From assembly GCA_937967505.1 (NCBI GenBank), contig CALCJM010000036.1, positions 60,533-124,532 on the forward strand: DNA of 64,000 bases, in the 5' to 3' direction. This document shows, piece by piece, positions 1 to 64,000 of this stretch (positions within the stretch are counted from its first letter, which is position 1; the number at the start of each line of letters is the position of its first letter). This DNA is from an uncultured Pirellulaceae bacterium (GTDB taxonomy: Bacteria; Planctomycetota; Planctomycetia; Pirellulales; Pirellulaceae). The notes beneath the pieces were generated by a model, which did not search any database, was not told the origin of the DNA, and saw nothing but the letters and a program-made list of their open reading frames with translations. Position numbers and translations under genes: made by a program.

Positions 1-2
1 AA

Positions 3-914
3 GGCTACGTGCTGGACCGGCAGGAGCTCCTGCAGAAGATCGAGGAAACGGTGAAACTCGGTGGCGAACAGATTTTGCTCCAGGGGGGGTTGCACCCAAA
101 GTACAAACTGGACTGGTACGAGGATATGCTTGAAGAGATCAAGCAAAATTTTCCTCAGCTGAACATTCACGGTTTCAGCCCACCGGAGATCCATCACTTC
201 ACCAAACTGAACAATCTGTCACTGGAGGAGGTACTCAGCCGACTCAAAGCTGCCGGATTGGGCAGCCTACCTGGTGGCGGGGCCGAGATTCTCAATGACC
301 GTGTCCGCAAGGAAATTACACGCGGCAAGGTCATGACCGAGGACTGGCTGAATGTGATGCGCGTCTGGCACAAGCAGGGCGGACGCAGCAGTGCGACGAT
401 GATGTTCGGCCATGTGGAAACACTCGAGGAGCGAATCGAACACTTACAGCGTTTACGAGACCTGCAAGACGAAACGGGCGGATTCACCGCGTTCATTTGC
501 TGGACGTTCCAGCCAGACAATACGGACATGGCGGACGTGCAGCCGTTGGGCGCGTTTGAATACTTGCGCATGCAGGCGGTTGCCCGATTGTTCTTGGACA
601 ACTTTGATAATATTCAATCCAGCTGGGTGACGCAGGGACTGAAAATTGGCCAGCTGGCGTTGACCTACGGTGCCAACGACATGGGCAGTCTGATGATTGA
701 GGAAAACGTCGTCGCCGAAGCCGGCACGGTTCATCATTTGACGCTGGACCAGATCAGAGACTGCATTTCGGAACTGGGTTTTGAGCCTCAGCAACGCAAC
801 GTGCACTACCAGTTGATCGATCAGGATCAGCAGGCGAAATCCATCGAAGCCAACCGCCGGTGGGTGGAAGAAAAGCTTCAGGCCGCCCAAGCGGGCGTCT
901 ATCAACTGTCGTAG
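3..914 (+). CDS. mqnC: cyclic dehypoxanthinyl futalosine synthase MqnC (5'-truncated by window edge)
   Basis: This is the C-terminal ~300 residues of the radical-SAM enzyme that cyclises dehypoxanthine futalosine in the futalosine route to menaquinone. The frame is open to the left edge, so the start and the CxxxCxxC iron-sulfur motif lie outside the window. The reading begins in 'GYVLDRQELL' and continues through conserved MqnC blocks: 'QILLQGGLHP', 'FSPPEIHH', 'LPGGGAEIL', 'MMFGHVETLEER' and 'WTFQPDNT'. These distinguish it from the related MqnE and CofH. The GTG at 9 is internal (a Val), not a start. It ends with TAG at 912-914. The identification is firm at family level, and it implies menaquinone synthesis by the futalosine pathway rather than the classical MenA-H route. 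Confidence 0.9.
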   Translation, partial: GYVLDRQELLQKIEETVKLGGEQILLQGGLHPKYKLDWYEDMLEEIKQNFPQLNIHGFSPPEIHHFTKLNNLSLEEVLSRLKAAGLGSLPGGGAEILNDRVRKEITRGKVMTEDWLNVMRVWHKQGGRSSATMMFGHVETLEERIEHLQRLRDLQDETGGFTAFICWTFQPDNTDMADVQPLGAFEYLRMQAVARLFLDNFDNIQSSWVTQGLKIGQLALTYGANDMGSLMIEENVVAEAGTVHHLTLDQIRDCISELGFEPQQRNVHYQLIDQDQQAKSIEANRRWVEEKLQAAQAGVYQLS

Positions 915-1049
915 ATATCCGACAGAGGGATTTTGCAATCGATCGATTGCAATCCCGGTCTTTCAGCGACCGGTTGCCAGCATTTGCGTTACGACCCTCG
1001 ATTCAACCACAAGAGCGCGAAGAAGCCAGAGGCTTTGTCGCTTGTCTTC

Positions 1050-1117
1050 TCTCTGTGCTCCTCCGTGTCCTCTGTGGTTTATCCTTGGTTTATCCCTAGT
1101 TTATCCTTGGTTTATCC
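1050..1117. repeat. 11-bp tandem repeat (x4) preceded by a CTCTGTG-rich tract
   Basis: Four 11-bp units of the form (G/T)TGGTTTATCC lie head to tail at 1074-1084, 1085-1095, 1096-1106 (CTAGTTTATCC) and 1107-1117. They are preceded by a tract rich in CTCTGTG/CTCCGTG/CCTCTGTGG. Similar 'cctctgtgg' strings recur between genes in many bacterial genomes. No gene is visible in 915-1179, and the tract separates the convergent ends of mqnC and ndk. Confidence 0.6.
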
Positions 1118-1179
1118 ACCAATGGAGAATCGACGACAAACCCGGAAGTCGATGCAACGCTTATTGACCGAAACGACGC

Positions 1180-1638
1180 TTACTCGTCGCCGGCACGGCA
1201 CCAGGACTCCAGACAAGAATCGAAATCGCAGATTTCTTCGTCCGAGAAATACAGCGCGATCTCTCGCGCTGAGGCTTCTGCGCCGTCTGAAGCGTGCACC
1301 AGATTCATCTGACGACTGCTGCTGAAGTCGCCCCGGATCGTTCCCGGTGCGGCGTTAAGTCCGTTGGTGGCACCCAGCATTTCGCGGATCACACGAATCA
1401 CATCCAACCCCTGCGCCACAATCGCGACCACGGGGGCAGCGGTAATGAATTCCTCCAAACCCGGGTAGAACGGCTTTTCGACGTGTTCGGCGTAGTGCTG
1501 TTTGGCCAAATCTGGCGTGACCCGCATCAGCTTCATGGCGACAATCTCAATCGCTTTGTCTTCGAAACGGGAGATAATTTTTCCCATCAGGCGGCGTTGT
1601 ACACAATCAGGCTTCAATAGTACGAGAGACCGTTCCAT
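1180..1638 (-). CDS. ndk: nucleoside diphosphate kinase
   Basis: This 152-residue protein transfers the gamma phosphate between nucleoside tri- and diphosphates through a phosphohistidine. It starts 'MERSLVLLKPD', the standard N-terminus of the family, so I chose the ATG at 1638. A longer reading to 1791 adds 51 residues with no family similarity. The phosphorylated histidine is His115 in 'NLVHASD', and 'RGDF' and the nucleotide-binding 'GATN' block are present. Its length is slightly above the usual 140-145. The C-terminus 'FDSCLESWCRAGDE' is a short extension that may vary between lineages. It is convergent with mqnC and divergent from korA. Confidence 0.93.
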   Translation of the reverse strand: MERSLVLLKPDCVQRRLMGKIISRFEDKAIEIVAMKLMRVTPDLAKQHYAEHVEKPFYPGLEEFITAAPVVAIVAQGLDVIRVIREMLGATNGLNAAPGTIRGDFSSSRQMNLVHASDGAEASAREIALYFSDEEICDFDSCLESWCRAGDE

Positions 1639-2032
1639 CACTTTTACATCCAGAAAAACAGGAGGGTTAATAATTGAAATTTCGACGCAGTTTAACAAAG
1701 GTTTCCCCCTTCCGAAAACAGGGGCTTTGGGTGAAAATGACGATGTTTTTGGGGTCGCCCCAAAATCCGGCAGGCAGTATCGTTCCCACACACGGGGTTA
1801 CGTCTGTAACGGAACCCATTTCCCGACAATCCTGACCAACGGCTTTCTGACAAACTACAGCGAAATATCGGATTCGATTGAAGGTTTCGACCAATACAAT
1901 TTTTCGCTTGATCAGCAGGGCACATCCGTTGTCACGATGATCTTGACCGTTTCTCGGCCGCCCAATTTTTCTACCCAATCGCCTCCTGGTTGACGGTGTA
2001 TTTCGACCTCACCAGAAGCAGTAAAAAATTCA
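1639..2032. other. intergenic region between divergent ndk and korA
   Basis: This 394-bp region between divergently transcribed genes should hold both promoters. It has no ORF with family-like content, and the longer open frames here overlap ndk in the wrong strand. No clear -35/-10 pair, hairpin or repeat stood out by eye. Confidence 0.4.
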
Positions 2033-3901
2033 ATGACCAGCTCCGCAGAATTATTCCCCCCGACAAAAAAACCAGCTGAATCCGTTTCCGGCGTCACCGT
2101 CCGACTGGCCGGCGATTCGGGTGACGGCATGCAGCTGCTGGGTACTCAGCTGACCAACACGTCCGCGCTTTCCGGTAACGATGTTGCGACCTTTCCTGAC
2201 TTCCCCGCCGAGATTCGCGCCCCGCGCGGAACACGCGCCGGTGTCAGCGGTTTCCAGGTACAGTTTTCCGCCGAGGAGATTTTCACCCCCGGTGACGGGG
2301 TCGATACGCTGGTCTGTATGAATCCGGCAGCCCTGATTACCAACATTGGTGACCTGCGACGCGGCGGCATTCTGATCGTCAACTCGGATGGCTTCGGGGC
2401 CAAAGACCTGAAGCTGGCCAAACTGGACAGCAACCCGCTTGAAGACGGCACGATCGAGGGCTTTCGTACCATCAAAGTGCCAATGACCACGATGACCCGG
2501 GGCGCAGTCGAACCAACAGGCCTGTCCGTCAAGTTTGCCGATCGCTGTAAAAATTTTTTCGCGATGGGGCTGGTATTCTGGTTGTACGGTCGCGACGTGG
2601 AACCCACACTGCGGTTTATCGAAAACAAGTTCTCAGGCAAACCCGACATTGCCGAGGCCAACCGGTTGGCGTTGATGGCCGGTTGGAACTACGGTGAAAC
2701 AACCGAAAACTTTGCCTCGACGTTCCTCGTACCTGCCGCTGACCTGGAGCAGGGCGTTTACAAAAATGTAATGGGCAACCAAGCGTTGGCTTGGGGGCTG
2801 ATCGCGGCGGCCGAACTGAGCGGCAAGGAACTGTTTCTGGGGTCGTACCCGATTACGCCGGCCAGTGATATCCTGCACGAACTAAGTAAGCACAAGAACT
2901 TTGGCGTTCGCACATTCCAGGCCGAAGACGAAATTGCTGCGGTTTGTTCCGCAGTGGGGGCCGCCCTAGGCGGTAGCATGGCAATCACCACCAGCAGTGG
3001 CCCCGGTATCGCGCTCAAGGGCGAAGGCATCGGGCTAGGATTGATCTTGGAACTGCCATTTTTGATCATCGACGTGCAACGCGGTGGCCCAAGTACGGGG
3101 CTGCCCACCAAAACGGAACAGTCAGATCTGTTGATGGTAATGCACGGGCGCAACGGGGATTCTCCACTGCCCGTGATCGCAGCACAGAGTCCCGCCGACT
3201 GCTTCAACGTTGCCATCGAAGCGTGGAAGATCGCCACCAAATACATGACGCCTGTTTTTATTCTGTCCGATGGCTACATCGCCAACGGATCTGAACCGTG
3301 GAAAATTCCGGACGTGGATGCACTTGAGAAAATCGAAATCAACCATCCGGGACCTCGTGCCGAAGATGATCCGCCGTTCATGCCGTATTCGCGCGATGAG
3401 AATCTGGCACGTCCGTGGGCGTTGCCCGGTACCCCGGGCCTAATGCATCGCGTTGGTGGTCTGGAAAAACAGGACGGCACCGGTAACGTCAGCTACGACC
3501 CGGACAACCACCAGTACATGGTGGAAACCCGTGCCAAAAAAGTCGAATTGGTGGCGGAGTCCATTGGTGACGCCGAGGTGTTTGGCAAATCCCGAGGCAC
3601 TCTTGTGCTCAGCTGGGGCGGAACCTACGGCGCTTGCCGCACGGCAGTCAAAACGGCGCTGGCAGACGGCGTCGAAGTCGGTCACGTGCACTTGCGGTGG
3701 ATCAACCCGTTCCCCGCCAACCTGGAAAATTTGCTCGGTCAGTACGACAACGTGCTGATTCCGGAACTGAACACTGGCCAGCTGCGATTGCTGATCAAGG
3801 ATAAATTCCTGACCAACGCAATTGGTTTGAACAAAATCAAAGGCAAGCCGTTTCATGTTTCCGAGATCGTGGGCAAGATCAAGGAACTTTCCAACGGGTA
3901 G
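2033..3901 (+). CDS. korA: 2-oxoacid:ferredoxin oxidoreductase, fused gamma-alpha subunit (KorA type)
   Basis: This 622-residue protein is the gamma/alpha chain of a CoA-dependent 2-oxoacid:ferredoxin oxidoreductase, most likely using 2-oxoglutarate. The first ~220 residues form the gamma domain ('VRLAGDSGDGMQLLG', 'FPAEIRAP'). The alpha domain follows, with the diagnostic 'SYPITPASDILHELSK' near residue 270, 'FQAEDEIAA', 'TSSGPG' and 'QRGGPSTGLPTKTEQ'. The gamma-alpha fusion and length match KorA/OorA proteins of aerobic bacteria. The ATG at 2033 places the gamma motif at residue ~23. korB follows 109 bp downstream in the same direction. The two subunits form the complex that can replace 2-oxoglutarate dehydrogenase and reduce ferredoxin. 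The exact substrate cannot be proved from sequence. Confidence 0.93.
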   Translation: MTSSAELFPPTKKPAESVSGVTVRLAGDSGDGMQLLGTQLTNTSALSGNDVATFPDFPAEIRAPRGTRAGVSGFQVQFSAEEIFTPGDGVDTLVCMNPAALITNIGDLRRGGILIVNSDGFGAKDLKLAKLDSNPLEDGTIEGFRTIKVPMTTMTRGAVEPTGLSVKFADRCKNFFAMGLVFWLYGRDVEPTLRFIENKFSGKPDIAEANRLALMAGWNYGETTENFASTFLVPAADLEQGVYKNVMGNQALAWGLIAAAELSGKELFLGSYPITPASDILHELSKHKNFGVRTFQAEDEIAAVCSAVGAALGGSMAITTSSGPGIALKGEGIGLGLILELPFLIIDVQRGGPSTGLPTKTEQSDLLMVMHGRNGDSPLPVIAAQSPADCFNVAIEAWKIATKYMTPVFILSDGYIANGSEPWKIPDVDALEKIEINHPGPRAEDDPPFMPYSRDENLARPWALPGTPGLMHRVGGLEKQDGTGNVSYDPDNHQYMVETRAKKVELVAESIGDAEVFGKSRGTLVLSWGGTYGACRTAVKTALADGVEVGHVHLRWINPFPANLENLLGQYDNVLIPELNTGQLRLLIKDKFLTNAIGLNKIKGKPFHVSEIVGKIKELSNG

Positions 3902-4010
3902 TCGCGCGACCAGACGCGTGCGAGTTAGTCGCGCAGCCATCCCGGGCCCGGACAGATCCGGCCCGAAACACTTATATCACTTGAATTTGAATCTGAATTG
4001 ACGATCTGCC

Positions 4011-5021
4011 ATGAGCACTGAACTTCCGGTACTTTCCGCCAAAGATTTTGCCTCCGACCAGGACGTACGTTGGTGCCCGGGCTGCGGCGACTACTCCATT
4101 CTAGCGCAGATGAAAAACGTCCTTGCCTCCATGGGCAAAAAACAGGAGGAGACGGTTTTCATCTCTGGAATTGGCTGCTCCAGCCGTTTCCCGTACTACA
4201 TGAACACCTACGGCCTGCACTCCATTCACGGTCGCGCCCCCGCATTTGCAACGGGGTTAAAATCAACGCGTCCGGAACTGGATGTGTGGGTGATTACCGG
4301 GGACGGAGATGCATTAAGTATCGGCGGAAACCACTTCATTCACTTGATCCGCCGCAACGTGGACCTGAACATCATCCTGTTCAACAACAGTATTTATGGC
4401 CTGACCAAGGGACAGTACTCGCCCACATCGAAGGTCGGCACGAAAACCAAAAGCACACCGATGGGATCCATCGACCAACCTCTGAATCCATTGTCGGTTG
4501 CGATCGCAGCAGAAGCATCGTTTGTGGCAAGGTCGGTTGATTCGAACGTGAAACACCTCCGCACAACGCTACAGCGCGCCAGTGAGCATCGCGGGACATC
4601 CTTTGTCGAGGTCTACCAGAACTGTAATATCTTCAACGATGGTGTCTGGGATTACGCCAAAGCCAAAGCGACCAAGGACGAATCGACCGTTGAACTGGAG
4701 CATGGCAAACCACTCATTTATGCCAAGGGCAACAAAGGCATCCGGTTAAACGGCTTCGCACCGGAGACGGTTGACCTGGACGGCAAGATTGCCCAGGATG
4801 ACCTGCTGTTCCATGACGAAAAACTGGAATCCCCTCAATTGGCGTACCTGCTCAGCCGTATGCGCCACCCCGAATTCCCGGAACCGATCGGTGTCTTCCG
4901 TGCGGTCGATCGCCCGACGTACGACAGTCAGATCAATGCCCAAGTCGATTTTGCACGTGAGAAAAACAGCAGAGGCGATCTGAAGACGCTGTTTAACAGC
5001 GGCGATACGTGGACGGTGTAA
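4011..5021 (+). CDS. korB: 2-oxoacid:ferredoxin oxidoreductase beta subunit (KorB type)
   Basis: This 336-residue thiamine-diphosphate-binding beta subunit partners with the KorA protein upstream. Near the N-terminus is 'WCPGCGDYSIL' (residues 21-31), whose cysteines help bind the iron-sulfur cluster. It is followed by 'GIGCSSRFPYY', 'HGRAPAFATGLK' and the ThDP/Mg motif 'GDGDALSIGGNHFIH' (about 97-111), with 'NNSIYGLTKGQ' behind. The ThDP motif normally ends in a loop with 'NN.IYG.T.GQ.SPT', which is intact here. The protein is somewhat longer at its C-terminus than minimal KorB. It sits 33 bp upstream of a glycosyltransferase that is probably unrelated in function. Confidence 0.93.
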   Translation: MSTELPVLSAKDFASDQDVRWCPGCGDYSILAQMKNVLASMGKKQEETVFISGIGCSSRFPYYMNTYGLHSIHGRAPAFATGLKSTRPELDVWVITGDGDALSIGGNHFIHLIRRNVDLNIILFNNSIYGLTKGQYSPTSKVGTKTKSTPMGSIDQPLNPLSVAIAAEASFVARSVDSNVKHLRTTLQRASEHRGTSFVEVYQNCNIFNDGVWDYAKAKATKDESTVELEHGKPLIYAKGNKGIRLNGFAPETVDLDGKIAQDDLLFHDEKLESPQLAYLLSRMRHPEFPEPIGVFRAVDRPTYDSQINAQVDFAREKNSRGDLKTLFNSGDTWTV

Positions 5022-5054
5022 GCACGCAGACGCCCCCTTCGCTAGGCTTGCCCC

Positions 5055-6239
5055 ATGACCGGTCCTGAAAAAAAGCTACTGGTTGTGTTTGAGTTTGACA
5101 CGCTCAACGGCGGCGAAAACTCCATACTGGCGGTCGTGCCGCTGTTGATCGAGGCAGGCTGGAGCGTCACCGCACTTTGGCCGGGCCCCACGCCTTCAGC
5201 CACTGATGCCGGTAGTAACAATCGCGCGGACAAGATCAATACCCTTGCCGGCGCGTTGGACCTTGCCGGTGCGGAAAAAATCGTTCTTCCCACCCATGAC
5301 CCGTCCGGGGCACGCAAATCCCAGGAGCGTTATCGTGATGATCTGGCAAAGATCCTCATGTGCACAACGCCTGATCTTGTATTGTGCAACAGTCTCTCCA
5401 CCAGCCGGCTGTGCGGGCCGGTAACAAAGCGGCTGATGATTCCCTCGGCTGGCTACCTGCGCGACATCATTAAACTCAGCCGCAAAGCCGTTTCCGATGT
5501 GAACGAGTTGGACCGAATCTTTGCCGTATCGCAAGCCACGATGAACTTCCACGCGGCCCAAGGAATGGACGCTGGGAAAATTCGGGTGATTTACAATGGC
5601 GTGGATCTTGAGCAATTTCATCCGCGCAATCGCACGTCCCCAACAGCGCTGAAAAAAGGACTTAGTATCCCGGAGACAAGCCCTGTGGTTTTGTTCGTTG
5701 GCCAGATCGGGATGCGAAAAGGCATCGACGTGTTGGTGGAAGCGTTTGGACAAGTTTTGCCAACATCACCGGATGCCCATTTGGTGATCATTGGTCAGCG
5801 CCATTCGCAGAAACAGGAAGCACGCGCATACGAAAGCAGTGTTGCCCACGCCAGTCAACAACCGCCACTGGCGGGACGCGTACACTGGTTGGGTCGTCAA
5901 ACCAACGTCGCAGATTGGATGGCGGCATCCAGGGTGTTATTGCATCCCGCACGGCAGGAACCGCTGGGGCGCGTGATCCTCGAAGCAGCAGCCAGCGGGT
6001 TGCCCATCGTAACCACCCTGGTCGGCGGCAGCCCCGAGATCCTTGGCTGTAATGATTCTTTTGATCTGCTGTGCAACAAAGACGATGCGGCGGCACTGGC
6101 AATGCGCACCGGCCAATTGCTGATCGACGGTCAACTTTGGCAATCGGTTTCGAGGGAGTTGAGAAATCTGGCCGTGCGCCGGTTCGACCGACACACTTGC
6201 GCCCGCGCGCTGGCATGGAACCTGAACGATCTGCTTTAA
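5055..6239 (+). CDS. glycosyltransferase, GT4-like (GT-B fold)
   Basis: This 394-residue protein transfers a sugar from an activated donor, probably during polysaccharide or cell-surface glycan synthesis. The N-terminal half has 'FDTLNGGENSIL' (acceptor-domain glycine-rich loop) and a Rossmann-like arrangement up to about residue 180. The C-terminal half carries the GT4 donor-site blocks 'VIYNGVDLEQFHP', 'LFVGQIGMRKGIDVLVEAF', 'VHWLGRQTNVADWMAAS' and the E-x7-E motif in 'EPLGRVILEAAASGLP'. No signal peptide or membrane segment is seen, so it should be cytoplasmic or peripheral. The next gene makes UDP-xylose, a possible donor for a glycan built by this enzyme. The donor and acceptor are not deducible. 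Confidence 0.85.
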   Translation: MTGPEKKLLVVFEFDTLNGGENSILAVVPLLIEAGWSVTALWPGPTPSATDAGSNNRADKINTLAGALDLAGAEKIVLPTHDPSGARKSQERYRDDLAKILMCTTPDLVLCNSLSTSRLCGPVTKRLMIPSAGYLRDIIKLSRKAVSDVNELDRIFAVSQATMNFHAAQGMDAGKIRVIYNGVDLEQFHPRNRTSPTALKKGLSIPETSPVVLFVGQIGMRKGIDVLVEAFGQVLPTSPDAHLVIIGQRHSQKQEARAYESSVAHASQQPPLAGRVHWLGRQTNVADWMAASRVLLHPARQEPLGRVILEAAASGLPIVTTLVGGSPEILGCNDSFDLLCNKDDAAALAMRTGQLLIDGQLWQSVSRELRNLAVRRFDRHTCARALAWNLNDLL

Positions 6240-6407
6240 CAATCTGCCTGAATAATCGTTCCCTTCGACAAAACGTGCATGACCGGTACTCGACCATGCC
6301 CCGTTGAACTGCTTTTGGCTGTTGTATTTCAACGGCAGTAATTACAATCGCGGAATGATCATCCTTTGACCGATGAATTTCCCGGAACACGAAAACGAGA
6401 CTCACAC

Positions 6408-7382
6408 GTGGCGATAATAAAACGAATTCTGGTATCCGGTGGCGCAGGTTTTTTGGGATCACACCTTTGCGAGCGTCTGGTCAAACAGGGCCACGACGTA
6501 ATCTGCCTGGACAATTTTTACACCAGTCAGAAAACCAACGTCACCCACCTGCTGGGTCAGCCAAACTTTGAACTGATCCGTCACGACATCATCGATCCAA
6601 TTCTGTTGGAGGTGGACGAGATTTACAATCTGGCTTGTCCGGCGTCTCCCGGTCATTACCAGTACAATCCCATCAAGACGATGAAGATCAGCATCCTTGG
6701 TTCAATCAACATGCTGGGAATGGCCAAGCGCTGTAATGCCAAGATTTTCCAGGCGTCCACCAGTGAAGTCTACGGCGATCCGGAAGTTCATCCACAACCG
6801 GAAAGCTACAAAGGTTCCGTCAACCCGATCGGAATTCGCGCCTGTTACGACGAAGGGAAACGCGCAGCCGAGACGTTGTTCTTCGATTATCACCGCTACA
6901 ACAAAACCAATATTCGTGTTGCCCGAATTTTCAATACATACGGGCCGCGCATGCACCCGTTTGACGGACGCGTCGTCAGCAACTTTATTCGTCAGGCACT
7001 CGCCGGCGAAGATATCACCATTTTTGGCGACGGCAGCCAGACACGCTCGTTCTGCTATCGGGATGATCTGGTGGAGGGATTTCTGAAACTGATGGCAGCC
7101 CCGGATGAAATTACCGGCCCGATTAATCTGGGCAATCCCGGGGAATATTCGATCAAAGAACTGGCTGAAGAAGTGCTGTCCATTGTCGATAGCAAATCAA
7201 AACTGGTTTACGGGCCACTGCCACCGGACGATCCGACTCGCCGCCAACCTGATATCACCCAGGCCCGGAAGGAACTTGATTGGGAACCGCAGGTGCCGCT
7301 GCGGGAAGGTTTGGAAAAGACGATTGCCTGGTTCAAAAAGATCGACCTAGATCACTACCGACCGCCAACGCCAAATTTCTGA
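6408..7382 (+). CDS. UDP-glucuronate decarboxylase (UDP-xylose synthase), SDR family
   Basis: This ~324-residue NAD-dependent enzyme converts UDP-glucuronate to UDP-xylose. The Rossmann loop '[15 protein letters not shown]' lies at the N-terminus and is followed by '[13 protein letters not shown]'. '[18 protein letters not shown]' is characteristic of the UXS family, then come '[15 protein letters not shown]', the catalytic Tyr in 'RACYDEGKR', '[10 protein letters not shown]' and '[10 protein letters not shown]'. I prefer the GTG at 6408, which begins close to the first beta-strand. A TTG at 6366 would add 14 residues of no family similarity. The gene lies 168 bp after the glycosyltransferase in the same direction. 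The family call is secure. Confidence 0.92.
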
Positions 7383-7811
7383 TTCGCATTTGCAGCAATA
7401 CCGCCGCCGAGGTGCGCCTGAATATCTTAAGAGGCCCGTTTACCCGGGCACTCGAAATTTGGCTTTCTCCTCGATCACCTTTAAATCGGCTGCATCGTTA
7501 CCATCGTCTTTTGACGACGAGTCCAACTTTGGCGTAGATGTCACTGAGAGCTCGTCTTGAAGCTGGCAAGCGTAGCTTCGTTTCAGCCCGCAATACTGGC
7601 AGAACTGTTTCAAATCGTGTTCCGGATCACCACGCCACGTTGATCGACAGGAGTATTTTCCGCTGGTTCTCTCCACCCGATTCCAGGTCAAGTTTGTCTG
7701 CTGCCGCGCCGAAGACAACCCTACAACGATCTCAGCATCAATGACAAAGCGGGTCAGATCGATCGACCCGTTTCACGCAACAGCGCCAACAGTTTCAGGA
7801 GCGGTCACAAT
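7383..7811. other. intergenic region between UXS gene and RdgC-like gene
   Basis: This is a 429-bp stretch. It contains one doubtful minus-strand reading frame (7440-7718, listed separately). It also contains a palindromic sequence near 7750-7772 (CGGGTC with a 9-nt loop to GACCCG) that could be a weak hairpin terminator or regulatory stem just ahead of the next gene. No convincing promoter was recognised. Confidence 0.4.
7440..7718 (-). CDS. doubtful small protein with a CxxC pair
   Basis: This minus-strand frame of 92 residues from a TTG has few hydrophobic residues. It contains a possible zinc-knuckle pattern, 'CQYCGLKRSYAC', near its middle and a hydrophilic C-terminal half ('SSSKDDGNDAAD'). 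No family is recognised. The frame remains open upstream to 7773 without an ATG, so the start is uncertain. It would be divergent from the RdgC-like gene. It could equally be a chance frame in a long intergenic region. It is listed because the gap is otherwise empty and the composition resembles a protein. Confidence 0.25.
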   Translation of the reverse strand: MSSARQQTNLTWNRVERTSGKYSCRSTWRGDPEHDLKQFCQYCGLKRSYACQLQDELSVTSTPKLDSSSKDDGNDAADLKVIEEKAKFRVPG

Positions 7812-8993
7812 ATGGGGTTTCTTTCCGGCAGTGTCACCTTTCAACGTTATCGAGTTACCGACGATCCTACAGGGGAATTCGGGGCAGGTCACATCGAAAA
7901 ACTGGAACAGTATGTGATCGGTAAATCGCCAGGCAACATCTACGAGGAACCCGACGTTGGGTTTTCGGGTGGCGCTCACCTGTTGGACACCGACTTTGAC
8001 CTTGAAAAAAACATTATTGGCGAAGCGATGCACTTCGGGGTCCGAATTGACAGTTGCCAGATTCCTTCCCCCATCAAACGCGCATGGATGCATCAGGAAC
8101 TGGCCAGTTTTCTGAATGACAACCCTGGAGGCAAGCCATCCAAAACCCAACGAAGCGAAGCGAAAGAAGCTGTCGAAGATCGTTGCGCTCAGGAAGCCGA
8201 AAAGGGAAACTTCAAGAAACTGTCGGAGATCTCCGTACTGTGGGATGCCGTTTCCGATACGATTTTCCTAGGTGGGACTTCCGAAAAAACGAACGATACT
8301 GTATTGGGGTTGATGGAACGGGCGTTCGGCATCTCCGTTGAAAAAGTCTCTTGCGGGAAATTGGCGACCGAGATCGCCGACGAAATTGGCCGGAACGAGG
8401 GCCTGTTTGCCGCGACGCCCACCGCATTTGGAGAACACTCCTCCGGCAATGTTGTCTGGTGGAACGGAATGGGTGATAACTATGACTATCTGGGTAACGA
8501 ATTTTTGCTGTGGTTGTGGTGGCAATGGGAAACAGAATCCAACGTAATTTCTCTGGCAGATGGAAGCACCGTCTCCGGGATGTTCGCGCGCAGCCTGAGC
8601 CTTGACTGTCCCGAAGGCGAACACGGCAAGGAATCAATTTCATCCGAATCACCGGTCGCACTTCCCGAAGCAGCACTGGCGGTGAAGATGGGAAAACTGC
8701 CCCGCAAGGCCGGCCTCACACTGGTCCGCAACGATCTCAAATTTGACTTCGCGTTGCAAAGCGAAATGTTCTCCGTTGGCAGCGCCAGAATTGGCACGGC
8801 TGACGAATCTGCCACCATGTCACATGAGCTGACCGATCGAATCGCCCATGTCCGTGAGCTGGCCGACACGGCCGACTACCTTTTCCAGGCATTTTGCGAG
8901 GTTAGGCTTGGCAAAGACTGGGACATCGAACTCAAGAAACTACAGAAGTGGCTTGGTAGTGAAACGCCCACCAGACACCAAAAAGCGGCGTGA
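7812..8993 (+). CDS. RdgC-like protein (recombination-associated, putative)
   Basis: This 393-residue cytoplasmic protein has no signal peptide or membrane segment. Its layout resembles bacterial RdgC, a ring-shaped DNA-binding protein that restrains RecA. It has a short N-terminal beta-strand ('MGFLSGSVTFQRYRV'), a central charged helical stretch of the type 'PSKTQRSEAKEAVEDR', and then 'ISVLWDAVSDTIFLGGTSEKTNDTVLGLMERAFG', which parallels the RdgC segment where a 'W.D...' strand is followed by a helix. Planctomycete proteins of this design are, to my recollection, annotated as RdgC family. The remainder ('WLWWQWETESN') is distinctive. The ATG at 7812 is the only sensible start. It ends in TGA, so TGA is a normal stop next door to the selenoprotein gene. 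Function is inferred from remote similarity only. Confidence 0.55.
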   Translation: MGFLSGSVTFQRYRVTDDPTGEFGAGHIEKLEQYVIGKSPGNIYEEPDVGFSGGAHLLDTDFDLEKNIIGEAMHFGVRIDSCQIPSPIKRAWMHQELASFLNDNPGGKPSKTQRSEAKEAVEDRCAQEAEKGNFKKLSEISVLWDAVSDTIFLGGTSEKTNDTVLGLMERAFGISVEKVSCGKLATEIADEIGRNEGLFAATPTAFGEHSSGNVVWWNGMGDNYDYLGNEFLLWLWWQWETESNVISLADGSTVSGMFARSLSLDCPEGEHGKESISSESPVALPEAALAVKMGKLPRKAGLTLVRNDLKFDFALQSEMFSVGSARIGTADESATMSHELTDRIAHVRELADTADYLFQAFCEVRLGKDWDIELKKLQKWLGSETPTRHQKAA

Positions 8994-9076
8994 CCTTCAT
9001 CTTTTGGCCCCGATATTTTCTGACAGACGGTGATCTGAAGAACAAACTGGCGGTTTTTCCGATGTGACCGATCGTG

Positions 9077-9082
9077 TATAAT
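9077..9082 (+). promoter_or_regulatory. candidate -10 box (TATAAT) for the selenoprotein gene
   Basis: A perfect TATAAT lies 78 bp before the ATG at 9161. The best upstream hexamer, TTTCCG or TTTTCC, is at 15-16 bp spacing and is a weak -35. It lies in the gap after the RdgC-like gene, so the downstream gene can be transcribed on its own. Confidence 0.5.
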
Positions 9083-9160
9083 CAATTCTGCAAATGGCGA
9101 TGCCGTTGAACCCATTTCCCGGCGCGGTGTTAACTGCCCGAAACCTACCGAAGACTTCCA

Positions 9161-9736
9161 ATGACAATGCTTAAGACTCTAATTCCCTTGGTGCTGTTGG
9201 TTGGCCTGCTACTGGTCGCCTGCGACCAACAGCCTGCCCAACAGGCACGGGTCATTCCCGAAACCGACAAAGCGTGGGTGACCTTCGCCGTTGAGGGCAT
9301 GACCTGACCCGGATGAGACAAATTAGTAGAGCAGGCTCTACTTGAGCTACCGGGTGTAGCTTCCGCAAATGCAGACAAATCGACCAGATCGGCGACTGTT
9401 GTTTACGACAAAACCATTCTGAAACCGGAAACCGTTACCAATCTGGGACGCTATCGATTTTCCGTGACGGCCACATCTGCCGACACTCTGGACGGCAGTG
9501 CCACTCAGGAGCAATCCGGTGGAGCGCTAGGTGCGCCTGGATCGCAGACCGACAACCGTGGTGACACCAATGGCTCGGGAACGACCAGCGCCACGGAATC
9601 TGCCCCACCACAGTTTGACTTGGGCGACTTCAGTACACTAAAACCGGCTGCCGCGACCGAGAGTGCCGAAGACGGGGCGACTGACCAAGAGTCGGCAGGC
9701 GAACTGCCGTTGTTGGGCGGCCCTGAAACGCAATAA
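9161..9736 (+). CDS. HMA-domain lipoprotein, predicted selenoprotein with U-x-x-U metal-binding motif
   Basis: Reading from the ATG at 9161 gives 191 residues if the in-frame TGA codons at 9305-9307 and 9314-9316 are translated. Residues 1-21 are a lipoprotein signal peptide ending 'LLLVAC', with Cys21 the lipidated residue. Residues ~38-105 match a heavy-metal-associated (HMA/MerP-type) domain: 'WVTFAVEGMT', then U49-P-G-U52, then 'DKLVEQALLELPGVASANA', 'SATVVYD' and 'LGRYRFSVTAT'. HMA domains have GMTCxxC here, and both cysteine positions are exactly the TGA codons. The rest is an acidic Ser/Thr/Gly/Gln-rich tail ending in TAA. A hairpin follows the TGAs (listed separately), a TATAAT box lies upstream and a terminator downstream. 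Expected role: extracytoplasmic, membrane-anchored binding or redox chemistry of soft metals such as Hg or Cu. A double-nonsense pseudogene is the main alternative. Confidence 0.85.
9308..9354 (+). promoter_or_regulatory. candidate bacterial SECIS stem-loop
   Basis: CCCGG (9308-9312), starting at the base after the first TGA, can pair with CCGGG (9350-9354) to close a larger loop. Inside it is a perfect 6-bp upper stem, GTAGAG (9326-9331) with CTCTAC (9336-9341), capped by CAGG. Bacterial SECIS elements are short hairpins about 16-37 nt beyond the UGA with a G near the start of the apical loop. The loop begins 24 nt after the first TGA and 15 nt after the second. The loop G is third, or first if the closing G-C pair opens. 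The fold was assessed by eye only. Confidence 0.6.
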
Positions 9737-9778
9737 TCTTGCACCGCAGGTATCAATTTGCAGAACTGACTTACCTGA

Positions 9779-9812
9779 CACTGACAGCCCACCGGGTGGT
9801 CAGTGTTTTTTT
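9779..9812 (+). terminator. rho-independent terminator
   Basis: CACTGAC (9779-9785) pairs with GTCAGTG (9799-9805), with further pairing inside the loop, and is followed by seven Ts (9806-9812). It sits 43 bp after the selenoprotein stop codon, closing that transcription unit before the oxidase gene. Confidence 0.85.
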
Positions 9813-9856
9813 ATGCCTGATCCAATAACCCCCGGATGGATCAGCAGGAACCTCAC

Positions 9857-11011
9857 ATGGAACAAAATCACTTCGACTGTATCGTCGTTGGCTTCGGCGG
9901 CGTTGGCAGTGCGGCAATGCGGTACGCCGCACTGCATGGCTGGAATGTACTGGGAATCGATCGCTTCGGGCCGGCGAACAACCGTGGCAGTTCTCACGGT
10001 CAGACGCGCGTCATCCGCAAGTCATATTTTGAGCATCCCGACTACGTGCCGCTGTTGCAAGACGCGTACGAATGCTGGGACGAATTAAACAAACGCCACC
10101 GTACCGCCCCCGAGGTGAAAGAGCTGTTGACGCAGTGCGGCGTCCTGCAGGTTGGCCCGGAGGACGGCACGGTGGTCCGCGGCGTCCTGAACAGTGCCGG
10201 GCAACACGGGCTGGCAGTCGAACGGTTTACTTCAGATGAGATTCACCGGCGGCTACCGATTCTTAATGTGCCTGACGGACATGTCGGTGTGTTCGAACCC
10301 GAGGGAGGATTTCTGCGCGTGGAACTGTGCGTGGCTGCGATGATCAAACAGGCGCTGGCCAACGGAGCAACGATGAAGTCGGGCGTGCAGGTGAATGCCT
10401 GGCAGGTCGATGATCACGGCACCGTTCACCTTCAATCCAATCAGGGTTCTTGGTCCGCCGACCGCATGATCGTTTGTGCCGGGCCCTGGACCGGTCAGTT
10501 ACTGGAGGGCGTCGATCTCGGATTGACCCTGCTGGCCAAACAACAGCACTGGTACCAACTGGATCGTGTAGAACAAAAACGGGTCAATCAATTTCCCTGT
10601 TTTCTGTTCGAACAATCTGACGGGGCCTGTTTCTACGGCAGTCCGGAACTGGACACCCTGGGAATGAAGGTTTGCGAACATACGGGCGGCCGCCCGTTGG
10701 AATCTGCGGACCAACTGGACCGGGGAATCGATCCGGACCAACAAACGCGCGTCGAAACGTTCCTGAAACAGCACTTTCATTTTACCAAACAGCGACTGGT
10801 CCATCACAGCATGTGCATGTACACCATGTCACCCGAAGAGCGCTTCATCCTAGATCATCACCCCGATCACCAACAAATTGTGTTTGCCGCCGGCCTATCA
10901 GGACACGGATTCAAATTCGCTCCAGTGTTGGGACGACGTCTGGTGCAGATGCTGGACGGCACGCCTGATCCAAAGTTTGACTTCCTCCGCACCCCCAAAG
11001 GCGACCGATAA
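9857..11011 (+). CDS. monomeric sarcosine oxidase / N-methyltryptophan oxidase-type flavoenzyme
   Basis: This 384-residue FAD enzyme oxidises N-methyl amino acids, releasing formaldehyde and hydrogen peroxide. The dinucleotide-binding loop 'VVGFGGVGSAAM' is near residue 10, followed by 'GSSHGQTRVIRKSYFEHPDYVPL', which is typical of the MSOX/SolA family. The covalent-flavin cysteine is Cys320 in 'HSMCMYTMSPEERF', and 'AAGLSGHGFKFAP' completes the FAD site. I chose the ATG at 9857, which has an AGGA about 9 bp upstream. An ATG at 9836 adds seven residues and lacks such a site. It is a simple cytoplasmic protein. sthA follows 100 bp on in the same direction, but a metabolic link is not obvious. 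The true substrate (sarcosine, N-methyltryptophan or another) is not resolvable. Confidence 0.88.
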   Translation: MEQNHFDCIVVGFGGVGSAAMRYAALHGWNVLGIDRFGPANNRGSSHGQTRVIRKSYFEHPDYVPLLQDAYECWDELNKRHRTAPEVKELLTQCGVLQVGPEDGTVVRGVLNSAGQHGLAVERFTSDEIHRRLPILNVPDGHVGVFEPEGGFLRVELCVAAMIKQALANGATMKSGVQVNAWQVDDHGTVHLQSNQGSWSADRMIVCAGPWTGQLLEGVDLGLTLLAKQQHWYQLDRVEQKRVNQFPCFLFEQSDGACFYGSPELDTLGMKVCEHTGGRPLESADQLDRGIDPDQQTRVETFLKQHFHFTKQRLVHHSMCMYTMSPEERFILDHHPDHQQIVFAAGLSGHGFKFAPVLGRRLVQMLDGTPDPKFDFLRTPKGDR

Positions 11012-11111
11012 AATTCAGGTCGATTGCAGAAGTTGCCGCCAAAGGTCAAAATGGGTTGTTTGAAAGGGATTGGACGCGACGGGTTAACACTCAACCATTT
11101 ACGGAACAACG

Positions 11112-12494
11112 ATGACGGATTTAAAGACAGACGTGGTAGTGATTGGCACCGGCCCCGGTGGTGAGGGTGCCGCCATGCAGTTGGCCAAAGCGGGAAAAAG
11201 CGTGGTCGTGCTGGAACGCTACAGTCGCATCGGTGGTGGCTGCACTCATTGGGGAACCATCCCCAGCAAAGCGCTCAAGTTTGCCATTTCGCAGCTGACT
11301 GACGCGATCAATAATCCGATCTTGGTGGAATGCGGCATCAAACCGCGCCCGACGATCGCTCAATTGACCGCGACGGCACAAAAAGTCATCACCGAACAGG
11401 AGAACATGCGGCGCACGTTCTACTCCCGAAACAACGTCGAATTAGTCTCCGGACACGCACGTTTCGTGGACGCCAACACGATCTCGGTGGAAGGTGGCCC
11501 AAACATCAAAACGGACAATGTGGTCATCGCCGTCGGTTCGCGTCCGTACCATCCACCCAATGTTAATTTTGATCACGAGAGAATTTTTGACAGCGATACT
11601 ATTCTGGGGCTCGAAAAGAAACCAAAATCGCTCACCATCTACGGGGCAGGCGTCATTGGATGTGAGTACGCATCGATGTTTCGCAATCTGTCGATCAAAA
11701 TCAATCTGATCAACAGCCGGGGCGTTCTGCTGGATTTCCTGGACAACGAAATCAGCGACGCGCTGTCGTACCACATGCGCGAACGCGGTGTCGTGATCCG
11801 CCATAACGAGAACCTCGATCATATTGAAACTTGCGACGACGGCGTAATCACTCACCTGAAAAGTGGAAAACAGGTCAAATCGGACGCGCTGTTGTGGGCC
11901 GCCGGACGCACGGGCAACACCAATGATCTGGGACTGGAAACAATCGGCATTGAACCAGACAGCCGAGGCTATGTTTCGGTGAACCAGTGCTTTCAGACGG
12001 AAGTCTCCAATGTGTTCGCTGTCGGTGACGTGGTGGGATTCCCGTCGTTGGCCAGCGCTGCGTACACCCAGGGCCGCGCGGCAGCCAAGGCAATCCTTCA
12101 GGACAAAGACGCCGTCTGCCAACTGCACGAGATCCCTTCAGGCATCTACACGACGCCGGAGATTTCCTGCATCGGAAAAACAGAAGAGCAATTAACAGAG
12201 GACAAGGTGCCCTATGAGGTGGGGATCTCCAATTTCAAACATCTGGCTCGCGCCCAAATTTTGCGGCAGAACATCGGCGTGCTGAAATTGCTGTTCCACC
12301 GCGAGACGCTGGAAGTGCTGGGCGTTCACTGCTTCGGCCCCAACGCCGCGGAGATTGTGCACATCGGCCAGGCCGTCATGTCCAACCCCGCAGTCAATAC
12401 GCTGGAGTACTTTGTCAACACGACCTTTAACTATCCAACGATGGCCGAGGCGTATCGCGTCGCTGCACTTAATGGCATGAACAGGTTGTTTTAG
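11112..12494 (+). CDS. sthA: soluble pyridine nucleotide transhydrogenase
   Basis: This 460-residue FAD-dependent enzyme interconverts NADPH and NADH in the cytoplasm. It is close to the E. coli SthA/UdhA sequence across its length: '[17 protein letters not shown]', '[15 protein letters not shown]', '[14 protein letters not shown]', '[16 protein letters not shown]', '[14 protein letters not shown]', '[15 protein letters not shown]' and '[17 protein letters not shown]'. In the disulfide oxidoreductase fold the redox motif is Cys-x4-Cys. Here the second position is Thr (C44-T-H-W-G-T), as in genuine transhydrogenases, so it is not a lipoamide dehydrogenase. The start at 11112 gives a standard-length protein. 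Confidence 0.95.
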
Positions 12495-12508
12495 GTGATT
12501 AATACCGT

Positions 12509-12608
12509 AGCCACGACTCGCCAAGAGCGTGGAAGAACGTTGAGCAATTTCTGCCTGTGGTAGCGCTTTTCCCGAACGCTCCACTCTCTGGCGATGGTCG
12601 CTACGATT
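12509..12608. repeat. copy of a short palindromic repeat family (GTAGC / TCGCCAGAGCGTGGA type)
   Basis: GTAGCCACGACTCGCCAAGA and a following GCGTGGA on one side face TCCACTCTCTGGCGATGGTC and GCTAC on the other, forming a ~100-bp imperfect inverted repeat. Related half-copies occur at 34747-34802, 50111-50142 and 54537-54568, always between genes. Confidence 0.6.
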
Positions 12609-12621
12609 TAACCGGGAACGC

Positions 12622-12656
12622 AAAAAGCTGCCCATGTCCAATGCCACGGGCAGCTT
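12622..12656 (-). terminator. rho-independent terminator (possibly bidirectional)
   Basis: Read on the minus strand, AAGCTGCCC pairs with GGGCAGCTT around a 14-nt loop and runs into five Ts. It lies 35 bp beyond the stop of the Cys-rich protein gene and could also stop transcripts from sthA. Confidence 0.75.
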
Positions 12657-12690
12657 CTTCCTAGATCAATGATGTGAATCGAAGCGTGTT

Positions 12691-13422
12691 CTATTTTTCC
12701 AGTGGCGGACGTGGCACGTCACCAGCAGCATCTGCCGGATCCGAGAGCTCTAGGCTCCCCGTGGTCTCTGTCACGGGATCGGGGTAACCGCCTGGTTGCT
12801 TCACCTCTTCGGCAGCCTCTGCCTTCGCAGCAGGATCAGCATATTCTGGCTGGGCGGGCTCTTCCGGTTCATGCACACTCCATTTGTACTCACAGATGTC
12901 CTTTTTCCCTTTTTTGGTTTTCAGGACATTCACCGTACGAACACGTGAGCGTTTGGGAGGGCAGCACTTCATCCACGGCAACCGAACCGCAGGCACGCAA
13001 ACCTCCTTTTGTTCAAGCTCAAAGCAGGATGTGTCTGCTTCGACTTTCTTGACTTTCAGCGTACAAAATTGACATTCGCATTTTGGGGCACAAGCAACCC
13101 GCGCCGCAGGTGCACACGAAGCGCATGTTGCAGCAGGAGCCGCCTCGCATGTGGCACAACCTGCGACACCAATTTCAACCTCGGGACCATAGACCGTCTT
13201 GATGACGGGATCATTGGCTGATCCCTGGTAGATTTCCTGAACACTCCCTGAGGTCATCCGCCGGGCCCGGAGACCTTGCAAACAACCGCCGCAGGAAGGC
13301 TTCCCACAACCGCATGTCTGTGCTGATACCGTTGACACAACTGCACCAGTGGAGACTTCCAGTGCCCCCATCGCAGCAACCAGCATCAGCAGTGCTGCGA
13401 ATATTCTCAATCCTTTGATCAT
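12691..13422 (-). CDS. cysteine-rich secreted protein, unknown function
   Basis: This 243-residue exported protein has a signal peptide of ~34 residues ('GLRIFAALLMLVAAMGAL'). Behind it are cysteine clusters: 'CGCGKPSCGGC', 'GCATCEAAPAATCASCAPAARVAC', 'CECQFC' and 'MKCCPP'. The middle is basic ('LKTKKGKKDICEYKW') and the last ~60 residues are Pro/Glu/Ala-rich and probably disordered. I recognise no named family, but Cys-rich exported proteins of this style are common in planctomycetes. It lies 54 bp after the porin gene on the same strand and may be cotranscribed, with a terminator after it. The many CxxC pairs could bind metal or form disulfides in the envelope; this is inference. Confidence 0.75.
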   Translation of the reverse strand: MIKGLRIFAALLMLVAAMGALEVSTGAVVSTVSAQTCGCGKPSCGGCLQGLRARRMTSGSVQEIYQGSANDPVIKTVYGPEVEIGVAGCATCEAAPAATCASCAPAARVACAPKCECQFCTLKVKKVEADTSCFELEQKEVCVPAVRLPWMKCCPPKRSRVRTVNVLKTKKGKKDICEYKWSVHEPEEPAQPEYADPAAKAEAAEEVKQPGGYPDPVTETTGSLELSDPADAAGDVPRPPLEK

Positions 13423-13476
13423 GATTCGTACTCTCGTATCCTGTGTGATGATTTGTAATAAACTTCGGTGGGCGGG

Positions 13477-15090
13477 TTAAAAGTCAACCATCCAACGTAC
13501 GCCGACAATTTGATAGTCATCCGAAGCAAGTGGCTCGCGTTCGATTTCGCCAACGAGATAGTTCATTTGAATGCGAGCATTGGGATTCCACCACCAGTTC
13601 AAACCCAACGTGAGTGACTCGCCCTTACCACCGACAATGTCTTCGTCCTGTAGATCAAGATAGGAATACCGGGCTGCGATCTGCCACGCTCCCAAACCAA
13701 ACCCGCGCTGTCCATCACAGTTGCGAACCGCGAAGAAGTTCTCGTAGGGCTTCACCCGACCAAGCGTACCTGTCTTGCGTTCCCAAGGAGTGTGTTCCCC
13801 GGTCAGGAAGTAGGCTGCCTGAATATAACCGCCGCCGAAGCCAAGGTCGTTGCCAACTAGGTTGGATCGGTTAACAAAGGTTTGGAGATACTCGGCGGTC
13901 ACTTGGAACGCCCCGACGTTGAATACGGTTTCCAAACCGAACAGAGAGTTGGCTTCGGCACCGGCAATAAAATCAGTGTTCAGCCAACGTTCGTCAGACC
14001 GGGCTTCGGGACGCGTTCGGTAACGCGCCTGATTGTTGGGACCATTGCCATCAGGCGTCCCCCATGATCCAGAAACCGCCCAGTGAAAATATCCGCGTCC
14101 ACCAGAACTCTCGTCGTACCAAGCCGTATTGGCAATTCGACCGGCGATTTCGGACTGGTAGTGGTCGTTGACCCAACCCGCACCCGTCTGCGTCAGCTCC
14201 TGATTCCAGAGACCATAACGCCAGTTCCATTTCTGGTCTTTCGAAAGTCCGTTACTGGAGATACCCAGGCGACGGGAGTCTTCATTGAAGGCCTCCACCA
14301 CAAATGGACGCTCGGTAAACACGTTGTAGCGGCTACTGTTCAGGTGGTCCAGGCCGTAGGGACGTTTGTGGTTACCAATGATCACCGTGTTGAACAACGG
14401 TAGTTTTTTGAAACCGATAAATGCATCGCGGTAGCTGGAGGCTACGCCACCGGCAAATTCACCTTCGTATTTGTAGAACATGTTGTCATTCAGATCACCT
14501 TTGACACCAATCCGCATGCGGCGGAAGGTGACACGATCCTGTGGATTTCCGTCCTCAAAGATCTCGACGCCTTCGCCGTCTTCCGGGAACGCCCAGTAAT
14601 CCAAGTGAATCCGTCCGAAGAATGTCATCTTTGGATTTTTGTGACCGGCGTGAACCAACCCCGGGATGGTCGAATCGATTTTATCAATCGACTTTCCCTG
14701 TTTCTCAAACCCCTTTTCCAGTTCCTTCAGACGCTTGTCGGCGTCTTTCCAGGATTTGTCGGCACCCTTGTCACCAGGCTTCTTTTCCGCTTTGACTTTG
14801 TTTGCCACATCATCTTCCAGTTCACGCAAGCGCAAACTCATCAGCTTCACCTGCTCGCGCAGTTCGGCGATCGTGGCTTCCTCGGTAGATTCCCGGCCTT
14901 CATCACCGTCTGCGACCTCCAGGTCCACAACACTTTTGTCGGCACCTTCATCTTCATTGGTGTTTCCGAAACTGACAGTCGTAAACCGTGTCGATGGGGT
15001 ACGATCTTGGGAGTAGTACTCTTGGGCCGATGCTGGTGCTGCAACAAACAGCCCCAATAACGAAGCGGCCAGACACTTTCTCTTCAACAT
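13477..15090 (-). CDS. OprP/OprO-like phosphate-selective porin
   Basis: This 537-residue outer-membrane protein follows the planctomycete OprP design. It has a signal peptide 'MLKRKCLAASLLGLFVAAPASAQ', then a predicted periplasmic coiled coil (about residues 60-140, 'LREQVKLMSLRLRELEDD'), then a C-terminal beta-barrel. The barrel starts at 'MTFFGRIHLDYWAFPE' and ends 'DDYQIVGVRWMVDF' with the terminal aromatic expected for BAM recognition. Typical elements are 'RVTFRRMRIGVKGDLNDNMFYKYEGEF', 'IIGNHKRPYGLDHLNSSRY' and 'LTLGLNWWWNPNARIQMNY'. The ATG at 15090 is preceded by AAGGA and begins the signal peptide. An upstream open extension to 15339 is ignored. It is likely an anion/phosphate channel, with specificity inferred from family. 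A palindrome sits ~100 bp upstream. Confidence 0.85.
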   Translation of the reverse strand: MLKRKCLAASLLGLFVAAPASAQEYYSQDRTPSTRFTTVSFGNTNEDEGADKSVVDLEVADGDEGRESTEEATIAELREQVKLMSLRLRELEDDVANKVKAEKKPGDKGADKSWKDADKRLKELEKGFEKQGKSIDKIDSTIPGLVHAGHKNPKMTFFGRIHLDYWAFPEDGEGVEIFEDGNPQDRVTFRRMRIGVKGDLNDNMFYKYEGEFAGGVASSYRDAFIGFKKLPLFNTVIIGNHKRPYGLDHLNSSRYNVFTERPFVVEAFNEDSRRLGISSNGLSKDQKWNWRYGLWNQELTQTGAGWVNDHYQSEIAGRIANTAWYDESSGGRGYFHWAVSGSWGTPDGNGPNNQARYRTRPEARSDERWLNTDFIAGAEANSLFGLETVFNVGAFQVTAEYLQTFVNRSNLVGNDLGFGGGYIQAAYFLTGEHTPWERKTGTLGRVKPYENFFAVRNCDGQRGFGLGAWQIAARYSYLDLQDEDIVGGKGESLTLGLNWWWNPNARIQMNYLVGEIEREPLASDDYQIVGVRWMVDF

Positions 15091-15479
15091 TGCAGAAATC
15101 CTTTTCATGCATGGCGGGACGACAGTGATTACCAGCAACTTCGGTCTATTCCGCACCCCGGAAACACCACAACGTTGACAAAACGAATTTATGAATACTA
15201 CTTCATAAACAAGACTGTTATAGCCGTCACAATTTACCACGACGGACCGGATTAACAGCTTCAGCCGGTAAAGTTTCAACATTACATTGGGACCAATGCA
15301 GCGCACCGGCACGACAGACAGCACTGGTCCGGCCAACAAGTTTGAGGCTGCTTTCCAAACAAGTCACTTTTGGTGGAATCACCTCAGGAAATCCCGGAGA
15401 GATTGCAATGCGTTATCCGGCCCGAGGTTACACCGAACCAACGAACCATCAGCCTGTGATCGTCGTATCGATAACTACC
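15091..15479. other. divergent intergenic region upstream of the porin
   Basis: This 389-bp gap carries the regulatory region of the porin. It contains the perfect inverted repeat at 15188-15209 (listed separately). No convincing Pho-box direct repeat of E. coli type was found. Confidence 0.4.
15188..15209. promoter_or_regulatory. perfect 8-bp inverted repeat, candidate operator
   Basis: TTTATGAA (15188-15195) and TTCATAAA (15202-15209) are exact inverted copies separated by six bases. The site lies about 100 bp upstream of the porin start and near AT-rich promoter-like sequence, as expected for a dimeric repressor or activator site. It is the only such palindrome in this gap. The regulator is unknown. 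Confidence 0.45.
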
Positions 15480-15941
15480 ATGGATTCTAACCGTCGAATC
15501 ACCAAAAACTTCCGTCTACGGTCGTTACTACTCATTGTCGCTGGTTGCGCGGTTCTGATCGCAACGGTCTTGCCACCGATCACCGCCCGGAATCTGGAGA
15601 AGCATTTACTCTCCCAAATTCCGGTCCCGGTGCATTTTTTGCCGCGCGATGCAGATGCGATACGTTTTTGCTGACAGTCCAGCAGCGGCGGTTGCGTGAC
15701 AATCGAATATTCCGGTCCACCTTTTTTACAGCCCATCCTCACACGATGGGGTCACCCCATCTATGATCGAGTGGTGGGAATTGAATTACATGGCCCAAAA
15801 ATCAATGACTCGACAGCAAACATAGTCTCGAAATTCGCCCATATTCGCTCAATCGAATTTCGTGGAACCCGGGTCACCGCCAGTTGGGTTAAGGATTTCC
15901 AAGCTCGCCATACAAACTGCGAAGTGATCTGCGCGGAATAA
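15480..15941 (+). pseudogene. small membrane-anchored protein with LRR-like tail, interrupted by in-frame TGA
   Basis: From the ATG at 15480 the frame encodes a basic N-terminus and a membrane segment ('FRLRSLLLIVAGCAVLIATV'), a layout common in small planctomycete proteins. It stops at TGA 15672-15674 after 64 residues. The same frame then continues open to TAA at 15939-15941, encoding a tail ('IRSIEFRGTRVTASWVKDF') like a degenerate leucine-rich repeat. Together they make one ~153-residue protein, so a nonsense mutation is the simplest explanation. The TGA context ('RFC-TGA-QSSSGGC') resembles no known selenoprotein motif, and I see no well-placed SECIS hairpin. Confidence 0.45.
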
Positions 15942-16298
15942 ACGTCATCCGGAATGGCGGGCGTCTTTATCACTGACATTTCCCAAGCCAGCCTGGCGCG
16001 TTGTGATGGCTTCACACTACCATTGGCAGTTGAGAGTTTACCGTTGGCGATGTTGCCAGCTTCGCGCCGACGCTGGCAGCGTCGGCAACGGGTGTAAATC
16101 CCTAACAGTCCTAACAGTCAGTCGCCTTACCTATCATGCATCGAAGGTTGGAACTCGTTTCCACCTTCACTGCTGGTTAATTCCAGTATCGGAAAACGAC
16201 CACTATCTAATGCAAATGCAGGCAGGCGGTAAAACCGCAATTCAGATTCAGTTCCTCTACACAGGGTTTCAATCTCATTGACGGGAATCGATCGCAAC
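15942..16298. other. intergenic region holding repeat-element copy A
   Basis: This 357-bp gap has its centre (16022-16129) occupied by one copy of the ~110-bp palindromic repeat. The remaining sequence shows no gene-like frame and no terminator. Confidence 0.5.
16022..16129. repeat. ~110-bp imperfect palindromic repeat, copy A
   Basis: This copy contains TTGGCAGTT at one end, then TACCGTTGGCGATGTTGCCA, GCTTCGCGCCGACGCTGGCA and 'GTAAATCCCTAACAG' at the other end with CAGTCGCC. The same blocks in the same order recur at 29925-30048 and, inverted, at 50649-50753 and 52154-52274. The two arms are complementary and the core can form a hairpin. Confidence 0.75.
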
Positions 16299-17456
16299 TC
16301 AGTAACCGCCAGCCATTTCCCGAATCGCGTCAACGGCGGTAGTCACGTCACCGACCGTATTGAAGGCACCGACACTGATCCGGGTCAGGCCATCAACATC
16401 AGTGCCGATGCGCTGATGCAGCAGCGGGGCACAATGGAAACCGGAGCGCGTCTGCACCTGGAAACTGCTGTCCAGAATTCCGGCGACGGTGGCCGAGTCG
16501 TAACCTTTGATAGAAAATGCAATGACGGGAATCCGCTGGTCCCCCGGCGCGGGACCATAGACCCGCACACCCCCGATCCTGCTGATGCCGCTCAGGGCCT
16601 TGGCCGCCAGTTCATCCGCATGCCTGATCGCGTCGGCTCCCTGCCGGGAGGTAGTAAATTCGACCCCGGCCCCCAACCCCGCAATGGCCGGTACGTTTTG
16701 ACTGCCGGATTCCAACATTGCGGGCATGGTGGTCGGTTGCCCCTGGTCGATGCGCTCGCTGCCGGACCCACCAAAACGCAGTGGTTGCAGTCGTTCGGCA
16801 ACGCCGGGACAGACATACAGAACGCCGGTTCCCAAGGGACCATACAGCCCCTTGTGCCCGGGTGCGGCTAAAAACTGACAACCAATCTGACGAACATCAA
16901 TCGGGAGATGCCCCAACGTCTGGGCAGCGTCGAGTAAAAATGCCACGCCTCGAGTCCGACAGATTTCACCAATGGCTTCGACCGGCTGAATCGTTCCCAG
17001 CACATTGCTGGCGTGCGTGATCGTGACCAGCGCAGTATTGTCCAATATTGCGTCGGCAATATCTTTCGCAGCCACCAGCCCCTGTTCATTGCAGTCCACC
17101 ACGGTCAACGTGATCACGCCGGTGTCTCGCAGATGCATCAAGGGACGAATCACCGAATTGTGATCAACCACCGTGGCGATCGCATGATCACCGGGGTTCA
17201 ACATTCCAAAGATTGCGGTAGAAAGCGCATCTGTGCAACTGCTGGTAAAGGCCAAATCAGCGGCACTTTTTGCGCCGATAAACTCCGCCACACGCTGGCG
17301 CGTCTGCCGGACAACCTGAGTGGCCTGCATGCTGCTGGAATAACCGCCTCGGGAGGCGGCAACGCCCACGGTGCGTTGCATTTGATCCACCGCGCGGTAT
17401 ACCGATTCAGGCTTGGGCCATGAGGTGGCTGCATTGTCAAGATAGATTCGACTCAT
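16299..17456 (-). CDS. class V aminotransferase, cysteine desulfurase/selenocysteine lyase-like
   Basis: This 385-residue PLP enzyme starts 'MSRIYLDNAATSWPKPE'. The PLP lysine is Lys202 in 'APGHKGLYGP', the ring-stacking and phosphate-binding residues are around His99 and 'DAAQ' (176-179), and the catalytic cysteine is Cys342 in 'RSGFHCAP'. The short N-terminus and 'R.GFHCAP..H' motif fit the EF2568-type subfamily of cysteine desulfurase-related proteins, whose function is unsettled. Relatives include cysteine desulfurases and selenocysteine lyases, so it could supply sulfur or selenium. It is not beside iron-sulfur assembly genes. Its presence 6.5 kb from a predicted selenoprotein gene is suggestive but is not evidence of a functional link. 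Confidence 0.82.
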   Translation of the reverse strand: MSRIYLDNAATSWPKPESVYRAVDQMQRTVGVAASRGGYSSSMQATQVVRQTRQRVAEFIGAKSAADLAFTSSCTDALSTAIFGMLNPGDHAIATVVDHNSVIRPLMHLRDTGVITLTVVDCNEQGLVAAKDIADAILDNTALVTITHASNVLGTIQPVEAIGEICRTRGVAFLLDAAQTLGHLPIDVRQIGCQFLAAPGHKGLYGPLGTGVLYVCPGVAERLQPLRFGGSGSERIDQGQPTTMPAMLESGSQNVPAIAGLGAGVEFTTSRQGADAIRHADELAAKALSGISRIGGVRVYGPAPGDQRIPVIAFSIKGYDSATVAGILDSSFQVQTRSGFHCAPLLHQRIGTDVDGLTRISVGAFNTVGDVTTAVDAIREMAGGY

Positions 17457-17568
17457 GGAAATCAGCGACCGGTAGCGGGCAGGGAAGGCAAGCAGCTATT
17501 TTACTCGCCACTGACCCATGGTCGATAGCCGACGATCAACGGGAACTGTATCTCGTGCCCCCAATTGT

Positions 17569-19485
17569 CTACTCCCCAATCTTCCCACTCCGACAGAATT
17601 CACACCTGACAACGTCCTCGCCGCCGCAAGTTCCGCAGCGTGAATATTCGCGTGCCCAGCGGTAGTATTCTCTGCCAGTGTTGGGATCGATACGGTCCAG
17701 TACCTGTTTGCGGTTTTCTACCCGGCCGCGTTTACAAAATCGGTTGGGGCACCTGTACCGCCCACTACCGTTGCAGTGAGGACACCACTGGTCCGGATAC
17801 AGTCGATGCTCCTTGAGCGTGGCAAATTCCTTGACAATGTCCCGTCGTGGATTGAACCGGAGCTCGTTAATCCCTCCGCGCCCCCGGTTCTCGAATCGTT
17901 CAGTGGGAGACTTCCACGAACGTACCAGCAGCACCGAATCGCGCACCGCCGCAGTTAAATCTTGACGATTGGAGATAGGCACCTCCCGCACTTCGGGAAA
18001 TTCAAAACTATTGTCGTAGGCCCTGATAAACTCAATCAGCGGTTTGGCCTTCACCACCACGCCCCGCTTATAGAACTGGGTGGAACTGAAATCAGATTTT
18101 GCCCGGTTGGTCACGGCAAACGCAACTCCAACGACATTTCCACAATTGTCCACACAGGGGCCTCCGCTGTTGCCGGGTTCCAATTCTGCAGAAACGTAAA
18201 ACCATGGCTTTTCCGCATCGATCGATCGTACGGAACCACCGGAGGCAAGAATATGCTCGCCCTTTTCAAAGGCGCGCGGAAATCCGAGCACGGTGACCGC
18301 GTCGTCTTCCACGACAGGCGCATGAAAAATGGGCAGCGGCTGCCCCGAGACAGGTTTATCTAACTTGATTAGGGCAAGATCTTCCTCGAGCACAGGCGAG
18401 CGTTTCACAATCGATCCACCCACTAGTGTTCGTTTTCCGTCATCGGTAACCTGAACGATTGTGTAAGAGAGATTGTTAGTTCTGGATTCAACCACATGCC
18501 GGTTTGTGACCAACAACCGGGGCGAGACCAAAAACCCGGTTCCCTGAAGATGTTCGAGATAACCTTTCTCACGCAGCTGTTTTTCGGTTTGATAAACATT
18601 GCCGCTGAGCGCTGTCGTTTTGTCGGCGGCTGCTCTCAACGGTTTTCCCTGTTCCAGTTCCATAACCTGTTCCAGCGTGCACGGCAGATCCCAATCGAGC
18701 AGATATAAAAAGTAACGTGGCACCTCGAATCCCGGATTTTCCGGTGGCGTCGTGGCAAGGACCGAAACCAGTTTCTTCCGTCCGGTCTTGGACAACACGA
18801 TCCCGTGCCGCCGATCGCCAACCAAATCCAGCGCCAGGGTCGCATTGTGATAGGTGCAAAAAGGGATCGACTTCATCCCGTCCTTTTTGGCTGCCAGAAA
18901 TGTCGCTCCTTTATCGGCCGCCCCACTTTTAAACGCACAGACCGCCAGATTATTCAGGATGGCCGCCTCGGTCGTTTTGTGAAAACTCTTGCCCAGCACG
19001 GCTTGGCCATCACTGATCGATTTTTCCGCAAGTTTAAAGTACTTGATTCCGTTTTTGTAATCGGATTTCCCCGAAGCATACGCCATTCCAATCATCGCCG
19101 CAGCGTATGGAGCCTCCCGGTGCAGGTTGTGGATCTCCAACAGAATCTCCAGAACGGCCGTTGGGCTCTCGCGGTAGCGTTCCAGATGCGGCGCGACCAG
19201 TTCATACTGTTTCCGTTCGCGCTGATAGATTTGGAGACACTTGATATGTTTCCTGTCAGCGCTGGCCAGTTTGACAATCGGCACCTTCAGTTCATCTTTG
19301 TTTGCCGTTTTCAGGTAGATGTGCCGCGTGTCAATCCGCAACAATTCCCCGGTCATCTTGAATTTGCCGCTTTTATCTGACCATTCACGTTCGACCTGCG
19401 GCAACTGAGCTACCACATCGACGGGCGTACAAAGAACTACAAAACAGCACGCAAACACAAAAAGCAAAAGATACATAAATCGCAT
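17569..19485 (-). CDS. exported trypsin-like serine protease with SHD1-like domain and zinc-ribbon tail
   Basis: This 638-residue protein has a signal peptide ('MRFMYLLLFVFACCFVVLC'). An SHD1-like domain covers about residues 33-80 ('REWSDKSGKFKMTGELLRID...IYLKTA'), the region planctomycetes share with eukaryotic Sla1 proteins. A helical repeat-like region follows. The protease domain (about 310-500) has the catalytic triad in order: His in 'LLVTNRHVVESR', Asp in 'LEEDLALIKLD' and Ser in 'ELEPGNSGGPC'. The C-terminus carries DnaJ-like zinc-binding repeats: 'CPHCNGSGRYRCPNRFCKRG' and 'CGTCGGEDVVRCEFC'. It is probably an envelope protease, with substrate unknown. A promoter-like pair lies upstream at 19613-19641. 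Confidence 0.82.
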   Translation of the reverse strand: MRFMYLLLFVFACCFVVLCTPVDVVAQLPQVEREWSDKSGKFKMTGELLRIDTRHIYLKTANKDELKVPIVKLASADRKHIKCLQIYQRERKQYELVAPHLERYRESPTAVLEILLEIHNLHREAPYAAAMIGMAYASGKSDYKNGIKYFKLAEKSISDGQAVLGKSFHKTTEAAILNNLAVCAFKSGAADKGATFLAAKKDGMKSIPFCTYHNATLALDLVGDRRHGIVLSKTGRKKLVSVLATTPPENPGFEVPRYFLYLLDWDLPCTLEQVMELEQGKPLRAAADKTTALSGNVYQTEKQLREKGYLEHLQGTGFLVSPRLLVTNRHVVESRTNNLSYTIVQVTDDGKRTLVGGSIVKRSPVLEEDLALIKLDKPVSGQPLPIFHAPVVEDDAVTVLGFPRAFEKGEHILASGGSVRSIDAEKPWFYVSAELEPGNSGGPCVDNCGNVVGVAFAVTNRAKSDFSSTQFYKRGVVVKAKPLIEFIRAYDNSFEFPEVREVPISNRQDLTAAVRDSVLLVRSWKSPTERFENRGRGGINELRFNPRRDIVKEFATLKEHRLYPDQWCPHCNGSGRYRCPNRFCKRGRVENRKQVLDRIDPNTGREYYRWAREYSRCGTCGGEDVVRCEFCRSGKIGE

Positions 19486-19612
19486 AACGAGACTCTACAG
19501 TTGCAACACCGCTTCAAGACCTGTCGTGATATTGCAGGCATTAACTGCAAATCACGCGTGCAAATTGCAGATGCAGTGAAGAGGTGTCAGATAAGTGGAA
19601 GTGACAGACTTC

Positions 19613-19641
19613 AATGTAGCAAAGTAATTGCCGTCAAGCAA
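19613..19641 (-). promoter_or_regulatory. candidate sigma70-type promoter for the protease gene
   Basis: On the minus strand TTGCTT (19641-19636) and TACATT (19618-19613) are separated by 17 bp. It lies about 130 bp upstream of the protease start and downstream of purN. Confidence 0.4.
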
Positions 19642-19688
19642 TAAAAAAGAGACGAAAGTCGTGAAACGGTACAGGCGACTCCCGACGC

Positions 19689-20309
19689 CTACCGGCCACG
19701 AACGGTTCTGCCGTCAACCGAGATCTTCCCTGTGGCGATCTGATCAATCACGGCAGGGTACAGCTGACATTCGGCCTCGAAAACGCGCGCGGCAAGTCCC
19801 CGGGCGTCGTCTCCGTCAAAAACAGGCACAGAACGCTGCGCCACGATTGGGCCATGGTCGTACTGGTCGTCTACGAAGTGAACCGTACAGCCCGTCAATT
19901 TACAGCCGTAGTCCAGAACCGCCTGATGCACACGTAATCCATAGTTGCCTTTCCCACAAAATGACGGAATCAGGCTGGGATGGATATTGATGATCCGGTT
20001 TTCAAATTCCTGTGCCACCGCCAGACGTCGCAGAAAGCCACCCATTACCAACAGGTCCGGATTCGTCGGCCGCACCGCATCGTAGAGCGCCGCACTAAAG
20101 GCGGCCGTTGAATCAAATTGTCTATGATCAACCACGAAAGTCGCGATACGGGCCGCTCGCGCATACTCCAGTCCGCCAGCATCCCGTTTATTGGAAACCA
20201 CGCTGGTGATCTGCCACGGACAATCGGGATTGGATTGTCCGTAGTCGATCAGATTCTTCAGCGTGGTACCGCCGCCGGAAATAAAAACAGAAATCGAAAA
20301 CACTGTCAC
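19689..20309 (-). CDS. purN: phosphoribosylglycinamide formyltransferase
   Basis: This 206-residue enzyme transfers a formyl group from 10-formyltetrahydrofolate to GAR in purine synthesis. '[15 protein letters not shown]' forms the phosphate-binding loop. The catalytic Asn108 and His110 are in '[12 protein letters not shown]', and the aspartate lies in the '[17 protein letters not shown]' block, at the spacing seen in PurN. In the usual loop 'SG.GSNL' the serine and asparagine are replaced ('SGGGTTL'), a variation within the family. The start is GTG at 20309, overlapping the ileS stop codon by four bases (GTGA), so the two are translationally coupled. No paired purine gene is adjacent. Confidence 0.9.
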
Positions 20310-23300
20310 GCGCCTCCAGCCGAAGTGGAAGAAGCAACTTCGATCCCCAACCGGATTTTCAATTCTCCAATTTCTTTTTCCACCACCGCGCGCCCGGCAG
20401 CACTCGCCACCAGCTCAACCGTCAGTGTTTCGCTGGTGATATACTCCTTGTTTTCATCGATCGATTGTTTAAGTTCGTCAGAATCGGTTGCCACCGTCAG
20501 CACGATCCTGTCGGTGCGTTCCAGATCAAGTTCCTTGCGATAGTCCTGCACCAATCGCACCAGATCACGCGCCAGCCCGCCCCGAACCAGTTCGGGTGTC
20601 AGTTCAGTCGAAAGCACGACGACGGCACCGCCTCCCTGGGCCGCCGCCCACCCCTCGTTCGCCTGTAGCCGAACCTCGACATCATCCGATGTCAGTTCGA
20701 TCGTTTGCCCTTCGACCTCCAACGATGACTGGCCGCTGGAGGATAACGCCTCAAGCATCACTTTTCCATCGGCCGCCCCAAAGGCCGCTTTCACCTTGGG
20801 CATCAGTTTCCCTACCCGAGGGCCCAGCAATTTAAAATTGGGCACCACCTGGTAGCTAACAAAATCGCCGGCGTCAGTCGTATAGGCCACGTTCTGAACG
20901 TTCAATTCTTTCTTCAGCAGGCCGTCATGCGTTTCCAGCCAGGCCTGATCGGTGGCATCATTAAGCACGACCGTCATGCCCGAAAGAGGCTGGCGCACCT
21001 TCAGTTTTTCATTCATCCGCGCCGACAGCCCCAACGAGGCAATCTCGCGCAACAGGTTCATCTGTCGCGACAACGTGGCATCGATTTTGCTTTCATCTGC
21101 CACCGGGTAATCACACAAGTGAACACTTTGCGTGACCGACCCACCATCGCCGGTGGCGTGTGAACTGTCAAATGCACCGGTCAAATTTTGCCAGATGGAT
21201 TCCGTCACGAACGGCACAAACGGCGCAGCCAGTTTGCAGGTCGCTGCCAGACACTCAAACAACGTCCAATACGCGTCCAGTTTATCCGAGTCTTCCTTGT
21301 CCTCGGCCCAGAACCGGTCGCGGCTTCTACGCACGTACCAGTTACTCAAACTATCGACAAACGCACTCAATGTCGTGCACGCCACGTAGTTGTCATAGTT
21401 GTCCATACGCTGCACGATCGTCCGGGTCGTTTGATTTAACTCGCTGATGATCCAGCGATCAAGCTCGCTACGTTGTTCGACAGGGCGATAGCCTTTTCCC
21501 GAGGCGAGCGATTCCGGGGTTAGCTGTGCTGGGTCGGATACCGATGACGGGTCAAAGCCGTCAATATTCGCATATTGGATGAAGAAGCTATAGACGTTCC
21601 ACAACCGCAACAGGAACTGCGGAATGCTCTCCTTGATCGCCCGACCGCTGTAAATGATCGACGTCCATGGCGGTTGATTGGCAAAGAAATACCACCGCAA
21701 AGCGTCCGCACCAAAGGAATCAAAGATCTCACGCGGCTCGCGGTAGTTTCGCAAACGCTTGGACATCTTTTCCGTTTTGCGTTGCACTTTACTGCCGCAT
21801 TTTTCGCACTTTTTGACGGACTGCATGTGGCGGTTTTGGCATTTGACACAAACGTACCCTTCGGCCAACATCAGCCCCAACACGATGCAGTTCTCAAACG
21901 GATGCGGGTATTTGATCTCCGGATCGTCGCCAAAGAGCAACGTACTGATCGCCAGTTGGCTATAGAACCAACCGCGCGTCTGGTCGAGTGCTTCGCTGAT
22001 GAAGTTGGCCGGGAACTGCTGTTTGAAATCCTCCGCACCCTGATGCGGGTACCCCCATTGGGCAAACGGCATCGCACCGCTGTCGTACCAGCAGTCGATC
22101 ACCTCCGAGACGCGCTCCATTCGCGCCCCGGATTCGAAGGGCGAATCGTAAGTGACCGCGTCGATGTAAGGTTTGTGGACCTTTAAATCATCCACCAGTT
22201 CCGGATTGGCAGATTTGGCTTTCTCCCAAACTTCCGTGCCGGTCACCCCGGGTTTGGCCAACAATTCCTCATAGGCACCGATGGCCTCCATCTGGCCGGT
22301 GGCCTGGCACACCCAGATTGGCAGAGGTGTGCCCCAGTAGCGCTCGCGCGACAACGCCCAATCGACGTTTGAGCCAAGAAAATTTCCGAACCGACCATCT
22401 TTAATATGGTCCGGCAACCAGTTGATCTGCTGGTTGTTTTCCAGCATTTTATCTTTGTACTGGGTCGTTTTCACAAACCAGCTGCGACGGGGGTACTGAA
22501 TCAGCGGATCTTCATCGGCCCGCCAACAGAACGGATACTCGTGCTCATACTGCTCCAGCAAATAAAGCTGGTGCGCTTCCTTTAATTTTTTGGTGATGGC
22601 TTTGTCGGCATCTTTGACCCACTGGCCGGCAAAATCGGGAACCTCATCGGTAAATTTGCCGTTGGGCTCCACCGGACAAATCAGCTCAGGCCCTTGCCCG
22701 GACTCAAATCGCTCCTGTTCCGACACCAACAATTCATAATCGACCTCACCAAAGGCAGGCGCTTCGTGCACGGCTCCCGTTCCACTGTCGGTGGTGACGA
22801 AGTCAGCCGAAGTAATCCGCCAGGCAACCGCTTCTGTTTCCCCCGTCTTCAATTTACCCGTTTTGTCGCCGTCAGTTTTATAGAAATAGTCAAACGGCGG
22901 TTGATAGCGCTGGCCAACCAGCTCCTTGCCCAAACAAGTCGATTTGACCTCCAGTGCGCGCTTGGTTTTTGCGGCGATTTTTTCCACCAAGTCTTCCGCA
23001 AACACTAGGTAGTGATCTTGTTCCGCGTCGTAGACGGTGGCGTAGCTGATATTTTCGTTAACCGCTGCGAACTGGTTACTGGGCAATGTCCAGGGCGTGG
23101 TCGTCCACACCAACAGGCTGGTGTTCTCCCGATCGATCAGCGGAAATTTGACATAAACACTCGGATCCTTGACCGTCCGGTAGCCCTGACCAACCTCGCC
23201 ACTGCTGAGCGCGGTTCCGCCCTGAGCCCACCACCAGATGATTTTATGCCCCTGGTACAAAAGTCCGCGATCGAAGAAATTCTTCAAGGACCACCACACC

Positions 23301-23794
23301 GATTCGACATAGCTTTGATGGTAGGTCACGTAGGCTTTGTTTAGATCGACCCAAAACCCCAACCGCTCGGTCAGTTGCTCCCATTGCTGCATATACTGCC
23401 AGACGGACGTTTGGCATTTCTGGATAAAGGGCTCGACACCGTAGGCCTCAATATCCTCTTTGGAGTGGATCCCCAACTCCTTACAGACCTCGACCTCCAC
23501 AGGTAGACCATGCGTATCCCAACCGGCCTTGCGTTCGCACAGATAGCCCTGCATCGTTTTATACCGCGGAAACAGATCCTTGATCGCGCGGGTCAGACAG
23601 TGGCCCGGGTGTGGTTTCCCGTTGGCCGTTGGGGGACCTTCGAAGAAAACGTACCGCTCCTTGCCGGCGCGCTGTTCCAACGAGCGTCCGTAAACGTTGT
23701 TCTTCTTCCACAGTTCAAGAATGGACTCTTCAAGTTCCGGGAAGTTGACGTTATTGGTGGCCGGTTGAAATGAGCCTTGTTCCTTCTCAGGCAT
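20306..23794 (-). CDS. ileS: isoleucyl-tRNA synthetase
   Basis: This 1162-residue class I synthetase charges tRNA-Ile. The HIGH motif is 'HPGH' (62-65) within '[16 protein letters not shown]', followed by '[13 protein letters not shown]'. The KMSKS motif is 'KMSKR' (676-680). The C-terminal region runs through anticodon-binding helices ('LWNVYSFF') and ends with the long type-2/eukaryotic-like extension ('[23 protein letters not shown]'), which suggests the mupirocin-tolerant IleRS2 class. An unusual four-cysteine insert, C649, C652, C663 and C666 (pattern CxxC-x10-CxxC), stands directly before the KMSKS loop and looks like a small zinc ribbon. It overlaps purN by four bases. The start at 23794 gives a normal N-terminus. 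Confidence 0.93.
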
Positions 23795-23952
23795 GAAAAT
23801 CGCTCGCGTGTTCTGTCGAATTAAATGGAAACGTTGGGAGAAACAATCGCAAGAATGCGAGGCCTATAATATCTCCCAAAACGGTGTTTCTGTAAATCAG
23901 GCGGCCTTTGAATGCAAGCCCGTCACCGACGCTGTGCTGCCGGCCCGAACGC

Positions 23953-23984
23953 AAAAAACCGCTCAGGAGATGAGCGGTTTTGAG
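23953..23984 (-). terminator. rho-independent terminator
   Basis: AAAACCGCTCA and TGAGCGGTTTT form a perfect 11-bp stem with a 5-nt loop (23955-23981). On the minus strand it runs into six Ts, closing the transcript of the acidic/basic protein gene upstream of ileS. Confidence 0.85.
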
Positions 23985-24022
23985 GCAGTTGGGTTCACGG
24001 GGCCAAGTGACGGATTCCGTTA

Positions 24023-24054
24023 ACGCAGGTTACTTTTTACGCAGGTTACTTTTT
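24023..24054. repeat. 16-bp tandem duplication across a stop codon
   Basis: ACGCAGGTTACTTTTT occurs twice in direct succession (24023-24038, 24039-24054). The second copy contains the TAA stop of the acidic/basic protein gene and the first copy repeats the same 3' end, so the gene's tail was duplicated without changing the protein. Confidence 0.7.
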
Positions 24055-24468
24055 ACGAGCCGGCTTTTTTGCGGGCTTGGCAACCGTTTTCTTGGCGGCC
24101 GCCTTCTTCGCTGACTTGGCTTTTGCTTCCGCCGCCTTCTTCACCGCAGCAGCTTTCTTGCCGGCAGCGGTTGACGCACCGTCTTTGCCTCCTGGGGTGG
24201 GCTTCGCACGTGTCGGGTCGGTCAGGTGACCAAAGGTCGTGTCAAATTCCTGACCATACTTGTCGTCCGCCAAATCGTACTCGCCGACAATTTCTTCCTC
24301 GAAATCATCATCGAAGTCTTCGTCGAAATCATCTTCGTTAAACTCTTCGACGATATCGATATCCAGTCCGTCATCTTCCACGTCAGCGGCAATTTCATCG
24401 GCCGTCGCTTCCGGCTCACCCGATACCAAAGTGTCATCATCTTCTTCAAGGGCATCGTCGACTGACAT
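24046..24468 (-). CDS. acidic protein with histone H1-like Lys/Ala tail
   Basis: This 140-residue protein is strongly two-faced. Residues 1-70 are very acidic ('EEFNEDDFDEDFDDDFEEE'). After a linker with 'GHLTDPTRAKPTPGG', residues ~100-140 are Lys/Ala/Pro repeats ('KKAAAKKTVAKPAKKPARKK') like the C-terminal tails of eukaryotic histone H1 and bacterial H1-like proteins. No signal peptide is present. A DNA- or RNA-binding protein is plausible, with the acidic half perhaps masking or regulating the basic tail. No family name can be assigned. It has its own terminator and lies upstream of ileS on the same strand. Confidence 0.75.
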   Translation of the reverse strand: MSVDDALEEDDDTLVSGEPEATADEIAADVEDDGLDIDIVEEFNEDDFDEDFDDDFEEEIVGEYDLADDKYGQEFDTTFGHLTDPTRAKPTPGGKDGASTAAGKKAAAVKKAAEAKAKSAKKAAAKKTVAKPAKKPARKK

Positions 24469-24753
24469 CAGTTTTCGCTCTCCAACTGCCTGAGTAATTC
24501 GAAAATCAAAACAGTGGGAATTTTACTCAGAAACACCCGCAAGACGATAGCTGATTGGGCAACATTTCCGAATCAACCACAAAAAAAGCGACCGTTGATC
24601 TTGCCATACACGGACAGCAGACCTGATTTTGAATGGCTTAAAGGCATGGGTCAATCAGGCAGTGGCAGCCTTCAGTCACCCCATCAACATGCTACAAATC
24701 TCCGAAAAACTTCCAGAATGCGTCCCGAACACTTGTATTCATGGCAATGGCGG

Positions 24754-25494
24754 TTAACCGAACGATCGTTCACTGAAGCGAGTCCACGTTCTTTTACGGC
24801 GGATGCAGCCCGACAAAACCATGGCAACTGCCAGCAAACTACCGGCACTAGGTTCCGGCACCGAAGCAACGTTGGCTGCGATCACAAGATTGTCTACGTA
24901 AAAGACGCCCACCTCAAAATCGCCACCGGGATCCCTCAAGCCAAACGCCAGCGATCCGCTGCCCTGATCCCGGTAGGTCAGCTGAGAATTAGTGGCATCT
25001 GAATCCCACTGCTCCGCGCCGATGATGTCGAAGGAAACGTTGGTCGTAACGGTCTGTCCAGCCGACGGGTAATTCACAATCTTCAATGACCGGTCAACAA
25101 AAGCCCCCTCCGTAATTAACGCGATTTCAAACTTGTTCGGAGTTGTTTCATTCAATAATTGCTCAGCGTAGGGAAAATGTAACTGGTATGAAATTGTGCC
25201 GCCGTTGGCAACCGCGTTCGCCAGTTCCTGCTGGACCGGTGATCCAGCCGCAAAATTCAAGACAATATCATCAAGCCGCGCATCGAGCGTATCGAGACCT
25301 CCGGGCGTCTCAATTCTCATACTGCCGCCAAAATTTGCAGAATGCGTTACCGCGACCGGGGAACTCGCACCGGAGTTAAAGAACCCCTCAAGGTCCGCAT
25401 CAAAACGGAAAATCATATCCGCTGTGGCAGGTTGAGAAAATGAAAAAAGGAGCACAAGGAAAAAAAGGCTTGAGGGTGTTTTTTTGCGATACAT
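24754..25494 (-). CDS. PEP-CTERM exported protein, unknown function
   Basis: This 246-residue protein has a signal peptide ('SSLFFLVLLFSFSQPATA') and a beta-rich single domain of ~190 residues with the look of a carbohydrate-binding or lectin-like jelly roll ('YQLHFPYAEQLL', 'GVFYVDNLVIAANV'). It ends in a PEP-CTERM sorting signal: 'VPEPSAG', a hydrophobic helix and 'RRKR'. PEP-CTERM proteins are processed by exosortase at the inner membrane and are usually delivered to the surface or matrix. The 11 residues after the basic cluster are a little longer than usual. The exosortase is not in this window. Confidence 0.8.
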   Translation of the reverse strand: MYRKKTPSSLFFLVLLFSFSQPATADMIFRFDADLEGFFNSGASSPVAVTHSANFGGSMRIETPGGLDTLDARLDDIVLNFAAGSPVQQELANAVANGGTISYQLHFPYAEQLLNETTPNKFEIALITEGAFVDRSLKIVNYPSAGQTVTTNVSFDIIGAEQWDSDATNSQLTYRDQGSGSLAFGLRDPGGDFEVGVFYVDNLVIAANVASVPEPSAGSLLAVAMVLSGCIRRKRTWTRFSERSFG

Positions 25495-25714
25495 TGAAGG
25501 ACTGCTCTAACTGGAACAACGTTGCCGGGTGGGTAAGTCCGGGGAGCTTACTCAATCAAGCCCCCGGTTCACATACCGTTTCAGGCTGCCCGCTCTCCTC
25601 CAAAACTCGCGAACGAACGATGAGAAACACCTGAAAAAACGTAACTATCACATCGCGCTAGCAACCCCGCCTATCGCCACACAAACTCAACTGACAGCCA
25701 GTCTGAACAAACCA

Positions 25715-27358
25715 TCACACCCGAAATCTGGCCGCTTCGGCATAGAAGGCGATTCCAATATCGCGTGGTACATAGTTCACCAAATGGACGACCGCTCGCA
25801 GGCGATGCTTTCGTTCAAATACGATCTCGTGAAGGGTCGCGGCTAGGCCCTGCATACTGACATGGTTGGCATCGATCAACTGCACGAATCGGCCTCGCCA
25901 CAAACGCAGATAATTCTCCTCAATCGAACGTTGGATCATTTTGTCGAACATTGGTTCAATCGTCGCGGGAATCAGAACGAAGTGATAAAAGACCATCGAA
26001 AGAACCGCCAGAACAATCGCTCCCCCCAAAAACAACGGATTCTCCAGCCACGAAAAAAATATCAGAAATGGAGCCACGGAGAACAGTAGATATGGCAAAT
26101 AATTGACCATGTAATAGATCATCATGCTTCTGCTGGAGATGTCCCACGTCTCGTCCAGATCGACCATCAAGGCAAAGACGCGCTTCAAAAACTTCTCCGG
26201 CGCGACCCTGGCGGTTTCAATACCGTTACGATCGGCCACTTCGCTGCCGATCCAGCTCCACAGCACCCACATCGCCGACGCTCCCTCGCGCTCACTGTCC
26301 TCCAGTTCCGCCGGAAACGCTCGCATGAGCGCCTCGGCATCGTCGGCCAGCGTCAATTGGTGTTCAATCACCGCCGCATCCCCGGTAGTGCTGTCCGAGC
26401 AAAAATAGTGCTTGATTGTGGCTGCGACCTGCCGCCGGGTAGGATCGTCTCCAACAAATGCCGCCGCAGTTTTCTGGTAGTCGCGAATCAACTCAAGTAC
26501 GTGAAAGTCATTCTCAAGCTGCGGCGGTAGGTGACCGCTATTGACCTCCAACCAGTCAATCGTCTTCCGCAACCACTGCGCATCAGCCCGCCACAATGCG
26601 GGCCGCAACGTTTGAATGTAAAATGCAATGCGCGCATTGATCCGGAAATCTTTCAGATTGGCCTCGCAGCGCGCCAGCGTCTCCCGAAACACGGGGAATT
26701 TTGTCGATCGTAACAACCGCAGCCACGCCGATTCCGTCAAATAGTAGTACCGGTCATCACAAATCGCTTTCGAAGTCGTCAGCAACAGCGTCGGGATCAA
26801 CTCCAGCGGCAAATCAGTCTGAAAATACTGATACAGCAGGCTGAACAGGCCCTTGTCCTGCGGGTGCTCTTTCAATCCCGTCAGCAACCACTGAAAGAAC
26901 TTCTTTTGATCCGTTTGTACCAGATCTGACAGAATCGCCAAAGCAAAATAATCGTACGGCGTCTTCCGATCGCTCTGACTTATCTGCCGATAAAGCACCG
27001 AGGGCTTTTCCGTCCGCAACAGATCATGAAGCGGCACTGCTTCGGCTGCAGCATTTTCCATTCCAGAACTGGCCGATTTATTTGCATCATACGCCGCAGC
27101 TGTTTCCACCTGCCACTGGTATATCTGACCTTTGCTGTCGGTTGACGGAAGCTGCCCGTACCGCAGTTGACCATCGAGCGCTTCAAACGCGGCCCGAATC
27201 TTTTGGAACTGCTCCGGGAATTTCTCCGGTTTGAATTGTCGAATCAGTTTTCCGTAGGCGCGTTTGAGCGTCTTCCGGTCAAAACCGGTGGAAAGTTCAA
27301 AAAAACCGGCAGGATCATGTGGCAACAAATCCCACCGCGGTGCTCCCGTTTCGCTCAT
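25715..27358 (-). CDS. J-domain-like membrane protein lacking HPD
   Basis: This 547-residue protein starts at the ATG at 27358, which overlaps the stop of the gene before it (ATGA). Residues ~1-75 look like a J domain ('FFELSTGFDRKTLKRAYGKLIRQF...IRAAFEAL'), but the HPD tripeptide that stimulates Hsp70 reads 'KPE' here. The central ~300 residues are helical with no named domain. A pair of membrane segments is near residue 430-480 ('LPYLLFSVAPFLIFFSWL', 'GAIVLAVLSMVFYHFVLI'), and the rest is probably cytoplasmic. It is the last gene of an Hsp70 operon, as DjlB/DjlC-type membrane J proteins are in E. coli for HscC. Whether it still acts as a co-chaperone is unclear. Confidence 0.7.
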   Translation of the reverse strand: MSETGAPRWDLLPHDPAGFFELSTGFDRKTLKRAYGKLIRQFKPEKFPEQFQKIRAAFEALDGQLRYGQLPSTDSKGQIYQWQVETAAAYDANKSASSGMENAAAEAVPLHDLLRTEKPSVLYRQISQSDRKTPYDYFALAILSDLVQTDQKKFFQWLLTGLKEHPQDKGLFSLLYQYFQTDLPLELIPTLLLTTSKAICDDRYYYLTESAWLRLLRSTKFPVFRETLARCEANLKDFRINARIAFYIQTLRPALWRADAQWLRKTIDWLEVNSGHLPPQLENDFHVLELIRDYQKTAAAFVGDDPTRRQVAATIKHYFCSDSTTGDAAVIEHQLTLADDAEALMRAFPAELEDSEREGASAMWVLWSWIGSEVADRNGIETARVAPEKFLKRVFALMVDLDETWDISSRSMMIYYMVNYLPYLLFSVAPFLIFFSWLENPLFLGGAIVLAVLSMVFYHFVLIPATIEPMFDKMIQRSIEENYLRLWRGRFVQLIDANHVSMQGLAATLHEIVFERKHRLRAVVHLVNYVPRDIGIAFYAEAARFRV

Positions 27359-28056
27359 TGTGCTGACCTGAAAACGAGCCACACAATTCGTACAGCGAAC
27401 ATCACCACCACAAAGATTAAAAAGAACGGCAGTTCCATTCCTTCCAGATCAAAACTCACCCCGGAGGCGGAGGCCGCGCGGGACGGCTCCGGCTGGCGCG
27501 ACTGAATCAACAGCATCTGGGAAAACCAGTCCGATTCGACCTCGTACAACTGCGGGTATTTCTCGCGTATCACCCTGACAGTATCCTGCACCCTTGCAAT
27601 CGCCGGATTGTTGGCCAGATTTCGCAAATAGCGTTCTTTTACCTTGCCCGCCTCGCGTGGCGGCAGCAAAAAAATACGCTTGAAGGTGTTGATGAAGTTG
27701 ATGTCTTTTTCTTTTCGCCGGGAGAGTTTCTCCACCAGCGGTTTGACGGTGCATAAACGCTGCATGCGTTTCACACTGACCTTAAGTTCCGGGTAAGGGG
27801 CAACCGGCAGGTCGTTGAGCAGTTCCAAAATCTGCTCCGGATGAAACACCCAGAATTTTTCACGCACCTGGTCCAGTTGTTGTCGAATCTCAATCCGCTG
27901 TTCCTGTGATCCTGTAACATCCGTTTCTGCGGTCATCCCCAGTCCAATCAAACGCTGTCGCACAATTTGATCGGCCTGAGTGGCAGGATTCAGCTGCAAC
28001 GCGCGCCAGGCGTATTTCAGTTTCTGTTTTGCTGTCGTTTGAGGTGCGGTATTCAA
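27355..28056 (-). CDS. tail-anchored protein of the Hsp70 operon, unknown function
   Basis: This 233-residue protein is mostly charged and helical ('[15 protein letters not shown]', '[17 protein letters not shown]'). A single C-terminal membrane anchor follows ('[21 protein letters not shown]'), so the bulk should face the cytoplasm. No family is recognised. Its start overlaps the Hsp70 stop by four bases (ATGA), and its stop overlaps the J-like start by four bases. The three are translationally coupled and likely made in fixed proportion. It may recruit the chaperone to the membrane; this is inference from context. Confidence 0.7.
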
Positions 28057-29813
28057 CGGCGATCTCCGGCAACATCTTCGTCTGTTTCATCCGTTTCGTC
28101 ATATCCGACGCCCATTTGCTCCAGCGTCATCAACAATCCCAACCGGGCACGATCAAACAGCTCCCGGTCCCCCATCGACATCGCGTGTTCGAATACATCG
28201 ATCGCGTCTTCCAGTTGCTGGCGGTGAAACGGCCCTACCTCACCCACCATGCGTTCGCCGTACAGCACCAAACGCTGATGCTGCAAGTCGTCGCGCGGGT
28301 AGAACTTCAGTTTCTGCATCTCGGCCACCGCCGTGGCCAGTTCTTCCGAAGAGAGGCTGGAAGAATGATTGGTCAGTACCGTGTTAAATTTCCGACCGGT
28401 GGACGGCAGCATCGCTTCGACCTCCAACAACCCGTTCAGATCATAGGTGAACCGCACAAGGATCTCGGTCCCTGCCGGCCCGGGGGGAATATCAACAATC
28501 CGCAGCTCTCCCAGACAGAGATTATCGGCGACCTTACGGGATTCCCCCTGATACACCATTAACAGGACCTCCTGCTGGTTGGGCACCATTGTCCCAAACT
28601 GTTCCTCGCGTGAAACGGGGATGGTCGTATTGCGGTGAATCACTGGTTGGTAGTATCCACTACTGACACGTCCACCAAATTCCTTGGCCACTTCCACCCC
28701 CAAGGTGAATGGGCAGACATCGGTCATCACCATTTCATCGACCGCGGCGTCGTCGCCAATCAGTGCCGCCTGCACCGCCGCACCCAACGCGACAACTTCA
28801 TCGGGGTTGAAACTCACCAGCGGCCGTTTTTTGAAAAAATCGGCCACGAACTTTTGCATCACCGGCATGCGTGTCGCACCACCGACCAAAATCACATCAT
28901 CAATTTTTTCCGGGGGACAATCACCATCGCGCAGCGCCTTGTTGATCGGGTCCCTAATGCGTCTCATCAGCGGCTGCACGATTTTGGCAAACACATCAGG
29001 ATTTAGTTGGAGCGCTTTCGATTCGTCGAACGTCCCCTGTGCATCGGGCAGGCGAATCCGGCTGTTCCCGTCGGTCATCAACTGTCGTTTAGCCATTTCG
29101 CATTCTTCTCGCAGCCGAGCCGTGCGCAAAGGTTGTTTCATCTCTGTCGTTTCCAGGTGCAGTCCCTCTTTCTTGAGCACGGTGGCCATCAACCGATCCG
29201 TAAAATCCTCTCCTCCCAACATGCTTTCGCCAGCGGTGGAAATAATTTCCAGAGTGCCTTCGAAGATCTCCATCAACGTGACATCAAAGGTCCCGCCCCC
29301 AAGATCAATCACCATCAGATGTTTCTCCGCGCCACGGTCATGAAAACCATAGGTCAGCGCCGCGGCGGTGGGTTCATTGATGATCCTGCGCACCTTCAAT
29401 CCCGCCATCTCGCCCGCCTGTTTGGTCGCCTGACGCTGGTTGTCGTTGAAATAGGCGGGCACCGTAACCACCACCTCTTTGACCCGGCATCCCAGGAAGG
29501 CTTCGGCGTCACGACGCAGCGCACACAGCACCAGGCTGGAAAGTTTGGTGGCGGTAAACGATTGGCCACCGACTTCAATCGTTCGGTCAGTTCCCATGGA
29601 CCGTTTAAATACAGACGCCGTTCTCTCCGGATGGGTGACCCGTAGCTCTTTTGCCGAGGCACCTACGACGATTTGTCCATCCTCCAAAATTCCAATCACC
29701 GACGGCGTCAAAAAACTGCCGTGAGTATTGGGGATCAGGACAGGATGGCCGTCTTTAAAAACAGAGCAGAGAGAATTGGTTGTACCAAGATCAATACCGA
29801 CGATAAGATCCAT
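28053..29813 (-). CDS. HscC-type Hsp70 chaperone
   Basis: This 586-residue Hsp70 has the phosphate loop '[14 protein letters not shown]', the connect-1 'NEPTAAAL' and phosphate-2 '[13 protein letters not shown]' motifs, and adenosine 'VGGATRMP'. The substrate domain is truncated: the protein ends about 50 residues short of DnaK and the lid is abbreviated, as in E. coli HscC. '[24 protein letters not shown]' is HscC-like rather than DnaK-like. The ATG at 29813 starts the ATPase domain directly. A GrpE gene is not adjacent, consistent with HscC proteins that work without GrpE. It heads a three-gene operon with the tail-anchored and J-like proteins. Confidence 0.88.
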
Positions 29814-29924
29814 AGTCGTTTGAACAAAAAGAGAGGAATTGGAGGGGAGTAGCGGGCGATGAACACCCAAACCAGCCCTTTAAGCTATCGCAAAATGACA
29901 CGGGATTCAACAAAGTTGGCTTTT

Positions 29925-30048
29925 TAGGCGATTATCAGCTGAAAGCTTACCGTTGGCGATGCTGCCAGCTTCGCTCCGACGCTGGCAACGTCGTCAACGG
30001 ATGGTAAATTCCTAACTGCCAGTTGCCTCGGCCTCAGCCAGTCGCCTC
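29925..30048. repeat. ~110-bp imperfect palindromic repeat, copy B
   Basis: AGGCGATTATCAGCTGAAAG, then TACCGTTGGCGATGCTGCCA, GCTTCGCTCCGACGCTGGCA and 'GGTAAATTCCTAACTGCC' with CAGTCGCC at the end. It is the same element as at 16022 and, inverted, at 50649 and 52154. It lies between the glycosidase 3' end and the Hsp70 start. Confidence 0.8.
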
Positions 30049-30113
30049 AAGATGCCATTTTCCAAACACGGTTTGAGAGGCCGAAGAAGTCCTCAGCCGT
30101 TTATCCGCATTTC

Positions 30114-32153
30114 CTACGTCAGTTTTCGTTGGCGGCCAGCCATGGCAGAACCCGCCAGCAACAACAACAGTACCGCTGAAGAGGGTTCCGGGACTGCCGT
30201 TGCACTGGTCACTACCAATGCCGCGGTACTCAAGTACCCACCATTTCCATTGAAGTCCACCTGAACACTGTTGGCACCATCAGCCAGCAACGCAATGGGC
30301 ACGTCTATTTCGCGGGCGAAATGCCCGCCATCACCATCATCGATCCCCAATGCTTCAGCGCTGACCAAACCAATACTTTGCCCGTTAATGAATACCTCGA
30401 AACCTTCGGGAGTCTCCGAATCAGTACTGAATCCGACACGCAGTTTGGCCGTAATCGCATCGGCCACAACGGCATCAATATTGATCAGTTCCGAAACACC
30501 GTTGCCATCCAGCACCGTAACGATGTCATCGCTATAGAAAGTATTCTCCCGCGTGTCGATGGTCAGTCCGTCGGCACCATTAAGTGTGAACGTGATCACC
30601 GCACCTTCCTCACCGCTGAGTGTAAAGTTGCCAAACGAGGATGTGATGTCAACATCTTGCTCGAATCCGGTATCAAAACTCAAGCCGCTTCCGACCTGAA
30701 AAATTCGATCAACGGTCGCCGATGTCACCGTGCCAAACTGGCCAAGAAAATTGAGATCCAGTTGCTGGTTACTGTCAAGCAAGTTGTTCAACAGTAGAAA
30801 CACCTGATCACCGTCGCGAAATGCGACTGTCTGAACGTTGTTGTTGTCCGCATTAATCCCAATAAACTCGCCCTGCACCGCCGCGTAAGTGCGGAACATT
30901 TCAGCCAATACTGTTTCACGCCACTGGCCGTTAGTATCCTGCTCAAACAGAACATTGTCGCCCGCAACACGTGTGGCCCCTCCATTGGTGTTGACGAAGT
31001 CTCTTCCCTGAACGAACGGGGTCGCGTTAAGAATTGCGTCAGGTCGATTAAGGAACACAAACAGTTTATCCCGAATGTCTTTTGAAAGGTCCCACTGCTG
31101 TTGCTTGCGGGTATAAAACTCGTCTGAAGGCTCTCCTTCATAGCGTTGAAAGGAACCATACTCCGTCAAGGATACCGGCAGTGTGTTTTGATGGCTTTTT
31201 AATTGTTGCGCCTGAATTAGGTCGATCGTCGCATTGGTGCGGCCGGGACTTTGCAGCACCCGTCGGCCAATCAGGCTTCCATTTCTGGCGATATCGTATC
31301 GTTCGTAGGGATGGATCGAGTAAAAATCGACATCCGTTCCAGCTTGCTCAATAAACGGTTTAAGTGTGCTGTTCCAACGTGAGAAATCGTTGCCCGAAAA
31401 ACCGGTGATCGCCAATCCCGGCCCACCAATGGAGACATTGGGATGTTGTGCCTTGACCAGTTGAGCAACATCTCTGTGATAGTCGATCAGATCCTGATGC
31501 GTGAAATCAGCGCTGATATGTAAGTCAGGTTCATTCAACAATTCGATGTGATAGCGATCGCTGTTGACGGGGATGAACGCATTGGGCCCGTTAACAGCCT
31601 CGTCCAGATAAATATTCAGGAATTCGGCATACGCCTCTTTTTTTGGGAAGAAATTGCTGACCGCACCGCCGGAGGTGCGAAAGTACTCGGGCCAGCGACT
31701 AAAACTGCGCCCGGACGTGACGAGGACGCTGGTCGCCGCTTTGGCACGGATCGCTTCATAGCGCGAGGACGATTCGACAAAATTTCGGAAACGGTCCTGG
31801 ATGCCGGCCCGCAATTGTACGGGATCAATGAAGCCCTGACCGGGGCGCGCGGGATCTTCCTGTAAGGGGGCGACGTTACCGAAGGGCACCACAATCGAAT
31901 CAAGTTCGGTGGATACGCGCCCCGGAGAAATATTTAGACCGCTGGCACTGTAAATTGTGCTGGTTGGAATCAGGTTGGGATTGGGAACCAGCGATTCGGT
32001 GTAATTGAAGAACCGGTCGCGCTCCAAAACAGAAACGTTCCCGATCGAGCGACGTTGGTTCGGATTTATTGTGATTGTTGTCTGGGCCACAAGCACCTCA
32101 CAGACAAACAACGTCGCAAACAGGCCAACACAAACAGAAATTGATTTTGACAT
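30114..32153 (-). CDS. secreted GH86-like glycoside hydrolase with PEP-CTERM
   Basis: This ~679-residue exported protein has a signal peptide 'SKSISVCVGLFATLFVCEVLVAQ'. The catalytic module, about residues 30-420, is a clan GH-A (beta/alpha)8 barrel. The acid/base Glu is in 'HIELLNEPDLH' (E208) and the likely nucleophile in 'VSLTEYGSF' (E331). It resembles GH86 beta-agarases/beta-porphyranases, which act on red-algal galactans. Beta-sandwich modules follow ('VDITSSFGNFTLSGEEG', 'GFEVFINGQSIGLV'). It ends in PEP-CTERM 'VPEPSSAVLLLLLAGSAMAGRQRK'. The start is uncertain between 32153 and 32162. GH86 membership is an inference from the barrel motifs; enzyme specificity is unproven. Confidence 0.6.
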   Translation of the reverse strand: MSKSISVCVGLFATLFVCEVLVAQTTITINPNQRRSIGNVSVLERDRFFNYTESLVPNPNLIPTSTIYSASGLNISPGRVSTELDSIVVPFGNVAPLQEDPARPGQGFIDPVQLRAGIQDRFRNFVESSSRYEAIRAKAATSVLVTSGRSFSRWPEYFRTSGGAVSNFFPKKEAYAEFLNIYLDEAVNGPNAFIPVNSDRYHIELLNEPDLHISADFTHQDLIDYHRDVAQLVKAQHPNVSIGGPGLAITGFSGNDFSRWNSTLKPFIEQAGTDVDFYSIHPYERYDIARNGSLIGRRVLQSPGRTNATIDLIQAQQLKSHQNTLPVSLTEYGSFQRYEGEPSDEFYTRKQQQWDLSKDIRDKLFVFLNRPDAILNATPFVQGRDFVNTNGGATRVAGDNVLFEQDTNGQWRETVLAEMFRTYAAVQGEFIGINADNNNVQTVAFRDGDQVFLLLNNLLDSNQQLDLNFLGQFGTVTSATVDRIFQVGSGLSFDTGFEQDVDITSSFGNFTLSGEEGAVITFTLNGADGLTIDTRENTFYSDDIVTVLDGNGVSELINIDAVVADAITAKLRVGFSTDSETPEGFEVFINGQSIGLVSAEALGIDDGDGGHFAREIDVPIALLADGANSVQVDFNGNGGYLSTAALVVTSATAVPEPSSAVLLLLLAGSAMAGRQRKLT

Positions 32154-32361
32154 AACTATCATGGGCTTATGCAAGAGGTTAGTGTGGTGGGTCGCTGCGA
32201 TTCGCGTTGCGGACACGCCGCGTCGCTCCGATTTCTTCCATTACACTAACACAGGCCTTCCGAATTTCCAAAACCTGTTTCTCACAAAACCACTAAACCC
32301 GACAAAACCTTATAAAACACGGACTTAATCGACAGAACTGGCCGACCTGACCAGTTTCACG

Positions 32362-33546
32362 CTAGGTCGTGTACTCTGAGTTGAAACGGACATAATCGAC
32401 CGTCAAATCGCTGGTCCAGTGCCGCGCCACACCGCTGGCATTGCCAACCCGCAGTTCAATTTCGGTTTCGAAACGGGCCGAGATCGAACGACTCACTGCG
32501 GCGGCATCAAATTCGACTGGCTGGCCGGCAACAAACAGATCAGTCCCGTTCAATTTCAAACTGATATCTTCGGCACGCACCGGAACGCGCGCGTATCCAA
32601 CGGCTGAAACAATGCGCCCCCAGTTCGGATCACTGCCGGTGATGGCCGTTTTAACCAGCGCGCTATTGGCAACGGTGCGGGCAATGGCGTGCGCTTCGCT
32701 ATCCGAAGGCGCTCCTGTGACGTCGATCTGGATTAAATGCGTCGCACCTTCACCATCGGCAGGGATTTGTTTCGCAAGATCGATACAGACCCCCGTGACG
32801 GCATGTTTAAGTTCTGCAATGGATTCGGGAGTGTCAAAGACAGCCGCCGATTTGCCCGAGGCAACCAGAATCAACGCGTCGTTGGTACTCATGTGACCTT
32901 CGACACTGATGCAGTTAAATGACTGATTGACGGCGTGCCGGATCACCTCGTCAGCAGTGTCTGCCGAAACGGCGGCATCCGTCGTCACGATTCCTAACAT
33001 CGTTGCCATGCGCGGCCCAATCATGCCAGCGCCTTTTGCCATCGCCGCGATGTTGACCGTTTCACCGCCAAGGGTCAACACAGTCGTTGCCGTTTTGGTT
33101 GATTTATCTGTCGTCGTAATGCCGGTGGCAGCCGCCATGAAATGGTCCGGCGACTTTCCGGCATTCCCAAACGCACTGGCAATTCCGGTGCGAACTTTTT
33201 CCATCGGCAGCTGCACCCCAATAACGCCCGTGGACAAAACGGCCACTTGATCGGCAACCACTCCCAACGCGTCAGCGGTTTGCTGCGCGATCGCGCGATT
33301 GTTGGTCGCCCCTTCGTCCCCGGTGCATGCGTTGGCGTTACCTGAATTGATCACGACAGCGCGGAAATCCGCGGAAGGTGTAACGTTGACATTCCAGTCA
33401 ATACTGGCAGCGCGGACGATGTTTTGCGTATAAACGCCCGCCGCGACAGCACCGTCAGCAGCAATGATCAGGGAAATATCTTCTTTCGAAGAGGCTTTGA
33501 TCCCGCACGCCATGCCGGCGTACTGAAATCCTTCTGGCAAATTCAT
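32362..33546 (-). CDS. argJ: bifunctional ornithine acetyltransferase / N-acetylglutamate synthase
   Basis: This 394-residue protein recycles the acetyl group in arginine synthesis and, in the bifunctional form, also acetylates glutamate. It starts 'MNLPEGFQYAGMACGIK' (ATG at 33546). It carries 'VINSGNANACTG' and 'VLSTGVIGVQLPM', and the self-cleavage site 'MIGPRMATMLGIVTTDA' with nucleophile Thr182 between the two chains. 'SVEGHMSTNDALILVASG' is also typical. It ends 'DYVRFNSEYTT'. argC lies 62 bp upstream on the same strand. Confidence 0.94.
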   Translation of the reverse strand: MNLPEGFQYAGMACGIKASSKEDISLIIAADGAVAAGVYTQNIVRAASIDWNVNVTPSADFRAVVINSGNANACTGDEGATNNRAIAQQTADALGVVADQVAVLSTGVIGVQLPMEKVRTGIASAFGNAGKSPDHFMAAATGITTTDKSTKTATTVLTLGGETVNIAAMAKGAGMIGPRMATMLGIVTTDAAVSADTADEVIRHAVNQSFNCISVEGHMSTNDALILVASGKSAAVFDTPESIAELKHAVTGVCIDLAKQIPADGEGATHLIQIDVTGAPSDSEAHAIARTVANSALVKTAITGSDPNWGRIVSAVGYARVPVRAEDISLKLNGTDLFVAGQPVEFDAAAVSRSISARFETEIELRVGNASGVARHWTSDLTVDYVRFNSEYTT

Positions 33547-33608
33547 GTTTGTTGTTCTGATGAAAAATGGGGGAAACGTCACGCGGCAGGAGAGCCCGTC
33601 TGACAAAT

Positions 33609-34619
33609 CTACAACATGCCCAGCGTATCATCGAATCCGGACATCACGTTGAAGTTCTGCACCGCCGCACCGGAGGCGCCTTTGATCAGATTGTCCAGGG
33701 CACTGGTAATCACCAACGTGCCACGGCATTGGCTAACCGACACATCGCAGAAATTCGTGCCGCTGACATTTTTCGTGGCGACTCCGCCATCGGTGACACG
33801 CACAAACGGAGACGATTTATAAAAGTCATTCCAGCAATCCATCAGGTCACCGGGCCGGTGTTGGTCCGCGGGTTGCACATAGATCGTCGATAAAATGCCC
33901 CGATCCATGGGAGTCAGATGAGGCGTAAAGATGACGCTGGTGTCGATGTCGGCAAATCGTTTGATGATTTGGTCAATCTCCGGCATGTGCCGATGCGTGC
34001 CAATACCGTAAGCCGCGATCGATTCGTTACACTCGGGGTAATGGAATTTCAAATTGGGCTTCCTTCCCGCGCCCGAAACGCCCGTCTTGGCATCCACGAT
34101 GATTGGCGACGATTGAATCAGCCGCGCTTGCAGCAGCGGCACCAGCGGCAGAAGTGCCGAAGATGGAAAGCAACCCGGGTTGGCCACCAGGCTGGCCCCT
34201 GCGATAGATTCACGAAACAGTTCCGGAATTCCGTAAGCCGTTTTTCCAACGCGGTCCGGATCAGGATGCGTCACCTTGTACCATTGCTCGAAAGAGCCCA
34301 CATCGTTCAGCCGGTAGTCCGCACTGAAGTCCACAATTTTGATGCCTTTGTCCAACAGCTGGCCGACGATTTCAGCGGACGCCGCATGCGGCAGACAGCA
34401 AAACCCAAAATCAACCTGCGCAGCAAACCGATCAATGTCCAGTGGCTGGAAATTTAGATTCAGCTGGTCGCGCAACCGGGGATGGACAGCGGAGATGTGA
34501 GGACATGTCTCATCGCGCGAGGTGATGCAGGTGATCTCTACCTCGGGATGCCTGAGCAGAATTTTTATCAATTCGACCGCTGTGTAGCCGGTCGCGCCGA
34601 CAATGCCAACTCGTATCAT
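33609..34619 (-). CDS. argC: N-acetyl-gamma-glutamyl-phosphate reductase
   Basis: This 336-residue NADPH-dependent enzyme reduces N-acetylglutamyl phosphate in arginine synthesis. 'VGIVGATGYTAVELIKILLRHPE' is the cofactor site. The catalytic cysteine is Cys150 in 'LVANPGCFPSS', and 'GTHRHMPEI' near the C-terminus is a family signature. 'FCCLPHAAS' and 'KTGVSGAGRKP' are also present. It is followed directly by argJ, giving the next and a later step in one transcript. The remaining arg genes are not in the window. Confidence 0.95.
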   Translation of the reverse strand: MIRVGIVGATGYTAVELIKILLRHPEVEITCITSRDETCPHISAVHPRLRDQLNLNFQPLDIDRFAAQVDFGFCCLPHAASAEIVGQLLDKGIKIVDFSADYRLNDVGSFEQWYKVTHPDPDRVGKTAYGIPELFRESIAGASLVANPGCFPSSALLPLVPLLQARLIQSSPIIVDAKTGVSGAGRKPNLKFHYPECNESIAAYGIGTHRHMPEIDQIIKRFADIDTSVIFTPHLTPMDRGILSTIYVQPADQHRPGDLMDCWNDFYKSSPFVRVTDGGVATKNVSGTNFCDVSVSQCRGTLVITSALDNLIKGASGAAVQNFNVMSGFDDTLGML

Positions 34620-34746
34620 TCAATTTTGTCCTTGAAAACGCTAGGGAAGGGCAGGGGAGACCACCAACGCCAGAGATGTATTGGAATCGAAAAGGTTCGC
34701 CCTGAAAAGGTGCGCCCGCAACAGAACGGGAACCTGCGCCGGACCA

Positions 34747-34802
34747 AACGACGTAGCCATTCCGTTTCACCGGCGGCCCCCTGGCCACGGTCGCTACGTT
34801 TG
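34747..34802. repeat. copy of the GTAGC-type palindromic repeat family
   Basis: AAACGACGTAGCCATTCC faces GGTCGCTACGTTT across ~22 bp, an imperfect inverted repeat related to the copy at 12509-12608. It lies between the pseudokinase gene and argC. Confidence 0.5.
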
Positions 34803-34843
34803 AGGGACGGGGGAAAGGGTTGCCGAGCTATTTGGTTGCGGAG

Positions 34844-37639
34844 CTATTTTTTCACCTCGGTATTTTTCGTGGCCACAAACTCCTGAGCGATCGACCGGGC
34901 AAGTGGAATGCGCTGGCCGTCAAGGTCGAAGTAGATTTCGAAAGGAATCCTTCTGCCGGCGAGATTTTTGACAATCTTCACGTATTCGTTTCCGGCCAAT
35001 GCCTGACGTGTTGCCAGATCTGTCGCCTGTTTCGCTTTTCCACTGATCGCTTTGTAATTCCCCTCATCCTTGAGTTCGGGGAAGATCTTGACCACCCCTT
35101 CTTTATTTTTTGCTTGGGCCACCATCGCCTGCACCCGTTCGGTTTCGCCCTTCCGCACGGCCAGCACATCGGCCAAGTCCAAAATCTCATTCAGCTTTCT
35201 CAAGGGTTGGGGAGTACCGCTGGCACCCAGCACAAACATCTGCCCCTGCATCTTCAGTTTCGATCGAATTTCGACCCCAACTTCCACAAAAAAGAATCGC
35301 AAATCATCGCGCTGGCGAAAATAGATTGCCCCGGGTGCCTTTGGGGCAACCTCCCTAGGAGCAAAATATACCTTGCCCGCATCGCTGTTAGGGACGCGTT
35401 GCTCGACCGTGAAAGGACTCAGTTCGATCCGTATTGCCTGGGGATTGGGCAACCACTTTAAATTGACATCAGCCTTCAGAGAGGCCCTGCCATTCTCGAA
35501 AGCAAAATTTTCAATCGCCACCGGCTTGCGGAGCCCCAACCAGCCGAGATCCTTGGCGGCGGACAGCTTGATTTTACAGTTGCGAATAAAATTTGCCTCG
35601 GCATATTTTTCCGCCGCCGGCAGCCAACGAAACAACAACTCGGTCGGAGTCTTTTGAATCTGGGCCACGGGCAACGGTTCATCGCGTTTGCGGCGTTTCA
35701 GCCGGACATCCCACAACTGTTTATCCTGCGCTGATCGCTTCAGGTCGTAGGCAAACTTGTTCTTGCAAACCTCCGGACCAGTCGCTAGCTCGAGCCCCAT
35801 CAGGTATTTTTTATCGATAACGATGTCGGCGATTTTGAGATCACCGGTATCCGTTGATGGCGGCAGGTCTACATGCTCAGGAAGCTTGGCGAAGGGATTG
35901 CCCGCCGGAGCGGCCGGTTTCTTATTCGACTTGGAGGCCGTTTTTTTGTCGGGCTTGATGGAGGGCTCGCCAGCAGGCTTGGATGCGCCGTTGGTTGCAT
36001 TTTTGCCGGCAGCAACAGTCGCATTCTTCTGCGCTGCCGCGACTTTTTCGACTGCCGGTTTGGCCGCACCGGCAGCACCGCTGGCGCGTGCTGGAGAAGT
36101 GGGCGTTTTCTGTTCTTCAACCGTCGGTTCAGCCGTTACAGCATTGGACTTGGCGACTTTAGACTTGGCAGGTTTAGGCTTGGCGGATTTAGCAGCTGCC
36201 GCCTGCCGCTGGGCGTACAGTTCCTCAAACTTACGCTTGGTCGCCACGGGGTCCAGTGCATCGGCCGACCGTTCTCCGGAGAGCAATCCGTCGCCAGCGG
36301 CAAGCCTCTCCAGTTTGAATTCCTTCCGCCTCCGCCCGGTTTTTGACTTCTTCGATGAATCCGATTCTCCGTTAGCTGCATTAGCTGCGTTGACCTCATT
36401 CTGGCCGTTTGGTTGACGGTCACCACCAACCGGCGCGGTGGCAGGCTGTTTCAACAGATACGTTGCAGCACCGGCCCCTCCTGTTAGCGCCAGCAGAACA
36501 GCGGCAAGCGCAGCGATTGAAATGCCCCGTTTCTGATTCCACATCCTCAACAGGAAACTTTCAGCCCCCACATCCGGCTCAGGTACGATCCCCTTCTCTT
36601 TCTTCGTCAACGGTGCCGCCGGAAGCGCTGTCGTCCGAGATTCCACCCCCTCTTGCTGCGCAACCAGCGGATCCACCGACTTGGCCATCGCCAGCGCACT
36701 GTCACTGCTGGAGGCGGCCACCGTCAATGCTTCCTGCGGTGTTGATGGTGGGACTGGTGTTGCTGGCTGAATTTTCGGAGCGTATTCGGCGGTCCACTGC
36801 GACAATTTAAGTTGAATGTCATCGACCTTTTCTGCACTTACCGTCGACAGGGTTTTCAGCAGATCGACCAGGCGATCGTACCCGTCACCGCGCCGCCGGG
36901 GTGGCACCTCTTGAAGGACAGACTGGCCGAATCGGGAGATCGCAGCAAAATCCAGCTCCGAGCTAAGCTTACCCGACAGATCGGACATCGCGCTTCGCAC
37001 GGCCGAGGTCGATAGTCCTTGAAGTTTTGCGTGACGGTCCGCCGTTACCAGAATATTCTCCTGAACGATGTTACCGTGAATGACGCCTTCCCGATGAGCG
37101 TGTTTGATACCGGTGATAATGTCGCCGATGATGGACGCCACATCTGTGTCCTTCAAATCCCCCCGGGGTAACTCGGACAGCGGCGTCCCGTCAACAAACT
37201 CAGTGACCACAAAATACCGGTCGCCCTCCTGATCAACATCATAGACGTGCACCAAAGAACGATGATCCAATTCGGTCATTTGCTGCATCACCTTCAGCAC
37301 GCGCGACCGCAGTTCGTTATCTTTGTCGATGGTGGAAGGGAAGATCTGAATCACAACCTTCCGCCCCAGTTGCGAATGAATCGCCTCGAAACGATCTCCC
37401 AATTCGTCGCGATTGATGCGCGACAACAACCGATAGTTTCCCAACGTCAGCCGCGATCGCCCGGACAGCAATAATTTCGCCTGCCACGGTGTCAGCATTC
37501 TGTCCCGCACCAGTTTGGTGGCGATCTTGCGAGGGTCTTCGTCGTCCACGCGTGACATCCACGAATCAACGGCCTCGCCTTCCATTGCCCTGCTTTTTTT
37601 CAAGCACGCAATGAATTGATCTCGTGTAAGGGCACTCAT
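34844..37639 (-). CDS. membrane pseudokinase, serine/threonine kinase fold
   Basis: This 931-residue protein starts 'MSALTRDQFIACLKKS' at 37639. It has the planctomycete kinase N-terminal element 'LTPWQAKLLLSGRSRLTLGNYRLL'. The kinase-like domain (about 85-350) is clearly degenerate. The beta-3 lysine motif reads 'VVIQIFP' (Gln for Lys), the catalytic HRD loop reads 'VIHGNIVQENIL', and DFG is 'LQG'. A Pro/Ala/Lys-rich linker and a membrane segment near residue 420 ('ISIAALAAVLLALTGGAGAATYLL') lead to an extracytoplasmic region. This ends in a ~280-residue C-terminal domain of unknown type. It cannot be an active canonical kinase and may act as a scaffold or sensor. It is next to argC but unrelated. 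Confidence 0.8.
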   Translation of the reverse strand: MSALTRDQFIACLKKSRAMEGEAVDSWMSRVDDEDPRKIATKLVRDRMLTPWQAKLLLSGRSRLTLGNYRLLSRINRDELGDRFEAIHSQLGRKVVIQIFPSTIDKDNELRSRVLKVMQQMTELDHRSLVHVYDVDQEGDRYFVVTEFVDGTPLSELPRGDLKDTDVASIIGDIITGIKHAHREGVIHGNIVQENILVTADRHAKLQGLSTSAVRSAMSDLSGKLSSELDFAAISRFGQSVLQEVPPRRRGDGYDRLVDLLKTLSTVSAEKVDDIQLKLSQWTAEYAPKIQPATPVPPSTPQEALTVAASSSDSALAMAKSVDPLVAQQEGVESRTTALPAAPLTKKEKGIVPEPDVGAESFLLRMWNQKRGISIAALAAVLLALTGGAGAATYLLKQPATAPVGGDRQPNGQNEVNAANAANGESDSSKKSKTGRRRKEFKLERLAAGDGLLSGERSADALDPVATKRKFEELYAQRQAAAAKSAKPKPAKSKVAKSNAVTAEPTVEEQKTPTSPARASGAAGAAKPAVEKVAAAQKNATVAAGKNATNGASKPAGEPSIKPDKKTASKSNKKPAAPAGNPFAKLPEHVDLPPSTDTGDLKIADIVIDKKYLMGLELATGPEVCKNKFAYDLKRSAQDKQLWDVRLKRRKRDEPLPVAQIQKTPTELLFRWLPAAEKYAEANFIRNCKIKLSAAKDLGWLGLRKPVAIENFAFENGRASLKADVNLKWLPNPQAIRIELSPFTVEQRVPNSDAGKVYFAPREVAPKAPGAIYFRQRDDLRFFFVEVGVEIRSKLKMQGQMFVLGASGTPQPLRKLNEILDLADVLAVRKGETERVQAMVAQAKNKEGVVKIFPELKDEGNYKAISGKAKQATDLATRQALAGNEYVKIVKNLAGRRIPFEIYFDLDGQRIPLARSIAQEFVATKNTEVKK

Positions 37640-37913
37640 GTGGGCTCGCCGGGGGTTACCGATAGGGTAAGATGATCGTCGAAACGAACAGCTGCTGCCT
37701 TCATTTTCGCATTGGGCGATTGAATCTGCAAGCATGAATTGGAGATCGGGCCAAACCTTCGGTGCTCCGTCCGCAATGCGCGAACCAGATGCCGACCCCA
37801 AATTTTGCTATACTCGGGCAATACCCAAACAATACTCGGCCCTCCATCGCCCCGGTCTCTGTTCGATCTCACAACACCTGTCCGATCTCGCAACACCCAA
37901 ATCAGTTAGTCAC

Positions 37914-40292
37914 ATGCCCTCAAAGTCCGTCTCCAGCATTTTCAAATTCCTGCAAATCCCGGTCGGCCTGTTCCTCATGGCGTTGACCGCTGGTGCTGGC
38001 CATGCCGGCACCGACATCCATGTCACGCTGGTCCCACCAACGGCCCAAACCCGGTTCGCCAAAAACGATCTAATCACAGCACTGAACGCCTCAGACGACT
38101 CCAGCGCGAGCAATATTACAAAAATCAAGTCGGTTGTGTTGAAAGTTGATCCAGCTGCGGTTGGGGCGGGTTTCCAGATCAAATTTACCTCTGTAGATAG
38201 TCCTTCTGTGCCTTCATCTTGGGGCTGCATTATCACCGGCAGCGACGCAAACGAAACCATGTACGGGGGGCTGGAACTGGCGGAAATGATCGCCGCACAA
38301 AAGCCGATCGAATTTGACCAAATTATCCAACGGCACCCTGCCATCGATCGCCGCGGGATCAAATTCAATATCCCCCTAGACGCCCGCACGCCCAGCTATG
38401 ACGACTCGGGTGATGCGGCACAATCGAACATCGCCGAAATGTGGGAATTTGATTTCTGGCAGGAAACCTTCGACCAGATGGCCCGCAACCGCTACAACGT
38501 GCTGACGCTCTGGAACCCTCATCCCTTCCCTTCCATGATTAAACTGGACAGTTACCCGGAGGTTGCATTGGATGACGTCTGCGTCACGACACTTAAACCC
38601 GGTGGACGCGAAAACGAATGGGGCGAACCCCAATTGGTGTCCACCAATGTGATCGACAATCTCAAGACGGTCAAAAAAATGACGATCGATCAAAAGATAC
38701 AGTTTTGGCGATCGGTGATTGACCATGCCCACTCGCGCGGTATCGACATCTATTTTTACACGTGGAATATTTGCCCCAACAGCGTTGCCGCCCCCGTCGC
38801 CCCGATGTATCGCACCTTCGGAATCAATATCGAAAAAGAGCCCGCAGGAAAGTATGGTGTCAGCCACCAAATCAACGACCCCGATACAATCGCCTATTAC
38901 CGGGCGGCGGTGAAACAGTTTTTGTTGACCTACCCACAGGTCAAGGGGATCGGCGTCACCGCCGGAGAGCACATGCCACGCGACTGGACGCAAAGCAACC
39001 GCGAACAATGGCTGTACGACACCTATGGCAAAGGCATCGCCGACGCCAAACAGCTCCAGCCCGACCGCAAGATCGATTTTATTCATCGCGTCTGGCATAC
39101 GGATCTGACGGAAATCATGAAGGTCTGGAAAAATTACCCGGACCGGTTCGAATTAAGTTTCAAATATGCCAAAGCCCGATTGTACTCGTCACCGTATATC
39201 CCTTTTGCGGCAAAACAGATCAAACTGATGAAACCTCACGGTTTGAAATCGTGGTGGAACCTGCGTAACGATGATATTTACGTGCACCGCTGGGGCGATC
39301 CGGACTATGTTCGGGAGTTTCTGAAGAACCTGCCCCCACCAGCACACACTGCGGGAATTCATATCGGTTCGGACGGCTACGTTTGGGGGCGCGAGTTCGC
39401 CAGCAAATTCCCCACATCGCCGCGCACACGCGCCTACGAAAAACACTGGTACCGCACGCTGCTGTGGGGACGACTGGCCTACGACCCAACACTGGAAAAA
39501 TCTTTTTTCACCACCAAACTCAAGCAGCGCTTCTTCGCCGACCTGCCCCGCAACACAGGCGATCAGCGATCCGATCAGCTCTACCGTGCCTGGCAGATCT
39601 CCTCCAAAATCATCCCGCTGGTCAATCAGTTTCACTGGAAGGACTGGGATCACTTGTGGTCTGTGGAATCATGCCGTGGCCATACCGAAGGGTACTACGA
39701 AGTGGACACCTTCGCCAACCACCGCACTATGGCCGGCAGCAACCTCCAAACGATTTCGGACTTCGTCCAACAAACGATTGCGGGAAACAACAACTCCCCC
39801 CAAACACCGCTTGCTGTCGCAGACCAACTGGATGGCTTGGGACACGATGCGGAACAACTGGTCAGCACGATCGCCACCGCCCAGAACATCCTGAACGACG
39901 GCGGGACAGGGCAGGTGAATGTCACCGGGCTGGATTCGGAACTGTCGGCCACACTGTCGGACATGCTGTCCATGGTATGGCTGGGCAGGTACTACGCCGC
40001 AAAAATCCGCGCCGCAACCAACCTCGCTCTGTTTGACGCGACGGGGGATCCCAAACATTACGCCAGTGCGAAAACGCACATCCAAAAAGCCTTTTTGCAC
40101 TGTAAAAGATACACCGCACAGGCCTCACAACAGTACCACTCCCAAATGCTGGCGCGATCCGGCCCTTTGGATTGGGACCAAATCCTTGCCGACTCAAGAC
40201 GCGACATCGAAATCGTCGAAGAGCACTTTCAGACACGTCAATCTTCCGATGACGGCCCGGCCTCGCCGCCCCAACAAAAATCGCTGCGCTGA
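37914..40292 (+). CDS. secreted glycoside hydrolase-like protein (alpha-glucuronidase/GH20-type barrel, unassigned)
   Basis: This 792-residue exported protein has a signal peptide 'FKFLQIPVGLFLMALTAGAGHAG'. The N-terminal ~120 residues form a small alpha/beta domain with 'YGGLELAEMI', as in beta-hexosaminidase-like and alpha-glucuronidase-like enzymes. A (beta/alpha)8 barrel follows from 'PAIDRRGIKFNI' through 'GIDIYFYTWNIC', 'VKGIGVTAGEHMP', 'RVWHTDL' and 'GSDGYVWGREF'. The C-terminal ~250 residues are helical. The acidic residues of 'TAGEHM' and 'RVWHTD' could be catalytic. No GH family is assigned with confidence. The start at 37914 begins the signal peptide. It heads a short plus-strand run with two membrane proteins. 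Confidence 0.55.
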   Translation: MPSKSVSSIFKFLQIPVGLFLMALTAGAGHAGTDIHVTLVPPTAQTRFAKNDLITALNASDDSSASNITKIKSVVLKVDPAAVGAGFQIKFTSVDSPSVPSSWGCIITGSDANETMYGGLELAEMIAAQKPIEFDQIIQRHPAIDRRGIKFNIPLDARTPSYDDSGDAAQSNIAEMWEFDFWQETFDQMARNRYNVLTLWNPHPFPSMIKLDSYPEVALDDVCVTTLKPGGRENEWGEPQLVSTNVIDNLKTVKKMTIDQKIQFWRSVIDHAHSRGIDIYFYTWNICPNSVAAPVAPMYRTFGINIEKEPAGKYGVSHQINDPDTIAYYRAAVKQFLLTYPQVKGIGVTAGEHMPRDWTQSNREQWLYDTYGKGIADAKQLQPDRKIDFIHRVWHTDLTEIMKVWKNYPDRFELSFKYAKARLYSSPYIPFAAKQIKLMKPHGLKSWWNLRNDDIYVHRWGDPDYVREFLKNLPPPAHTAGIHIGSDGYVWGREFASKFPTSPRTRAYEKHWYRTLLWGRLAYDPTLEKSFFTTKLKQRFFADLPRNTGDQRSDQLYRAWQISSKIIPLVNQFHWKDWDHLWSVESCRGHTEGYYEVDTFANHRTMAGSNLQTISDFVQQTIAGNNNSPQTPLAVADQLDGLGHDAEQLVSTIATAQNILNDGGTGQVNVTGLDSELSATLSDMLSMVWLGRYYAAKIRAATNLALFDATGDPKHYASAKTHIQKAFLHCKRYTAQASQQYHSQMLARSGPLDWDQILADSRRDIEIVEEHFQTRQSSDDGPASPPQQKSLR

Positions 40293-40317
40293 TCCATCCC
40301 CTCTGTCGCCGACCAAC

Positions 40318-40905
40318 ATGTTGCGTTCTACCAAATTTATTCCCGACGCATTTGCCAAACGCGACCTCTTGGGGCTGGGGTTGCTGGCAATGATTGGGGG
40401 AACCATTCTCTGGTCAATGACGATCGTTTTTTCCCCAACCATGCGTCAAATGGCGCTGGAACGTTTTCACCTTGCCGGTAACAGCTTTCCGCTGTGGGCC
40501 GTCCACCAGGCCGTGCCGGCAATGTACAACATGGAAAATCGGATTCAATTCACCAATCGTCTGATTGGAGATAAACCGTTTGACCCTGCAGACGAAAGCT
40601 ATATCAAACGAACGCTCAATCATTACCCGGCGCGTTTCATCACGTTCGGCAACAACCATCCGGTCTGTTTCTCCAACCAACCTCAAGGCACATTTGAAAT
40701 CCGGTCGGTATTCGGGGACACCGAATTGGTCACGCGCTGGGAAATCACGCCACAGTCGCAACACACGAACCTTGACGCTGATAAAAAACCAGACAAGACA
40801 GCAGGCTCAACCGGTGGTCCGTCCGGTTCAGTCCCCCGCACCATGATCGTTCGCCAGATTTCAAAAAAATGGAACGTGACCAAGCCGGGAGTAGGCCATG
40901 AGTGA
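40318..40905 (+). CDS. membrane-anchored protein of unknown function
   Basis: This 195-residue protein has one N-terminal membrane segment ('LLGLGLLAMIGGTILWSMTIVF') and a predicted periplasmic domain with 'PAMYNMENRIQFTNRLI' and a 'HYPARFITFGNNHPVCF' block. The C-terminus is polar ('SKKWNVTKPGVGHE'). No family is recognised. The start 25 bp after the glycosidase stop and the overlap of its stop with the next gene (ATGAGTGA) show it is cotranscribed with both. It may be a partner of the multi-pass protein downstream. Confidence 0.75.
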   Translation: MLRSTKFIPDAFAKRDLLGLGLLAMIGGTILWSMTIVFSPTMRQMALERFHLAGNSFPLWAVHQAVPAMYNMENRIQFTNRLIGDKPFDPADESYIKRTLNHYPARFITFGNNHPVCFSNQPQGTFEIRSVFGDTELVTRWEITPQSQHTNLDADKKPDKTAGSTGGPSGSVPRTMIVRQISKKWNVTKPGVGHE

Positions 40906-41734
40906 CCGCCCCGAAACTGGAGATTCCGACGTGGCCTCGATCGACGGTGACAACAGAACGTTGTTAAAACTGGTGCAAGCCGCCATTTTGATCTCGCTGG
41001 TTTGGAAGGCCAGGTACTTTCTGGTCGTAAGTGCGATTCACTCCCAATTCCCGCTCGAACATCCGTTCTTCCCATGGGTGCTTCAACGACTGGAAACCGT
41101 CAGAATTGCGTGGCTGTTGGCATGTGTCAGCGCGGGGTTGATCCTATTTTCCCAAACCTCGAAAAATATCTTCCGCCTGACAGCACTAAACCTGCTGATG
41201 CTGATCGTGCTGAGCATCCACCAAAAATCCTTCAACGATGTGACGTTCATGTGCTGTGCATGGTCGGCGCTGTGGTGCCTGTGGATGTCGACGCGCTTGC
41301 ACGAGCCTTTTGAGAGCCTGTTTCCGCGGGCCGCATGGCTGACGCACCTGATCCTGTCGATGATTTTTATCGGAGGCGCCGTTGGCAAGATGACGCCCGG
41401 CTACTGGGACGGGACGGTTCTATACGAAATCTATTTCATTGATCGGGATTTTTGGACTTACAATTTGATTCGCAGCCTGTTTGCCGAAGAGTCGCTGCCC
41501 AACGTCGCGATGTGGCATGCGCGGATGGTGATCTGTGCCGAATGGGTTTGCGGGTTCCTGTGGTTGATGCCGCAAAAGGTCGCCTCCATTGTCGCCGTCG
41601 TGATGTTGTGCGGGATTGCGCTGACCAATAATTTCCTGCTGTTTTCAGTGGTCACGTGCCTGATTGGGTTGGCGCTGGTGGGGCTGCATGAAAAACGCCA
41701 GCCAACGAAATCCCCGCTGACAACACCGGCCTGA
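40898..41734 (+). CDS. multi-pass membrane protein, HTTM-like
   Basis: This 278-residue protein has about six or seven membrane segments ('LVQAAILISLVWKARYFLVV', 'VRIAWLLACVSAGLILF', 'TALNLLMLIVLSI', 'THLILSMIFIGGAVGKM', 'VASIVAVVMLCGIAL', 'FLLFSVVTCLIGLALVG'). The order of segments and 'GGAVGKMTPGYWDG' recall the HTTM (vitamin K-dependent carboxylase-like) membrane domain, but the resemblance is remote. It overlaps the previous gene by eight bases, so the pair is translationally coupled. Function unknown. Confidence 0.65.
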   Translation: MSDRPETGDSDVASIDGDNRTLLKLVQAAILISLVWKARYFLVVSAIHSQFPLEHPFFPWVLQRLETVRIAWLLACVSAGLILFSQTSKNIFRLTALNLLMLIVLSIHQKSFNDVTFMCCAWSALWCLWMSTRLHEPFESLFPRAAWLTHLILSMIFIGGAVGKMTPGYWDGTVLYEIYFIDRDFWTYNLIRSLFAEESLPNVAMWHARMVICAEWVCGFLWLMPQKVASIVAVVMLCGIALTNNFLLFSVVTCLIGLALVGLHEKRQPTKSPLTTPA

Positions 41735-41761
41735 ATCGAATGGCCGGAGCACCCCACAGAC

Positions 41762-43603
41762 TTACTGATAGCCCTTTGCTTGAATGGCAAACAGATGAGC
41801 GTAATGGGCATTTTGCTGCATCAGTTCTTCATGAGAACCACGCTCAATGACCTTGCCTTTGGCCAACACGACGATCTGATCGGCCATGCGAACCGTCGAG
41901 AAACGATGCGAAATCAAAATGACCATCTGGTTTTCGGTCGCCGAGCGAAAATGGTCAAAGATGTGGGCTTCCGCTTCGGCATCCATCGCCGACGTAGGCT
42001 CGTCCAGCACCAAAACATCGGCCTGCTGTCTCATCAACGCGCGTGACAGGGCAATCTTTTGCCACTGACCACCCGATAGCTCGCGACCACCCTGGAACCA
42101 ACGCCCCAGTTGCGTATCGTAGCCGTCATCCATCTGGTCTATAAAAGGGCCGGCCATTCCCTTTTCGGCGGCCGCCTGTTGTTGATCACGCGCTTCAAAA
42201 TTGGCGACATCACCAACACCAATATTTTCACCAACGGTCAGTTGATACCGGACAAAATCCTGAAAAATCACGCCAATTCGATCGCGTAATGCATCCAAAC
42301 GCCACTCCTTCAAATCGCGCCCGTCAAGCAACACGCGGCCGCACGTCGGAACGTACAGGCGCGTCAGCAATTTGATCAGCGTTGTTTTTCCCGAACCATT
42401 TTCTCCAACGAGTGCCAGTTTTTGCCCTGGCTGTAGATGCAGGCTGATCTTGTCGAGCGCCGGAGTTGTCTGTCCCGGGTAGGTGAATGACACCTCCTGA
42501 AAACGCACGCCATCACCCGGTAGTGGGCCCGTCGTTGCCGCACCATCCTGCGTTTCAATTTCCTCTTCGAGGAACTCGTAAAGGTTGGATAGGTAAAGAT
42601 TGTCTTCATACATTTTGCCAATCGATGTCAGGCTGGCCGCGATCGACGATTGCCCCTGTTTAAAGATCAACAGGTACATCGTCATCCCGCCCAACGTGAT
42701 CCACCCCCGGGCCGCGGACCAGCCGATCCACCCGTAAGCGGCGTAGAAAGCGATCGTGCTGAGCATGCCCAGCAAAAATCCCCACAGACCGCGCTTCAAA
42801 GTCAGGGCCCTGTCTTCGGCGTAGAGCGCTTCAAAAATCTCCCGATAGCGCGCCAGAAACAGTTCGCCGGTACCAAAGAGTTTGACTTCTTTGACATAGT
42901 CTTCGCGCGACAGCAGCCATTCGAGGTAATTTCGCTTGCGGGTTTCGGGAACCTGCCAGCGGAAAAGCCGGAAAGCGGCCCCCGAAAAATAGGTTTCCAC
43001 AAAAAATGCCGGCAACGCCGCGACCATCAGACCAACCACCGCCAGCCACGAAAACTGAATCAGCAACCAGCCATAGGTTAGCAACGTGATACCATTTTGC
43101 ACCAAACCAAACGTGCGTGTGACGAGACTCAGCGGTCGGGACGAGGCCTCCCGCCGCGCCCGGGTCATTTTGTCGTAGAACTCGGCGTCTTCGAAATGCG
43201 AGAGTTCCAGTGTTTGCGCTTTTTCAAGGATCATCACGTTGACGCGCTGGCCAAGCAACGCGCGCAGGAGCGTCTGGGCCATCATCAGGCCTCGCTGCGC
43301 TGCCGCCATCAGAACAATCAGCACCGCCTCCACACCAATCCACTTCAGAACCATCCAGCGATCGGCCGGGTGGTCTGTTTCGACCGCCAGCACAACGGCA
43401 TCGACGATCAGTTTCCCCACGTACGCGATCGCTCCCGGGATGACGCCGGCGAAAATGGTCAGCGCTGCCAGAATCAGCGTCAGCCATTTGTCCGTCGTCC
43501 AAACAAGATTCAACGCTTCCTTGCTGTAGCGGAAGACACCAAAGAACCTGCCGATGATTGAGGAGGCATCGTTTTTGAGCGGCGCAACGGAAGGGGACAT
43601 CAA
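41762..43603 (-). CDS. ABC transporter, fused membrane and ATP-binding domains (exporter type)
   Basis: This 613-residue half-transporter should dimerise. The N-terminal ~350 residues form a six-helix membrane domain ('LTLILAALTIFAGVIPGAIAYVG', 'VGLMVAALPAFFVETYF'). The nucleotide-binding domain has Walker A 'GENGSGKTTLIKLL', Q-loop 'VIFQDFVRYQLTV', signature 'LSGGQWQKIALSRAL', Walker B 'VLVLDEPTSAMD' and the switch 'ILISHRFSTVR'. This is the MsbA/MdlB-like layout. The substrate is unknown. It stands alone on the minus strand between the HTTM-like gene and the metal-importer operon. Confidence 0.9.
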   Translation of the reverse strand: MMSPSVAPLKNDASSIIGRFFGVFRYSKEALNLVWTTDKWLTLILAALTIFAGVIPGAIAYVGKLIVDAVVLAVETDHPADRWMVLKWIGVEAVLIVLMAAAQRGLMMAQTLLRALLGQRVNVMILEKAQTLELSHFEDAEFYDKMTRARREASSRPLSLVTRTFGLVQNGITLLTYGWLLIQFSWLAVVGLMVAALPAFFVETYFSGAAFRLFRWQVPETRKRNYLEWLLSREDYVKEVKLFGTGELFLARYREIFEALYAEDRALTLKRGLWGFLLGMLSTIAFYAAYGWIGWSAARGWITLGGMTMYLLIFKQGQSSIAASLTSIGKMYEDNLYLSNLYEFLEEEIETQDGAATTGPLPGDGVRFQEVSFTYPGQTTPALDKISLHLQPGQKLALVGENGSGKTTLIKLLTRLYVPTCGRVLLDGRDLKEWRLDALRDRIGVIFQDFVRYQLTVGENIGVGDVANFEARDQQQAAAEKGMAGPFIDQMDDGYDTQLGRWFQGGRELSGGQWQKIALSRALMRQQADVLVLDEPTSAMDAEAEAHIFDHFRSATENQMVILISHRFSTVRMADQIVVLAKGKVIERGSHEELMQQNAHYAHLFAIQAKGYQ

Positions 43604-43684
43604 GGACTCGGGTAGATAAAAATGGGCCGGACAAAACAGCCGCGCCTGCGGCAGTGCAGCTGTCTTCGGAGAGTGGTTTGATAC

Positions 43685-44785
43685 CTACAACGCCAATGTT
43701 TCGTCAGGACTGTCCGCCACCTGTTTTCCCTGTTCGGTCAGACCAACGGTCGCACCATCCTCCGTGACCCAACCTTTATTTTTGCACTGCGTAAGTGCGC
43801 GGCGAAATTGCTGATCGGTCCACGTCACCGAATCGGACAGTTCCCGGACCCCGACCGCATCGGGAGTGTCACGTTTCAATCGCGCCAACAACAGTTGCTG
43901 AAACAGATCACTGCGCTGGCGCTGCCGCAAACGGGCTTTGGCCAACACGCCCTGGCGCGGCGCAAAAACAACCGTCACCAGAAACACCAAACCGGCCACC
44001 GTGGCGATCGGCCCCGTCGGTGAAATATTCAGCACGTACCCCGCCTGAAATCCAACCAAGCTACTGAAAACCCCGACCAAACTACTAATCACCAGCATCT
44101 TCCACAACCGGCTGCCCAGCAGAAACCCGGCTGCCGGCGGTGCGATCATCAACGCCACCACTAGGATCGACCCCACCGTCTCAAATGCAGCCACGGTCGT
44201 GATTGACACCAGCGCCAGCCATCCCAGATGCAGCAACGCCGGCCGAAACCCAAAACTCTGCGAAAGTTCCGCATCAAACATCGCCAGCTTCATCTCTTTG
44301 TAAAAGAACAGAATAAACACCAGCAGCGCCACCAACACCGAAGCCATCACCAGAAACGAACGCGGTATCTCAACACCCAACAGTTGCACGGTCTGGAGCG
44401 CTGCCGATGCAAGGTTGCCGTCAATGATGCAGTGAGCGTGGAAGTGCGTGTTGTTCAGGTTCTGGCTGGCCGCAATAATCCCGACACTGAACAACGCCGA
44501 AAACACGATCCCCAACGCGGCGTCGCCATCGACCAGCCGTGTGTTGCGAATCGTCTGAACCAGCCACACCATCAACAGCCCCGATAATCCGGCGCTGATA
44601 ATTAACCACGGAGAGGAACGGTCCTGAAAGATCACAAACGCCACAATGATCCCCGGTAGCACCGCGTGGCTGAGCGCTTCGGCGACCATGGATTCATGAT
44701 TGACCACCAGGTAAACGCCGCACAATGCACACGCCACGGCGGTGGTAATGGCGATCATCAATGTCCAGAAAACCAGCGGATCCAT
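43685..44785 (-). CDS. Mn/Zn/Fe ABC transporter permease with C-terminal winged-helix domain
   Basis: This 366-residue permease belongs to the TroC/ZnuB family, with about eight or nine membrane segments ('LMIAITTAVACALCGVYLVV', 'SHAVLPGIIVAFVIF', 'GIVFSALFSVGIIAAS', 'SILVVALMIAPPAAGFLL'). The last ~80 residues are soluble and carry a DtxR/winged-helix-like sequence ('VGVRELSDSVTWTDQQFRRALTQCKNKGWV'), as in some TroC proteins. Start ATG at 44785 overlaps the TAA of the second permease by one base. A long upstream open frame to 45391 is not coding. It lies last in the importer operon. Confidence 0.88.
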   Translation of the reverse strand: MDPLVFWTLMIAITTAVACALCGVYLVVNHESMVAEALSHAVLPGIIVAFVIFQDRSSPWLIISAGLSGLLMVWLVQTIRNTRLVDGDAALGIVFSALFSVGIIAASQNLNNTHFHAHCIIDGNLASAALQTVQLLGVEIPRSFLVMASVLVALLVFILFFYKEMKLAMFDAELSQSFGFRPALLHLGWLALVSITTVAAFETVGSILVVALMIAPPAAGFLLGSRLWKMLVISSLVGVFSSLVGFQAGYVLNISPTGPIATVAGLVFLVTVVFAPRQGVLAKARLRQRQRSDLFQQLLLARLKRDTPDAVGVRELSDSVTWTDQQFRRALTQCKNKGWVTEDGATVGLTEQGKQVADSPDETLAL

Positions 44786-45744
44786 TACCCCATGCCTCCC
44801 GTCTGATTCTCGCCGACGTCGATGTCCAACTGATGCTCCAATCGGGCCTCCCGCGCCATCTGTTTTCGTCGGGCATATCGATAGACCAAACCGCGCCCGG
44901 GCGCAAAGATCAGCGAAAACAAAAATACGCTTGTCGCCACCAATACGATCACCGGACCGGTCGGCATATTGGACCACCTGAAACTGATCAGACTGCCCAT
45001 GCCGCCACAGAACGCACCGAACCCGGCAGCCAACATCACCATCGCCCCCAGACTGCCCGTCCACTGCCGGGCGCTGCTGGCCGGTGTGACCAACAATGCG
45101 ATCATCAACACCACCCCGACCGATTGAATCCCGATCACAATCCCGATGACCATCATCATCAACAGTAACGTGTCCAGCCAATTCGTGTTCAGGCCCAGAC
45201 TTTGCGTAAACACCGGATCGAAGGTGAACACTTTGAACTCTTTCCAAACCAACAGCATCAGCAAAATGGAAAACAGCCCCAAACCTCCGATCATCCACAG
45301 ATCGCTTTCGGTCATCGCGGCCGCCATTCCGAACAGATAGTTTTCCAACCCGCGTTTTCCCGGAATGTTGGGGGTCGCGCGTTGCACCCACCGCAACAGC
45401 AGGATGCCGCTACCGAAAAAAATCGCCAGCATCACGCCCAAGCCACTGTCGGGCTTCAATCGCGTCTCAGCGATGATCCAACGCGTCAACAGCAGCGCGG
45501 CCGTTCCCGCCACCAGCGCCCCGGGAATCAACACAAACAATGATTTATTGCCCTCACCGGTCACCAGATAGCTGATCAGGAAAAATACCATAATGCCCAG
45601 CAGCGACGAGTGTGCGACGACATCGCCAATCAGACTCTGCCGACGCAGGTAGGCAAAACATCCCACTGCACCGCTGACGGCACCGATGCCGGCGGTCCCT
45701 AGGAACACCGTGCGGAAGGTATGATCGGAAAGCAAATCAAGCAT
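44785..45744 (-). CDS. Mn/Zn/Fe ABC transporter permease
   Basis: This 319-residue second permease has about eight membrane segments ('VFLGTAGIGAVSGAVGCF', 'VVAHSSLLGIMVFFLISYLV', 'LFVLIPGALVAGTAALLL'). 'FDPVFTQSLGLNTNWLD' and 'VQSVGVVLMIALLVTPASSA' are typical of the ABC-3 metal permease family. A ~40-residue cytoplasmic tail is basic ('ARRKQMAREARLEHQL'). I chose ATG at 45744, which overlaps the ATPase stop by eight bases. It probably pairs with the wHTH-bearing permease to make a heterodimeric channel. Confidence 0.9.
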   Translation of the reverse strand: MLDLLSDHTFRTVFLGTAGIGAVSGAVGCFAYLRRQSLIGDVVAHSSLLGIMVFFLISYLVTGEGNKSLFVLIPGALVAGTAALLLTRWIIAETRLKPDSGLGVMLAIFFGSGILLLRWVQRATPNIPGKRGLENYLFGMAAAMTESDLWMIGGLGLFSILLMLLVWKEFKVFTFDPVFTQSLGLNTNWLDTLLLMMMVIGIVIGIQSVGVVLMIALLVTPASSARQWTGSLGAMVMLAAGFGAFCGGMGSLISFRWSNMPTGPVIVLVATSVFLFSLIFAPGRGLVYRYARRKQMAREARLEHQLDIDVGENQTGGMG

Positions 45745-46537
45745 CGTTGGATTCGGCCGGCAGGCCTTTAAGTTCGACAGGTGCGTCGCGGAATCCACAA
45801 TCGATACCACAATTTTTGATTGGGCCGCCGTAAGTCTTCTCCAACAGGTTGGCGGTAAAAGCGCAGCTGACCGGCCCCGTGGAGATGATCTTTTTGTTGA
45901 TCAGGGTGATCTCGTCGAAGTAATCACAGATGGTGGTAAGATCGTGATGGACCACGACAATCGTTTTTCCTTCATCGCGCAGGCTCTGAAGCAGTTTCAC
46001 GATGGCTTTTTCAGTCGTTGCATCCACACCGGCGAACGGTTCATCCAAAAAATAGATCGGAGCATTTTGCACCAACGCGCGAGCCAGAAACGCGCGTTGC
46101 TGTTGGCCACCGGAAAGTTCACCAATCTGCCGTTTCGCAAATTCGGCCAACTCAAAACGCTCCAGGGCGGCCATGGCCTGCTTGCGTTGTTTGGCCCCCG
46201 GACGCCAGACCCAACCAAGGCTGCCATAGGTTCCCATCGTCACGAGATCCAGCACAGTGGTGGGGAAATCCCAATCCACGCTGGTGCGTTGGGGAACGTA
46301 GCCGATCTGCTGGCGGTTTTTGGTGAACCGTTTCCCCAACACCTCGGTTCGCCCGGCCAGCGTCGGCACCACGCCCAAAACAGCTTTCAACAAGGTACTT
46401 TTGCCCGCACCGTTTGGTCCCACGACCCCCATCATGACACCCGGATTGATCGACAGATCCACATTCCACAGAACGGGAATGGAATCGTAAGCGACCGTCA
46501 GGCCATTGATTTTCAGGGCTGGTGTGACCTCAGGCAT
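45737..46537 (-). CDS. Mn/Zn/Fe ABC transporter ATP-binding protein
   Basis: This 266-residue ATPase has Walker A 'GPNGAGKSTLLKAVLG', signature 'LSGGQQQRAFLARAL', Walker B 'IYFLDEPFAGVD' and switch His in 'VVVHHDLTTI'. 'VPQRTSVDWDFPTTVLDLVTMGTYG' is the metal-transporter type Q-loop region shared by TroB/MntB/ZnuC. The C-terminus holds two cysteines ('NCGIDCGF'), as in many metal-ABC ATPases. It starts four bases downstream of the binding protein's stop, and its own stop overlaps the next permease. Confidence 0.92.
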   Translation of the reverse strand: MPEVTPALKINGLTVAYDSIPVLWNVDLSINPGVMMGVVGPNGAGKSTLLKAVLGVVPTLAGRTEVLGKRFTKNRQQIGYVPQRTSVDWDFPTTVLDLVTMGTYGSLGWVWRPGAKQRKQAMAALERFELAEFAKRQIGELSGGQQQRAFLARALVQNAPIYFLDEPFAGVDATTEKAIVKLLQSLRDEGKTIVVVHHDLTTICDYFDEITLINKKIISTGPVSCAFTANLLEKTYGGPIKNCGIDCGFRDAPVELKGLPAESNDA

Positions 46538-46541
46538 AAGC

Positions 46542-47516
46542 TTACTTCAAATTCTCCACGATGATCTCCACGTTGGACCGGAAGGCCCCCAGAAATGTAT
46601 CTTGCGGTGCGGTATCGCCCAAGTCGTCCGAGTACAACTGCTGCGCAACGATTTTTACGTCCCAGCCACGCGCCTGGCACGCCTCCTGAAGCGCCTGGCT
46701 AACTTTCGGGTTGGTAATCGCTTCCAGAAAGATCACCGGCACTTGGTGGTCACAAATCTCGGCCGCCACGTTGCTCATCGTCTGAATGTCTGCTTCGGCA
46801 TCGTTGCCCACCCCCAGCGGCGCCAGTGTCTGCATGTTGTACAACCGGGCAAAGTAATTGAACGCGTCATGAGCGCTGACAATGTAACGACGTGCCTCCG
46901 GGATCGCCCCCAGGCGTTCCGACGCCCAGCGGTGGGCGTCATCGATTTCCGCAACGTACGCTTCCAGATTTTTCTGATAGGTGGCTTTGTTGCCCGGATC
47001 AATCTTGACCAGATATTCCGCCAGGCCCTGCACGCATTTTGACCAGCCCGGTAGATGATTCCAGATATGGGGATCATAGGGTGCGTTGGGGTCCGACTGG
47101 CCATCTTCCAGCCAGTCCAAACGACTCTGTTCGGGAAAGGCTGACGCCATCGACCACGATTTGTCCGCAAACGTATGATGCAGGTGTTCGTCCAAACGGG
47201 CCTCCAGATGAAACCCGTTGTAGATGATCGCGTCACAATTTTTCATTGCCTGAATGTCGCGCGTGCTGGCGCTAAATGAGTGCGGATCTACACCGGGACC
47301 GCAAAACAGCTTGACCGTTGTACCGGTGCCCGCGGTCAACACCTGAAGTGCCGAATTAATCTGGCCGGTGGTCGCGACCAATTGCAGTGCCCCGGAACCG
47401 CGCCCTGCCTGATCCGGCGACGCAGCGTCACCACAGCCGATCAGCTGGATCGCCAACAGCAACATCAGTGACGCCTGAAAAACAGGCGATAGTCGAAAGG
47501 TATTCTGTTGCCGCAT
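46542..47516 (-). CDS. metal-binding lipoprotein, cluster A-I solute-binding protein
   Basis: This 324-residue periplasmic binding lipoprotein serves the importer downstream. The signal peptide has the lipobox 'AIQLIGCGDA'. The ligand set of cluster A-I proteins (ZnuA/TroA/MntC) is visible: His in 'GVDPHSFSAS', His in 'NGFHLEARLDEHL', His in 'VSAHDAFNYFARL', and an acidic residue near 'FLEAITNPK'. The start at 47516 begins the signal peptide, and the open extension to 47618 is not used. Metal specificity (Mn, Zn or Fe) is not decidable. It is first in a four-gene operon: binding protein, ATPase and two permeases. Confidence 0.88.
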   Translation of the reverse strand: MRQQNTFRLSPVFQASLMLLLAIQLIGCGDAASPDQAGRGSGALQLVATTGQINSALQVLTAGTGTTVKLFCGPGVDPHSFSASTRDIQAMKNCDAIIYNGFHLEARLDEHLHHTFADKSWSMASAFPEQSRLDWLEDGQSDPNAPYDPHIWNHLPGWSKCVQGLAEYLVKIDPGNKATYQKNLEAYVAEIDDAHRWASERLGAIPEARRYIVSAHDAFNYFARLYNMQTLAPLGVGNDAEADIQTMSNVAAEICDHQVPVIFLEAITNPKVSQALQEACQARGWDVKIVAQQLYSDDLGDTAPQDTFLGAFRSNVEIIVENLK

Positions 47517-47959
47517 CACGGTGGTTGGGATTGAGTGTCTGTCCAGAACGGCCCGGCTGAGAGACCTCAGGCAAAGAAGACCAGTCCGGCTGCATCCGAG
47601 TTTTTCACATTTGCCCAAACAAGCGTTGGGAACAGAAAGACATCGAGGGCGAGTTTGGCTGGCGTCGCTTCACGGTTGTCTAACAGACAGCAGGCGGAGC
47701 GAATGGAGGCTGGCTATTTCTCGAATATTTCAAAGGTGTTTTCCAAATTGAGCCCGAATTAACGAGCCTTCAACTGCCCTTATGTTACCCGAAAAATGCG
47801 TTCCGGCAACCCGCCAAATCGCGCCCGGCCGGTTTCGCACAGACGGTTCAACCCGGCAACGGGTACCGTTGCCGGGGTTTGGGTTGTGGTTAAGGTTGTA
47901 TTCGTTGCAGCGTCGTCTATGTTGGTCAAAGAGACTTTGACAATCACAAGGAGAATGCG
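47517..47959. other. divergent promoter region between the metal importer and HHIP-like gene
   Basis: This is a 443-bp gap with no gene. AACCCGGCAACGG (47850-47862) and CCGTTGCCGGGGTT (47866-47879) make a strong ~13-bp hairpin with one bulge and no T-run. A weak promoter-like pair for the rightward gene is TTGTAT (47896-47901) and TATGTT (47918-47923), 16 bp apart. Its ribosome site AAGGAG is at 47948-47953. A metal-responsive operator for the importer is expected but I could not identify one. Confidence 0.45.
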
Positions 47960-49312
47960 ATGCGCGAGAATTTTAAGCAAGCAGGCTGCGGTAAAACTGG
48001 CCAACTATCGTTATTTGCAACCATCATCATCGCGCTGCTGATTGGCCCGTGGTGGGCCATTCCCGCGCGCGGACAAACGTCCTCCGAAAACATCACCTCT
48101 CTCAATTTTGAACGTGTCGCCACTGGACTGGCGCGACCGGTGTTCGCGACCGCCGCACCGGGCGACCCCGAAAACATTTACGTGTTGGAACAGCATGCGG
48201 GAAACATTCAACGCATCAATCTGTCATCAGGCACAACGACAAATTTCGCCAGCCTGCCGACTGGCGAGCTATCAACACGCGGTGAACAAGGATTACTGGG
48301 ACTGGCCTTTCATCCCGATTACCAGAGTAACGGCAGATACTATTTGAACTATACCGACGCCGGTGGCGATACGCGCATCCGGGAGTATACGCGACAAAGC
48401 CCAACCCAGGGAAGTTCGACCGCCACGCGCGACATCCTTTCGGTGACCCAACCGTTTAACAACCACAACGCAGGCTGGATCGGTTTTGGTCAGGACCGCA
48501 ACCTGTACATTGCCACCGGTGATGGGGGTTCGGGTAACGATCCGCAAAACAACGCGCAGACAATCACCAATAATCTGCTGGGGAAGATCCTGCGGGTCAA
48601 CGTCGATAGCGACGACTTCGCCAGCGACAACAGTCGGAACTATTCGATTCCTGCCTCCAACCCCTTTGTGGGTCAGACAGGCGACGACGAGATTTTCGCC
48701 TACGGTTTACGCAACCCCTATCGCAGCAGTTTTGACCGGAGCACCGGCGACCTGTGGATTGGAGATGTCGGGCAGGGAGAGCGCGAGGAAATCGATGTCA
48801 TTACCAACGGCACTTCGGGACAAAATTTCGGCTGGCGCATCCGGGAGGGAACACTTGGTCCCAATCTGGACGGAGCCATCGATCCGGTCTACGACTACTC
48901 GCACGGCGGCGGCGATGACGAAGGATTCTCGGTCACCGGCGGTTACGTGTACCGTGGCGACATCCCGGAACTTGACGGGCATTATTTCTTTGCGGATTTC
49001 GTCACCGACCGGCTGTGGTCATTGAAGTTCAACGGAGACGACCAGGCTGATTTTGACGGCACTAACTTCACCGAATTCACCGACTGGAGTGAGCGCATCA
49101 ACAATGGCCTGACGGGGCAATCCGCAGGCGAGATTCCCGGTATTTCCTCGTTTGGCGAAGACGCCGACGGGAATCTGCTGGTCGTCAACCTCAGCGGCAG
49201 CGTGTTTCGGCTTAATTCGATCACCACCGCCGTCCCCGAACCGGGGAGTGCCGCCTGTGTGGCGCTGATTGGCGGCGCATTTCTGTTGCGGCGGCGGCAC
49301 CGGTCTCCGTAG
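47960..49312 (+). CDS. HHIP/sorbosone-dehydrogenase-like beta-propeller with PEP-CTERM
   Basis: This 450-residue exported protein has a signal region 'SLFATIIIALLIGPWWAIPARGQ' and then a six-bladed beta-propeller of the YliI/HHIP/PQQ-dependent sugar dehydrogenase superfamily: 'VATGLARPVFATAAPGDP', 'EQGLLGLAFHPDYQSNGRYY', 'NHNAGWIGFGQDRNLYIATGDGG', 'NLLGKILRVNVD' and 'YGLRNPYRSSFDRSTGDLWIGDVGQ'. The C-terminus is PEP-CTERM ('VPEPGSAACVALIGGAFLLRRRHRS'). Start ATG follows AAGGAG with 6-nt spacing. It likely acts on sugars or as a surface propeller domain. PQQ use is not shown. Confidence 0.82.
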   Translation: MRENFKQAGCGKTGQLSLFATIIIALLIGPWWAIPARGQTSSENITSLNFERVATGLARPVFATAAPGDPENIYVLEQHAGNIQRINLSSGTTTNFASLPTGELSTRGEQGLLGLAFHPDYQSNGRYYLNYTDAGGDTRIREYTRQSPTQGSSTATRDILSVTQPFNNHNAGWIGFGQDRNLYIATGDGGSGNDPQNNAQTITNNLLGKILRVNVDSDDFASDNSRNYSIPASNPFVGQTGDDEIFAYGLRNPYRSSFDRSTGDLWIGDVGQGEREEIDVITNGTSGQNFGWRIREGTLGPNLDGAIDPVYDYSHGGGDDEGFSVTGGYVYRGDIPELDGHYFFADFVTDRLWSLKFNGDDQADFDGTNFTEFTDWSERINNGLTGQSAGEIPGISSFGEDADGNLLVVNLSGSVFRLNSITTAVPEPGSAACVALIGGAFLLRRRHRSP

Positions 49313-49467
49313 CCAATTTGGCGGCCGATGGGACTTCCCAATTGCCGCCCAATCTCGGTAGACTGTTAGAAACCGTTAGGATTGACGGTCTTTCCGGTTG
49401 CGCGGTGCCTCCCATCGCGCCAACAGGAAACAAACACATTGAACAGTTAACTGGAAACGGAGAAACA

Positions 49468-50094
49468 ATGGATATTGCGAAAATTTTCGAAGACAACGCA
49501 TCTTGGGTCGCCAGCAGAATTGGCAAGGACCCGGGTTACTTCGAATCACTGTCCCAAGGTCAGGATCCCGATATGCTGTACATCGGCTGTTCTGACAGCC
49601 GCGTCACCGCAGAAGACATGATGGGTGCCGAACCGGGCGACCTGTTTGTCCATCGCAATATCGCCAATGTGGTTTCGAATCTGGATATCAGTGCGATGTC
49701 CGTGATCAATTACTCGGTCGTTCATCTACATGTTAAACACATTGTCGTCTGCGGGCATTACGGCTGCGGCGGCGTCAAAGCGGCCATGCAGTCCAGCAAT
49801 CTGGGAATCCTTAATCCGTGGCTGAAGAATATCCGGGACATCTACCGGCTGCATAAGGATGAACTGAACGCGATCGCAGACGAGGACAAGCGTTACAGCC
49901 GCCTGGTGGAACTGAACGTGCAGGAACAATGCGTCAATGTGCTGAAGATTCCGGAAGTGCAGCAAGCCTACCGGTCGGGAAAACTGACGATGCATGGCTG
50001 GGTGTTCGACATCGCCAGCGGAAAGATCGTCAATCTGGAAATCGATTTCGCCAAAGTGCTTCAAGATATCGAAGGCATCTACGATCTGGACTGA
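49468..50094 (+). CDS. beta-class carbonic anhydrase
   Basis: This 208-residue zinc enzyme hydrates CO2. The zinc ligands and active-site pair are all visible: Cys41 and Asp43 in 'YIGCSDSRVTAEDM', and His97 and Cys100 in 'VVCGHYGCGGV'. 'PGDLFVHRNIANVV' and 'VNVLKIPEV' are further family blocks, and Arg45 pairs with Asp43 as in type-I enzymes. The ATG at 49468 has GGAGA six bases upstream. An upstream extension of 50 residues to 49318 shows no family similarity. Confidence 0.94.
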   Translation: MDIAKIFEDNASWVASRIGKDPGYFESLSQGQDPDMLYIGCSDSRVTAEDMMGAEPGDLFVHRNIANVVSNLDISAMSVINYSVVHLHVKHIVVCGHYGCGGVKAAMQSSNLGILNPWLKNIRDIYRLHKDELNAIADEDKRYSRLVELNVQEQCVNVLKIPEVQQAYRSGKLTMHGWVFDIASGKIVNLEIDFAKVLQDIEGIYDLD

Positions 50095-50110
50095 TCGGTG
50101 GGCCTGTCGC

Positions 50111-50142
50111 CAACGTGGCTACGCTCGCCAGAGCGTGGACCG
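50111..50142. repeat. half-copy of the GTAGC-type repeat family
   Basis: GTGGCTACGCTCGCCAGAGC followed by GTGGACCGCC matches one arm of the repeat at 12509-12608. It sits 17 bp after the carbonic anhydrase gene. Confidence 0.45.
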
Positions 50143-50314
50143 CCTTCCCATTGATTCCAGACCTTTGAAAAACTACGGAAACTGACATTTGACGAACAGG
50201 AAAGGTACCGCTGCATCATCACCCGCAACCGCCAGAAAGATAGGCCTTGTTCAGGATCGCCTTTTTGCTAAAATTCCGCCTCAACGGTGGTAAAACCACC
50301 CAAGTAATTTTTTC

Positions 50315-50403
50315 GGACGGATGGCTGAGTCTGGTCGAAGGCACCGGTTTTGAAAACCGACGTACGTTAACGCGTACCGGGGGTTCGAATCCCTCTCCGT
50401 CCG
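50315..50403 (+). tRNA. tRNA-Ser (anticodon UGA)
   Basis: The acceptor stem GGACGGA (50315-50321) pairs with TCCGTCC (50396-50402), followed by discriminator G50403. The D arm starts 'GGCTGAG' and the anticodon arm is CCGGT-TTTGAAA-ACCGA with anticodon TGA (one mismatched pair at the stem base). The long variable arm GTACG/CGTAC is typical of class II tRNAs, and the T arm is GGGGG-TTCGAAT-CCCTC. It reads UCA. It has the serine class II architecture and is not tRNA-Sec, whose anticodon would be TCA. CCA is not encoded. Confidence 0.93.
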
Positions 50404-50414
50404 CTAAAAATCCC

Positions 50415-50448
50415 AAGGCACCTGTACACGACGCAGGTGCCTTTTTTT
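50415..50448 (+). terminator. rho-independent terminator of the tRNA gene
   Basis: AAGGCACCTG and CAGGTGCCTT form a 10-bp stem with a nine-base loop, then a run of Ts to 50448. Confidence 0.9.
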
Positions 50449-50648
50449 GTGCTTCTTCGGCAGAATTTGTGGTTGAATCAACCTTTAAGCCGTTTTTTAG
50501 TCGCCGTGTGAGCTCCTCAGGACTCTGATCGACGAAGCCTCTTTTCAAATCAAAATACGATGAGGGAAAAATGCAGCTTGTGAGCGTTGATGGCACGATG
50601 AGTTTGCAACCCCATCGACCTCAACGGAATCTCACACGATCCAGCTTA

Positions 50649-50753
50649 AGGTGACTGGCAGTTAGGAATTTACCACCCGTTGACGACACTGCCAGTGTCA
50701 GAGCGAAGCTGGCAGCATCGCCAACGGTAAGCTTTCAACTGCCAATCGCCTAA
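50649..50753. repeat. ~110-bp imperfect palindromic repeat, copy C (inverted)
   Basis: GGTGACTGGCAGTTAGGAAT, then 'TTTACCACCCGTTGACGAC', GAAGCTGGCAGCATCGCCAA, 'CGGTAAGCTTTCAACTGCC' and AATCGCC. It is the reverse orientation of copies A and B. Confidence 0.8.
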
Positions 50754-50822
50754 GGTACGTGCTGCTGGGGTCAAGCAGCTCAAGGCTGATAGTTATGAAG
50801 AAGTCCGCAAAGGTGGGCCCGC

Positions 50823-52043
50823 CTATTTGGCTTTCTTTTTCGGCGCGCGTGATTGCCAGGGAAAACGCTCGGCAATCATCGATACCTTTTGCTGGTTGAA
50901 CATCGAAATGAATTTATAAATCGCATCATTGGGACGCAATAACAGCGCTCCCTCTTCGGATACTGGCAATTCCAGTTTGTACAGATCCTGCTGCGCCCAC
51001 CGATCGACCGGTTCAGCTGCCTCCGATGGGGGCCGGTGCCTGGCCATGACTTTGTAGATAGAATTGGATTCCTTGGCGGAGGCCGACTCCGTGCCCCAGA
51101 TCATCATTGTCGGAATGTGATAGTTGTTCTTACCCGATAGCAACGGAGCCTTGACCAACCGACTCATCGAAAACGTCTTGAATTTTCGTTTGGGCGACAC
51201 CAACAACAACGCTTGCACATCCTTACCCTGCTTGATGCGTCCCCGGTTTTCGTAGGACCAGTCACGCAACACCCACGCCGTTGCCACAGGGCACATATCC
51301 CCAACGGCCAGCACCGACAGCATGCTGATGTTCAACTTCCCCTCGTTGTTGTACTGCATCAGGAACTTTTTGCAGGCTTCCAAATCTTCGGCCATCGTGG
51401 CAAAATCCGATTTGCGAAATTCTGAATAATCGATCGTTTGCGTTTGATTTGCAATCGTTGTGCTACGCCCGTGCCCGCGCAGGTCCGGCACCAGCACCGT
51501 GTGACCAACAGACTGAAGGTGCCGCGCCAGAGGAGCCAGGTCAAGCATCGACCCGCCCCAGTCGTGCACCAGAATCATCGGTGAAATCATTTTCGCTTCA
51601 TCAGGATTTTCGCTGTTGGCCGACATGAACAGCGTGCAGGATAAATTGATGCCAGCGGTCCCGGGCAGTTTCGAAGGAATGACGACCACTTCAGGCTCCG
51701 GTAACTCCCCCGCAACGGGCTGGCCATCTTTCTTTTGACTACCGGCGGCCATCGCAGAGCTCGTGCGCTTTGTGTTTGCCGTTGCGTTTGTCTTTTTCTT
51801 TTTGACAAGCCTATCCAGCACATCGTCGGCTTCCGAAGTCGTTTTTTTTCTGGTCTGTTTGGACGCCGGGTTGGTCTGTTTCTTATCCGCCTCTCCCGCA
51901 GTTTTCTCTGCGGTTTTCTCTGCGGTTTTCGCCGCAGCCTCCCCCCCAAAAATCAGACTCTTTTTCTGACGCTGCGCAAGTGCGTCGGTGGGCTGAAACA
52001 ATGCGGCAATAAAAATGACCAAACACAGCAAACGAGACATCAT
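50823..52043 (-). CDS. exported alpha/beta-hydrolase-like protein, nucleophile apparently lost
   Basis: This 406-residue protein has a signal peptide 'MSRLLCLVIFIAALFQPTDALAQ'. A ~90-residue Lys/Thr/Ala-rich linker with the repeats 'AEKTAEKTAGEADKK' follows, then an alpha/beta-hydrolase-like domain: 'PMILVHDWGGSMLDLAPLARHL', 'GHTVLVPDLRGHGRST' and 'SDFATMAEDLEACKKFL'. The nucleophile elbow reads 'LSVLAVGDMCPVATA', with no Gly-x-Ser-x-Gly, so the catalytic serine seems absent. 'PTMMIWGTESA' is the usual pre-aspartate strand. It ends in a basic 'RAPKKKAK' tail. It may be an inactive or altered hydrolase; the substrate is unknown. Confidence 0.75.
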   Translation of the reverse strand: MMSRLLCLVIFIAALFQPTDALAQRQKKSLIFGGEAAAKTAEKTAEKTAGEADKKQTNPASKQTRKKTTSEADDVLDRLVKKKKTNATANTKRTSSAMAAGSQKKDGQPVAGELPEPEVVVIPSKLPGTAGINLSCTLFMSANSENPDEAKMISPMILVHDWGGSMLDLAPLARHLQSVGHTVLVPDLRGHGRSTTIANQTQTIDYSEFRKSDFATMAEDLEACKKFLMQYNNEGKLNISMLSVLAVGDMCPVATAWVLRDWSYENRGRIKQGKDVQALLLVSPKRKFKTFSMSRLVKAPLLSGKNNYHIPTMMIWGTESASAKESNSIYKVMARHRPPSEAAEPVDRWAQQDLYKLELPVSEEGALLLRPNDAIYKFISMFNQQKVSMIAERFPWQSRAPKKKAK

Positions 52044-52426
52044 GGGAACACCTGTAAAAAACGACCTGCTACTGGAACTATTTTATCTCCAATTGTCTCC
52101 GGAATCCACAACGCCAACGACAAATCCGAACCGGTCAAGCCGTTGTTCTGCGGTAAGGCGACTGGCGTAAGGCGACTGGCAGTTAGAGATTTACCATCCG
52201 TTGGCGACGCTGAGAGCGTCGGAGCGAAACTGGCAGCATCGCCAACGGTAAGCTTTCACCTGCCAATCGCCTAACGAGGAAAAAAGGGCATTTTTCTGCA
52301 ATCAAGTTGCCTAAATTCTTCCCTAGCCAGTTTTGACTGCTGGCCTCAAGGTACCGATAAGGAAAAAATAGGGTATGGTTCCATCACACCGAATATCGGC
52401 GGCGTCAACGCATCCTAGGGGTTCGA
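52044..52426. other. intergenic region holding repeat copy D
   Basis: This 383-bp divergent gap between the hydrolase-like and vWA genes is dominated by repeat copy D (52154-52274). The 150 bp nearest the vWA gene is AT-richer. It should hold its promoter, but none is clear. A possible ribosome site TAGGGG precedes the TTG at 52427. Confidence 0.45.
52154..52274. repeat. ~110-bp imperfect palindromic repeat, copy D (inverted)
   Basis: It has two tandem 'GTAAGGCGACTGGC' starts, then 'AGTTAGAGATTTACCATCC', GTTGGCGACGCTGAGAGCGT, GAAACTGGCAGCATCGCCAA and 'CGGTAAGCTTTCACCTGCC' with AATCGCC. It has the same element and orientation as copy C, with a short duplication at one end. Confidence 0.8.
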
Positions 52427-54505
52427 TTGAACCCAACCGACCACGATAGACAACCTCCATTCCCACTCCCCCAATTTGGAAATTCCGTGATCAAGTATCT
52501 TCGACGAATGTGGCAGATCCGTACCGGACGAGTGGAAACCCCCTTCGACGGTGGCGTTCCTTTCTGGATGATCAGCCTGATTGCTCATCTGGTGTTGATT
52601 CTGTTGATTGCGAAACTGATCGTGCCGGGAATTACCGACCGGTCATTGCTAAATCTTTCCGGGGAAACCGAACCGCTGGAAGTGATCGAAAACGAAGAGG
52701 TGATCCCCGACCTTGAATTTGAAGACATGCTGGCCGACGATTCCGGTGCAATTGGCGAGGCGGACGCCGCACTGGAAGACGCGGAACTGGCCATGGCCAT
52801 GGTGGACATCGAAACAGATGCCCTTGAGGAGGACCTTGATCTGGATTTTTCCGATGACGGCCTGCTGGCGACGGGAATCGAGGGCATGGCAGACGGCACC
52901 GAAGCGTTTGCCGAAATTGCGACCAAGGGAAATGCCGGAACGGCGGTGGCCGCCGCCTCCGGTGCGGTTGACCGGATCAGCGCGGAGATCCTTCAGTCCC
53001 TGGAATCAAATAAAACGCTGGTCGTGTGGCTGTTTGACCAGTCCGGCAGCCTGCTGGAGCAACGCACGCAAATCATGAACCGATTGGACAAGGTCTATCT
53101 GGATCTGGAGGCCTCCGGCCTGTTGGGGGAGCGCGATCAGGCACAACTGGAGAACCAGAGGTTGTTGACCGACATCATCGCGTTTGGAAACTCGGTCAAA
53201 CCGATGCTCAAACAGCCAACCCCCGATTACGCCATCGCCAGCAAGGCAATCGGCAAGATTAAACTTGACACCACCGGTGTGGAACGCGTGATGGAGGCGG
53301 TGATTGAGGCGGCCAACAAATACAAATGGATGCACAAGATTGATTCAGAGACGCGCCAACGCAAACGCAACGTGCGGTTCATCATCGTTTCCGACGAAGC
53401 AGGCGATGACGGTGATCGCACCGACGCGGCAGTGAAGATCTGCCGCACCAACAAGCTCCCGGTGTATGTCATTGGCGTGCCGGCCCCGTTTGGACGCCAG
53501 CAGACCGATGTAAAATGGGTGGACCCCGACCCTAATTTCGACCAGACGCCTCAAGTCGCCAAAGTGAACCAGGGGCCGGAATCGCTGATGCCGGAACGAC
53601 TCCAACTGGACCTGACCGGTGACGTGGGAGATCTGGAGATGATCGATTCGGGCTTCGGACCATTTAATTTAACCCGTCTCTGTTACGAAACCGGCGGGAT
53701 CTATTTTGCCGTCCACCCCAACCGCCGTTCCTCGCGCGGCGTTCGGTGGAATGAAGTTTCCAATTACTCGGCATTTCTACGTCATTTTTTTGATTCCGAG
53801 ACCATGAAGGCGTATCGCCCGGACTACGTTTCGCGTGACGCCTACCAAAGTGCATTGCGGGAGAGCACGTTACGATCTTCGCTGGTGCGCGCCGCCGCGT
53901 TTACCTCGGCAGGCACGCTGGCGGCACCCACCTTGCGTTTTCCAAAATTCGACGAAGCGCAATTCGTCAACAGCGTCAGTCGCGCACAACGCGACGCGGC
54001 AATTATCGAACCGCGTCTGAACCAGTTATTCGAGATTCTCAAATCGGGGGAAGCAGCGCGGCCGCAGGAAGCATCGCTGCGCTGGCAAGCGGGTTTCGAT
54101 CTGGCAATCGGGCAGGCCCTGTCGGCCAAAGTGCGGGCCGAGACCTATAATATGATGCTGGCGATGGTCAAGACACGCATGAAATTCGATCCCCCCCGCG
54201 ACAAGGACAAACGCCAGAACAATACCTGGCTGTTACGGCCCGCAGACACTGTCACGACCGGTAGTCGGTCAGAAAAAATGGCCAACAAGGCGAAAACGTA
54301 TCTGCAACGCGTGGTGACGCAGCACCCGGGGACACCTTGGGCGATGATTGCCAAACGGGAATTGGAAATTCCAATTGGTTGGACGTGGCGTCAGACATAT
54401 ACGACGCCTCCCGAACAGCGTCAGCCCCGCCGCCGGAACCCATCCGATGGCAATCCCGATCCTGACAGAAGAATGCAACCCAAGAGACCGCCGCCGAACC
54501 TATAG
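52427..54505 (+). CDS. vWA-domain membrane protein
   Basis: This ~692-residue protein has one membrane segment near residues 43-63 ('MISLIAHLVLILLIAKLIV'). An acidic, predicted periplasmic region follows, then a von Willebrand factor A-like domain from about residue 198 ('TLVVWLFDQSGSLLEQR'). The metal-ion-dependent adhesion site reads D204-Q-S-G-S. 'RNVRFIIVSDEAGDDGDRTDAAVKI' contains a further acidic motif. The C-terminal third is helical and basic ('NPDPDRRMQPKRPPPNL'). The start is uncertain: TTG at 52427 has a plausible site upstream, with GTG at 52487 and ATG at 52508 as alternatives. No partner gene is adjacent. It is possibly an envelope-complex component. Confidence 0.7.
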   Translation: MNPTDHDRQPPFPLPQFGNSVIKYLRRMWQIRTGRVETPFDGGVPFWMISLIAHLVLILLIAKLIVPGITDRSLLNLSGETEPLEVIENEEVIPDLEFEDMLADDSGAIGEADAALEDAELAMAMVDIETDALEEDLDLDFSDDGLLATGIEGMADGTEAFAEIATKGNAGTAVAAASGAVDRISAEILQSLESNKTLVVWLFDQSGSLLEQRTQIMNRLDKVYLDLEASGLLGERDQAQLENQRLLTDIIAFGNSVKPMLKQPTPDYAIASKAIGKIKLDTTGVERVMEAVIEAANKYKWMHKIDSETRQRKRNVRFIIVSDEAGDDGDRTDAAVKICRTNKLPVYVIGVPAPFGRQQTDVKWVDPDPNFDQTPQVAKVNQGPESLMPERLQLDLTGDVGDLEMIDSGFGPFNLTRLCYETGGIYFAVHPNRRSSRGVRWNEVSNYSAFLRHFFDSETMKAYRPDYVSRDAYQSALRESTLRSSLVRAAAFTSAGTLAAPTLRFPKFDEAQFVNSVSRAQRDAAIIEPRLNQLFEILKSGEAARPQEASLRWQAGFDLAIGQALSAKVRAETYNMMLAMVKTRMKFDPPRDKDKRQNNTWLLRPADTVTTGSRSEKMANKAKTYLQRVVTQHPGTPWAMIAKRELEIPIGWTWRQTYTTPPEQRQPRRRNPSDGNPDPDRRMQPKRPPPNL

Positions 54506-54536
54506 AAGCAAGCACCGGGTACCGTCTACTAGGCCA

Positions 54537-54568
54537 ACCACCCTCTGGCGACCGCAGCTACGAAACGA
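54537..54568. repeat. half-copy of the GTAGC-type repeat family
   Basis: ACCCTCTGGCGACCGCAGCT then ACGAAACG matches the inverse arm of the repeat at 12509-12608. It lies between the vWA gene and the lipoprotein gene. Confidence 0.4.
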
Positions 54569-54587
54569 ATCAGCCCACCACCAGCGA

Positions 54588-55241
54588 TCAATAATTCATA
54601 ATCGCATCCGAGGCAAACGAATCCAGTTTGTCGTGATCGCAGAACTGATTGGCCAAATGAATCACCAACTGGCCCAAATACATGGCCTCGAACTGGCGAT
54701 CGGTCGTCTGAATGGCTGGCCGCCCGGTCTTGGGATACTCAAAGATCTTGGGGCCGTAGTGGTGATCAATCTGGCCCTCTTTTTCAATATTGTACACCGT
54801 GGCCGTTACATCGGCGCGGCCCTTAAACATGGTTGAACCATCGTGAATCGTATAGGACGCGATGTCCACCGCCACCACGGCGTCCACGCCAACACCTTCC
54901 CCCAATGCCACAAAATCACGTTCATCCCAACCGTGCGTATCGATCCACTCTTCGACTTTACTGACCGGCACAACGCTACTGTCCTTCAGACCGCGCGCCA
55001 GTTTGATGCCAAGTGCATTGGAGACCGAATAGGTCAGTGGGTCAGGTCCGTATGCCGACGCATCGGAAACGCAGACCACCGCGATCTTTTTCTTTTCCAG
55101 CCCCGAAAAACTGGCCGGTAAAGTATGCCCTTTAATCACATACATCAATTGTGTCATCGCCCCCAGACACCCCGGGAACACAACCAAGGCCACAGCCAAC
55201 AGCAACATAACCGGAAGACGTCGGGAACAAGATTGATTCAT
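54588..55241 (-). CDS. lipoprotein of unknown function
   Basis: This 217-residue lipoprotein has a signal with lipobox 'LVVFPGCLGA' (ATG at 55241). The remaining ~190 residues are a mixed alpha/beta domain: 'KKIAVVCVSDASAYGPDPLTY', 'GIKLARGLKDSSVVPVSKVEEWIDTHGWDERDF', 'GVGVDAVVAVDIASYTIHDG' and 'TMFKGRADVTATVYNIE'. Domains that parallel this pattern occur in exported proteins that assemble surface complexes, but I cannot name a family. It is transcribed convergently with the vWA gene. Confidence 0.75.
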   Translation of the reverse strand: MNQSCSRRLPVMLLLAVALVVFPGCLGAMTQLMYVIKGHTLPASFSGLEKKKIAVVCVSDASAYGPDPLTYSVSNALGIKLARGLKDSSVVPVSKVEEWIDTHGWDERDFVALGEGVGVDAVVAVDIASYTIHDGSTMFKGRADVTATVYNIEKEGQIDHHYGPKIFEYPKTGRPAIQTTDRQFEAMYLGQLVIHLANQFCDHDKLDSFASDAIMNY

Positions 55242-55491
55242 GGCAATGAACTTCAGCGAAGGATTGAGTTCGGAATGTTTCGGCACAGTTTTTTGGTGTC
55301 AATGTTCGGTAATCCTGCGCCGGGGTAAAACTGCGCCACAATCGCCGGAAGATACCATATCGAACGGGGGGACAGTAAAGTCTTATCCTGACCGAAGCAA
55401 TATCAGTTTTCCAATCCCCGTCACTCGGTCACTTGGGGGGTGCACAAGCCGCGCTGGGTGATGCGATTTACCATACGACCGATCATACGAT

Positions 55492-56571
55492 TTACGGGGC
55501 GATATACCGCAGCAAATTCCTCAATGGCTGGCCATCGACGTAGGCGGTTGGCTGGCCGATCAGTCCCTGCCCCAGGTAGCTGCCCGGGGGCATGTTGCGA
55601 AACTGAAGCAGCGGCGTGTATTGCCCGGAACCGGTCAAAAAACTACTCCACCAGCGATTACTGCCACCCAATTGAGGCACGCCGATGTTCGGTTGAAACG
55701 CGTATCCTTGCCCCTGCGGAATTTGAGGAACCAGGTACCCCGGGTTGGGCACCGCCCCAGCCTGAGGGGCGGCAGCATAGGGCTGATAGGCGCGCGGTTG
55801 AGCCACGACCGGCTGACACGGGACGCAGCAATTTTGCGCCACCCGCGCCGCTGGCGCACGCGTGTTGAGCGCCGGGACGGAGTTGGCGACGTTGGCGGAA
55901 ACCGCACCCGGCTGATACCCCTGATAGCCGGCGAAATTTCGTGACGGTTGAGCGTAGTTGGGGCCGCTGTAGGCTACCGGGGTACGGCGGTTGAGCCCGT
56001 CGGTTGACCGGTCGTTCGGCCCGCCGGTGGCACCAGCGCTGGACCGCTCATTAGGCCCCACACCGGGCAAATTCGGGTTGCCGGCGTCGCTGTTCCCCAG
56101 CGCCCCGGTCGTGCGGTCGCGCACCGCAGCACGTTCAAACCGCAATTCCGCCTGTTGATCGTTAGCAAACCGGCTGCGATCGCCGCCAGCTGACGCCGTA
56201 CCGCCACCGGGATAGGGATAACTACCAGAAGTCGAATCGCGTGACTGTGCCTGCCGATAGAAACTTGTTGAAGATCTGGAAAAATCCTGGCTGAATCCCG
56301 TTTCCCGGCTGGCCACACGCGCCTGCGGCCCGCGCGTCACACCACTTTCGGGTTGATTAACCCACGACCGTTTCTGTCCCTGACTGGTGACCGAGGTGAT
56401 CGATCCACCCGACTTCAACGGCCGAATCGAACGGATGTAGTCGCGCGGATGACCGCCGGCAGAATTCGTTTGCCCGGCCGTCTGGTCCATTGTTTGAAAG
56501 CTGGAGAAAATCACTACCGCACAAACGACAACAATTCGGGCACACGAAACACGAACAAAAGGGCAAGGCAT
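55492..56571 (-). CDS. secreted low-complexity protein (Gly/Pro/Gln/Tyr/Asn-rich)
   Basis: This ~359-residue exported protein has a signal region 'FVRVSCARIVVVCAVVIFSSF'. The mature part is low complexity: first Ser/Gly/Arg-rich ('RSSTSFYRQAQSRDSTSGSY'), then Pro/Gln/Tyr/Ala-rich ('QPYAAAPQAGAVPNPGY'), with 'QNCCVPCQP' in the middle and a more ordered C-terminus 'SYLGQGLIGQPTAYVDGQPL'. No homology is recognised. It may be a cell-wall or matrix component. The start is set at ATG 56571 where the signal peptide begins; an alternative start lies at 56634. Confidence 0.6.
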   Translation of the reverse strand: MPCPFVRVSCARIVVVCAVVIFSSFQTMDQTAGQTNSAGGHPRDYIRSIRPLKSGGSITSVTSQGQKRSWVNQPESGVTRGPQARVASRETGFSQDFSRSSTSFYRQAQSRDSTSGSYPYPGGGTASAGGDRSRFANDQQAELRFERAAVRDRTTGALGNSDAGNPNLPGVGPNERSSAGATGGPNDRSTDGLNRRTPVAYSGPNYAQPSRNFAGYQGYQPGAVSANVANSVPALNTRAPAARVAQNCCVPCQPVVAQPRAYQPYAAAPQAGAVPNPGYLVPQIPQGQGYAFQPNIGVPQLGGSNRWWSSFLTGSGQYTPLLQFRNMPPGSYLGQGLIGQPTAYVDGQPLRNLLRYIAP

Positions 56572-56739
56572 GATGGTCTCGCAACAGAAGCGGTAAAACG
56601 GGGATCGATTTGAGCAAATCTTCGACGCACTCATCGAACTCTAATACCAAAACCGGTTCGTCAGGCCAATATCTTTGTTGCTAGCGACGCCCCCCCTAAT
56701 CTCCCTGAAGGACGAATCGCCAGGGCGCGATTGGTAATC

Positions 56740-57069
56740 CTACGTTTCTCCGCCGACCGCTGAGAGCAACCATTTCCGATAGGCCGCACTGCAATGTTCG
56801 ATCGGCTGCCCCACGATCTGCGGAACGTCATAGTTGTGCAAGCGTTGTATCTCGTCGGCAACCGCCGCAAAACGACACGCGGTGGTCTTGATGCGACACT
56901 CAAACTCCTGGGACTGATCGACGCCTCCCTCCCACCGATACACGCTTGTGATCGGTGAGGAAATCTGACAGCACCCCGCCAAACGCAGCGCGACCAACCG
57001 ACCGGCAATTTTTTCCAGAACCGCCCGGTCGTCCGAGGTCGTCAGCACCAGCAACAACGGGTTACGCAT
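56740..57069 (-). CDS. cutA: CutA1-type divalent-cation tolerance protein
   Basis: This 109-residue CutA-family protein forms a trimer with a ferredoxin-like fold. 'PLLLVLTTSDDRAVLEKIAGRLVALRLAGCCQI' and 'SPITSVYRWEGGVDQSQEFECRIKTT' match the family, with the conserved 'Y.W.G' region and 'HNYDVPQIVGQPI' near the C-terminus. ATG at 57069 overlaps the gyrA stop by eight bases, so it follows gyrA in one transcript. Its physiological role is still debated. Confidence 0.88.
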   Translation of the reverse strand: MRNPLLLVLTTSDDRAVLEKIAGRLVALRLAGCCQISSPITSVYRWEGGVDQSQEFECRIKTTACRFAAVADEIQRLHNYDVPQIVGQPIEHCSAAYRKWLLSAVGGET

Positions 57070-59881
57070 CACCGTCTTCCGCAGTGTCCTGTGGACCCGA
57101 TTCCGTTGCTCCCGCATCGGCCGCTGCCGCATCTGCCGCTCCGGATTCGTTTGCTTCGGATGCATCGATTTCGGCCCCCGCATCTCGCGCTGGAACATCG
57201 CCAGGGGAGGGCACTGCTTCTCCGGTCGGTTCGTCGCTGTCCTCATCGCGTGGCACTCGGGCAATCACGGCCAACGAATCTTCTTCGGACAATCGCATGA
57301 TCCGCACGCCCTGGGTATTGCGTCCGATCACTCCCAAATCGCTACAGGCGATGCGCTGAATCTTTCCACCGCTGGTCATCAGCAGCAGTTCATCGTCGTC
57401 GTTAACCGTCACAATCGAAATGACCTTGCCATTGCGGGCGCTGGTTTTGATATCACGTACACCTTTTCCGCCACGGTTCTGGGTACGATAGCGCGACGAA
57501 CTGCTGGTGTCATCTTCCCCGTCATCGTCACCGTCGGTTTGATTTGGCCCAAACAGCGTTCGTTTCCCGTACCCCTTTTCACAGGCTGTCAGCAGCGTTG
57601 CTTCCGGGTCGGCCACGACCATCCCGACCACCTGATCCCCCTCACGCAGCGAGATCCCTTTCACCCCGCTGGTATTGCGCCCCATCGGACGCGCGTCGGC
57701 TTCCTTGAACCTGATCGCCATCCCGTCGGCGGTTGCCATCACCAGTTCGTCACCGCCTTTGGCGACGACCGCCTTGATCAGCATATCGTCATCGCGCAAT
57801 TTAATCGCGATGATGCCGTTGCTGCGCGGACGACTGTAGGCCTCCAGCGGTGTTTTCTTTACCAGGCCGTTGCGCGTGCACATGATCAGGTAGTGATCTG
57901 CCGCATTGAAATCCCTGACCGCACGACACGACGCGATCGCTTCGTCCTTTTCCAGATCCAGCAAATTCACAATCGCCCGCCCGCGACTCTCACGTGACAA
58001 CTGCGGCAACTGATGAACCTTGCGCCAATGCACGCGCCCCTTGCTGGTAAAGAACAACAGATAATCATGCGTGGACGCCGCAAACACGTGCTCGATCGGA
58101 TCTTCGTCTTCGCTCTTGGCCCCCTTGATCCCCGTGCCGCCGCGCTTCTGCGCCCGATAGACGCTTACCGGTGTACGTTTGATATACCCCTGAGAACTGA
58201 TCGACACGACCATGTTCTCCTCTTCAATCAGGTCCTCCAGATCAATGTTGGAAACCTCTTCGGTCGATAGGACCGTGCGTCTGGCGTCGGCCAGCTTGCG
58301 TTTGATTTCCTGGGTATCCTCCTTGATGATCGCCATAATGTTGGCTTTATCGGACAGGATCCGCAGATATTCTTTGATCTCCGCCAGCAGTTTCGCGTGC
58401 TGGTCCCCCAGCCGTTCCTGTTCTAGGTTGACCAGTTGCCCCAGCGTCATCCGCAAAATGGCATCTGCCTGGATCGCAGTCAGGAAATAGACAGCGCTGT
58501 CACCCCGTTCGTCCTGGAAAACCGCAAACCCGTCCTCGCCAAGCGCCTGTTTCATCATCGACGCCGGGCATTCTACGCCCATCAACCCGGTCTTGGCCTC
58601 CGCCTGGGTTTTTGATGCGCGAATGATTGCGATGATTTTGTCGATATCGGCCAACGCCATCAACAAACCTTCGACGGTGTGCTTCTGCTTGCGGGCGCGC
58701 GACAGCAAAAATTCCGTCCGGCGGCGAATCACCTCAACCCGGTGCCGCAAGAACTCACGCAAGAAATCTTTCAGCGATAACTCACGAGGCTTGCCATCAA
58801 CCAACGCCATGAAGTTCATCGAAAACGAGGTCTGCAGCGGTGAGAACTGGTACAGCTGGTTCAGCACCACATCCGGATCGGCGTCGTTTTTCAATTCAAC
58901 GAACAACTTCACCGGCTCTTTGAGGTCACTCAGATCCTTGATGTCAACGATGCCCTTGACCTTGTCGGTTTTGACCAGTTTGGCGATTTTTTCCACCACG
59001 CTGTCGCGCGTCTGCTGGAACGGCAGTTCGCTGATCACGATCCGGTTACGCGTCGATTTTCCTTTTTTGTATTCCTCAATTTCACATCTGGCCCGAACCG
59101 CGATCGTGCTGCGGCCATTATGATAGGCTTTTAAAATCCCGGCCTTTCCACAAATAATACCACCGGTCGGGAAATCGGGGCCCGGCAACACCGTCATCAG
59201 GTCGTGGATGCTACTTTCGGGATTGTCGATCATCATGTCGATCGCATCGCAGACCTCGCCCAGATTATGCGGTGGGATCGAGGTCGCCATCGACACGGCG
59301 ATCCCACTGGACCCGTTGACCAACAGGTTCGGGAATTTACTGGGCAGAACGGTCGGTTCCAGACGGCGCTCGTCGTAGGTGGGTGTGAAATCAACCGTGT
59401 CCAGTTTCAAATCTTCCAGCATCAACGACGCGACCGAGGACATACGCGCCTCGGTGTATCGCATCGCCGCCGGCGGCAGCCCGGCGATCGAACCGAAGTT
59501 TCCCTGTTTATCAATCAGGATGTGCCGCATGTTCCATTCCTGTGCCATCCGAACCAGCGTCGGATAGACGATACTTTCACCATGCGGATGGTAGTTACCG
59601 CTGGTATCGCCAGAGATTTTGGCACATTTGACACGGGCCGATCCCGGGGAAAGATTCAGGTCGTTCATCGCAACCAAAATCCGCCGCTGCGATGGTTTCA
59701 ACCCGTCACGAACGTCCGGCAACGCCCGGGAGATAATGACGCTCATCGCATACGTCAAATAACTGCTTTTCAGTTCTTCTTCGATGGGCATTTCGACCAG
59801 CGACGTTCCGCCGTCGCTGCCAAGCCCGGTTTGGCCATTTCCATTTTCGTCCTGAGGTTCTTCTGGCAAGTCAGTTGACAA
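57062..59881 (-). CDS. gyrA: DNA gyrase subunit A
   Basis: This 939-residue type II topoisomerase subunit has the catalytic tyrosine Tyr142 in 'AAMRYTEARM'. The quinolone region is 'HPHGESIVYPTLVRM' (98-112), with Ser103 at the E. coli Ser83 position and Pro107 at the Asp87 position. The C-terminal beta-pinwheel is complete and carries a GyrA-box-like 'QNRGGKG' ('RRGGKG' in the consensus), which separates it from ParC. An acidic tail follows. It starts at TTG 59881; an alternative is ATG at 59791 (Met31). cutA follows with overlap. A promoter and attenuator-like hairpin lie upstream (60022-60122). Confidence 0.95.
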   Translation of the reverse strand: MSTDLPEEPQDENGNGQTGLGSDGGTSLVEMPIEEELKSSYLTYAMSVIISRALPDVRDGLKPSQRRILVAMNDLNLSPGSARVKCAKISGDTSGNYHPHGESIVYPTLVRMAQEWNMRHILIDKQGNFGSIAGLPPAAMRYTEARMSSVASLMLEDLKLDTVDFTPTYDERRLEPTVLPSKFPNLLVNGSSGIAVSMATSIPPHNLGEVCDAIDMMIDNPESSIHDLMTVLPGPDFPTGGIICGKAGILKAYHNGRSTIAVRARCEIEEYKKGKSTRNRIVISELPFQQTRDSVVEKIAKLVKTDKVKGIVDIKDLSDLKEPVKLFVELKNDADPDVVLNQLYQFSPLQTSFSMNFMALVDGKPRELSLKDFLREFLRHRVEVIRRRTEFLLSRARKQKHTVEGLLMALADIDKIIAIIRASKTQAEAKTGLMGVECPASMMKQALGEDGFAVFQDERGDSAVYFLTAIQADAILRMTLGQLVNLEQERLGDQHAKLLAEIKEYLRILSDKANIMAIIKEDTQEIKRKLADARRTVLSTEEVSNIDLEDLIEEENMVVSISSQGYIKRTPVSVYRAQKRGGTGIKGAKSEDEDPIEHVFAASTHDYLLFFTSKGRVHWRKVHQLPQLSRESRGRAIVNLLDLEKDEAIASCRAVRDFNAADHYLIMCTRNGLVKKTPLEAYSRPRSNGIIAIKLRDDDMLIKAVVAKGGDELVMATADGMAIRFKEADARPMGRNTSGVKGISLREGDQVVGMVVADPEATLLTACEKGYGKRTLFGPNQTDGDDDGEDDTSSSSRYRTQNRGGKGVRDIKTSARNGKVISIVTVNDDDELLLMTSGGKIQRIACSDLGVIGRNTQGVRIMRLSEEDSLAVIARVPRDEDSDEPTGEAVPSPGDVPARDAGAEIDASEANESGAADAAAADAGATESGPQDTAEDGDA

Positions 59882-60021
59882 GGTGCAGCCCTTTAAAGTT
59901 GATCAAGCAAAACATCGATCGCGGTGTTTAATCCGCATTAACCCGCGCCACCTTTTTCAGGCAGCGATTGACAGTCTTCAACCGCCCGCGACCAGGTTTA
60001 AAAAAACGGCCTTCCGCGAAT

Positions 60022-60056
60022 TCCACAAAAACAAAAACACCCGGTAAAAACCGGGT
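60022..60056 (-). terminator. attenuator-like hairpin in the gyrA leader
   Basis: On the minus strand ACCCGGT (60056-60050) pairs with ACCGGGT (60045-60039) around a 4-nt TTTT loop and leads into TGTTTTTGTTTTTG. It lies ~140 bp upstream of the gyrA start and ~40 bp downstream of the candidate promoter, so it could stop early transcripts or define a short RNA. Confidence 0.55.
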
Positions 60057-60094
60057 TAAAAACACGTGCGCGGCCGGACCGTTTCAAGTTTCAG

Positions 60095-60122
60095 ATTGTA
60101 GCATTTCTGGCCATTTTCACAA
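60095..60122 (-). promoter_or_regulatory. candidate promoter for gyrA-cutA
   Basis: On the minus strand TTGTGA (60122-60117) and TACAAT (60100-60095) are separated by 16 bp. It lies just upstream of the hairpin with T-tract, about 215 bp before the gyrA start. Confidence 0.5.
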
Positions 60123-60317
60123 CAAGCCAACGGGGGGAAAACAGGAGGGTCCGCGCGTCTGAAAAACCGCACATTCGGTACGCTGAACAGACTGAAAAAT
60201 AAAGCCCCGAAAGACTCGCGCGCCCTCCCGTTCTTATTTCGATTACCCCGCGCGACCCGGGATGCGTAGAATGAGGCAGCCATTCACGCAACCTACCCAT
60301 CGGCTTGCCGCACTGCC

Positions 60318-62573
60318 ATGCCCCCCACCCCTTCAACACCCCCAAACGACGATCTGATCGAGCAGCGGTTGCGGCTGTTGGAGCAATTGCCGACGGCGAT
60401 CCATCAATCGCTTTTTTCGCACGCGACACCCGTCGCCAGTCTGGACAACAAAGACTTACCGACGGCCTCAAACGTAAATCAGGCCAATGAGCATCGCGCC
60501 CCGCCGGCCCGCACTAACCCAACCGGCCCCACCCATCCACACTCACCCCCGGATCAGGATCAACCCCGGGGCGGTGACAGCGGCGAATGTGACCTGATCG
60601 ATACGGCCAGCCACCGCCTGGCATCGACCGTCGGTGACATCACCGTCACCGGCACGGCAATGCTGGGCCGCTGCCCCCAATGCCAAGCGCCGCTGACCAT
60701 CCGCACGTGGCTGGCGCTGGCCGACTGCTGGCGCTGCGAAACCAGCATTGCCGTCAATGAAATCATCATCGACGACACACCACCGACGCCGATCGCACCC
60801 ATGGATGGGACGACGCCTCCCGCTGCCGTCGCCGCACCCACGCCAACGGTCGCCACGCCAATCATCACCACGCCACCGATCGGCACAGCAGATTCACCCA
60901 ACCCCCGCGCCGCGGCACCTGACGCAGCACGCCTCCCCGCCATGGATGAACTCCATGCACTCACCATCGAATCCGTGGTGGCCAACGCCGCGCGATGGTT
61001 CTTCAGTTTGTCCCCCGCCTGGATCGTCAGTATCCTGCTGCACTTGATCCTGCTGATGATCTTGGGCTTGATTGCACTGAACTCGGTTACCGTTCCTGAC
61101 ACGATTGTCCTGTCGGTCGATATCAGCCCCAATCGCCACACCGGACAAGGGATCCAGATTGATACTGCCCCCGAAAATACGGCATCCCCGTTGCCCCCGT
61201 CAGACCATCGCGCTCCGGCCCCCTCCGCCAACGAAACACCCTCGCAAGACACGCATGGCAATGGCGCTGTTGATGCGGACGCTGATAACGCAGGTGACGA
61301 TAACGCGGGTGACGACGGCACCAATGCCCGCAGCGCGAATCGGACAGCAGACGCCTCTCAAAAAACAGATACTGACCGAACATTGCAAGCGCTGGTCAAC
61401 CAACTGACCTTCGACCGCACAGCATCGCCAACCGCCGGTTCCCGAGCGCTTCCGGATATCAATCAAGTAAAATCAGCGATCGCTGGCCGCACCAACGCGA
61501 CGCCGTTTTCGGCGCGCGACGCGCGGTTGCGCAGTGCAATCCTTCGCAGCGAAGGCGGCACGCTGCTAACCGAAGCGGCCGTTGCCCGGGGGCTGCGCTG
61601 GCTGGCATCGGTCCAGAACACCGACGGCAGTTGGTCATTAAAAAACTATGCCCGACACGCCAGCGCGAAAAACAAGGGCGATTGCATGGGGACGGCGCTG
61701 GCGCTGCTGCCGTTTCTGGGTGCGGGGCAGACCCACGAATGGGGCATCTACCAGAAAACGGTCGCCAAGGGCCTGAACTGGATGATCCGCAACCAAAAAC
61801 CCGATGGCGACCTGCGCGCGGGACTGCGCACCGAAGCCGGCATGTATTCGCACGGACAAGCCACCATCGTGTTGTGCGAGACCCTGGCCATGACCGGCGA
61901 CCAACAGTTCCGCACGCCAGCCCAGAGAGCGATCGATTTTATCACCGCCGCCCAGGGGACCGACGGGGGCTGGCGCTACCGACCGGGACAAACTGGCGAT
62001 ACATCCATGCTGGGCTGGCAAATGATGGCGCTACAAAGCGCCAAACTGTCGGGGATGAATCTACAAGTCGATCCCGATACGCTCGCCGGAGCCGGCCGGT
62101 TTCTGGACAGTGTCAGTGTCCGCAGGAAGAGCGGTTTTACCTCACACCAGCCGGCGGGGACCTTTTACGGTTACCAGCGCAACCGCCCCCCCACCGAAGT
62201 AATGACGGCCGAAGCGCTCCTTTGCCGGATGTACCTGGGGGCCACACGCGATGACGCGCGCGTTGCGGCAGCAGTGAAATGGATGAGCGCGAAACAGTTC
62301 CCCTCGCGCAAAAAGAAAAACGTCTACTACTGGTACTACGGCAGTCAGGTGATGCACCACTACGGCGGACGACACTGGCGGAACTGGAATCAACAGGTCC
62401 GGACGTTGCTGTTGGAGTCGCAACAAACCGACGGACAACACGCCGGCAGCTGGAACCGGCAGGGCTTCCGCTGGGGCTCCCAAGGCGGACGCATCTACAC
62501 CACCGCGCTGGCGACTTGCACCTTGGAAGTCTACTACCGACACCTTCCGCTGTTTCGCAAGATCAATCTTTAA
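60318..62573 (+). CDS. membrane protein with squalene cyclase/prenyltransferase-type repeats
   Basis: This 751-residue protein has an N-terminal zinc-ribbon-like 'GRCPQCQAPLTIRTWLALADCWRC' (about 116-140). One membrane segment near residue 235-255 follows ('IVSILLHLILLMILGLIAL'), then a low-complexity linker rich in Asp/Asn/Thr. The C-terminal ~330 residues form an alpha/alpha-toroid with squalene-cyclase-like repeats: 'RGLRWLASVQNTDGSWSLKN', 'RAIDFITAAQGTDGGWRY' and 'SYTTALATCTLEVYYRH'-like endings. The cyclase DxDD motif is absent. Planctomycetes have many such proteins of unknown role. It is probably an envelope scaffold rather than a cyclase. Confidence 0.75.
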   Translation: MPPTPSTPPNDDLIEQRLRLLEQLPTAIHQSLFSHATPVASLDNKDLPTASNVNQANEHRAPPARTNPTGPTHPHSPPDQDQPRGGDSGECDLIDTASHRLASTVGDITVTGTAMLGRCPQCQAPLTIRTWLALADCWRCETSIAVNEIIIDDTPPTPIAPMDGTTPPAAVAAPTPTVATPIITTPPIGTADSPNPRAAAPDAARLPAMDELHALTIESVVANAARWFFSLSPAWIVSILLHLILLMILGLIALNSVTVPDTIVLSVDISPNRHTGQGIQIDTAPENTASPLPPSDHRAPAPSANETPSQDTHGNGAVDADADNAGDDNAGDDGTNARSANRTADASQKTDTDRTLQALVNQLTFDRTASPTAGSRALPDINQVKSAIAGRTNATPFSARDARLRSAILRSEGGTLLTEAAVARGLRWLASVQNTDGSWSLKNYARHASAKNKGDCMGTALALLPFLGAGQTHEWGIYQKTVAKGLNWMIRNQKPDGDLRAGLRTEAGMYSHGQATIVLCETLAMTGDQQFRTPAQRAIDFITAAQGTDGGWRYRPGQTGDTSMLGWQMMALQSAKLSGMNLQVDPDTLAGAGRFLDSVSVRRKSGFTSHQPAGTFYGYQRNRPPTEVMTAEALLCRMYLGATRDDARVAAAVKWMSAKQFPSRKKKNVYYWYYGSQVMHHYGGRHWRNWNQQVRTLLLESQQTDGQHAGSWNRQGFRWGSQGGRIYTTALATCTLEVYYRHLPLFRKINL

Positions 62574-62606
62574 GGTCGCAATCTTTCTGCCCGTGGATCT
62601 CCGGCG

Positions 62607-63503
62607 TCAACTTCCGGGCGCAGCGCTCGGGCGGCACCCGGCCCACGCGCACTTGAGCGCATCAACGGTGTGCTGCACCTCGTGCACGCGAATTATCTGA
62701 ATCTCTTTGAGCGCCAGCAACATGCTGACCCCCAGCGTCCCCGCATCGCGATTGCGTTGTTTGTCCCCCAGCAATTTCCCGATGAACCCTTTTCGAGAGT
62801 GCCCGATCAGAATGGGACACCCTGTCTGGTGGAACCGATCCGCGTCGCGCACCAACTGTAAATTGTGTTCGTGAGTTTTTCCGAACCCGATCCCAGGGTC
62901 GAGGCAGATTTTTTCAGGTGCAATTCCGGCAGCCACCAAAAACTGTTTGCGCGCGATCAGGTAATCCAAAATCTCCTGCGTGACATCATCGTAACGGGGA
63001 TTGTCCTGCATGGTTTGCGGAGTGCCCTGGGCGTGCATGGCACAGACGCCGGCCCCCGTTTGGACCGCCACATCAACCATTTTCGGATCCCCCTCAAGCC
63101 CCGTGACGTCATTGATGATCTGGGCACCGGCGGTCAGCGCAGCCAGCGCGACGGCCGCTTTGGAGGTATCGACAGAGACCGGCACATCCAACCGAGCCAC
63201 CAGTCCCTCGATCACCGGGATGACCCGATCCAATTCCTGATCCACCGCCACCGGGGCGCTGTAGGGCCGCGTGCTTTCGCCGCCGACATCCAAGATCGCC
63301 GCCCCCTGCCGGGCCAGGCGCACGCCATGTTCGATCGCCGACGCTGCGTCAGCGTACCTGCCGCCATCGGAAAAACTGTCAGGGGTCACGTTGACGATCC
63401 CCATCACCGCCGGACCATCAGAAAAACAAAGCGCACCGCTGCGCATCCGCCAAGTGCTGGCAGGTGTATGCATCGGCGGTGTGTGCCTCGGAGATGTGTG
63501 CAT
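62607..63503 (-). CDS. folP: dihydropteroate synthase
   Basis: This 298-residue enzyme condenses pterin pyrophosphate with p-aminobenzoate in folate synthesis. The diagnostic blocks are 'VMGIVNVTPDSFSDGGRY', 'ILDVGGESTRPYSAPV', 'VSVDTSKAAVALAAL', 'IINDVTGLEGDP', 'ICLDPGIGFGKTHEHNL' and 'LIGHSRKGFIGKLL'. It ends in a short tail ('AWAGCRPSAAPGS'). The start at 63503 includes a His/Pro-rich leader; ATG at residue 11 is an alternative. No other folate gene is adjacent. Confidence 0.93.
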   Translation of the reverse strand: MHTSPRHTPPMHTPASTWRMRSGALCFSDGPAVMGIVNVTPDSFSDGGRYADAASAIEHGVRLARQGAAILDVGGESTRPYSAPVAVDQELDRVIPVIEGLVARLDVPVSVDTSKAAVALAALTAGAQIINDVTGLEGDPKMVDVAVQTGAGVCAMHAQGTPQTMQDNPRYDDVTQEILDYLIARKQFLVAAGIAPEKICLDPGIGFGKTHEHNLQLVRDADRFHQTGCPILIGHSRKGFIGKLLGDKQRNRDAGTLGVSMLLALKEIQIIRVHEVQHTVDALKCAWAGCRPSAAPGS

Positions 63504-64000
63504 ACCAATAAGTGGCTTTCTTCTTTCTGCGATTGAGCCGATAAACGCAGTCGCGCGGTTCTTTCAAGGCCAGCAGCCAACACGGCGCGCTGTCCGAATT
63601 CAGAGAATTGTACGACAGCGGCCGTAACCAGTGAAGCCGCCGCTACCACGTCGCACAGAGCGGTCAGCCGTGCACCATGTGTCATCAGCCGAGTGCGACT
63701 AAAGGCGACAGTGGCGGTTTCCTTCAGGGAATTTCGTGGCGGATAGAAAAGGTCACCGCATTTACGAGAGGTGGGAGACCGGTGGCCAACCTTGAAAATC
63801 GGTGGCCAGCCTTAGAAATCGGTGGCCAGCCTTGAGCCACAAAATTTCAGGCAGAGTCCCTAGTTCCGCAACCAGCAATTGATGTCCCACCAAGAGTCAA
63901 TTTTACCGGCTTAAAACTTGCGTGACCTGCCTGTTCCCCGCGTCTTCTCTTTTAAAAAAAGATCTTCCCCTGTTTGATTGACAAGTTCTCACACAGGTCA
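63504..64000. other. right end of window: no gene, with direct repeats at 63781-63838
   Basis: These 497 bp hold no gene-like frame. From 63781 on, three consecutive ~20-bp direct repeats stand next to an AT-rich tract that runs to the window edge. Confidence 0.5.
63781..63838. repeat. three 20-bp direct repeats (GGTGGCCAGCCTT type)
   Basis: GGTGGCCAACCTTGAAAATC (63781-63800), GGTGGCCAGCCTTAGAAATC (63801-63820) and GGTGGCCAGCCTTGAGCC (63821-63838) are arranged in phase. Tandem GGTGGCC repeats of this kind occur in the ends of IS21-family elements as transposase sites. No transposase reading frame is in view, so an IS end continuing to the right is possible but unproven. Confidence 0.6.

What the first reader, a model, noticed from the sequence alone, without database searches (positions are those of the whole stretch)
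9161..9736. Predicted selenoprotein: an HMA-domain lipoprotein with both motif cysteines replaced by TGA (U-x-x-U)
Seen in the sequence: one frame from 9161 to 9736 is interrupted only by TGA at codons 49 and 52. Those are exactly the two Cys positions of the HMA motif GMTCxxC. The frame on both sides encodes an intact HMA domain, and the gene has a lipoprotein signal, a TATAAT box and a terminator. Established: bacterial selenoproteins often replace redox or metal-binding Cys with Sec at UGA, and MerP/HMA-type selenoproteins are known from metagenomes to my recollection. A double Sec (U-x-x-U) in one HMA motif would be unusual. Inference: a membrane-anchored, extracytoplasmic Sec protein for soft-metal binding or redox. 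Standard gene callers would give only the C-terminal scrap from 9464.
Basis: partly seen in the sequence, partly recalled or inferred. Interest (0 to 1): 0.95.

Follow-up and report, generated by a model that had tools for sequence, protein, structure and literature searches.

The report
Double-selenocysteine metal-binding lipoprotein
This planctomycete gene has UGA stop codons at both metal-gripping positions of a small, likely membrane-anchored protein and is predicted to insert the rare amino acid selenocysteine at both, so it would likely grip soft metals such as mercury or copper with two selenium atoms, and an RNA hairpin beside the codons, preserved in distant relatives, would direct that insertion.

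Summary
In detail: frame 9161-9736 is open except for TGA at codons 49 and 52, the two Cys positions of an HMA (heavy-metal-associated) motif. It is not a pseudogene or sequencing error: the window's genome and four related Pirellulaceae MAGs keep the same two UGAs (GMTUPGUD) at the same syntenic place, with purifying selection on both sides, and the genome encodes SelA, SelB, SelD and tRNA-Sec. Wider searches found 29 double-UGA HMA-type genes in 29 genomes: 5 U-x-x-U and 24 U-x-x-x-U. Directly 3' of the second UGA lie two tandem hairpins. Hairpin B (7 bp, CGGGU loop) shows strong compensatory change (49 double-change cells, 0/500 shuffles) and has the shape and distance of a bacterial SECIS for UGA2. 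It is 43-46 nt from UGA1, outside the 16-37 nt given for most bacterial SECIS; hairpin A in between may bridge the gap. Double-Sec HMA proteins are known (NCBIfam NF041115, UxxU), so this is a new variant of a known kind: a lipoprotein form far below that family's cut-off, a UxxxU form not found in the literature searched, and an unusual tandem SECIS. Soft-metal binding is the best-supported role but is untested.

The parts
9161..9736 (+). Predicted double-selenocysteine HMA lipoprotein gene, 191 aa, TAA stop
   Evidence: four syntenic orthologues with the same two TGAs
9161..9223 (+). Lipoprotein signal peptide with lipobox LVAC (Cys21 = 9221-9223)
   Evidence: sequence; AlphaFold helix 7-21; lipidation itself inferred
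9281..9436 (+). HMA domain (residues 41-92 in the Pfam match)
   Evidence: Pfam PF00403, 3.9e-13; predicted fold matches HMA7 and MerP, TM 0.86 normalised by the target
9305..9307 (+). UGA1, predicted Sec49
   Evidence: TGA in the window gene and all 4 orthologues
9314..9316 (+). UGA2, predicted Sec52
   Evidence: TGA in the window gene and all 4 orthologues
9325..9342 (+). Hairpin A: AGUAGAG-CAGG-CUCUACU, proposed bridging hairpin
   Evidence: more stable than 995 of 1000 synonymous recodings
9344..9362 (+). Hairpin B: GAGCUAC-CGGGU-GUAGCUU, proposed SelB-binding SECIS hairpin; loop 9351-9355
   Evidence: covariation over 24 and 31 sequences, 0/500 shuffles on four of five measures
9437..9733 (+). 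C-terminal part: last HMA strand and a polar, low-confidence tail ending LPLLGGPETQ
9777..9812 (+). Intrinsic-terminator-like stem-loop and T run
   Evidence: z -4.3
9077..9082 (+). Literal TATAAT; promoter not supported by the scan
   Evidence: one search found no sigma-70-type site

Best explanation
The gene at 9161-9736 carries UGA at both metal-ligand positions of an HMA domain, is predicted to encode a lipid-anchored double-selenocysteine (Sec49-P-G-Sec52) protein, and would likely bind soft metal ions such as Hg(II) or Cu(I) outside the cytoplasmic membrane as a bis-selenolate. Shown: the frame, the two conserved UGAs, purifying selection on both sides, the Sec machinery in the genome, two tandem RNA hairpins 3' of UGA2 of which hairpin B covaries, and the HMA fold by profile and model. 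Inferred: SelB carrying Sec-tRNA docks on the CGGGU loop of hairpin B, and this one SECIS serves both UGAs, because hairpin A folds up the intervening RNA and brings UGA1 into range. Inferred: after export and lipidation at Cys21 the protein acts as a trap or relay for thiophilic metals and hands them to an efflux system, as a U-x-x-x-U relative inside a CusAB-type cluster suggests.
For: Conserved UGAs: window gene plus all 4 syntenic orthologues. pN/pS below 1 in all 10 pairs, before UGA1 (0.25-0.63) and in the 50 codons after UGA2 (0.26-0.43), though dS is saturated in many pairs. Machinery: selB 342.6 bits, selA 560.6, tRNA-Sec 70.3 with anticodon TCA, selD 269.5, all over cut-off. Co-occurrence: of the 18 double-Sec genomes known in the family, 15 have selA over cut-off and the other 3 (G138, G125, G140) have tRNA-Sec over cut-off. 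Hairpin B over 31 genes: 98.2% of 217 cells paired, 49 double-change cells, 0/500 shuffles, slid versions 17.5-49.3%; same over the 24 genes gathered before the pattern search (99.4%, 35 cells, 0/500). Against synonymous recodings, hairpin A is in the lowest 10% in 22 of 22 double-Sec genes not found by pattern (median 0.009) against 2 of 35 Cys-HMA controls (median 0.432); hairpin B in 21 of 22 against 7 of 35. Metal role: HMA profile and fold; the UxxxU gene of L166 lies between CusA/CzcA-type pieces and an RND adaptor with a heavy-metal-binding domain; a spacing of 2 or 3 residues suits chelation better than a CxxC redox motif (inference).
Against: No Sec has been seen chemically. No metal gene lies next to the window gene (neighbours: a protein without Pfam match and an FAD oxidoreductase), and in the other Sec-HMA loci whose ORFs I listed I recognised no metal neighbours, mostly by eye, not by profile. 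L044 joins the UxxxU HMA domain to a DsbD_N-like stretch (21.2 bits, cut-off 25), which speaks for redox. UGA1 is 43-46 nt from the hairpin-B loop, outside the 16-37 nt of the published model. Hairpin B alone folds at only -7.0 to -7.3 in 9 UxxxU genes and -7.4 in L024, short of the model's -7.5. The number of pairs with a double change did not exceed the shuffles (4; 157/500, 223/500). The consensus fold contains hairpin B only; hairpin A shifts register between clades and is weaker in genes found by pattern: lowest 10% in 1 of 6 or 3 of 7. Folded from UGA1 on, the window RNA prefers a rival structure in which CCCGG between the UGAs pairs with the hairpin-B region.
Confidence: 0.7

Rival explanations
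1. A genuine double-Sec protein whose Sec pair works as a redox couple (diselenide/diselenol), receiving electrons from a DsbD-type system, rather than as a metal ligand.
For: Most known selenoproteins are thought to be redox proteins (abstract of PMC9312934, search listing). L044 joins the UxxxU HMA domain to a DsbD_N-like stretch (21.2 bits) with a C-x4-C pair read in the sequence.
Against: The nearest solved structures by sequence and by fold are metal-transfer HMA domains. Spacing of two or three residues is tolerated. L166 sits in a metal-efflux cluster. The DsbD_N match is below its cut-off and seen in one genome.
Confidence: 0.22
2. A pseudogene or sequencing/assembly error: two Cys codons mutated or misread to TGA.
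For: Two in-frame TGAs; a MAG-like genome of 183 contigs with 88.94% completeness.
Against: Same two TGAs in five separate genomes and double UGAs in 29 genes in all; purifying selection on both sides; hairpins that Cys relatives lack; full Sec machinery.
Confidence: 0.01
3. TGA is read as Trp or Cys by a general or suppressor code.
For: Some databases hold relatives with W at these positions (P0002, P0006, P0023), probably from gene callers using another code (inference).
Against: 11 of 34 window ORFs of at least 250 aa end in TGA; tRNA-Sec with anticodon TCA is present; relatives show Cys at these positions. Relatives with a real Trp codon there were not searched for.
Confidence: 0.02
4. A real double-Sec protein, but hairpin A is not a bridge: hairpin B serves UGA2, and UGA1 is read with help from hairpin A itself or from the rival fold of the UGA1-UGA2 stretch.
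For: The hairpin-A loop lies 24 nt from UGA1 in the window, inside 16-37 nt; some A loops (GAAA, GTAA, AGTT) have a G in the first two places; a rival fold exists.
Against: Other A loops, the window's CAGG among them, do not, and no loop sequence is conserved; single-Sec relatives with UGA1 only (L129, L131) still keep hairpin B with its CGGGU loop.
Confidence: 0.3

Closest known systems
NCBIfam NF041115, UxxU metal-binding (seleno)protein (rows 'putative mercuric reductase', UxxU, in PMC9312934 and PMC13188914)
   Same: HMA-like domain with both motif Cys replaced by Sec (U-x-x-U)
   Different: Window protein scores 36.2 bits against a cut-off of 95; it is a lipoprotein with a long polar tail; relatives include UxxxU; the SECIS of NF041115 members was not compared
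NCBIfam NF045683, MerT/CopZ fusion-like heavy metal transport selenoprotein
   Same: HMA-type domain in a Sec protein named after metal transport
   Different: 22 bits against a cut-off of 375; no MerT part in the window protein
MerP (TIGR02052) and other HMA metallochaperones
   Same: HMA fold and GMTCxxC-type motif; MerP 1osd at TM 0.86 normalised by the target
   Different: 33 bits against a cut-off of 92.55; Sec for both Cys; lipid anchor; no mer gene beside it
C-x-x-x-C HMA lipoproteins of Flavobacterium type (P0007, P0042)
   Same: Lipobox-like start, HMA domain, YDKT strand, 39 and 34% identity; Cys counterpart of the UxxxU spacing
   Different: Cys, not Sec; no long tail; only P0007 carries an organism name
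Consensus bacterial SECIS (model as given in PMC13188914)
   Same: Hairpin B: 7-bp stem, 5-nt loop with G in the second position, 34 nt after UGA2
   Different: 43-46 nt from UGA1; preceded by a second hairpin; would serve two UGAs

Membership tests
Pfam PF00403 HMA | Score over the gathering cut-off (24.8) | tested here: met
   50 bits with C for U
Pfam PF00403 HMA | Ferredoxin-like HMA fold | tested here: met
   Residues 31-100 at block pLDDT above 90; best PDB hits are HMA7 and MerP; second helix short
Bacterial selenoprotein | In-frame UGA conserved where homologues have Cys | tested here: met
   window gene and 4 of 4 orthologues; U and C forms among relatives
Bacterial selenoprotein | selA, selB, selC, selD in the genome | tested here: met
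Bacterial selenoprotein | Sec found in the protein | not testable with these tools
   Needs 75Se or mass spectrometry
Consensus bacterial SECIS model | 3-9 nt loop, 4-16 bp stem, G in the first two loop positions | tested here: met
   Hairpin B, CGGGU loop, 7 bp
Consensus bacterial SECIS model | Loop 16-37 nt from the UGA: UGA2 | tested here: met
   34 nt
Consensus bacterial SECIS model | Loop 16-37 nt from the UGA: UGA1 | tested here: not met
   43 nt (UxxU) or 46 nt (UxxxU); the review says the range holds for most, not all, elements
Consensus bacterial SECIS model | MFE of -7.5 kcal/mol or lower | tested here: inconclusive
   Window hairpin B alone -7.5, ten relatives -7.0 to -7.4; both window hairpins together -14.9
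NCBIfam NF041115 UxxU_metal_bind | Score over the curated cut-off (95) | tested here: not met
   36.2 bits
NCBIfam NF045683 MerT_CopZ_Se | Score over the curated cut-off (375) | tested here: not met
   22 bits
MerP TIGR02052 | Score over the curated cut-off (92.55) | tested here: not met
   33 bits
Bacterial lipoprotein | Lipobox with Cys after a hydrophobic signal | tested here: met
   LVAC, read from the sequence; no dedicated predictor was run

The most novel reading that the evidence does not exclude
A tandem-hairpin bacterial SECIS: one SelB-binding hairpin (CGGGU loop) decodes two UGAs 9-12 nt apart because a second, bridging hairpin between UGA2 and it shortens the path, so that a UGA 43-46 nt away, beyond the 16-37 nt of the accepted model, is still read as Sec. 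It serves a planctomycete family of double-Sec (UxxU and UxxxU) metal-capturing lipoproteins that gene callers break up and a distance-limited SECIS search would misjudge.
Probability: 0.5. Interest if true: 0.76.

Novelty: new variant of a known kind. Interest (0 to 1): 0.64.

Why it matters
If right, these bacteria use selenium as a pair of metal ligands outside the cell membrane, which would be a chemically extreme soft-metal binder. The RNA would extend the rules by which bacteria recode UGA, since one SECIS would serve two codons and reach beyond the usual distance. It also shows a gene family that public annotation splits into scraps or reads with the wrong residue, and gives small, testable RNA and protein constructs.

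Tried and rejected
Pseudogene, sequencing error and a general TGA recoding were considered and rejected. Co-occurrence of Sec-HMA genes with selA is true but weak evidence inside the genus, because 23 of 28 genus genomes match selA anyway, 22 of them over cut-off. A covariance model was not built, because hairpin A changes register between clades. UxxxC members of another family (L098, L099, L101, L128) lack hairpin B (1-2 of 7 pairs), and show a CCUCG-GGU-CGAGG stretch nearer the UGA (read); they were left out of the hairpin-B counts, as were L034, L137 (UxxxC) and L132 (UxxC). One pattern hit, L151, is a chance match. G076 was listed with 2 TGA but is a Cys HMA with the TGAs after the domain, and the second TGA of L034 is its stop; both were dropped from the double-Sec count. 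L130 gave no motif. A first run of the Cys control had a wrong spacing and returned nothing; corrected. L159 (motif KMHU...) escapes the regular expression, so those count 28 double-Sec genes, not 29. Literature searches on heavy-metal-associated domain, Pirellulaceae with selenocysteine, HMA with lipoprotein, and UxxxU gave nothing relevant.

Full report
Observation. The frame 9161-9736 reads MTMLKTLIPLVLLVGLLLVAC...VTFAVEGMTUPGUDKLVEQALLELPGVASANADKSTRSATVVYDK... with TGA at codons 49 and 52 only and TAA at the end. With Cys at these places it matches Pfam HMA (50 bits, cut-off 24.8). An AlphaFold model (13-row alignment, mean pLDDT 72) is confident for residues 31-100, and its best matches in the PDB are copper and mercury HMA domains, TM 0.86 normalised by HMA7 (3dxs) and by MerP (1osd), 0.34-0.35 by the whole query. 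The C-terminal tail is low-confidence.

Organism and machinery. The window lies in a 5.03-Mb, 183-contig genome of 88.94% completeness. Its own record is not named; the four orthologous loci with names are uncultured Pirellulaceae MAGs, and their proteins are the same as those of the genus members G138, G129, G133 and G134. selB, selA, selD and tRNA-Sec are all over cut-off; ARAGORN calls tRNA-Sec with anticodon TCA. TGA is also an ordinary stop here: 11 of 34 window ORFs of at least 250 aa end in it.

Conservation. A search of 241 genomes of the family gave 80 with an HMA match. Reading the frames shows double-UGA HMA genes in 17 of the 241, and the later pattern search added an 18th, G077. 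Five are U-x-x-U (the window's G000 and G138, G129, G134, G133), all directly upstream of the same FAD oxidoreductase gene. Of the 28 genus genomes 25 have that gene; the other 20 show no HMA motif on the same strand within 1.5 kb upstream, one of them (L066) being cut after about 0.4 kb. Eleven further genus members carry a U-x-x-x-U form (GMVUGVAUTTAVEKQL-type) elsewhere; one search shows no genus genome with both forms. In all 10 pairs of the five UxxU genes pN/pS is below 1 before UGA1 (0.25-0.63) and in the 50 codons after UGA2 (0.26-0.43), less so in the tail (0.42-0.90); dS is saturated in many pairs.

Relatives with Sec or Cys. Order-, class- and phylum-wide searches (396, 397 and 392 genomes) added UxxxU genes in other families and in one genome of another class (L124-L127, L134, L150, L156-L160), single-Sec UxxxC forms (among them L098, L099, L101, L128), and Cys forms CxxxC and CxxC (L092, L095, L105, L111); further UxxxC forms (L129, L131, L034, L137) and a UxxC form (L132) are from the family. 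In all, 29 double-Sec genes are in hand from 29 genomes; the last seven (pattern-found) were judged HMA-type by motif and reading, only L160 of them also by profile. The class search used a pattern that demands CCGGGNGTA (10 of 397 genomes; reversed-pattern control 2 of 397; three of the ten already known, one a chance hit); the phylum search gave 1 of 392 and the UxxU pattern in the family 5 of 241 with control 0. In a protein database of 5.8 billion sequences the two profile searches listed 17 and 40 proteins, each scoring only about 8,000 candidates. Of the 21 I read from the second list, 13 are C-terminal scraps of the UxxU family, one is a W-x-x-C reading, and 7 are other Cys HMA proteins; no full-length Cys orthologue with the family's tail was among those read. 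Of the 12 read from the first list, two have W for U and one ends exactly before UGA1.

RNA. From UGA2 on, the sequences align without gaps. Hairpin B (columns 31-37 with 43-49, loop CGGGN) pairs in 99.4% of cells over 24 genes and 98.2% over 31, with 35 and 49 double-change cells and 0 of 500 shuffles reaching these; slid controls pair in 16-49%; the count of pairs with any double change (4) is not above the shuffles. Seven of the 31 were found by the pattern, which fixes the loop and part of the stem. Sequences are related, so cells are not independent events. RNAalifold chooses the same hairpin unprompted and no other. All 22 double-Sec genes not found by pattern have CCGGG and a GTA Val codon; of 35 Cys-HMA genes (25 loci, some from other phyla) 6 and 4 do, and 3 of the 35 reach 6 or 7 of the 7 pairs. 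Hairpin A lies between UGA2 and B. Its best register differs: 35 in 9 of the genus's 11 UxxxU genes and in L026, 38 in 9 of the 15 genes from outside the genus, 41 or 43 in the other four UxxU genes. In two sets that I formed by register, L048 and L086 being kept in the first although their best register is 38, it keeps 96.4% and 90.5% of cells paired. A test not selected by register compares each gene with synonymous recodings: hairpin A is in the lowest 10% in 22 of 22 double-Sec genes, in 2 of 35 Cys controls, and in 1 of 6 pattern-found genes (3 of 7 with 1000 recodings); hairpin B in 21 of 22, 7 of 35 and 6 of 6. In the window gene hairpin A beats 995 of 1000 recodings and hairpin B 937 of 1000, while the whole 57-nt stretch is unremarkable (450 of 1000 fold at least as well).

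SECIS rules. The review PMC13188914 (passages read) gives, for most bacterial elements, a 3-9 nt loop with G in the first two places, 4-16 bp, 16-37 nt from the UGA and MFE of at most -7.5, and says that some elements fall outside. Hairpin B meets the shape and the distance to UGA2 (34 nt), not to UGA1 (43 or 46 nt). L129 and L131 have only UGA1 and keep hairpin B, so a UGA 46 nt away must be served (inference). Hairpin A folded would bring it near. A rival fold from UGA1 onward exists in the window RNA.

Function. Metal binding is favoured: HMA fold, nearest profiles MerTP, UxxU_metal_bind, CopZ and MerP, and in G761 a UxxxU gene stands between a CusA/CzcA-type RND fragment at the contig's start, a His-rich lipoprotein and a Cys-rich ORF on one side and an RND adaptor with a heavy-metal-binding domain and a second CusA/CzcA-type pump on the other. 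The two RND pieces as fetched are partial and under that family's cut-off (237 and 631 of 701 bits); the adaptor is over the cut-off of the general RND-adaptor family and under that of CusB. Against: the window gene has no such neighbours, I recognised none at the other loci listed, and L044 joins HMA-UxxxU to a DsbD_N-like part below cut-off.

Known or new. Double-Sec HMA-type proteins are known: NF041115 in NCBIfam and the UxxU rows of PMC9312934 and PMC13188914 (passages); MerP is listed as a rare selenoprotein in PMC2398784 (passages). Planctomycete selenoproteins were reported in PMC4807772 (passages), whose main text holds neither 'heavy metal' nor 'HMA'; its supplementary list was not seen. 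PMC12013277 (passages) has no hit for planctomycetes, heavy metal or UxxU in its main text. A full-text search for UxxxU gave only two unrelated papers, one for Pirellulaceae with selenocysteine none; subscription papers are mostly outside that library. The window protein and the 14 other rows of A1 all match NF041115 at E below 0.001; the window protein is 59 bits under its cut-off. I therefore file it as a new variant of a known kind.

Noticed in passing
L019:304-2523 (own genome, C83): SelD is the C-terminal half of a 739-aa protein whose N-terminal half looks, by eye, like an FAD-dependent NADH dehydrogenase.
   Followed up: no
L098, L099, L101, L128: UxxxC HMA lipoproteins of another family lack hairpin B and carry a CCUCG-GGU-CGAGG stretch close to the single UGA: an apparent relocation of the SECIS.
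   Followed up: partly
L044:1000-2004 / L138 (G201): UxxxU HMA domain joined to a DsbD_N-like stretch (21.2 bits, cut-off 25) with a C-x4-C pair.
   Followed up: partly
L166 (G761): UxxxU lipoprotein gene inside a CusA/CzcA-type RND cluster with a His-rich lipoprotein and a Cys-rich ORF.
   Followed up: partly
L160 (G802): UxxxU HMA domain at the C-terminus of a protein with hydrophobic stretches, in another planctomycete class; NCBIfam matches cover the HMA part only.
   Followed up: partly
P0002, P0006, P0010, P0023 and C-terminal scraps such as P0009, P0019: Public protein sets hold this family as W-readings or as scraps cut at the UGAs.
   Followed up: yes
window 7812-8993: Neighbour of the UxxU gene, 393 aa, without any Pfam match at E 0.001.
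   Followed up: no
L034/L137 (G044): Two nearby UxxxC HMA lipoprotein genes (GMSUGGSC and GMWULFRC) on the same strand.
   Followed up: no
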